Assembly: GCA_003868215.1 (NCBI GenBank)
Contig: QWDQ01000003.1
Coordinates: forward strand, 1 to 64,000
Origin: Pseudophaeomoniella oleicola
Taxonomy: Eukaryota; Ascomycota; Eurotiomycetes; Phaeomoniellales; Phaeomoniellaceae
Reading direction: 5' to 3'
Length of the DNA: 64,000 nucleotides
The position numbers and the translations under genes were made by a program. Below, piece by piece: positions 1-64,000 of this stretch (the first letter of the stretch is position 1; each line of letters begins with the position of its first letter). The notes beneath the pieces were generated by a model, which was not told the DNA's origin, searched no databases, and worked only from the letters and a program-made list of their open reading frames with translations.

Positions 1-60
1 GGAGGAAAGGAGATAATAGAAAAATTATATATAATAAAAAAAAAAAAAAAATGCAAAGTG

Positions 61-61
<1 letters not shown>

Positions 62-107
<46 letters not shown>
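62..107. repeat. 46-bp poly-G homopolymer
   Basis: An uninterrupted run of 46 G, followed by one C and six more G, preceded by an A-rich tract at 37-51. It lies just past the 3' end of the alcohol oxidase gene. It could be a real G-tract or an assembly or sequencing artefact; the sequence cannot tell. Confidence 0.95.
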
Positions 108-195
108 CGGGGGGTTTCGTTCATAGAAATCATTTCAGTAGGTAGTTAATTACATTCTTGCTCCTCATAATAATCCGTAGACGAAATCGATCCAT

Positions 196-2724
196 TCAAA
201 GTCTGCTCAATCCGAGGATCTCACCGGGGACTTGATACGGTGGGATCTCCATGGCGAGCGCGTCACCAGAGTATCCGAGGTCTTCGGCCACGAGCATCGA
301 GACTTTTTCGCCGATCAGGAGGGCGGTGCTGAAGGTGTTGCAGCCGACTGTTTTTGTAAGGAGAAGTATCAGTATGAGAATAATGGAGGAAGGGAGGGGA
401 AGAGAAAGGGAAAAACGTACCGTTGTCCGGACAGATGCTTAGATCGGCGATTTTGAGGCCCTTGACGCCGTGGACGTTGAGGCGCTCGTCGACGACGCCG
501 TGTTTGACTATGCCATTGCCTTCGCGCGGGGCCATGCTGCAGGTCCCGAGGCTGTGCCAGGTTGTTTCGCAGTGGCGTTGAACCCATTTCTCGATGTGTG
601 CAATGTCCTCGTGTGTGTATTGCAGCGGTTCGCGGAGGTGTTGTTGGTTTGAGTTCAGGAAGCTGGGTTGAGGGGGCTCACCCGCGTCGACGGGGGAGGA
701 CCAGGAGCCGTGTTGGATGCCGGCGGTGATGGCGCGAGGGCCGGCGTAGGCGTTCGTGGTTGCGAGGTCCATGTCGCGGGCCCGTGCAGGTGAGTCGAAG
801 GCGAAGTGTGGGTGCATTGAGGTTACCTCGCCGGCGTAGGCGGACATGCGGCGCGCGGTTTCACGGGATTGGATGTAGCTGCAAGCAATGTATTGTGAGC
901 AAAGGGGAAGGGAGAATTGAGGTAACATGGAAGGATGATTAGAACGTACCTCCATACAAGAGGAGCCATGTCCCTCTTGTCATTCATGAAACCTGCATCG
1001 AAGTCTGGTGCTTCGTAGGGGTTCGGTGAAGTGATGTGCGTGAACCCGCGAGAGAATGGGTATTCCAAGAAATGGAACATGGTGAAGAATTTACCGGGAG
1101 GTAGAAGCATGTGGTCGCCAAAGAAACCTGCGATAATAGAGTAGTGCATGACAGGCTTGTCTGTGCAATGCGGTAAGCATGTGTTACTGTCTCCGCTAGT
1201 TAAGAATCTCACCTGGCTTGTTCTTGAAATACGATTCCCATCCTGAAGGGCTGAAGTCAGGGGTCGGCCAACTCTTCATTTCCTGGAGTTCCTTCTCAGT
1301 TGGACGAGACTTGACACCGGCATCGATGCCGTTTGTTGCGAGCGGACCTGTGCCTTTCATGTTCCATTCCTGGAAAACCCTCTTCTGGACTTCGGGGTCT
1401 CCTCGGACAAAGTCATCAAAAGACTCAGTGTCCGGTTTGGCACGATAGGTCGAGAATGTCAAATAGTGATCCTGGAAGTTGAGGCCGACGCCCGGAAGAT
1501 CAACGATCGGTTTGACACCGACCTTCTTGAGCTTCTCTGGGTCACCGATACCAGAACGCTGTAGGATTAACGGGCTGCTCAAGGTCCCTCCACACACAAT
1601 TATTTGCTTGCGAGCTCTGAATATCCTAGGCTTAGGGTTGTGGCCTGCAACTGGCTTCGTGGGGACACATTGAACACCGACAGCCCGACCGTCTTTGATG
1701 ATGATTTTGTCGGCTTTTGTGTTGCACTTCAAATGTAGATTCTTGTACCTTGCGCGAGTCGAATGAACGTAAGCGTGAGCAGTATCACTGCGGCGACCTG
1801 TATCGCGGTTGATCCATTTGAGCCAGTGTTCTGCACCATGCCTGTGCACATTTTAGTGGCCATAAGCTTCATCACTGATAGGGAAACTGTACCCTGTCTT
1901 CAAATCTTGTAGATCATCTGTAACAGGAAAGCCTTGAGATTCAGCAGCCCTGAGGAAATCTTGCATAATAGCTACACACGAAGCTTATTAGCAGGAGTTT
2001 TCAAATGACCTGGATCATACTCACGATATGTATAGTTGCCGAAACTGACTTTGATCGGCCCTTCAAAACCGTGAATGTCTGGGTTCAGGCAAGAACGCTG
2101 ATATGTCTCATGCTTCTGCATCAAAGGAACGAGGTCCTTTGTCTTCCATCCCTCAGCGTTCCAGTCATCGTAGTCAGAAGCTGACGCCCGGGTGTACATC
2201 TATCTAGGTAAGCATACAGCTACGAAAGAACCTTGAGTACATTACTGACCATGAAGTTGATAGAACTACCTCCACCCAATACATGGGCACATGGAACCAC
2301 AGCACGGCGGCCATCAAGGTGTTCTGAAGGACGAGAGTAGTAAAATGTAGCAGTCTGTATACACATCAGTCTGCTTCCCTTCTGACGGTGCTTCTAGCCT
2401 ACCTTCGAGTCAAGCTTCATGTTCCGGGGATAGATTCCGGGACGGTAGATCCTGACAACATGTTGTCAGCTTGATTGTCAGGTTGTGAATGGAGAGTGCT
2501 GCTGGGACAGGCAACATAATGCCAATGTGGCTTGGCATATGCGCATTGGTTCGAGAAAAGGTCCTTGTACCGTGGACTTACCATGGGTTGTTCAGGTTGT
2601 CCTCTCCGGCTTCGATAAGAAGGACAGATAGATTGTGATCAAGGTTGGCCAGTCGTCCTGCCGGAACACATCCCGTGCTTCCACCACCCACAATGATAAT
2701 ATCAAACTCGTCAGGTAAAGTCAT
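196..2724 (-). CDS. Alcohol (methanol) oxidase, GMC family, peroxisomal
   Basis: FAD-dependent oxidase of short primary alcohols giving aldehyde and H2O2, expected in peroxisomes. Exons (minus strand): 2582-2724, 2403-2451, 2250-2354, 2025-2199, 1893-1971, 1213-1841, 950-1160, 421-878, 196-347. They sum to 666 codons, close to the 663 aa of Pichia AOX1. The N terminus has the Rossmann signature VGGGSTG, then [24 protein letters not shown] and SASDYDDW, all closely matching yeast methanol oxidase as I remember it. The C-terminal half carries [14 protein letters not shown] (the GMC catalytic histidine) and DNVGCNT (the catalytic asparagine region). The protein ends in SRL, a PTS1 peroxisomal signal. 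All eight introns have GT-AG ends and preserve frame. The start is the only ATG before the FAD motif. Substrate preference is inferred from similarity to methanol oxidases rather than to aryl-alcohol or glucose oxidases. Confidence 0.95.
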
Positions 2725-4567
2725 GTTGGGCACAATTCTGTCAGACGCCTGGCTACCTCTGATGTCTCCCGTAATCTAAACAGCTCTCTCGGATAAGGAA
2801 GAGTGTTGGAAGACAGGGTTTCAGGGCACTTCATATACTTTACATACCTCCACGAACCCCGCCTTGCTTTATGCTGATCCCCCACGAGCATCACGCTCTT
2901 GCCGAGAGGGGATGTCTCCTGTCCCTCACCTCGAAGACCCGGCGTACCGAGAATCCTTGTTCATGGCAAAAGAGCCAATGGGTTCGGAGCAACTCATTGG
3001 TTATTTCAAGCACCTTCAGCACGTTTGACCTCCACGGCAGTTCTATATAGAGGTTTCCCCGCATCGTGCACGTTCTAGGGCGAGATCATGCAGGCAGACG
3101 AGAGATGTATGCGGCTAACACGGCTGTGGACACAGATGCCAGCGAGTACAGGCAGAACATCCTCGTCTACCGCAGTCAGCATTTGAAAACCGATCTAGGA
3201 TCTGCGCGGCAACCCGAGAAGCCAAGAAAGCTCAGAGAGTGGCAAAGATATCATAACCAGACGGAAGGAACGGAACAAACAGGTCAATCAGACGACTGCT
3301 GGTTAGCAGTCGTCAAAGGTAAGCCGAAGTCGTATGAGATATGTTGTTTACCCGGGGACACGCCTAGTCCAATCCAATTCCTTCAGGAGTAAATTGGGTT
3401 CGTTCGGTTGCGGGGTGCTGCCACTCGGAGCGAAAGAGCTGAGCCGTGCTCCTTGAGGACCACCACAATCATTCGAGGGGTTTCATTCTTCCAGTCAGGA
3501 TCATTGGCAGCATTACGCGAACAGGTGATGTTGTGGAGGATCGGCAGCCGTCGATATCTCACTTTGCGGGGGAACGACGCTAGTCCGGTTCTAGGTTGAA
3601 GATGATATCCAGGTAGCCGATGGCCGTGGAATCCCTTCATATTCTGATCAGGATATGATCACAAACTTATCAACGTGTTCAAACAATAACAGGGTCAGAT
3701 CTCCCGATCCCAAGTGAACAAATGAAGCACATGACGGGCTTGATAGTATGGTTGAACTTCATTGTTTTTATCCGAAATTCACCACAGCTTCACTGGTTGT
3801 CCTTGCCGATATGTTGATGCACATGTACCACCAGCGGGTTGTGATACCATACTTGCACCGAGTCAGCTTATGATCCCAATATTATAATGCTACATCGATG
3901 GTAGGATGCATATACCTAGGTACTAGTACTCGGTATCGACATCATCTTCTGTCCCAAAGGGGATTAGCAGCTCCAATGAACATCGTGTCCGTCTTGTTGT
4001 ATCTTTCTCGGCATAGTGTGCTTCAGTGGGGATGGACAATGACTCTGTATACCTTTCATCTCTTCTAAGACGTCTCTCTCTTGAAGTAGACCATGAGGAG
4101 TGTAGGTCATGGATTCATACACAGAAAACACCACGATACCCCGTCTACGGGTTGTTGGACAGGACGTACAGCCGGTGGGAGATGCGTAGAACAAAGGTAG
4201 CATAGAGCTTTGCGATGGGGGATGAAGTGTTTCTGAAGACATTTTCTAATTTGTTAGATCCCTGACATGAAGGACAATGCCAGTGGCTGTACGTATGCGT
4301 ACATAGATCTCGCGTAATAATAAAAAATACGTTCCCTACGAGAACTGTATAATGACATGAATTTTGAGTATATTGTTGGTGCAAGGAGACAGTCTTTTCA
4401 TTTTTAGAAATACAAAGGTTGAATGGAAAAACGAAAGATATGTAAGGAGACTTCTTTTGTACAGGCAGACTCAGTCACGCTGATGTCAAATCGTGGCCGG
4501 GAGAAGAGGCGACCACGTCTCTGGCGGGACTAGCTACCAGCTCTTGAGTTCTGACAAATATTTATCT
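2725..4567. other. Intergenic region upstream of the alcohol oxidase
   Basis: No supported gene. It includes the oxidase promoter, with a TATA-like TATATAG near 3045. A 108-codon open stretch at 3066-3392 begins with GTG, has no recognisable domain and is not called. Confidence 0.6.
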
Positions 4568-5389
4568 CTAGTGATAATTTCCAGAGAAATTGCTTCCTGT
4601 AGTTGCGTTCGCTGGTTCAAAAGCAGATTGTGATACTCCATACAAGCAGGAAAGCGAGGTTGACGTAGTTGGAAGTCGAAATTCTTGGGGGGGAATGGTG
4701 TTCCATCTCGAAAGATCAACTGAGTTAGCTGAGGTTGATGCAAGAAAGTTGTCCATCCCTTGATACGATCCACTTGACGGAGGCTGTCCTCTATCGTAAG
4801 AGGCTGAAAACTCGAAATTCTGTGAGAAGTCAAACGAGCTGTGGTCATCTGCGTGAGGTTCAGGGTTGTGTAATTCATTGCTAACTCGTGACGGATCGAG
4901 AGTCCCTGGGATCGTAGACTCCGAAGCTAGGAAGCTTGCTGTAACGCCATTGATGTCGTCTCTGGAAAAGTAGGCGGCACCATTGCCCCGTCCGGAGGGG
5001 CACGCCGTAGAGGTACAATAGCTGTATTGTGCCACCTGGCTGGCGGCAAGTTCTTGCGCACTCGGGTTGGGGCTTTTGATCGGGCTTTCTATACGTTGAG
5101 GTTCGTTTGGGAGCCGTTCTCGGCGTCGAATACCCCATTTCCGGAAACGGTAAGTGTATTGGCGTTCACTTAGTCAGGCTCAGTCAGTACGGTGGACATA
5201 AGAGGTATCAAAAGTAGCATACGTTGCGAAGAGCCCGTGTCCTCTCATTTCTAGCACCACGATCCTCAATGGCTTGCGTTGCTCACAGTAGAGCTGGCAT
5301 ATTGTGTCTTTGTGTTCGAGCCATTCTTCGTCTGGCAGTATCCTTGCCCGAAATTTCGTGCTGAAACCGGTATCTTCTTGATTGGACAT
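4568..5389 (-). CDS. Clr5-domain protein
   Basis: Two exons, 5223-5389 and 4568-5168, joined across a 54-bp GT-AG intron, give 255 aa. Joining the exons restores a complete Clr5 domain at about residues 20-75: DEEWLEHKD, IVVLEMRGHGLFATERQY, then YRFRKWGIRRR. The domain spans the splice junction, which supports the intron. Clr5 domains are fungal N-terminal modules, named after a fission yeast silencing factor, with a probable chromatin or DNA-associated role. The remaining ~180 residues are Ser/Thr/Asn/Pro-rich and look disordered, and I recognise no second domain. The biological role is unknown. Confidence 0.8.
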
Positions 5390-8170
5390 TGGATCCGTGA
5401 AGGGTTTGAAGATCTGGGATGCGCCGAGGGGAACCGTAGTGCTTGACGCAAATATTCTGCAACGATAGTATAGAAGAAGATAAACGTATAGCTATAACCA
5501 TCATAGTCCGACAATATTTCAAAGTAATAAGAGCTATTTATACATATCTATTGCGGTGCGATTCGATTCCAATCGGGCGTTAGGGCTTTCAGTATGTTGT
5601 ACCACAGGTGATAGCTAGGTAGGGTAGTCGTTGTCATTTTCCAACAGGGATATGCAATTGTCATTGGAGTAGTTTGTAGTTGACTGGTATCATTCACCTT
5701 ATTCCGGCTTGCCAGAAACAAGAGCAGAAGGTTCGATCCCGGTTCACAACCCATGAAATGGAGAACGAAAGTGTGAGATATCATCCATCAAAGACTTTGT
5801 GTTTGCACAAGGAGATGACAGGAGGCCGGATCTGGAATGCCGTTCATTAGACCATGGTTGGCTTGCAACTGTCAGAAATAAATGGAGCCAACAACCAGAA
5901 AGGTTGAAAGAGAAACCAAACAAATGCATGGGTAAGAGAGGCCAGTGTGCTGGAGGTACATGAGCGACCGAATACATGATTGTATGTCACCTTGATCGGC
6001 GATTTGTGCACCGAAGGGGGGAAATGACCACATCAGTAAAGGGAGCCACTGCACAAGGACAACATGTATCTATATATCATATTTCCGAACGAGAGAGAAA
6101 GGGGAAAGACCAGTTGAGGTAGATGCGTTGATTACATTGATTCCGCACAGAAAAGAGGCCATGTCAGAAGCTCAGTGGCCGGAGTGCAAGTGGAACTGCA
6201 TCTCATCTGTCGCGTTTTGATAGAGCATCTCCCATGGCTGCCTAAGACGCCGGGCAGATCTTTGACCATTTGGTTCTACCTTCTGAGCGTGGCCCACTGG
6301 TCGAGGAGGTTGCCTTGTGTGCCACTTAACTCGGATTTTGAAAGGCAATCTCTAACACCGGCTCACCCACAAAGCGCCAGCCCGAAAATGACGGGCCGTC
6401 TTTGGCAATGCAACTCAAGCCATTTCTTGACGTGCTCGAAGCAAATCAACGGGCGTTTCTCTCATCCAGGCTCCATTTCCCAACTCCGAACCCACTTTTG
6501 TCTGGTTTTGCCGGTGATAAGGCAAAGAAATTGTACCTTTTCTACACAATAGTCAAAAACAACGTGCCCCTTTTCTCATGAGATGGTGTACTATACTCCC
6601 ACGACATCTGCAACTACTCGTCAGTAGATCCTCAGGAATACAAGGATCCACCATCCAAGACACGAGGGAGGGTATCCTGAATGTTTACCGAGATTTCCTG
6701 GGTGGCTGATCTAAGCGCCGTTTGACATTCCAATGGTTGTGATTGGGTGAAGAACTACTAGAGTGCCCATCTGTCTCGTCGATGATAGCTTCGTCCAGAA
6801 ACAGGCCCAAGCCCCTGCTCCTATGACTATTTCGTTTTCTTTTGTCCTGGAATTCTCTGGACCGGTTGTCGTAGAGGTTGAATTCTCCACAGGATGAGAA
6901 TACCAAATCGATGGAGCATACGTGATCGTAGTAGACGTCTTTCAAATTTAGGAACATGGGACCCCATCGGAATCCACTTCCCGGGTTTCCAGGTTGCTTC
7001 ACAACGTGGTTTTCAAGTCCTCCTGCTTGAAGTGAACCCAAGATCTGGTCCTGCGCCATGGATCAATGACTAGATCGCCCCCATGGACTGTTGGCCATTG
7101 CTTGGACGTCGATCATTGTCGCCATTAAATCTGCGAGTACAACCTAAATGAGACGGCTTCGCGGAAACATCGAGTAGGACGCTATATTTACAAGCGTATC
7201 ATGCCCCGAAGCGAACCTTTGTAGGAGTAGTTGTGCGAGACTGCACCGAACAGCCTGAAAAGAGCCTAGAGCTTTCCCATCTCAGAATTCAGACCTAGTA
7301 CCAGCGCTTAGAAGTAATCGCTTCCGAGCAGGCGCTTAGTTAAGAGGAATGGGCAGACAAAGCGATTGTAGTATATTTAAGGATGCTATTCAGAGCCGTA
7401 GGTCTGACGTGACGATATGCAGTACACGTAGTTGAATCTGCCTCGGTTTAGGGGGTTGGTTTATAGAATGGTAGGACGTCAAATCCAAGCATTCACGTAG
7501 TATCAGACTTCGAATGATCAGGCTCAATGAAGCATACCGAAAAGGCCTTGCCTATGATTGAAATACAAATCTATCCATCAAGTATTCATGTATGATTGAT
7601 ACTGAATCGTCTCCCATTTGCTTTCCAGCAGACGGACACTGTCGCGTGAACATTGCTGACTAAGAGATATCCGGCGAGGTTATCGTACCTGCCTCGTGGG
7701 GAAATGCCCAACACCCCGGGAATCCACGATCTTGATTTCAAACTTCGAGGAACACATTCTTAAAACCATTTTAAACAATAGTCAAGCTGGCCGTACTGCA
7801 GTAGCATCAAATCACAGAGATGTCTATGTATGTAGGCTATGGGAGAGTTGAGTCGATGATATTGACTCAACCCTGCCCGCCTGAATCGAGAAAAAGATGA
7901 TCCAGCCTGATGATGCAAATTCCTTCCTATAGCTAACGAGCAGAGGCTGAATTCGTGCCGATATTCTACTGCAAGGCTTAGAGAAGGTGGCATCCAATCG
8001 GACATGAGATGCATCGTTTGGGTCGCCAACGTGCTCATTAAGCGGGATACCATCTTCTGGGGGCCGAAGTCAAAGCTGAAAGAGTTGTCAGCCTTGAGCC
8101 ATGTCGACCGCAACATCCATCAGGATGAACGCTCTTTGCTTTCAAATTCTAATGACCCAAGAGACACATC
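5390..8170. other. Gene-poor intergenic region
   Basis: Apart from the weak candidate at 6685-7059, nothing convincing was found. Short open frames lack domains, plausible codon use and splice support. A tRNA-like T-loop string near 5731 has no matching stem. Confidence 0.5.
6685..7059 (-). CDS. Hypothetical 124-aa protein (weak)
   Basis: An ATG-initiated open frame of 124 codons on the minus strand, with a hydrophilic Arg/Ser-rich C-terminal half. I recognise no domain or signal peptide. It sits alone in a gene-poor interval. It may be an orphan gene or a chance ORF. Confidence 0.22.
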   Translation of the reverse strand: MAQDQILGSLQAGGLENHVVKQPGNPGSGFRWGPMFLNLKDVYYDHVCSIDLVFSSCGEFNLYDNRSREFQDKRKRNSHRSRGLGLFLDEAIIDETDGHSSSSSPNHNHWNVKRRLDQPPRKSR

Positions 8171-11100
8171 ATGACCAGCCACGGTCCTACATCATTGCTT
8201 CAACAGAAAGCAGTTGCGATTGCCGCACAACGGGCCAAGGAAGCATACAAGAGTCTACCAACCACCGATCCACTGTTCCAGCAATGCCTGGATCCCAATG
8301 TCTCTCTGATTGAAATGGTGAATCAGACAGTGAAACATGAAGGGCTATTCAGTAAGCGACGAAGCACTCGATTACTTCAGAGTTTCCAGAAATACACAGC
8401 CTGGATACATAATTCCGCCGCTTCAATTGATATATTGGTGGCTACTCAAGCAGGAATTGGTTGCCCTATATGGGCTCCCATCAAGTTTGTCCTCAAGGTG
8501 TGTTGCGTCGTACTACAGACCGAGGCAGGACTGAAGCTCTTGCCTAGTCTGCTAATGATGCAGTTCGAGCTGCCGATGAGGTACACATCTTCATTCGTAC
8601 CATCTCCGAGAGCCTCCCACGCTTTAACAAATACGAGAAGCTGCGGCAAGATGATGATCTCAATGCTGCTCTTTTGGACGTCTTCACGGATATCGCCGAG
8701 TCCTCTCTGATGGCCTTTCGCTTTTTCGGTCGAAACCAGTTCACCAGGTTTTACAAACAGGTCGGCCGTTCGTTCAAGGACGAATTCAACACTATACTAA
8801 ACAATGCCACTCGTCATGCGAGTATTGCTGATCAAACTACAATAGCAACTGAGTTACTAAGGAACAACACTTTTCGGTCAAAGGTGGCAAGACTTGATCA
8901 GCAAAACACAATTCTCCAGATCCAAATGTGGCTGAAGCCTGCGAATACCCGACTTTTTCAGACCCATCAATTGAAGAATCGGCACCCTGGGACGTGCGAG
9001 TGGATTTGGACTGACAGGTCATTTCAAATGTGGCTCGAGTCTAATGATAAGCCTTCTGGAGATCGTCTTCTGTACATTTACGGTTTTCATGGCTGTGGTA
9101 AGACCGTGCTTGCATCTACCATTGTTGAAAAGTTCGAGACTCAGAAATCAGAGAAAATCATGTACTTTCCATTTTCTGGGCTGGATATTTGCCGTCATGA
9201 CTTCGACGCGCTTGCTCGCAGCTTGATATGGCAAGTAGTCCGCTTTGCAGATTCCGACAACAGCCTTGAGATTGCTAAGACTCTGATGCTTCAAGGACCT
9301 CCAGTGACGTCCGATATCTGGAGGGCTTTGCAGTCCATTACTTCGAAATTTGCAGAACCTATGACGTGTGTGCTGGATGGTGTCGATGAATGCAGCGACA
9401 CTGATTCGATGTGGGCCCCTCTGTCAGACCTTCTCGACTCGAAAAGTGATTTCAAAGTCATCGTTCTCGGGCGCACCTACATTAACAGAGGTGCGATTCC
9501 GTCAAGCTTATCCATCGAAATTACCCCAGACGTCACAAAGCGAGACCTCCAGGATTTTATAAGTCGAGGGTTGGACAATCATGCTGTTCTAGAACTCCCA
9601 GACATCAGAGGCCTTGTACACGGCGCGCTTTAGTCCAGGTCCCAAGGCATGTTCTTGTTCGCTAAATTGATGATAGAGCATCTTCGTAATTCCGACTCTC
9701 GAAATCAAGCTCTGGAGCGGGTTAATGACCTCCCAAACGGCTTAGAAGAAGCATACAGTTTGATGCTCTTGGATTGCGTTCGCAAGCTGGACAAGTATCA
9801 GTTGAGACTGGTCAGGAATGTGTTGTTGTTCTTGGTAATGGGCTTTCGCCCTCTGACATCAGCCGAACTTCAACACCTCCTCGCTGTTGAAAGGACGCAG
9901 TTTACACCGGGATCTTCCAAGTCTTACCAAGGTCATCTCATCACTGATGCAGAGACGAAAATTGAAAGGTTGTGTCATGGACTTGTCAGAGTCCACAATG
10001 GAACATTTCATCTCTCACACTTCTCTCTCAAAGAGTTCCTTTCACGTCCTGAAGCTAACTGGGAAGCTTGCTGTGACAACGAAGTTGCCTTCTTCCGAGT
10101 CGATATCGAAGGAGCCCATGAGGTTTTAGGTGTGATCTGTTATGACTATTTGTCTGCCACCGATCTCGACTCGCCTTTGTCAGATGCGTCCACTGTAGCT
10201 GACCTGGACCTCAAACACCCCCTGTTGAGTTACGCGTCGCAATATGGGATGTCTCACTGTTACCATTCGAAAGGGTCACAGTATCTTCTGGACAGACTAC
10301 TGGAATTTGTGGAGTGTCGTCAATTCACTGTGTGGCTAGAATATATGAGTGTTACTGCCTTATCGGACGAATCCGGTGTCACTGTTGAGCGTATCGAAAA
10401 TGACGTCCGTGCCTTGCTGACCTGGTTGAAAGTCAAAGATTCTGTTCTTGTAACTTTGTTCCAGTCAAAGATCGAGGCTGCAATTAATTCAGAGACTTCA
10501 AGGAGAACAGAGAAATATGGCCTAATGGACGAAAGATCACATGCGCTTACTGGTCTTCTCGTCATGTTCCAGGTGCTGATGGGTCAATCAGGGATAACGA
10601 AGGACACTGCCACACCGACGGTGACGTATCAAGGATCCAGTGAGATGAAAGGAAAGTCAAAAGACATTGAACTTGTTCAGCCACACCAAAGGCGGTTGAC
10701 ATTGCAGACAGAGGCAATCTTCAACGAAACGCGAGGTTTATTGAAGCCAGATATTACACCCCTTCATTCGGCGCAGGTCAAGACCATTGTGGCTCTAGGT
10801 TCGATGCTCGGAAAAGTGCAGAAACTGGCGGACCCGTTGCAGATGTTCTCCCAGATGGTCCTAAAACAAGCAAGCAAATTACCGGTCTATGTGCTTATTG
10901 TGCTAGGACATTATTATGAAAGGCTCAACAAACACGACGAGGCGCTGGAGCTCTTGCGGATTGCCCTAAAGAAGCTCGAAAGCCAGGAGAGTCCGGCCAA
11001 ATGGCTGATTCAGCACAACATTGGAGTGATCTTCATGCACAAAGATCGAATGAGCGAGGCGGAGACGTTCTTGTATGCTTCTCTCAGTGGACAGGACAAT

Positions 11101-12279
11101 GGAGGGAGAAAAGAAGATTGGCGGACGTACGTGACATGTAGTTGCTTGGCTGATGTATACCGATCTCAGGGAAAGAACAAAGAGGCAGAAGGCCTGTTGA
11201 GGCGCTGTTCAGAGGGCCGTATGAGAGGATACGGCGCGGATGAGACGACTCTTGGTTATTATTGGGATCTTGCGTCTGCTTGCCAGCCATTAGATAAAAA
11301 TAATGAGGCCAAGCAGCACGCTCTGCGAGTCTACCGTGGACTGGAAAAGATTCTGGGATGTCATCACCCCGATGTGCAAGAAGCCTTTGAGCTCGTATCC
11401 AGCTTGGCTTTCGAACTTCGGAATTACGATGAGGACGAACATTTACTCCGTGAGCGGCTTGATCGCATCCAAGAAGGCGGAAAGGGAGATCCCAACATGG
11501 TTGCTCGCAACATGCAATGGCTGGTAATCACTCTCTGGAATAAGTCGAAGCCTAACACTCTCGGCGAGCGTCGGGACCTCAATACTGCCATGGATTTCAT
11601 GCTCCAGACCATAACCTATCACAAGGAAAAGTTCGTACCGAAGTCCGAAGATTTAGGCTATACTATCTTATGTTGGTCCGAAGAATTGCACGAAGAGGAA
11701 AAATATGAGGAACTTGGGCAACTTGTCCAGGCAGCTCTGCCACTATTCCGGAGGTCATTTGGCGAAACCGCTGGGACACTGTTGGCATATGCTTGGAAGT
11801 CTATGGCTCATTTCGAACTCGGCGAGTATATCGAGGCCGAAAAGTTCTGCCGGTCGAGTAACGGCTTACCTCTATCTGAAAGGCCCCAAACTAGAAATTA
11901 CGGTACCTGGCCTATCTATGTTATGCGTCTTGGTCGAACCCTTCAAAAAATGGGAAATGACTCTGCCGCATTTTTGCTCTTCCGACAGGCGCTCATGGCT
12001 TGGCGTGCAGCGTATCCGGACGATGAAGCACAGCTGGATTGGTTGATGAGGCATATCATCAGGTACCTAGCCTCAGCCGAAGCACAGAAACCCCTCCAAC
12101 GCCGTAGATCGGACGAAGTTCTGATGCCGGACAGTTTCTTTGAACTCGTGATGACTTGCAGTGGAGTGTCCAGAGAAATCAAGCAGCAGCAGCAGCAGTT
12201 GATATCAGAAGGGGAAGATGGCAGCTGTGACGACGGCGACCTGAACGACCCCCTGCGAAGGAGAGCTAATTCGATATGA
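8171..12279 (+). pseudogene. NLR-like DUF7708-NACHT-TPR protein interrupted by one stop
   Basis: Fungal STAND/NLR-type protein. Exon 1 is 8171-8497. A 50-bp intron (8498-8547, ending CCTAG) leads into exon 2, 8548-12279, for 1,353 codons in all. The first ~200 residues resemble the fungal DUF7708 N-terminal module (PIWAPIKFVLK, then LPRFNKYEKL). A NACHT NTPase follows: Walker A GFHGCGKT near residue 287 and Walker B CVLDGVDEC near 383. After about residue 880 come TPR-like repeats (for example YERLNKHDEALELLRIALKK), and the protein ends in a polyQ-containing tail. A single in-frame TAG at 9631-9633 interrupts the reading frame just before GMFLFAKLMIEHL, in the NACHT C-terminal part. The frame is otherwise open for more than 870 codons on the other side. 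The only local GT-AG pairs that would remove the stop are 18-23 bp apart, too short for an intron. So this is a recent nonsense allele, a sequencing error, or a two-ORF gene with restart at 9649. By family, such proteins act in allorecognition or immunity-like cell death. Confidence 0.85.
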
Positions 12280-12688
12280 ACCCCCCTCCACCCCTGTCTA
12301 TTTCTTATGTGCTGTATATATTACCACTTACCTACCCTACCTTACCTAGGGCGAGACCTATCTTATGGTAAGAGGGTTGTTGCTTAGGGACAGAATTTAA
12401 TAGTATGATTTGATCATGCAAAGGAAATCAGATCATCTGATTGAATAGGAATATTGAATGAATGCAGTAAGCTAATAGTGATTGAATGATGAGGAACAAG
12501 GTCTACCTAGGTACCCAGCGATGGAGCTATCCTATCCTATCCTATTCTCTCCCTTTTCTTTTTCTCCTTTCGATTCCCCCGGCCATTTCTATTTCCATTT
12601 TAATTCTTCATTTCTCCTGTATCAATCTACCCCTATTCCTTTGTTATCCTCACCTCGTCCGAGCCTGTCCACATAGCTAGCTCCCTAG
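12280..12688. other. Convergent 3' intergenic region
   Basis: The 3' flanks of the NLR-like gene and the kinase gene. It contains T-rich stretches and a short CCTAT tandem repeat near 12525-12548. No gene is seen. Confidence 0.6.
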
Positions 12689-14509
12689 CTACCTCTCCAA
12701 ATCCGCCAAACTCCCCAACCCAGCATTCAACAAACTCGTGCTGGCAACGTACGAGAACCCACCGAACGGATCGGTCCCGCCGATCGAGCCGTCCTTGCCG
12801 TCCCTGCCGCCGCCGTCGATCTCGGGCATCGCGCTGAGGGCCAAACCGGTGAATTCGACCGAGAAGTTCTCGGCGAGGGCCGGGTCGGTGATGAGCGGTT
12901 GGATGGGAGGGACGAGTTCGCGCCGCTCGAGCTTGGCCCAGTCGATCTTGCGGAAGAAGCGGTGCTTTTTCATGATGGCGACGTCGGCGGGTCCCTTGAC
13001 GCCGAGGCGCTTGTTGGGCTCTTTGCGGAGAAGGCGGGTCAGTAGATCTTTCGCATCCGGGCTCAGGTAATACGGCAGCGTCAATTTCTTTTTTAGGATA
13101 TTCTCCTGGATCTTGGTCCAATTGTTGCCACCGAAGGGAGGAGAGCCGGTGAGCAAATCATGACCGAGAGCGCCAAGAGACCACCAATCGCAGGTTTTAC
13201 CGTACCCAGCAGCATCACCACGGATGACTTCAGGAGCCATGTATTCAATTGTGCCTATGCCCTGGGAATTGCAGCGACTGCTTCCAGGGGTCCCTGGTTC
13301 GTCTACAGCGACCTTGCTCAGCCCAAAGTCTGTCAACAGTAGATGTCCTTCGGAGTCGAGCAAACAGTTCTCTGGCTTCAGATCGCGGTAGATGATGCCA
13401 ACACGGTGGTGAAGGTGATCCAAAGCCAACACCATTTCTGCCATATAAAATGCCGCGACATCTTCCGTAAAGAATTTCTCCATTGCCAAATGGTGGAAAA
13501 GCTCACCTCCGCTAGCGTATTCGAGTATAAGATAAAGCTTCTCATGATCCTGAAATGCATAGAACAAGTTGACGATGAAAGGGTGTCTATTGACGGACTC
13601 GAGAATGTTTCGCTCAGTTTTCGTCTGTTCCACGAGTCTCTTGTGAACCGTCAATGACGCCTTCTTGAATTGCTTCTGAGCGTAAAGTCGGCCAGTGCTG
13701 TTTTGTTTGACGAGAAGAACCGTGCCATATGTGCCTTTTCCAAGACATTTGAGCGTAGTGAAATCGTTGGCCGTCATTTTCCGGTAGATATTGGAAGCAC
13801 GTTGATCAGGGCACAGAGTGACTTGCGACTTCGCATCGTCGTCGACACTTTGGCTTACGAAGTCCTCTCCAAGCTCGACTTCGTAACTGCACATTTCGTC
13901 ATCTGTAACTTGCTCGGAGGCTGTACTTGCTGCACTGCTAGCAGCATCCGATTCAAGATTGCCTCTTGTCATAGAAGCTGATCGGCTTGCTGGCCTGCTA
14001 CCTGACATGCTGAGTGAGTCGAGCTGCATCTTCAATGCGCTAATGCCAGGGGATGCTGGACGGATGACAGGACTGGCATTGGCAAATCGATTAACCCGAG
14101 GGGAGGTAAACCTCGAGGACGAATCCGAATCTTCAGTCCCAGAATCACCTGGAGTGAAGCCATGAATGGTGTGAAGAGCAGAACTCGCCTTGGGTAGTTG
14201 CCGCTTCTTTCTCTTGGACTTCTTTGGTGTCGGCAAGAAATTGTCCCGCACAGATGGAATACGTCCGCGTTCTAGGCCATCTCTTTGAGGGCTCAAAGAG
14301 GTGATCGCAGAGTTTGTGGCTGATTCAGGCGGACTTCTGGTTCTCATTGGAGTTATTTCGGGTTCCAGTTCAAGTTCTCCAACCACACTCTCTTCCTCAT
14401 AGTGAGTTCCCGTCAGACGAGTTGCATCATCATGCCCAATTCCTTTTCCACTTGCAGCCATGTTGACGACCCTTGACGCTTTTGCAGAATCAGTCATGCC
14501 AGGAGGCAT
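12689..14509 (-). CDS. AGC-family protein kinase, S6K/Psk1-like
   Basis: Single-exon gene of 606 aa. The start is the ATG at 14509; the open frame runs a few codons further upstream without another ATG. The N-terminal ~240 residues are Ser/Pro-rich and look disordered, with a basic KKSKRKKR stretch. The kinase domain spans about 250-510: GKGTYGTVLLV glycine loop near 255, YAQKQF with the ATP-binding lysine, YRDLKPEN catalytic loop near 373, TDFGLSKV, then YMAPEV and CDWWSLG. FGGFSYV near residue 580 fits an AGC hydrophobic motif (F-x-x-F-S-Y). Overall it resembles fission yeast Psk1, the fungal S6 kinase that acts downstream of TORC1. The activation segment before IEYMAPE reads SRCNSQGIGT rather than the common T-F-C-G-T. 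Confidence 0.88.
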   Translation of the reverse strand: MPPGMTDSAKASRVVNMAASGKGIGHDDATRLTGTHYEEESVVGELELEPEITPMRTRSPPESATNSAITSLSPQRDGLERGRIPSVRDNFLPTPKKSKRKKRQLPKASSALHTIHGFTPGDSGTEDSDSSSRFTSPRVNRFANASPVIRPASPGISALKMQLDSLSMSGSRPASRSASMTRGNLESDAASSAASTASEQVTDDEMCSYEVELGEDFVSQSVDDDAKSQVTLCPDQRASNIYRKMTANDFTTLKCLGKGTYGTVLLVKQNSTGRLYAQKQFKKASLTVHKRLVEQTKTERNILESVNRHPFIVNLFYAFQDHEKLYLILEYASGGELFHHLAMEKFFTEDVAAFYMAEMVLALDHLHHRVGIIYRDLKPENCLLDSEGHLLLTDFGLSKVAVDEPGTPGSSRCNSQGIGTIEYMAPEVIRGDAAGYGKTCDWWSLGALGHDLLTGSPPFGGNNWTKIQENILKKKLTLPYYLSPDAKDLLTRLLRKEPNKRLGVKGPADVAIMKKHRFFRKIDWAKLERRELVPPIQPLITDPALAENFSVEFTGLALSAMPEIDGGGRDGKDGSIGGTDPFGGFSYVASTSLLNAGLGSLADLER

Positions 14510-15482
14510 TGCGTGATCGATTGTACGTGACAAAAGGTTAAATGATACGTGAGATCTGGTAGCGTTCGAAATTCAGGACGTCCTCTACGACACTGATCGA
14601 ATCTGTTGTTTGATCTGTCAAGACATGCGCAATAAGTTATCGATGCGCGTCAGCTGAGTGTATAATCTGTACAGCAGTTAGTTTCCGAGAGATAGGATAG
14701 CGCACAAGCGAACGCACCGTAGTGATTATTTCAAAACAATATTACCGTCCACCCTTATTCAGGATGGACCTTGCGCCAGTAGCCAGACTGGTCCGGCGGC
14801 GATGAATGCTGACCGGCTAGTCAATTTGGATAACGATAGGCCAGAGCGCACACAGCCATGGAAAGAAATAGCTGAGATGGATGATGTCGCGATTTGACAC
14901 ATGAATGGGTGACTGATCTAATCACTGAATCGTTGGCGGAAGTCGTCACGAAAGAGACGAAAGTCGTGATATGCTGCTTATGGAGGAACACGGTGAGTGA
15001 GGAAGAAAGAGAATAAGTCAGAGTCGAGTGACAATGTGATGGCGCGTTGTATTGTGTTGGACCTTGGAAATTGAATTGAGTTCCAACCATGTTCCAGAAC
15101 AATTAATACCTGCAATACGGTAATATTACGGTAATATTATCTGGGGGGCTGACATAATGTGAGTTGTTTGATGTCCGACTGGTTCCTAAGAATAAGACTC
15201 CGAGAAATACGATACATCATTCCGGGAAGCCTGAAGTTAGCGATGTTCTAGGATCCGGTTTTGCTTTTGACCAAGTACGTGATGTATGATGTCTGATATC
15301 TGAGGTTATCAATGACCTTCTATACTGATCTGTGTACCCTTAGGAGTATGAAAGAAGCTGCAATAATTCCTGAATTCTGGTGAATATTTGTGCAGCGCTG
15401 GCACAACGGACTGCCTAAGTTCCAAGAATTCTGTCGTTATTCTTCTGGAGACGAGAGATCATACCAGGAGATCTCCTTCATC
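14510..15482. promoter_or_regulatory. Divergent promoter region, kinase / FolB
   Basis: A 973-bp interval between divergent start codons. A possible splice acceptor (TTTGTGCAG near 15393) lies upstream of the FolB ATG in an open frame, so a 5' exon for that gene is possible. No other gene is seen; the minus-strand open frame at 14821-15102 has no recognisable features. Confidence 0.5.
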
Positions 15483-16337
15483 ATGGCTTTCATGTCCCAA
15501 TTGATCCCACTTTCTGATACTGTTCTCCTTTCGAAACTTCCGTTTCATCTGTCCGTCGGCCTAGATGCATGGGGCCGGCGTGGAAAACCTCAGCCAGTGC
15601 TGATATCGTTGCAAATCTCACACTCGGTGGAAATAGCTGCAGCGGAAGATGATGTGTCAGAAACCTTGGATTACGGGAAATTGTACAAGAGGCTGACGAA
15701 GCATCTCGATGCGTTCAATGACGAGGCTACAAAGTCCAGCACTGCCCATCCAGTCGGTCTTCAAGCCTTGTTGGAGGCTGTAGACTCGTCCGTGAATGCT
15801 CCAGAGTCATCAACAGAAAAGCCACCGCTTACGATTATAATTGAGATGCCAAAGGCAGCCCTCAGATGCCTCGGTGGTCTCAAATATAGTGCGGTACGGA
15901 TAGCTCCGCACCGGGATCTGTATGCGTCGAGTTTGGAGATCCAGAAGATCAACTGTTCTTGCATCGTCGGTGTCAACCCTCACGAAAGGAGAGAAAAGCA
16001 AGATATCTATATCTCGCTAGAATTCCGAGCTAGGCTTGGTACGAACATGGACCTGCCAAACTCCACATTCGTTCCCTGGCCAGACATGAAAAAGATTCTA
16101 GATGGAGGCTATCAAACCATCGTGAAGGACCTCAGTGAACTCGTCGGCGCTACTTCTTATGAGACGATAGAGGCACTGGCGACCTTCATTGCGCGTTACG
16201 TGGTCATGATCTATGGAGTCGAGAGCGTTACCGTATCAATCGAGAAACCAAGCGCCATCGCTCTGATTGAAGCCAGCGGCGTCAGAGTCACAAGGACCAG
16301 ATCCTTCTTTGAGAAACAAAAACTCTTGACAGGTTAG
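15483..16337 (+). CDS. Dihydroneopterin aldolase, tandem FolB domains
   Basis: The 284-aa product has two FolB-type domains in tandem: residues ~10-90 (DTVLLSKLPFHLSVGLDAWG) and ~140-275 (LEIQKINCSCIVGVNPHER, ending VSIEKPSAI). FolB converts 7,8-dihydroneopterin to 6-hydroxymethyl-dihydropterin in folate synthesis. The tandem arrangement matches the N-terminal part of the fungal trifunctional Fol1 protein. No HPPK or DHPS domain follows, so this is a stand-alone aldolase or a paralogue of the trifunctional enzyme. The ATG at 15483 was chosen because the frame upstream has only GTG. The second domain keeps more family motifs than the first. Confidence 0.85.
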   Translation: MAFMSQLIPLSDTVLLSKLPFHLSVGLDAWGRRGKPQPVLISLQISHSVEIAAAEDDVSETLDYGKLYKRLTKHLDAFNDEATKSSTAHPVGLQALLEAVDSSVNAPESSTEKPPLTIIIEMPKAALRCLGGLKYSAVRIAPHRDLYASSLEIQKINCSCIVGVNPHERREKQDIYISLEFRARLGTNMDLPNSTFVPWPDMKKILDGGYQTIVKDLSELVGATSYETIEALATFIARYVVMIYGVESVTVSIEKPSAIALIEASGVRVTRTRSFFEKQKLLTG

Positions 16338-16956
16338 GTGGACGTGAACACAACGACACTCCTGACCGACGTCAATACCATGCGTCAACCATCAGTCACC
16401 TCCTCAAACCCCTCAATAGAACCGCCCAGCAATGCTCAAAGGACATATGAGTATAGAATTATAACTCAGACCAACACGAATGATTTCCCTTATCTCTCGC
16501 ATGCATGAACATCACGACTTACGATAGGACTACACTACATAACGCTCAATACTTTATATACGTGCACAGAGAATCAAACCAGAAAATCAAAGACCATGCA
16601 AATTGTATCGAACGTAATTGATACTCATCCTAAAGATCTCTTACTTCGCAACTTTCATACTGCGTCAAAACAACGAAACACCATTCCGGAAAGGTTGGCT
16701 CAAAGAGTCCGTCTCTCCTATAACCCAAATTATGAAAGATAAATCAAGGACTGGATTGGACGCCCCCATCGCCATGCAACCATATACTCTGCGGAATTCT
16801 TTGTCGCCATCAACTTGTTCCCTGACCACTTCGTAAAGAGGAGGGACCAAACTTTTCCTTCAAACTCTCAGATTTCCATTTGAGACAAGCTAGACCGGCT
16901 AGGCACTCTCTTACAGCGCAACCATAGCCTGACAGTCTACCACTGCTTTTTGAGAC
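16338..16956. other. Convergent 3' intergenic region
   Basis: The 3' flanks of the FolB gene and the kinesin gene. No gene or repeat is supported. Confidence 0.5.
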
Positions 16957-19549
16957 CTAGTCGAACAGTTCATTCTCGTCCGCTAGATCCCACTTCCTTG
17001 TCGTCAGCTTTCTCTGCTTCTTGACTGTTGCCGGCGTCTTGGGTGCTAGACTACTGTTCGGCTTCGTCACTGCCTCGTGAATACCACTCAGGCATGAATC
17101 ATCGGACTCAAAGGCATTGTCCGCACTAGTGTTGAGTCTGATTTTGGATTTGGCGGGTGTAGCTGTTGTTGCTTTGAGGCTCATGTCTCGAAACATCGTG
17201 GCTAGGGGCTTTGAAGGACTGATGTTTTCCTTATTCTTTCCCAGATTCCTCGATGAAGAAGAGGAGGTTTTCTTGGTTGGTGACCGTCCTTGGAGTTCTC
17301 GTTCGAGAGCATCTATACGTGCGCGAAGCACATCGTTCTCTCTCTCCAGCTCTTCATAGCGTTCGTCTCCAGTCGTGGCGGTAGAGTCCTCAGCGACCGC
17401 TATACCGCCTCGCTCGAGAATGTTGATCTTGCCGTCCAGGAACTCCTCACCCTTCATTTTCTCTTCCTCAAACGCCTCGCGGTATCGAAGTTTCTCTTCT
17501 TCGATTCGTGATTCCATTTCAGTCCAGCATTGCTCGCGGACTTCGGCTTCGATCGACGCAGCTCTCTCCTCGGCTGCTCGGAGAGTAATTGACATCTCTG
17601 TCATTCTGATTTCTTCTTCCGCTAAGCGAATCATGAGCGCATCGTTTTCTTCGCTGAGGTGGGCAATCTCAGAGACAGCTAACTCAAGCTCTTCTGAGTA
17701 TGGGGTACCCCTGCCGCTTGCAGGTCCTGTCCTGTTCGTCGTCGAAGACAGTATCTGACTGGTTGTGCTTGGAACACGGGGAACGGTGACTTCTCTTGCC
17801 AGAGCAGAGTAACGAAGGATTTGTGATGTTGCGTTGAAATCACCATGTGGATCAGCTGTCACAATCATAGTGGCTTTCTGTGGTGTCCGATAAGATGATT
17901 GAGTGGAAGATGTCGGAAAAGAATTTGAAAAGAGCAGCTCAGTAAGCTTGCACTGTCTGTAGGGAACAATGGCTGGCTTGTCCGGATGATAATCTGACTG
18001 AAGTTGCAAACATTGTCCAAGATACATGAGTGACTCGTTGATCTTGCCAGCTTCAGCCAATGTTGAGCCTGTCGTTTTGGCTGAGCGAGCTCGTTCTGAC
18101 CCAGCAAGGTCGACGATAGAAAGGGTAGCTCCAGTCCAATTTCCGCCATCCCATCTCTTTGGCGTCGAATTCTTCTTCACCTCAATGCAGAAAAAGCCGT
18201 GGCTTCGAGAGCTTACACTGTTGCTACCAGTCCCCGCCACACGTCTTTCGGTAAGGCCGGTCTCAAGCACCATCATCGCTTCCTCATAGCTCCCACATAT
18301 CACCTTTCTTAGCCCTGCAACGACTTTGCGATCAGGACTCAGCTCGGTGGATTTGAACAAGAGTGGCCGCCTTCGCAACTCTTTCTGTAATTGAGCACCC
18401 TGTCTCGTTGCTGAGGCTCCTCCGTTTGGCGGCATCGACATAGACAAAAGATCAAATATTCGGTCATTATAAACCTCGTACATCGAAATAATCACGGCGT
18501 ACTCTGAATCAGGCTCAAGATCTACTGCATGCTGAGTAACATTTGGCGACTGAGGCAAAGTGCTAGGCCGAGGTAGTGGTAGGCGGCGGCTTGTCGTGGG
18601 CATCGTTTCCTTGAGAAAAGTAGTGTTAGTACGTTGGTTCTTGAAAACGAATGAAGATCGATTCCAAAATGGCCATTTTGAAGGGCCAGGAACGCCACTT
18701 TTGACCCTCGCAGGGGTCGCATGAGACACGATAGATGCGTCGGCATCATTGGCATGCACAGGAGTAAGAAGGCCCGGTTCCGATCCAGGGTAGACGACAG
18801 AAGAGCAAGGCTCGTCGGAGTATGAAGAGGGATAACTTCCGAGTAAATGGAATTGAGGGTTCCTTACAGTCATTGGAGTCTGGGCTCGAGAGTAACCTCC
18901 AGCCGTTGGGGTCTGCGCCCTTGAAAACCGGCCTCGTTCGGCATCTCCATAGATATTTTCCAGAAAAGAGTTGGCAGAAGAGAGGGTCGCCTCTGATGGG
19001 TCAGAAGCTTGTAAAGCGGCAAGCAAGTTGTGATTATGTGGGAGTTCCGTGTGCTCGATTCTTCGAATTTTGGAACCGATCGACTGAAAGATCATGTCAA
19101 GGCTCATCTGTGTCAAGCCGCGTTGCGATTTCGATCCAAGTATAGTATGACTCTGCCCTTGTTAGTCCAAGGAATACCTACATATCCAATTCGCAACAGA
19201 CCTTGCCGCTGCCGGTAACACCGAGTGTAGCCACGAGTCCATCTCGACCGTTCTTCAATACCCCTTCGAGGATTTGGACACCGCCCGTGCCCTCAAAGAT
19301 ATCGAGTTGCGACGCATCTTCTGGGAAGACCTTCGTGAACCCAAATCGTTCAACAGCTCTTTTCCTTGAGTCATTCGGCGGCTGCAAAGTTATGTGTGTT
19401 GGCAGTTCTATTTTGCCTTCTTCAAACGTTTCGCTCGGTTCTTCGACCAGTAGCCATGGATCTTGGGCGACTTTGGAGTTTGCGACATGGTGAGGCGGTC
19501 TTAGTCGGAGATAGACCTGGAATAGCGACTGTTTGCTTTCGGTGTCCAT
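16957..19549 (-). CDS. Kinesin motor, kinesin-6-like
   Basis: Exons 19202-19549 and 16957-19152 flank a 49-bp intron with a GACTAAC branch site, giving 847 aa. The intron splits the P-loop: GVTGSGK in exon 1 continues as SHTILG in exon 2. Later motor motifs are YEVYNDRIFDLL, VSSRSHGFFCIEV (switch I), SIVDLAGSERA (switch II) and VPYRQCKLTELLF. The P-loop wording GVTGSGK and a ~100-residue insertion within the motor, rich in Ser/Pro/Thr, point to kinesin-6 (KIF20/KIF23, fission yeast Klp9), which works in the spindle midzone and cytokinesis. After the motor comes a coiled coil (about 500-680) and a basic, Ser/Thr-rich tail. It is divergent from NDC80, another spindle gene. The subfamily call is less certain than the motor call. 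Confidence 0.9.
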
Positions 19550-19921
19550 TCTGAGTAGGTATTGTTGATATTACTTTCCAGGGTTTGTTCTCAGAAATTG
19601 TCTGGATGTGATGCGATGATGCTGATATCTTTCGATGTTGATAGTGGTAGATGCGACCTTTCGTTGCCCAGGCGACGAACATGCGGCCGCCCAACGTGCA
19701 ACCACAACTTCGGTTTGTTGACTTCGTTCGCCTGACCCACTTCCGCATCATATCTTACAGCAACATCTGTCAGTACTTCATCGCATTGACGGCCTTTTCT
19801 TCACTACGGTCTATTGTAAGAGACAAGGCGCAACATTTGGATATTGCTATTCTGATCAACGGCCTATCACTGCCACGACGATAGCATACTGGTCGCCTTC
19901 GGCGCACGCGACGAATCCAAT
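19550..19921. promoter_or_regulatory. Short divergent promoter, kinesin / NDC80
   Basis: Only 372 bp separate the two divergent start codons. It is presumably a shared bidirectional promoter for two mitotic genes. No specific operator was recognised; a GCGGCCGC octamer lies near 19683. Confidence 0.55.
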
Positions 19922-22276
19922 ATGTCGCAATCCAATCCATTATTTTCTATTAGGAGACCTCGAGAAGTGAGTTCAAACGAAGCCTCAAGATATTCGTCCA
20001 CATGAACTAACGTCGCGTAGACTCTAGGACCTATTTCCAACTTCTCTAATATTCCTCAACCAGCTTCTGCCATCAAGCGCACGAGCTCGAGTACAGATCT
20101 TCGCAACCCGCCATACACCTCACAGCATGCGCGATCAACCTCCGTCAACCCATCATTGGGCCGTCCACATCAGCCAATATTCCAGAGGTCATCTTCAGGG
20201 ACGAATTTGCCGGACATGGGTATGTCGACTGCCCGGCGATCCGTGTCGAACAGCATGTTCCAGGGCGGCAGCACACATCGCCAAAGTCTTGCTCCCGGAG
20301 GCTTGTTCGCGCAACAGCAAACTCCTGCCTCTGCAAGTATGCAGCGACGGAGCAGCATATATTCAAGGCCCTCAAACAGCGGGCCAATGGCGCATCAGTC
20401 ATTCTTCACGCAAGCTCCTGCAGCCGCCGGAGTACCAAAGGACCCACGACCACTCAAAGACCGCGGCTTCCAGATGCGAATCGGCCAGGAATTACTCGAT
20501 TACCTGACTCAGAACAACTTCGAGATGGAGATGAAGTATTCTCTAAGCCGAGATGTTCTCAAGAGCCCTACCCAGAAAGACTTCAACTATATGTTTCAAT
20601 GGCTCTATAGACGCCTAGATCCCGGCTACAGGTTTATGAAGGGCATTGATGCTGAAGTGCCTCCAATCTTGAAACAGTTGCGCTATCCGTTTGAGAAAAG
20701 CATCACCAAATCACAAATCACCGCTGTAGGGGGAAATAACTGGTACATCTTCTTGGGAGTCTTGCACTGGATGATGCAATTGGCCCAGATGGTTGATCGC
20801 TATAATGCCGGTTCCTACGACGAAGACTGTGCGAAAGCGGGTGTCGATGTGTCTGGTGACCGTGTGGTGTTTAATTTTCTCTTTGGAGCTTACCATGATT
20901 GGTTGACGGTGACTCCCGAAAGCGAAGACGACGAAGACAACGTTCTAAAGCCTCATATTGAACAAATGGCGGGCGAGTTCGAGAACTCTAACGCTAGATA
21001 TATCGAAGAGCTTCAGATGCTCGAAGCAGAGAACAAGGCACTCTCCGAACAACTCGAGGAGCTTGAGAAGAACACACCTGATGTTGCGAAGCTGGATAGG
21101 CACTTCCAAATTCTTGAGGATGACAAGCGAAAGTTCGAGGAGTACAACAACAATGTTCAAGGCAAAATTGACAAGTACGATACTCGAATCAAGTTCCTTG
21201 AGGATGAAGTTTCGAAGACGGAGGAGGAGCTGGGAAAGGCAGAGGAAGAAAGAGGCAGTCTGCAACATAGCGTTGACAAACAAGGCCTGAATATTCAGGA
21301 TATTGACCGCATGAATACCGAGCGCGAGAGACTTACCAAGGCCGTCGATGAGACAGCCGTTTCCTTGGACGAAACCAATCGCCATGTGCTCGATGTTGAG
21401 GCTGCGACTGCCCGGCGATTGGAAGAACTCGAAGCTCTGATCAAGAGATACAACTCTCTCTGCTATCAAATATCTCTAATCCCTTCAACGGCCTCAAATG
21501 CGAAGGGCCAAGATTTCGAGCTGTCTCTGACCATCCCCGCAGCTGGAGCTACATTCTCATCTTCTCAGTCGCAGAACCGACGTGGTCACTCACCTGATGA
21601 TCGCCTCCTCTCCTCCGCTGATACTGGACATGCGCCTGCCCATCTCCTTACGCTGGACATACGCGGTTCAGTTCGTCAATCGCTGCTCGCTCTTCGAAAA
21701 GAGATCAACGAGCGCCGCAAACAAGCCCAAGAATCCGACCTTAACAATCGCGATTTCCTCGATTCAATCCATGAGGCACTGGCTGAGAAACACGCCGAAG
21801 TGGAAGCGCTGAACCACCGTGTCCACACGGCATCCCTGGAATATGAAAAACTCAAAGAAACAACCCAGACGGCTCAAACACAGTCATCCTCACAAATCGA
21901 ACGCATGGAGAAGGAACTCGCTCGAATGCGCGCCGGCCTCGACGAAGGCGTCTTGGCAACGGAACAACGCGAAATGCACACGAACCTCGAGTACGAGCGG
22001 CTCGTGCAACGGGTCGGCGAAGTGCGCGAAGAATTGCACACGAAAATTGAGAGCATGCTCAACGAAGTCATCCGCTTCAAGGTGCACATCCAAAAGGGCC
22101 TCGAGGACTTTGAAGAGTGGGTCGTCGTCGAGCAAGAGGCCGAGATGGCGGAAATGGCCGAGGAACAGGCGGCGTTTGATGATGATCGGGCAGATGCAGA
22201 TGCCGTCGTGGCGGCGACGGAACGGTTGGTTCTGGATGATGGCAACGGCAGTAGTGGTGATAGTCAAGATTTCTGA
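19922..22276 (+). CDS. NDC80: Kinetochore protein Ndc80/HEC1
   Basis: Exon 1 (19922-19966, 15 codons), a 54-bp intron and exon 2 (20021-22276) give 766 aa. The start includes [15 protein letters not shown] before the splice. An unstructured, basic, Ser-rich N-terminal tail (~130 aa) precedes the calponin-homology domain: [16 protein letters not shown], then [32 protein letters not shown] and HWMMQLAQM. Long coiled coils follow (about 310-480 and 590-720), broken by a loop near 530. Ndc80 is the microtubule-binding subunit of the four-protein NDC80 complex at the outer kinetochore. Length and layout are normal for filamentous fungi. Confidence 0.96.
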
Positions 22277-22894
22277 AAGAGGGCGTAGGATAAAGTAAGA
22301 ACGATTTGAGAAAGTTTTTGATGTTTGTCTCTTTGGTCATGATGGAATGGATGATATTAGTAGGAGCGTCTTTTTTCTTCTTCTGTTTTTGGGAAACTGT
22401 TGTTCTGGATACCCGGTTTTTGAAGCAGTCTACTAGGAAATCATGGATGAGAAGGGATGCCAAAGCATATGGCGTCAGGCAGATCCATGCTCGTTTTACT
22501 TGCTTTGAGAATCAAATCAGGTTAATTATTATATTGTGTTTGTTGTTGAGTAAGTTAAGTTAATTTTTGTTTTAATTTGTCCTGTTCTCAAGGGAGGGAG
22601 AAAGAAAAAGGGGAAATCAATTCAAGAAATGGTTTCAACTTCTCTCTCATTCCTCTTTTCTTAGTGATGGGATACTGTAATTACATGGTTGATGATGGTG
22701 TGAATTCAGTATGTGTGAGCTGGAGTAAGCGTTCTCGATACCTACTCTACTAATTACTCTAAGTAATACAACAACAACAATAGCGGTGACAAGGAAGAAG
22801 AAGAAGTAAATAAAATACATAAGGTATACATCATGTTCATGTACTTGTACACAAACAGGCAAGAAAGCAGAGAGAACTACTCGACTTGTCCTAT
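22277..22894. other. Convergent 3' intergenic region
   Basis: The 3' flanks of NDC80 and HIR3. T-rich and pyrimidine-rich; no gene is seen. Confidence 0.55.
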
Positions 22895-43718: not shown

Positions 43719-46700
43719 AGAGAAAAAAATGAAGGAATCTCTTATAGGATTTAAAATATATCTAGAAAAAACGAGATTATTAATCTTAATAAAAAAAAAC
43801 TAACGTCGTTATAATACTTAAAACTAACGAACCGCGTATTAAAAATATAAAAATAATAAATATAATATAAAATAACCCCTAATTATAATAATAATTAAAT
43901 CGAATATAATTATAATTAGATTATTAAACACATCGAATATTTTTAATATTAATTTAATAAAAAAAAGAGATTTAAAAAGCTGTAAAAAAAACTAAAAAAT
44001 AAAATTAAAAAAAAGAAAATAATAAATAAAAAATATATAATAATTATATAAAAATATTACGAAAACGAAATAACGTTATAAAAAATAAAAAATAAAATTA
44101 ATTTATTTTATAAAGAAAAATCTATAATTAAAATATTTACGTAAATAACCGCGGATGAATCGCGAATTAAATATATAAAAATAAAAACTGAGAAGCGATG
44201 TAAAAAGATTATAATTAAAATTAAAAATAAAGAAAATTAATAAATAATTAATAATATATCTAGAAATAAACTATTAACTAAAATTAAAAAAAATTAAATA
44301 TAAAATTAACGTTTAAAATAAGACTCGTTAAATCTAAATAAATATTTATTTAAATTAAAAATTATAATATAATAAAAATATTATATTTAAATATAAACTA
44401 AATTGAATCGGTCCTGGGAACAGAACGTATAATAAATAAATTATATATAATTATAACGTATAAACTATACCGATAAATTATCGAAAAGAATATAAAAATA
44501 TTTATTAAAAAAAATATAAAAAACTAAAACTAAAAGAAATAAATAATTAAAAATTAAAAAAATAAAATAATTTTATAAAGATATTATTTCGAGAAAAATC
44601 TACGTCTTTATAATAATAAAAATAATATGCGAAGAGTAAATTAATAATATAATAAAAAATAATATATAAATTAAATATAAAATTAAATATTATTAATATT
44701 TTAAACGAAAATTAAGAGTTTTATAATATTATAAATATTAAAAATATAATTATTTATAATATAATTATCGATTTAAAACGATATACGGCCAGTACGTCGA
44801 AAAGTATAAAATAAATATATATAATTAATAATTAAGAAGTAGATATTATAATTATTTATAAAATAAATATAATATTAAATTAAATATATATTATATCTAA
44901 AAAAAAAAAAAAGAACGAGTTACGTTAGAAAAATTATATTATATTATTATTTTATAACGAATAAAGTATTTATAAATAATAATATAATTACGTTTTTTAT
45001 ACCGTACGTTAAATCGGTTTAAAAATTTAAAAAAAAAATAATCGCTAACAGACCCAGAGAAATAAATAAAAAAATATAAATTAAATAAATTATTAAAAAA
45101 TATTATTTAAATATAAAATTAATTTCAGAATATATTAAATATTTTATTTAAAATATAAATCTTAAATATTTTAAAAATATACGGATCATAATCGCTTTAT
45201 AAACACGACGAATAAAAAAAAATAAAAATTTAAATTATAAAAAATAAATAAATATCGCTAAATATAAATAAATCTATAAATAATAAATTATAATTTAAAA
45301 ATTTTATAATATAATATTTAAAAAAATAGAAAGCTCGTTATAATACCGTTTTTTATATATAAAATAATTATTAAATACGATATTATAATTATTTAAGAAT
45401 TATAAAAGAATCTTATATAAAATATTATTTATTAATTAATAAAAATCAATTTTAGGCTTTACTATTTCGATAATAATTAAATAAAAATATATTTTTATAT
45501 TAATAAACGCATTCCGAATAATATATATAAATAATATATAATTAATATATATTTTATAGTTTTATTAATAAATATTATATATATAATAATATATATATAT
45601 AACGTATATAATTCTCCGTAAGAATTTATAATAATAAATTTAAAAATATTAAATTAAATTAAGCCTAGACTTAAATAATTAAAAAAATATATAATAATAA
45701 AAGATTTTAATTTTTATTATTTAGTATAAAACGAACTATAAATATAATATATATATTTAATCGCCGTAAGTCTTATTTATATAACGGAAATTAAAAAGAT
45801 AAATTAAATAATTTTATTAAAAATATTAACTAAAATTAAAAAAAAAGAGTCGAATAATATTAAATTTAATATTTATAAATTAATATTTAATAAAATATAT
45901 ACTGTACTGTCGCGTTACGTATAAAGTGAAATAAACGTTAAATTATTTTTTAATTTATATAAATCTTTTTCTAACAACCTCCGAAGCTGAAAAGAGAACG
46001 ATATATAAATAAAAAAAAATATAAATAAAATAACGAAATTACTAAATATATATAAATCGCAGACAAACCGTATAATAAATATAATAATTATAATTAATAA
46101 AAAAATTAATCAATTTATTAAAATCTATTAAAAAACGATCGAGGAAATAATATTAAAAATAATTATTAAAAAAATTAAAACGAAAACAGAAAAAATAAAT
46201 TAATTAATAAAATATTAAATAATAATAAATAATATAAAATACGCGAAATATATACTTAAAATAAACGACTCGCAGAAGATTAAATAAAAATATTAAAAAT
46301 TTATAAATAAAAAAAAACTATTATTAAAAAATATAAAACGAAATAATAATAAAAATTCGTTAAGAATCTTTAAAAAAATAAAAATATTTATAATTTTATA
46401 AAAAAAATACGAATAAAATATAATTATAATATTATCATTATATTAATACTGGAAAAGAAGAGATTAAAAATAACGATAAATATATAAAAAAAATATATAT
46501 TAAAAATAAAATTCTTTTTTTAAATTAAAAATATTAATTTAATAAATATTAATAAAACGATTTATCCCGTTTTAATAAATATCCCTAACGTAATTAATTC
46601 GCGTATAATAAATAAATTTATAATACGCGTCTCATTCGATAAAATACTTAAATTAAATAAATTATCGAATTAATTCTAAAAAAAAAAAAATTATAAAATA

Positions 46701-49700
46701 ACTTTAGCCTATATTTTAAATATATATTATATATAAATATTATTCCGCCTACTTCAGAACGATTATCACCGTAATTATTAAAAAATTAAATAAAAATTAT
46801 ATATTATTAAAAATATATAAATCTATAATTTTACTAAATATAATTAATAAAATATATAAAAATTATTTAGCGGAATATATTTATATTATTATTAAAAAAT
46901 ATATTTTACTCCCGTCTAATTAAATAAAAACGAAAAAAGAAAAATTAATTAAATTAATTTTATATTATATTATATAACAGATTCAGATAATATAATAATA
47001 AAAATTAAAAAATAAATAAATAATATTTATATTTAATTTTAATATAATTAAGATTTTTAATAAAGTCTTATATTAGAGACTATTATATAATTTAAAAAAA
47101 AATACTAAAATAAATAATAATTTACGTAAAATCATTTCTAAATAAATAATAAATAAATCTTCGGCTGAAAGAATGAATCTCGTAATTAAAATATATAATA
47201 TATAATATATTTTAAAACTTAATTCTCTTTTTAATTTTTTTTTAACGCCGATTTACTGAATCTATATTAAAGACTTAAGTTCGGCGTAATCGTTTATAAA
47301 TTTATAAATAATATTAATCTAATAGCTGTAAACAGATTAACGAAAGAAATTTATTAAAAATTAAAAATAATACACGCAAGCTATACGTATTAAATAGATA
47401 TATATAAAATAATTTTTATATTTATTAAATATAAATTAATTCACATAACGAACAGCCCGAAAAGATATAATTTAAAAAAAATAATTTAATTAAAAAAGAT
47501 AATAATAACGCTAAAAAAAATTAATATATTAAAAATACGTATTAATATTAGATTAATCTAAAAGCCTTAAATAACTAACGTTATTAATAAAATCTTAATA
47601 TAAATAAAATATCTAATATCGCTAACGGCCAGCACGTAAGACGTAATTATATTATAAATAAAATATATTTATTTTTAAATAATTAAATTTATAATAATAT
47701 ATATTATTATTATATAGACCCTAGCTACCTCGAATAAAAAATAAAAAAATTAAATTAAAAAACTAAAAATCATTTAAATATAAATCTTTCGGCGTATAAT
47801 AAACGTTTATCGTATAATATTTATATTAATTTTAGAGAAAGAACTCATTATTTTAATTTTAAATATATATATAAATTAAACGATACTAAAAGCCAGCGAA
47901 AGATGAAAGAAAAATAATTAAAAATAATATATTAAGAAAACTCTTAATAAATTATTTTTTATAAATAAATAAAAATAATACAGACTAATTATATTAAATA
48001 AATAAATAAATTAAATTATAAATATATTAAATAAATGAATAAAAGGAATAAAGAGAAGTTATAAAAAAAGAATTAAAATTTTTTTAAATATTTATATAAA
48101 TAATAAAATATAAACTAAATAAAAAAAATTTTAAAATAATAAAAATAAAAATCTATTAATTAATAAAAAAAAATAATTACAGCGAAATAATATTTTATAT
48201 ATATATTTAATAAAAATAAAGAACTCAGTTATTATTTAATTTAAAATTAAAAAAATTAATTTAAAAAGCTTTTTATATTAAAAAAAATTCTAAAAATAGA
48301 AAATCTCTATTATTTTTATAAAAATAATAAATAAACGATAAAATATATAATTTTATATTATAATAAATAAAATACGAAAGGACTGCGGAACGTATATAAA
48401 TTAATTAATTATAATATATTACTTAATATAGCGAAAGAGCTAAAGAAATTAATAAAATAAATAATAATAAAAAAGATTTTAGAGTAATTTAAATTAATAA
48501 AAGAAATAAAGAAGAAACAAATTATTAAAAAAATAAAAAAAAAATAAAAGAAAAATAAATAAAACATTAATATTTAAACTAATTATAACCAGCGTAACGC
48601 CCAGACGGATTTATTAACTAATTAATTAATAAAAAAAATTAAAAAAAAAAGAGATAAAAACCAGACGAGTATAATATAATATTATAATAATAATAAAAAA
48701 AACGAATCAGTCGTATATAATATATAAAAATAATATAAATCTATTTTAAATTAAAAATCTTTATTATTTTTTTTATATTTATTTTAATATCTTTTTTATT
48801 AATTTTTAATTATTTTTTTTTTTTAAATTTAACTACATCTCCTCCGGCTAAAAAGAAAGAGATATATTATATTATTATAATTAATTTTTATTAATCGTAT
48901 ACGGAAAACGTATTTACAGCAGTAATATTAATCTTTATAATAATATATATAATTTAAATTAAAAACTAAATATTTATATTAATAATATAATTTAAATTAA
49001 TTTTTTAATTAACGGCATTTTTAATAATTTTATTAATAACGATAAAGAAAAAGCCGGCGGAAAATAAATAATTTATAATAAAAATATTTAAATTATATAT
49101 AAATAGAAATAGCTGAGTGCCGAAGATATAAAAATAATAATAATTATTAACGATAAATTAACTCAGAATAATTTTTAAAACGATATATACATCATAAATA
49201 ATATATTTACAGTTCTTCGAAATCTAATATATTATTAACGGCGAAGAAATAGACTTAAAATAATATTTATAAATTTATAAATATAATTTATTTTAAAATA
49301 ATATTTATAATTAATTAGAGTAAGAGCTAAATAAAATAATTAATAAATTAAATATAAATAAATAATAAATAATACTTACGAATAATATAATTATAATTAT
49401 TAATCTAAGAATTAAAACGCTTAACGTAATAAATATATTATTAATATTAATTAAAAGCTATATAAACAGAAGAATAAATAAAAATAATAATAAATAAAAT
49501 CATTATATTTATAATTAACTAACGAAACGCAGACTAAACGCGAATATATTTATAAAAAAAAAATAAAAAGGAGTCTAAGATAATATTAAATAATTAATTA
49601 TTTTTAAAATTATTAAAAAATAAAGAAAAAAAATAAATCTTTTTATAATAATAAAAACGCGAAACGTCTACGGAAAGAATACTAACGGCGGAAATAATAG

Positions 49701-50861
49701 AAACGTTAGGAATAATAAAAATAATAAAAATAATAAAAATAATGAAAACAGCTAAAAATGTAATAAATTATTTTTTTAATATTATTTTCTTTATATTCGT
49801 TTTTTTTAATATAATCTTTTTTAATATAATCTTTTTTAAAAATATTATATTTTACGAACGCTAATTAAATATTATTAGAATAAATTAAAGAAGATAAAAA
49901 TAAACTAATATAATATATAAATAATTAAAAAAATTAAATAAATAAAAGACACGAAAAAGAAAAAGAAATTATATTTTTATATTATATTAAAAATATATAA
50001 ATAATAATTAAATTTATTATTTTTATTAATAAAAGGCTCCTTAATAGAAAGTTATTATTCGAAATTATTAATAAAAATAATAAAAATAATAAAAATAATA
50101 AAGTATCATTTATAAATAATTATAATTATAAGATATAAATAAATAATATATTAAATAAATAAATTAAAAATATATTATTTATATACTGATTAATCGTAAT
50201 TAATATATAATTAATTAATTTTATTATTAGCCATGAAATAAGGACTAATTAAAAAAAAAAAAATAAAAAAAATTATAAAATAATAAAATTAAATATTTTA
50301 TTAAATAAAAATCGATTATTATACTGCGATTATACGTAACGGATAAAATTTATTTATAAAAAGAATACTTTTAGACGATTTTATTATAAAATAAATTAAA
50401 AAATATATAAAAAAGAAATAAAGAGCTAAAATTATAAGATAAATTATTATTTAATTTTTTTTTTATAATCTTTTACGGATTATTAGCCAGCGAGTAACTA
50501 ATAAATAAAAAATATATTAAATAATTATATAAATTATTACTAAAATATTCTCGAAATATTTCGGAAGAAGATATACCTTATATATAAAAAATATAAATAT
50601 ATAAATTAAAAATCGATTTATTTAGCGTATATAAATAAAATATAAAAAATATATCTATCCTTCGTTAATAAAAAAAATAGAGATAGCGGTTTATTTTAAA
50701 AATAAATTTATATTATTAATTAGAAATGGCTATAAAGACTAAATAAAAACACCAATAAAACTAATAATATTAATTAATCAATTAATTAATTATTAAATAT
50801 TTAAGTTTTTCTTTTAAAATAATAATAAAAATTTAAGTGAAAAAATCTAAAAAAATCTAAA

Positions 50862-51239
50862 AAAATTAATAATTAATTAAATAATTAAGATTTTATAATT
50901 CTTTTTTAATATATTATAAATTATATTATAAATTATTTAAATTTTAAATATTAATTAAAAAATATTAAAAATTACGTATTAAATACGTATATATTTATTA
51001 TATATAAATTTGCGGTGTATTTTATTTTAATTTTTAAATTAAATTAAATCTTTAAATATTATTATTAAAAATCTGAAAAAAATTATATAAATTATTAATA
51101 TATTAAATACTTAAAATTACAAGTTTTAATTAAATTATTATACGTAATTACGTAAATAATAAATATGTAATTTTCAGAATTTGGTGAGGGAACTGCGTGG
51201 AATCTAGGTGTGCGCGGAATCTAGGTCGGTGGACTTAAT
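50862..51239 (-). repeat. Right terminal inverted repeat
   Basis: Counterpart of the left repeat. It carries two copies of GGAATCTAGGT within 30 bp near its outer end (about 51199-51226), where the left copy has only one. Confidence 0.85.
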
Positions 51240-52017
51240 ATCTAGGTCATTCATTATTCAACAAAATCTGGCGAGTTTCGAAAAAAGGAAGGGGAAGGAG
51301 GAAGATGGTTTTCCTTTCTCTTTTTTTTTTTTGCTTCTTATGGAATTAGCCAGAGACAAGACAGGCAGACAGAGGATACATACAGTTCTTACCCTGTCCC
51401 CATGTAGGTAGGTAGGTAGGTAGGTAGGTAGGGTACCTTGTCCTTATCTACCCAAAGCCGAACGAACATATGACGAGAATGGGAGCTTTGAGTATATGTA
51501 CAGGAATTAATTAGATTGTTGGATTGGAATACTACGTAGTAATAGATCAATGAATTCAAGTCAATCAATTCGCGCGCGGCGAACTGGGAAAAGTAAGTAA
51601 TTAAGTAGATTTACCAAATCCCTGAATTATTTTTTGGACGGATTTTTTGGTTCCATGCCGGTCAGATAGCCTACCCACCTTAATTATATACATACATCCA
51701 TACACTTTCGAACAAGAATAACTACGACTGACTTCATGGTATCATGTTAAACGATTCGTGGTTATCGTAGAGGTAGATAGATGGATGGATGGGTCAGGGA
51801 TCGTTTCGGTTGCGTTGCGTTGCGTTCCATTCGGAGAGGAACATTAAGAAGAGAGAGAGAGAGAGGATATGAACGCAAAATCTCTTTTTGCGTGCTACCG
51901 TCGTCGTCGTATCATTCATTCATTACATACATATCTACTTACACATACCCAAATAAAATCCCTTTCTTCCCCCTCAAACCACCATAGAGGTGCAAGTCGT
52001 ACCCCGTGACCTCGGGC
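51240..52017. other. Microsatellite-containing intergenic region
   Basis: No supported gene. It holds a (GTAG)n run at about 51403-51432, a T-run near 51321, an AG repeat near 51855 and short ATAC-type repeats. Short open frames here lack any motif. Confidence 0.6.
51403..51432. repeat. (GTAG)n microsatellite
   Basis: About seven tandem copies of the tetranucleotide GTAG. Confidence 0.9.
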
Positions 52018-54026
52018 CTAAAACAACATCATAACGCTATCTTTGGCGACGTTGGTTCCTAGAGCCGCGACGAGTTCGCCAGCGATGCCTTTGAGGGATT
52101 GGGAGTCGGTGATGGATTGTTGGTCGAAGTTTCGGATATCCTGCAATGTAGGTAAGGTAGGGAGGTTGGTTGTTAGGCTCTACCGGTATGGGAATGGATT
52201 CGCATTTTGGAAGGAGGGGACGGGGAGGGGAAGGAAGGGCAGCAGAAGCTCGAAAAAGAAAGGGGTAATATTACTTACTCCCAGTTCGATGGTTTGTCCG
52301 TCGATCATTATGCGCCAATTGTTCAGGTCGAAGTTGGAGAGGACTTGGTCTTTTGTGAGGACGCCGGGGATGTTGAGATTGAAGAGGGAGACGTCGGGGA
52401 TCTCGGGATCATCCGAGTCTGAATCTGCAGCAGCGGAAGCAGCTGGTTGTGGTTGTGATTTTGTGTCAATTGGTGCTTCAAGCGTTGAAGTTGGGGCATT
52501 GCTAGCTGCTGTGTCGATGTTGGATCGATCAGCGGCAGCGGACTTTGAATAGTAGCGATGGGTATCCAATTGTCGCAGGACTTCGGTGTCGAGCGGATAA
52601 TATTCGAGGTTTTCTGGATCTGCAACGAGATTCGTTTAGATAGAGCTCATCACATTGTGGTCCTGACAAAGGCATACCAAGTATCTGCTGCGGTCTGAAG
52701 TTGTTCTTGTATCTCATTTTGACGCACGTGTGGATATAATAGCCTGAGGATATCTGTCAGCGATAGAGGTCTGGATTGGCAAAGAGACGGATACCCACCC
52801 ATGTAATAGTACCTGTAGTCTTCTTCAAGTGCCAATGCTATCTCTCGAAGAGCGCTGAGCTTGCCAAGCTCATACTCTTCATACTTTGGGTCATATCTTG
52901 GAGCCTTGGTCAGTGGGTTGCAGGCAACGTTTCCGCGCGTTACTCACAGAAGATAGACCGAGCTGACGGCATGGGGTAGGAGATCGAGGACACCGATAGC
53001 AATAAGGTTCCCATCCAGACGATAGCACATATGATAAGATCCAAGCCTCTTCGTCCGACCGTCTTCCTTGACCTCAGATCTTCTCAGTCCGGAGCAGAGA
53101 AACCGCTCGAAGGTCTTTTTGGTATTCTTGGTCTTGGCTTCCTTGTGAACGGCGGCTTGATATTCCTGGAAGAGCATCCATTTCCTATCTGAGAATGAGT
53201 CCGACTCGATAGTGATCTCGAATCTGTGAGCTGGTTCAATCGCCTTCTTCGTTTTCGGGTCTACTGGTCGTTTGATGTTGGAATACTCTGAACGATGGAC
53301 TTCGGTCGTAAGGTCAAACACGGTCTTCCTTCGCTTTTTCTCCTCTCGAGTTTGGGGACATAATCTTGCTGCCTGCCTCATATATTCCTGACCTAGTACG
53401 AAAGTGTTCCACCGGTTCACTGCTTTTCTCTGGTCCTGCCGTGGCTTAAAGTCTTCGGCCAGCAGCCTGAAGGGTAAGCGATCCTGATCAATCAATTGTG
53501 CATCATGCTTACCGGATGGTATAGTGTGGGCAACATGATCGTGGGAGATCTGGCTTATAATATATTTGACCCGAACTATTTTGGCGTCAGCCTCTCGAGT
53601 CTGGCCAAAAAGAGATGACTGCAGGCCGCGGGAGTCTACCGTCTCCATCCTCTGTCCATCAGTTCCTGATAATGATCAGGTCTAACTCTCGATGACGTTA
53701 CATAGTACGATGGACCTGGATGTCAGTTAATGACATGAATGCATAGCCAGCATGGCAGAAAAGCCCAGGACACCAGAACACTGCACTGTCTCACGCTCCA
53801 GACGGTCGTTGTAGACTTACTACTATTCTTTCTCTTGCAGTAACCACAATTGTTTGCCTGGTAGCCTGTACGTATAGGTACATTCAGCACATGTGCATGT
53901 CAAGGCCCTCAGATGCAGTATCTGAAACCGATATGGAGTTGTGCAGGTAGTTTGATGTTGGATTGGCATACCGAGCGGCTTAAAGAATGATGTCTTGCTG
54001 ATGTCGACTGGAGGTGCTTCATCCAT
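52018..54026 (-). CDS. ATE1: Arginyl-tRNA--protein transferase
   Basis: Transfers Arg from Arg-tRNA to N-terminal acidic residues, feeding the N-degron pathway. Nine exons: 53972-54026, 53821-53865, 53640-53715, 53513-53575, 52948-53466, 52799-52896, 52678-52743, 52279-52619, 52018-52140, for 461 aa. The spliced N terminus reads SFFKPLGYQANNCGYCKRK, then YQELMDRGWRRSGQIYYKP and RSCCPHYTIR, which are the Cys motifs of the ATE N-terminal domain. The C-terminal domain reads EDFKPRQDQRKAVNRWN, LDGNLIAIGVLDLLP, SSVYLLYDPKY and YYIHTCVKMRYK. Introns are 47-138 bp and every junction restores a family motif, so the model is well constrained. An acidic, Ala-rich insert of ~60 residues (about 330-390) precedes a short helical C terminus. 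Confidence 0.95.
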
Positions 54027-54606
54027 CTTGGACCATCTGCATCCAGCCCAATCAATGTCTCTTCCTCTCTTGGTTGTCTGATCACAAAGAGATATGCTAC
54101 GGATCTCTGGATTATGGCGTGTAGTTGTGGTGTACAGAGGAACATTACATCTTGGATGCAAAGGCCTGCCCAATTGGGCCTTCCAGAGCGCCGCTTTTGG
54201 CTCCTCTACAGCTGCCCTAAGTTAATTCCCAGCGGCCGTGCCCAGACCTAATTAAGTTATCCATGAATAATTAATAATTACAGGAATAACGACTTCGTAT
54301 GGGAAGTCTCTCGACCTTAAGTGGAAGAACATACAATATCATACGTAGTGCTTCGTGATGCCAAACCTACCCTTAACACATGATACCTAGGAGGGATTTA
54401 TTGTCAGGAAGCACACTGGTGATAATGTAGATGACATCCACTGTCCGAAAGGAAACCCACGTACTGTTGGTTACTGAGCGATGTACAAAGAGGATTGGTG
54501 TGTCGTAGGCATTCAGTCATATCCTTTCCTATACTACTATCATATCCTATTCCTATCGAATACCAATCCTAACTCTCCCCTTTCCTACCACATCCAACCT
54601 CACTTC
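54027..54606. other. Intergenic region upstream of ATE1
   Basis: ATE1 promoter and the 3' flank of the next minus-strand gene. No gene is seen. Confidence 0.5.
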
Positions 54607-57600
54607 TCACTCCTCCTCCTGCAACACCTCGTCCCATCCCCCCGTATATCGCAACCAGGCCTTGACGGCCTCCTTGACGCCTTTGATCCGACTCCCCAAT
54701 GCCTCCAGGTACAAGCCTTCGATATCGGACACCCGTTCCTTCAATTCGGCCGTCAGACCACGTTCTTCGGATTCTTTTTCTAAAGTGATGATGGTTAGGG
54801 TAGCGGCGGCGGCAGCTGCTGCTTGGGTGGTTTCGGCTTGATTGGTGGTGCTGGAGACCGCGGCGGATGTTGACGAGGTTGGCTGGTCATCGTCGTTGTT
54901 GGTGCTGATCATCGGACCGATGCGTTCGGCTTCGGCGAGTTTACTACGCGCGCTGAGCGTGGCTGATCGGACTTCGTGGAGGAGACAAAGGAGGTTGATT
55001 TGCGCTTCAATGAATTGATATGTGCTTCTCTCCGTGTGGTCGATGAGGCTGTACAAATACTGGAGCGGATGATCTATGTAAGAGGGGTTTTCGGAGACTT
55101 CGGACGTGGGAATCTGGATTCCGTGCCATGTCCCAGATTCACCACTGCCGATGCTATCTCGGTCTCGCACGTTCTTGCCAACATCAAGGTCTTCTGATTC
55201 CGAGAAATCACGTTCGGGGACACGTTGGAGCAGAGCGACTAAGGTGGGAGCTATATCCCAAAAAGCGGAAAGTTGCACCTCAACTGCTTTACTGACGTGA
55301 GACTCGATGATATTGAGAAAGGATTTCCAGCGCTGTACAGTAGCTTCTTCGAAGTTGATACGTTGGCTTTGTTCATCTTCGATGAAAAAGGCGTTTGTGT
55401 CTCGGAGCTTGGCAGCATTCTTCGTCTGCTTGTACGGTAATGTCACTAGGTCTTTATACTTTTCGCTTCTTTCGCATTCGAGTGTGAACATCTCCCGATG
55501 CAAGGTCTCACGAGCTTCGAATAACCACTTCAGCATCGTCAGTTTTTCGAGAGTCTCTGGTCGTTCGTCTCCCTCTTCGGCCACGGTCTGACTGGGGTTT
55601 TGTAATTCAGAGTCAAGCGAAAGGGTAGCCTGCAATTGATCTATCAAGGTAGACGTCGACGTGATCCTCTCGCTGAGAAGATCCTGCAGTGGAACCAAAA
55701 CTTCAGCCAGGAAATAGTCGAACTCCGACTGCAGTCGTTCTTTTTCTTCCACCCGTGTCGACTGATTGAACGCGGCTTCAGCTTCGGCAGCTTCAGCAAA
55801 TGATACATCTCCATGGGAAATTCGCTCCGACAGGTTCGATCGAAACTCTTTGATTTTTACATTTGCAGACTCCGCTGCTCGTTTACGTCTAGAACTGGCG
55901 ATGTCTTGGAATCGCTGCTTTTTGGTCTTCAGCTCGTCCAAGTCACTGATCATCCGAACGTGGGTCCTGTACACCACAAGATCAGGGTGATGGTTCTGAA
56001 CAGCTGGATAATGCCTTGGATATGGAGGTGGCAACGTGACCAAACGGGAGACGTCAAGCTTCCGAGAAGCGGGGGTCGGTGGCTCATGTGTCTTGAAAGA
56101 CTCCGGGTACCTCGGAGTACCTGCTTGCGAGGCATCATAGTCCAATCCGGAGCTCGGCATGGACTGTTCATGCCATCCCGCCTTTTCGGGAGGATACTCA
56201 TCTGGCCCATAGGAGAACCCGATGTCCTGAATGGCATATCCAGTTTGTGAACCTCCCTCAAATTGCATTGCTTCACGGGCTTCCCGCGGAACACCCATAT
56301 ACTTCATTTCTCGTTTAGATCTCTTCTCCAGTTGTCTGCTCCCACCTTCACTAGATCCTGTCTGAGACTCCCACCATCGACTGGGTGCACGGCCTCTAGA
56401 ACTCTCCTCGTCGCGACCACCATTGCTCATACTCGCAGCGATTGGTGAGAGTATTGGCTGATAGTTACTTCCCCACCACTGTGATTCGGGACGCCCCGAC
56501 GTTTCTGGTGGCGTCGAGAGCGTGGCAATGCGTAGTCCACTGGCTCTTCGCGATGCAGAACGCTGTTTAGCAAATAACCGTTCTCGAAGATTATCGAGAT
56601 CAACAGCACCTTGATCCCAAGCTTCGGTGTATTTATTTCGCCTAATGGAAGATTCAGCGATGATGAAGTCTGCGAATAGTCGAAGTCTCTCTGCGTCATC
56701 TGTAGCTTTTTGTTCTCTTTCGAGAAATGCCTGGCAGCGCTGTAAAGCATCTTTAAAGAATCGTTCGTCTCCTCTGCTTTTGCTTTCATCTGACTGCGAG
56801 CGTATTACTGGAGGGCGCTTCGGCGTAAGAGGAGCCGGAACGGCGACACTGTCAATCGGAAGATGAAGGATATGTGATACTGGGCGGTCAGAGGAGTTAG
56901 ATGGTGCCCCAAGTGAAGACGACGACGGCGGGCGAGAGTATTGTTGTGGTGGTGGCGTCGGCAATGCTTTAGGAGACAGCGTGGGCGAGCGACTCCCCCC
57001 TGCCGATGGAGGGTAGAAATCGCCTCCAGGCGAGAACGGTGGAGTATCCGTCAGTCCACTGATAGAGAGACCTAGTCGACCTGTATCCAATTTTGGTGTT
57101 GGACGGTTTGACGAAGACCCCCCAGACAATGCATTTGCAGAACTGATTAGACCACCAGTCCTGGGGCCGGACCTTTCCAGTGGAGATGATACATTCGATA
57201 GATCTAGGTTAGCAGGTATCACTGCCTCAAGAGCGTCCTGCCAGGGATTGTTGCTCGTCGCAGATGCCGGACTCATGACGTCGGAATCACGGCGTTTGCC
57301 ACTCCTACTTTCGCTTCTCCTCTCACGTATACCTTTGGCGGATGGATCCCTGATGGCGGAACTTCTAGCCAAACCATGCACGGAGTTTCGCTTCGGCGGG
57401 GGCGGCGAGAGAATTACGGGGGACAAGGTAGGCTCATCATCACTGAGTGTAACTGAACGATGTTGGTGGTTCTGATCGATATTGCTTATGTGCAGATGGG
57501 GAGCGTATCTCTCGCCAGACGGTCCAGCGGATGTTCGGGAATATTCTTCGTCTACCCAATCTGCAGGAGTGGGAGGCACCGGTCCGAGGCTACTACCGAC

Positions 57601-58904
57601 GTAGGACGCATGCCTAGCTCTGTTTTGTGAAGCAAGGTCTGCCGTTGAGTTTGAGATATCCGAGATACCGCTCGTGCTTTGAGAGCGGCTTGCCGCAGGA
57701 GGTGGCCCAGGTGGTGGTGGCGGCAACGGCATACCGGTTGGCCAGGCGCTTGTTCTTGCTGGAGTCATCTCGCTACTCAAAGAGAAGTGCGAGGGCGGGC
57801 TACTGACTATGCCACTCGCTGAGATTGCTCTCCTTGAAGCCGGTGGCCGTATGTTCATGTCCTGTTGTACTGCCTGTTCGTTGTATTGATGCGAGGGCTG
57901 AGTACTGCTTACTTGTGTCGAGTGTCTGTGCCTAGCGGCAAGACTTGACAAATTGAATAAGCCGTGAGTTCTATCTGGTCCTGTTCGTGAAGACGATCGT
58001 GAGCCCGATGGAGGTGGCGGGAAGGAGGAACCCCATGCAGTACGTGGAGACTCGGTATTTGTGGTCGATTGTCGTACACTTGCAGACGATGACTCTCCGG
58101 ACATAGATGCGGTACCACCCATTGGGCTTCCATATTGACTCGTTAGTGCAGGAGGAGATGTTGCTGGAACTGTAGGTCTTGGAGAGTGCACATTGTCAGT
58201 GCCACCATCTCGCCGTGGCGAATAAGGTGGAGGTGGTGACGCGACAGGATCTATATATACGGTCAGTCCCATCGACGCAGGGGAAGATATGGTAAGTACC
58301 ATCAGTCGAATGACGAGGACGCTGCGAAACAGTTTGTACTTGAGTCTGACCATACTGGGAGTGTTGTCCAATTTGGCCAGCATGAGGGGATGACCGGCTC
58401 ACCGGTAGCCATTCTGAAGGGTTGTAAGCAGCGTTGTAAACGCCTGATACACGGCCCGACATTGGCGACTGTCCCGCTACAGAACTTGGCGGGGTATTCA
58501 GATACTGTGTGGAATGGTTGCGGGAGAAAGGACCCGAAAGTGAAGTCGTCGATACTGGCGTTGGAGCGTAGCTAGACGCAGTGCTACTAGACGTCACCAG
58601 CGTTTGAGGGCCAAAGGAGGTGTTGATCGGGGTCGGCGGTTGCCTCACATGTCTCTGGAAGAGAGGAGTGGAAGAGGCATGGCCATCACCACCTGCTGGA
58701 CCCGGCCGCAATGAAGAAGCCGAGCGGCTACCGAGTTGCTGTACGTCTGGGTGGTCTCCCAGACTCGTTGCCGATAGTCCACGCTGATGGTAGCTGTAGC
58801 ACCGGCAGCGGAGGTCAGCAAACGCAGGAAATGGTAGAAACAATCAAATGTATATCAAGCTCCGCGTATGACTGTGAGAGAGTATTATCTGACCTATGGT
58901 CCAT
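54607..58904 (-). CDS. Large low-complexity/coiled-coil protein of unknown function
   Basis: Exons 58894-58904 (11 nt, MDH plus two bases), 58300-58793 and 54607-58250 sum exactly to 1,382 codons. The reading begins MDHSYHQRGLSATSLGDHPD. The first ~900 residues are Ser/Pro/Gly-rich and probably disordered, with a PLPPPPPGPPP run near residue 339 and many SP/TP sites. A globular or helical patch lies at about 590-690 (RFFKDALQRCQAFLEREQKA). A charged coiled-coil-like stretch spans about 930-1045, with further helices to the end, including QFIEAQINLLCLLHEVRSAT. I do not recognise a family. Proline runs suggest a scaffold, perhaps cytoskeletal or polarity-related, which is only an inference. The tiny first exon is the weakest part of the model. 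Confidence 0.82.
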
Positions 58905-60340
58905 GGTCGCCCGTCCCAAGCCGTGGTGGAGATTGAAATGGTGGGGGGCTGGTATAGCTGTCACGTTGATCGATAGTTTCGTGGCGCTCCTGAAATCATA
59001 GCGATGAGAGCAACGTCGTCTGAGACACAAGCAGCGCGTAGACTGGATGTAGATTTTCAGACGGTCAGCAGAGAGGTCACCCGCTATGGAGTTGCCCGAA
59101 GGTGTTGGTTCCTCAGGATCGCAACAGAAGCAACAAAGCACAAGCAATCCAATTGGAGCGACTACTCAAGCGAGATCCTGAACACCAAACATTTGAGATA
59201 CGAAACCAGAAAAAAGTATAAGAGGTTGGGCCGCAGGACGAAGGAGGGAGAGAGAGCTTTTAGCAATATCAATGTGATTTGTTCGTTAGCTATGAAGACG
59301 GGCTGCATTGACATGAAGTGGTGATAGGCAATGTGAACAGACGGGGTAACCGTGCGGTCTGGACAGATGGACATAGGGAACGCTGAGTGGCTGCCGTTAC
59401 TACTATGTAGTACATAGTACAGGACACTGCAAGGGTCAGTTGGCGCGATCCTCCATATTTTGAGAGTTGGTGAGCCAATGGAAGAGATGGCGGGCAGAGC
59501 ATCAGGGAGCATCAAGACTACAGATCCTTGTCAAGAGGTTTGACGGATGCATAGTGGCTTCTCTCTAATCACATCCATCGACTGTGCTTGTTATGCGGGA
59601 AGACCATCCTCGGCGGCTACACGTCTTGGCACTGCACTACTCGATCAACCTTACTCATCCAACCCCCAAGCCACCTCGGGACTGTACATAATCAAGAGAC
59701 AAGACGAGGAAGAGGCTCAGCTCAGAGATAAATCATATATATCTATGGACATAGGGATGCACTCAGGAAGCTTGCCCTGAGTTTGATTCTCCATGTATAT
59801 ATATCGTATCTGTTGATATTGCCAACCTGATCAACAACTGCAATGCTGTGATAGATCTACTTCAATACGGTCTAGGCTTGACCCAAGCTTTGGACCAACA
59901 ACTAAGAATAGATCTTGACCTAGCGAATCCCAGAAATTGCCAATTAACATCTTTTTTTCGGCAAGCTCCATCCCCCAGATAAGTTACGTGGTGCAAATTT
60001 TGACCATCCACTGACAGAAAATTTGCTCAATAGCCGAGAGCTTTCTGTTCGATCAGAGTACCATGATGCTTACCAGAGATAAGATGAGGCTTGCGGTGGC
60101 GGCACGTGTGACCCACAGGAGGGTGATGATTGCCTAAGTTAGGTGGACGACACTGGTTCATCCAACATTTGGGGTCCGCAGGAGTCGCATTGACAACCCT
60201 TACGATAACGCGGCACAGTTCATATCACGGTCGGAAAATTGCTATGCAGTCATTGGATCACTTTGACCTACCTCGAACTATTGGGAAGCAGAGCTGTGAC
60301 TGCTTGATTACCTGGAACGACAATCAGCATCTCGACTCAG
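58905..60340. other. Intergenic region
   Basis: Promoter side of the large gene and the presumed 3' part of the snoRNA host transcript. A donor-like minus-strand GGTAAGC occurs near 60073. No snR72-like guide and no protein gene was found. Confidence 0.45.
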
Positions 60341-60373
60341 CAATTTAACAGAGGCAGTAAGAGTGCAGAATTG

Positions 60374-60462
60374 CTATCAGATCAAAGCCCTGTCACAGGC
60401 TGTGGTCATCAACGCTTGAAGCTATGTTGACCGTCGTGATAAATAGAGTAAATCATCATAAA
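60374..60462 (-). ncRNA. Box C/D snoRNA, snR73-like
   Basis: Box C is at 60453-60459 and box D CTGA at 60377-60380, with an internal TTGATGA C'-like box. The guide TCACGACGGTC (60429-60439) pairs 11 nt with LSU GACCGUCGUGA near the peptidyl-transferase centre. With D' taken as CATA, the rule selects the C equivalent to yeast 25S C2959, the snR73 site. Confidence 0.8.
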
Positions 60463-60617
60463 GATAGGTGCCGGTGAAGATGAGATGCCTTGAAGACTTA
60501 CATTGGAGTAGTGGTTGACCTTTCAGATTCGTTCTGTGTTGCCTCCATGACCTGGAACAATGCGTGATCAGCAGCTGCAGGTAGAGCGGTGTGTGATGGC
60601 CATTGCAAGGGGTGCTC

Positions 60618-60702
60618 GAGTCAGCTGGGACAGTCTCGTCTTTGCCGACGGAATGTCGACTTGGACATATGCTTGTCTTTTGAAATGTCGATTCATCATA
60701 TA
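60618..60702 (-). ncRNA. Box C/D snoRNA, snR74/U27-like
   Basis: Box C is at 60693-60699 and box D CTGA at 60621-60624. The guide AGACAAGCATATG (60666-60678) pairs 13 nt with the SSU 5' region CAUAUGCUUGUCU. This places the modification at the equivalent of yeast 18S A28 (snR74; human U27), with a degenerate CCAA D' box. Its donor (60733) implies a very small upstream exon. Confidence 0.83.
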
Positions 60703-60797
60703 AGAGAACAGTGGGATGGTTCGTAGAACATACAAATCCTGCCCTCGTCGTCAGCGTGTGCAATCAACGTCAACATGCGGCAATGGTATATCGATCT

Positions 60798-60887
60798 TGA
60801 TCAGGAAATGCATGAATGGTATATAAAAGGATGTTGTCTGCATTGGAAACCCAAATAAGACTCGTCATCTAAGGAGATCATCATAAA
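60798..60887 (-). ncRNA. Box C/D snoRNA, snR75-like
   Basis: Box C is at 60878-60884 and box D CTGA at 60801-60804. The guide TTAGATGACGAG (60861-60872) pairs 12 nt with LSU CUCGUCAUCUAA next to a CTTA D' box. The rule selects the G equivalent to yeast 25S G2288, the snR75 site. Upstream of D, CCATTCATGC also complements LSU GCAUGAAUGG, but it is offset by five bases and does not obey the rule. Confidence 0.85.
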
Positions 60888-61028
60888 GAGGAGGGTTGTG
60901 CGTCATGACGGAGGTCTGCTTACCTAAATGAGAATCCCCAAGGCTATTGAGACAAGGTATGTGGTCGCCTGCGAGACTATCAGTCACTTCCATTAACAAT
61001 GTAGTGGATGGAAATATGATTCAAGACA

Positions 61029-61128
61029 AGATCAGTGGGCAAGGTTTTCTAGGCCTGCCACAATGGGGCATATCGATCAAGATTCGGAACTCTTGAGTCC
61101 GTCAGAGCCCAGTGCCATTCATCACAAG
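61029..61128 (-). ncRNA. Box C/D snoRNA, snR76-like
   Basis: Box C GTGATGA is at 61119-61125, box D CTGA at 61032-61035, and a perfect CTGA D' box lies within GGCTCTGACGG. The D' guide GCACTGGGC pairs 9 nt with LSU GCCCAGUGC. The fifth-nucleotide rule gives the C equivalent to yeast 25S C2197, the snR76 site. The D guide target was not recognised. Confidence 0.78.
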
Positions 61129-61289
61129 ATGTGAAGCGCTGTACGAAAAGTTGAATAGACTTACCATTGCCTAGGGTCCACGTATAGGAACAGAGTAAGA
61201 CCTATCGGGATGTGTGTCCTGCTTGGTTGTGACTGTCAGTTTTGTAGACCATCATAGATTGCATGAAATTGGAAATGTATCCACGACAA

Positions 61290-61398
61290 AAATCAGTTAA
61301 AGCCATTTGTTATCGCCAGCGATCGCTCCCCTCGAGAGGAGAGACAAATCTCGGCCGGTAATTTCCAGCGTATATTGTTACGAAATGATCATCATAGA
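61290..61398 (-). ncRNA. Box C/D snoRNA, snR77-like
   Basis: Box C is at 61389-61395 and box D (CTGA) at 61293-61296. The guide AATATACG next to a CTGG D' box (61367-61376) pairs with SSU rRNA AGCGUAUAUU. The fifth-nucleotide rule selects the U equivalent to yeast 18S U578, the snR77 site. The following CTGGAAATTACCG resembles the antisense of the nearby SSU sequence with one extra A. No target was recognised for the D guide. Confidence 0.75.
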
Positions 61399-61637
61399 AG
61401 TCGTTGGTGACATGAAAAGGAATTGGAACTGCAAGACGGGAGTCCGCGCAGATAGGATGAAATCGTACCTTGGTATGACAAGTCCAAGTCGTTCCGCATG
61501 GGTGTAGGTCGGTTTTCAAGACATTAAGTCGCAGAGGCTCTCCTCGGTGGCGGTCAGCTCGAAGACATCGACTGCAGGCCTGCCAACATTAGATCATGAC
61601 GACAAAGAAGAGACGCTTCATCGAGGGGAAGAGCTGG

Positions 61638-61722
61638 AATCAGCCTGACGTGCAAAAGGGTTTCATTCCTCCTAGGAGGTCAAAGACTCTAGTTTGTTGC
61701 GGTTTGTGCATATCATCATAAA
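61638..61722 (-). ncRNA. Box C/D snoRNA, snR78-like, with a second guide
   Basis: Box C is at 61713-61719 and box D (CTGA) at 61640-61643. The D' guide AAACTAGAGTC (61685-61695) pairs with the LSU sequence GACUCUAGUUU next to a TTGA D' box. The fifth-nucleotide rule points to the yeast 25S U2421 position, the snR78 site. The D guide TTTGCACGTCAG (61645-61656) pairs 12 nt with LSU CUGACGUGCAAA. The rule there points to the A of CUGAC, equivalent to A817, the snR60 site in yeast. A CCTCCTAGGAGG palindrome lies between the guides. rRNA positions are from memory. Confidence 0.85.
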
Positions 61723-61800
61723 AGTGCTAGGAAGGAAGGTGGTGCAGAGTAATCAAGCTAGAATCACGTACCTTGCTCACTGGAGGATGCCCTCACATTG

Positions 61801-62195
61801 CAATTCAGGATCCGACGAGAGTCAGGACAAGAGGACACAAATGTATGTAAGAAAGTGAGTGAATCTTGGTTCACACAGGAAAGTAATAAATACTCAAGAA
61901 ATTTTGTAGCTCCAAATATCGGGTAACGGCGCTAATCCTTTTCTGGTCACGAGGACTACCGCGCAACAGCCGATAGTCTCCCGAGGATCGCATCATCGTG
62001 TAAGCCCAAAATCATGTGGAATATGTTAATCGTACATACTACACACGACGACAGCTATATTACAAAGGTACCTATCCAGGTAGGAGTAAGGCAGTATCTG
62101 ATTTGTTCATGTGTTCATAGGCGCTAATAAATCCTGGCTGGGATCCAATAGTCATGCAACCAGACATATCATCCAAAACTTTGAAAATATCCCGC
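61801..62195. other. Intergenic region between snoRNA locus and FBP1
   Basis: Presumed promoter side of the snoRNA host gene and the 3' flank of FBP1. A GATGATG string on the minus strand near 61992 lacks a matching box D. Confidence 0.45.
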
Positions 62196-63419
62196 TCACT
62201 TGTGGTAATCAATTACCTTCTGGACCTCATCATAACTTCCCATATATATGCCACTTCTGTCGTGGATGTGCTCAGGAACAACCTCCAGCATCCTCTGCAT
62301 CTTACTGTTGACCGCAAGGCCACCAGCGTTCTCCATGACCATGGCCATTGGCTATTGAAGTCGTCAGCGGAAAGCCCTATAATTAACGTACAGCATGATT
62401 CCTGAGACTTACCGCACATTCATACAAAATCCTCAGCTTCCCCTTGGGGCTCTTCTTGTCCGCAGGATATGCAAAAATTCCACCGTATAGCAGGGTTCGG
62501 TAGGCATCCGCTACCATGGAACCAATGTATCGAGCGCTGTATGGCTTTTCCTTTTCGTCAGGCGGGAACTTCAGGCTCTCAAAGTATTTCTTTGTGTTAT
62601 CCTCCCAATATAGGCTGTTGCCTTCGTTGACGCTATAAATAGACCTTTTCTTTGGTAACTGCATGTCGGGGTGAGTCAAGATGAACTCCCCCAGCGCATT
62701 GTCCAGAGTGAACCCATTCACAGTACCTCCTTTCAGGGTGATCGCCAATTGTGCCGACGCACCATACATAGTGAAACCAGCAGCCAGGAGCTCGGTTCCA
62801 GGCAGGAGAACGTCTTCAGGCGAAGGCTTTTTGCCAACGACTGCTTCGGGGAGCTTGTAGACACCAAAGATTGTGCCTACACTCACACCGGCATCAAGAT
62901 TACTTGATCCATCGATAGGGTCGCACACCACGGCGTATCTTGCGTCTGGAGAATCTTCGAATATGATGGCTTCTTCCTCCTCTTCTGACACGAGCAGCCT
63001 GCATTTTCCAGAACCCCGCATCGCTGCAACAAAGACATCGTTGCCGATGACATCAAGTTTCTTCTGGTCATCGCCAGTGATGTTTGAGGAACCAGCCAAA
63101 CCGGTGAGATTGATCAGCGTTGCACGTCGGATGAAATAGGCGATTGACTTGAAAGAGAACTGCAGAGCATGACAAAGAAGCCTGGAGGATTGGGTTCGGT
63201 TAGTACTGACGCGCCCTAATGCTCGCAGAGTCTCCCACTTCCGAGGGCCATTGCCAGGAAAGGGGAACAGGTACTGCAGGGGGCTCACGTGAAATCACCG
63301 GTCGCCTCCTTGTGCTTTGCTTGTTCCTCAGTAAAGAAGCGCGTTAGGGTAATGATATCGGTCTTGATGGATTCTGTGCCCACGCCTGCACCATTATCTG
63401 CAGCGCCGTTCGTAGCCAT
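62196..63419 (-). CDS. FBP1: Fructose-1,6-bisphosphatase
   Basis: Gluconeogenic enzyme hydrolysing fructose-1,6-bisphosphate. Exons 63289-63419, 62413-63181 and 62196-62351 give 351 aa, normal for the family (yeast about 348). Motifs: ITLTRFF near the N terminus, AGSSNITGDDQKKLDVIGN, VSEEEEE, the metal-binding VCDPIDGSSNLD, ARYIGSMVADAYRTLLYGGI with the sugar-phosphate site, and LYECAPMAMVMENAGG spanning the last junction. Introns are 107 and 61 bp. It is usually glucose-repressed and cytosolic; no repressor site was assigned with confidence. Confidence 0.97.
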
Positions 63420-64000
63420 GTTGAGAGGCTTGAAATGGCAACAGCTTTACTAATGTATAGATTGAGTGACCAGGGTGAGACTAAGCCCTGAAACGTCTCT
63501 CTTTTCTTTTCAAATTTGCAGAGTCTCTCTGAGAAGATACGTTCAGAAAGTCCTTTTGACGACCAGAAATACCGAAAATAGCAAGACAGGAAGCAGGTTG
63601 GGCAGCCAGAATATATGTGCAGTAGTCCGCCAAATCGTCAATGGCACGTCAGCCGCGTGGAGACCTTTGGTACAATTTTGGAGAAGAGCGACAAGTATGA
63701 AGTCAGAGCACTTTGTTTCTCCAGAAGACAAAGTTTCACGATCGAGATAAGAGATGAAGGCACCATAAAAAGAAAGATAATGAAGGGAGAGAGAGAAGAG
63801 AGGAAGAACAGAATCATAGAGCGGAAAAGAATTCTAGGATATGTAAGAAGTCGGAAAAACCTACCAGTACTCGGTTACAGTACCTTGATCAATCACTTCA
63901 ATTCAATTCATCCATGGCCGGGACAAGACTTCTCGGTATATTTCCACCGAGAGAACTCCCCTTCCCCCCGAATAACCCCTCGATCCCCAAATGCCATCAT
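63420..64000. promoter_or_regulatory. FBP1 upstream region
   Basis: Upstream of the FBP1 start. It contains GA-rich tracts (about 63780-63810) and a C-rich stretch near 63957-63990. No gene is supported within the window edge. Confidence 0.5.

Follow-up and report, generated by a model that had tools for sequence, protein, structure and literature searches.

The snoRNA genes of the locus

The minus strand of the window (the whole stretch of DNA that was analysed, 64,000 nucleotides) carries six box C/D snoRNAs. In transcription order they are candidate homologues of snR78/72, snR77, snR76, snR75, snR74 and snR73, which is the order of snoRNA cluster I. Lengths and coordinates run from box C to box D, outer edges included.

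61640..61719, minus strand, snR78/72 double-guide box C/D snoRNA, 80 nt (boxes ATGATGA, TTGA and CTGA)
61293..61395, minus strand, snR77 homologue, 103 nt (Rfam Afu_300, 69.3 bits, gathering score 40)
61032..61125, minus strand, snR76 homologue, 94 nt (Rfam Afu_513, 87.2 bits, gathering score 48)
60801..60884, minus strand, snR75 homologue, 84 nt (Rfam snR75, 82.5 bits, gathering score 40)
60621..60699, minus strand, snR74 homologue, 79 nt (assigned by boxes, guide and position)
60377..60459, minus strand, snR73 homologue, 83 nt (Rfam snR73, 54.4 bits, gathering score 37)

All six have a box C (RTGATGA) and a box D (CTGA) at snoRNA spacing, 79–103 nt apart. Across the whole window, under criteria fixed after the features had been seen, RTGATGA was followed by a CTGA starting 55–104 nt later at 3 of 12 C-like motifs on the plus strand and 7 of 20 on the minus strand; six of these 10 sites are the cluster snoRNAs. 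The D′ boxes are less regular. Five of the six differ from CTGA (TTGA, CCGA, CTTA, CCAA and CATA), which counts against the assignment to cluster I.

Four of the six snoRNAs passed an Rfam gathering score (Afu_300, Afu_513, snR75 and snR73), and these were the sole such matches in the whole window. When matches with E up to 10 were admitted between 58501 and 63000, 10 were retrieved: these four, five weak ones overlapping the same snoRNAs (snR76, DdR6, SNORD27, SNOR75 and sR19) and RMST_8. The last, at 59483-59623 on the plus strand, lies far under its gathering score and was taken as a chance match. The snR76 family (RF01209) gave 32 bits on the snR76 homologue, under its gathering score of 55, and the snR74 homologue drew a weak, sub-gathering SNORD27 match (E 4.3). 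None of the families retrieved in that interval at E up to 10 matched the first snoRNA. The snR78/72 and snR74 identities were therefore assigned from boxes, guides and position, and the absence of an above-gathering match for these two is a further point against cluster I. A search of the organism's own assembly for snR75 gave one match among the 56 of 3086 candidates that were scored.

Guides and their predicted rRNA targets

Targets were assigned with the box+5 rule, in which the target is the rRNA nucleotide that pairs with the guide position five nucleotides upstream of box D or D′. The reference consisted of provisional versions of five stretches of yeast rRNA around the expected sites, which cover part of the rRNA and from which the host's own rRNA may differ. 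These stretches carry the right base at all 33 modified positions drawn from PMC8307265; four of the 33 are anchors set by the analyst, leaving 29 of 29 at non-anchor positions. Because the choice of stretches followed the expected sites, the comparison shows that those sites fit, not that other rRNA sites would fail to.

On these yeast stretches, seven guides fall on seven known yeast sites. The D′ guide of the first snoRNA pairs with 25S U2421 over 12 bp, and its D guide pairs, also over 12 bp, with 25S A876, the yeast snR72 site. The D′ guides of the remaining RNAs address 18S U578 (snR77, 8 contiguous bp adjoining the box), 25S C2197 (snR76, 9 bp), 25S G2288 (snR75, 12 bp), 18S A28 (snR74, 13 bp) and 25S C2959 (snR73, 11 bp). 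In six RNAs the locus holds all seven guide functions of the yeast snR78–snR72 cluster, since the guides of snR78 and snR72 are united in the first RNA. Against these seven sites, 200 shuffles, run under criteria likewise fixed after the features had been seen, addressed 0, 1 and 2 known methylation sites in 177, 20 and 3 cases.

The A876 guide, searched as an exact pattern in a C/D frame, has one match in the assembly (26.1 Mb, 112 contigs), at the first snoRNA. No C/D pair was found downstream of snR73, where yeast has snR72; the snR72 guide is in the first snoRNA instead. The preliminary description had named six sites, U2421, U578, C2197, G2288, A28 and C2959, and the box+5 rule returned every one of them on the yeast stretches. 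Its account of the guide content was incomplete in one respect: it had missed the seventh guide, the D guide of the first RNA. The order that it had given, snR78-77-76-75-74-73, held for six box C/D snoRNAs, with boxes in all six, Rfam matches in four and the order described in PMC3596301.

The shortest pairing is that of snR77. It has just 8 contiguous bp next to the D′ box because the guide contains a single A without a counterpart in the yeast 18S stretch, and this short pairing was counted against cluster I; by eye, pairing resumes after the one bulged A. The guide lies at 61356-61369, and the same AAA occurs in the Rfam Afu_300 consensus.

Complementarity also extends beyond the guides in two RNAs. 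In the snR75 homologue, 10 nt are complementary to 25S 2307-2316, and in the snR77 homologue 10 nt are complementary to 18S 594-603, in each case a short way 3′ of the rRNA target site. This resembles the 'extra base-pairing' described in PMC5389607 for yeast snoRNAs such as snR13, although the account there does not name snR75 or snR77, and the two elements may act in a similar manner. On the D side, the snR76 homologue has the element GGCCTAGAAAACC (61043-61055), which fits both the Rfam snR76 and the Afu_513 consensus. No complementary 8-mer occurs in the five yeast stretches, a small part of the rRNA, and the element is possibly a guide. The D-side element of the snR73 homologue, GCCTGTGACAGGGC (60387-60400), is identical to the Rfam snR73 consensus, and for it, too, the five yeast stretches contain no complementary 8-mer.

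Predicted introns and host transcript

Each snoRNA lies in its own predicted intron.

61580..61771, minus strand, intron 1 with snR78/72, 192 nt; donor (GTACGT) 52 nt upstream of box C; branch-like CTAAT and a CAG that ends 60 nt past box D
61219..61468, minus strand, intron 2 with snR77, 250 nt; donor (GTACGA) 73 nt upstream of box C; CTGAC and a CAG that ends 74 nt past box D
60969..61164, minus strand, intron 3 with snR76, 196 nt; donor (GTAAGT) 39 nt upstream of box C; CTGAT and a CAG that ends 63 nt past box D
60739..60923, minus strand, intron 4 with snR75, 185 nt; donor (GTAAGC) 39 nt upstream of box C; CTGAC and a CAG that ends 62 nt past box D
60552..60733, minus strand, intron 5 with snR74, 182 nt; donor (GTATGT) 34 nt upstream of box C; CTGAT and a CAG that ends 69 nt past box D
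60312..60501, minus strand, intron 6 with snR73, 190 nt; donor (GTAAGT) 42 nt upstream of box C; CTGAT and a CAG that ends 65 nt past box D

A GTANG donor stands 34–73 nt before box C in 6/6 introns, and a branch-like CT[AG]A followed by YAG, ending 60–74 nt after box D, is likewise present in 6/6. When the flanks were shuffled 5000 times with dinucleotide counts preserved, donors were recovered for at most three of the six introns and branch-plus-acceptor signals for at most three, against six and six observed, with motif and distance limits that had been set after the introns were inspected. Narrower limits left 5/6 donors, with shuffles reaching up to three.

These introns would leave the following internal exons in the host transcript.

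61469-61579, minus strand, predicted exon, 111 nt
61165-61218, minus strand, predicted exon, 54 nt
60924-60968, minus strand, predicted exon, 45 nt
60734-60738, minus strand, predicted exon (GATTT), 5 nt, flanked by the snR75 intron, whose CAG ends at 60739, and by the snR74 intron with its GTATGT donor at 60733
60502-60551, minus strand, predicted exon, 50 nt

The stretch that holds them (60502..61579, minus strand) contains no long open frame. With outer ends assumed, stops interrupt every one of the three frames of the predicted spliced RNA, and the longest run of codons free of them is 59. The proposed product is one spliced non-coding host transcript with six introns, akin to the animal UHG genes. 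Each intron would release one box C/D snoRNA through splicing, debranching and exonuclease trimming; splicing, release and 2′-O-methylation at this locus are expected from the known biology of such clusters.

The earlier observation of six box C/D snoRNAs in introns is confirmed at the level of predicted splice sites. The distances from donor to box C, described before as 34–73 nt, are 52, 73, 39, 39, 34 and 42 nt. The statement that order and guides are kept while an intronic layout replaces the yeast polycistron also agrees with the predicted splice signals, present in all six introns and well above the shuffles.

Upstream of the cluster, on the same strand, an open frame at 62383-63288 contains both fructose-1,6-bisphosphatase domains. 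Elsewhere in the window, two adjacent open frames at 8674-12279 encode an NPHP3_N domain and TPR repeats, with NACHT just under the cut-off, and resemble an NLR-like fungal gene. The stretch 39231-40400 encodes an AAA ATPase that includes the AAA_lid_13 domain of fungi. The window also encodes an Ndc80-like protein. Among the best 120 of its 1487 matches, the closest relatives are 79-84% identical, and named ones include Pyrenula (63-64%), Capronia (62%) and Aspergillus (60-64%). These matches point to a filamentous ascomycete, probably one of the eurotiomycetes.

Comparison with known clusters

Cluster I is given by Luo 2013 (PMC3596301) as snR78-77-76-75-74-73-72. In that account, whose species include Coccidioides immitis and members of Aspergillus, every cluster I snoRNA of the Euascomycetes examined is intronic, and the intron-less yeast form is attributed to intron loss. 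Over the three clusters treated there, 323 of 460 snoRNAs were predicted to be intronic, and 83 of these introns were verified. The spliced host RNAs are described as having little coding potential, the internal exons as small or absent in some cases, and snR78/72 as having arisen by recombination in all Euascomycetes studied. Our locus has in common with this form the order, the intronic layout, the joining of snR72 to snR78, the non-coding host and the possibility of small internal exons. No difference in order, layout, snR78/72 fusion or host type was established relative to what PMC3596301 reports.

In Neurospora crassa, PMC2780460 describes intronic snoRNA clusters, RT-PCR of the cluster hosts and alternative splicing of cluster I. 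CD5, CD24, CD12, CD7, CD21 and CD31 have the corresponding sites, and all are placed on chromosome VI, in introns; together they presumably make up cluster I of that species. CD5 is a double guide (Am856 and Um2383) and corresponds to snR78/72. The likeness extends to the guides, the double guide, the intronic position (by RT-PCR in N. crassa) and a host with short open frames only.

The snR78–snR72 polycistron of Saccharomyces cerevisiae shares the order and target sites. However, it yields seven RNAs from an unspliced precursor, whereas the locus here has six RNAs in predicted introns, with snR72 joined to snR78. Conservation of the same cluster is reviewed in PMC5033589, which describes Candida. 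The animal UHG and GAS5 host genes, a comparison drawn in PMC2780460, are likewise spliced, non-coding and provided with one C/D snoRNA per intron, but their snoRNA set is different; the likeness is one of kind, and homology is not claimed.

We therefore regard the locus as a new instance of a known arrangement, since PMC3596301 and PMC2780460 already contain it. Order, individual predicted introns in a host that lacks a long open frame and the merged snR72/snR78 double guide all correspond to the Euascomycete form, and the locus of this filamentous ascomycete is most probably (about 0.96) an orthologue of fungal snoRNA cluster I.

Alternative explanations and the 5-nt exon

The same snoRNAs are processed in budding yeast from an unspliced precursor cut by an RNase III enzyme (PMC5033589, citing Qu 1999), and the GT/AG signals seen here could in principle be relics of introns in a locus now expressed in that manner. 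Relics should decay, yet donor, branch-like and acceptor signals stand at similar distances in 6/6 introns, and cluster I is intronic in the Euascomycetes examined in PMC3596301, so that yeast-style processing is very unlikely. Still less credible is an origin by chance or as remnants of snoRNA pseudogenes. Degenerate D′ boxes and the two snoRNAs without an above-gathering Rfam match would suit such an origin, but the guides fit seven known sites, a level that the shuffles did not reach.

The 5-nt exon is unusual and counts against cluster I as well; it is the single unusual local detail of this predicted gene. A different reading of it is that some introns, above all those of snR75 and snR74, are removed together or recursively, which would give a lariat with two snoRNAs. 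So short an exon favours this, as do the complex introns without intervening exons reported in Euascomycetes (PMC3596301) and the N. crassa cluster I transcripts from which, according to PMC2780460, exon 2 may be missing, either alone or together with exon 3. Nevertheless, the GTATGT donor looks intact, as does the inner acceptor, and we consider joint removal possible, with the odds somewhat against it. It is compatible with cluster I as the best explanation of the locus. More tentatively still, the snR75 and snR74 introns may leave as one unit or recursively in a two-snoRNA lariat that would couple the output of the 25S G2288 and 18S A28 guides.

Assignment to cluster I makes the locus an ordinary example of a known intronic cluster, and its contrast with yeast is already known. 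The only new question that it raises is how the 5-nt exon is handled. Pseudophaeomoniella oleicola would add one further fungus to a known example of a changed mode of expression with snoRNA order and targets kept. This agrees with published work that regards the intronic form as the older one and the introns as lost in budding yeast.
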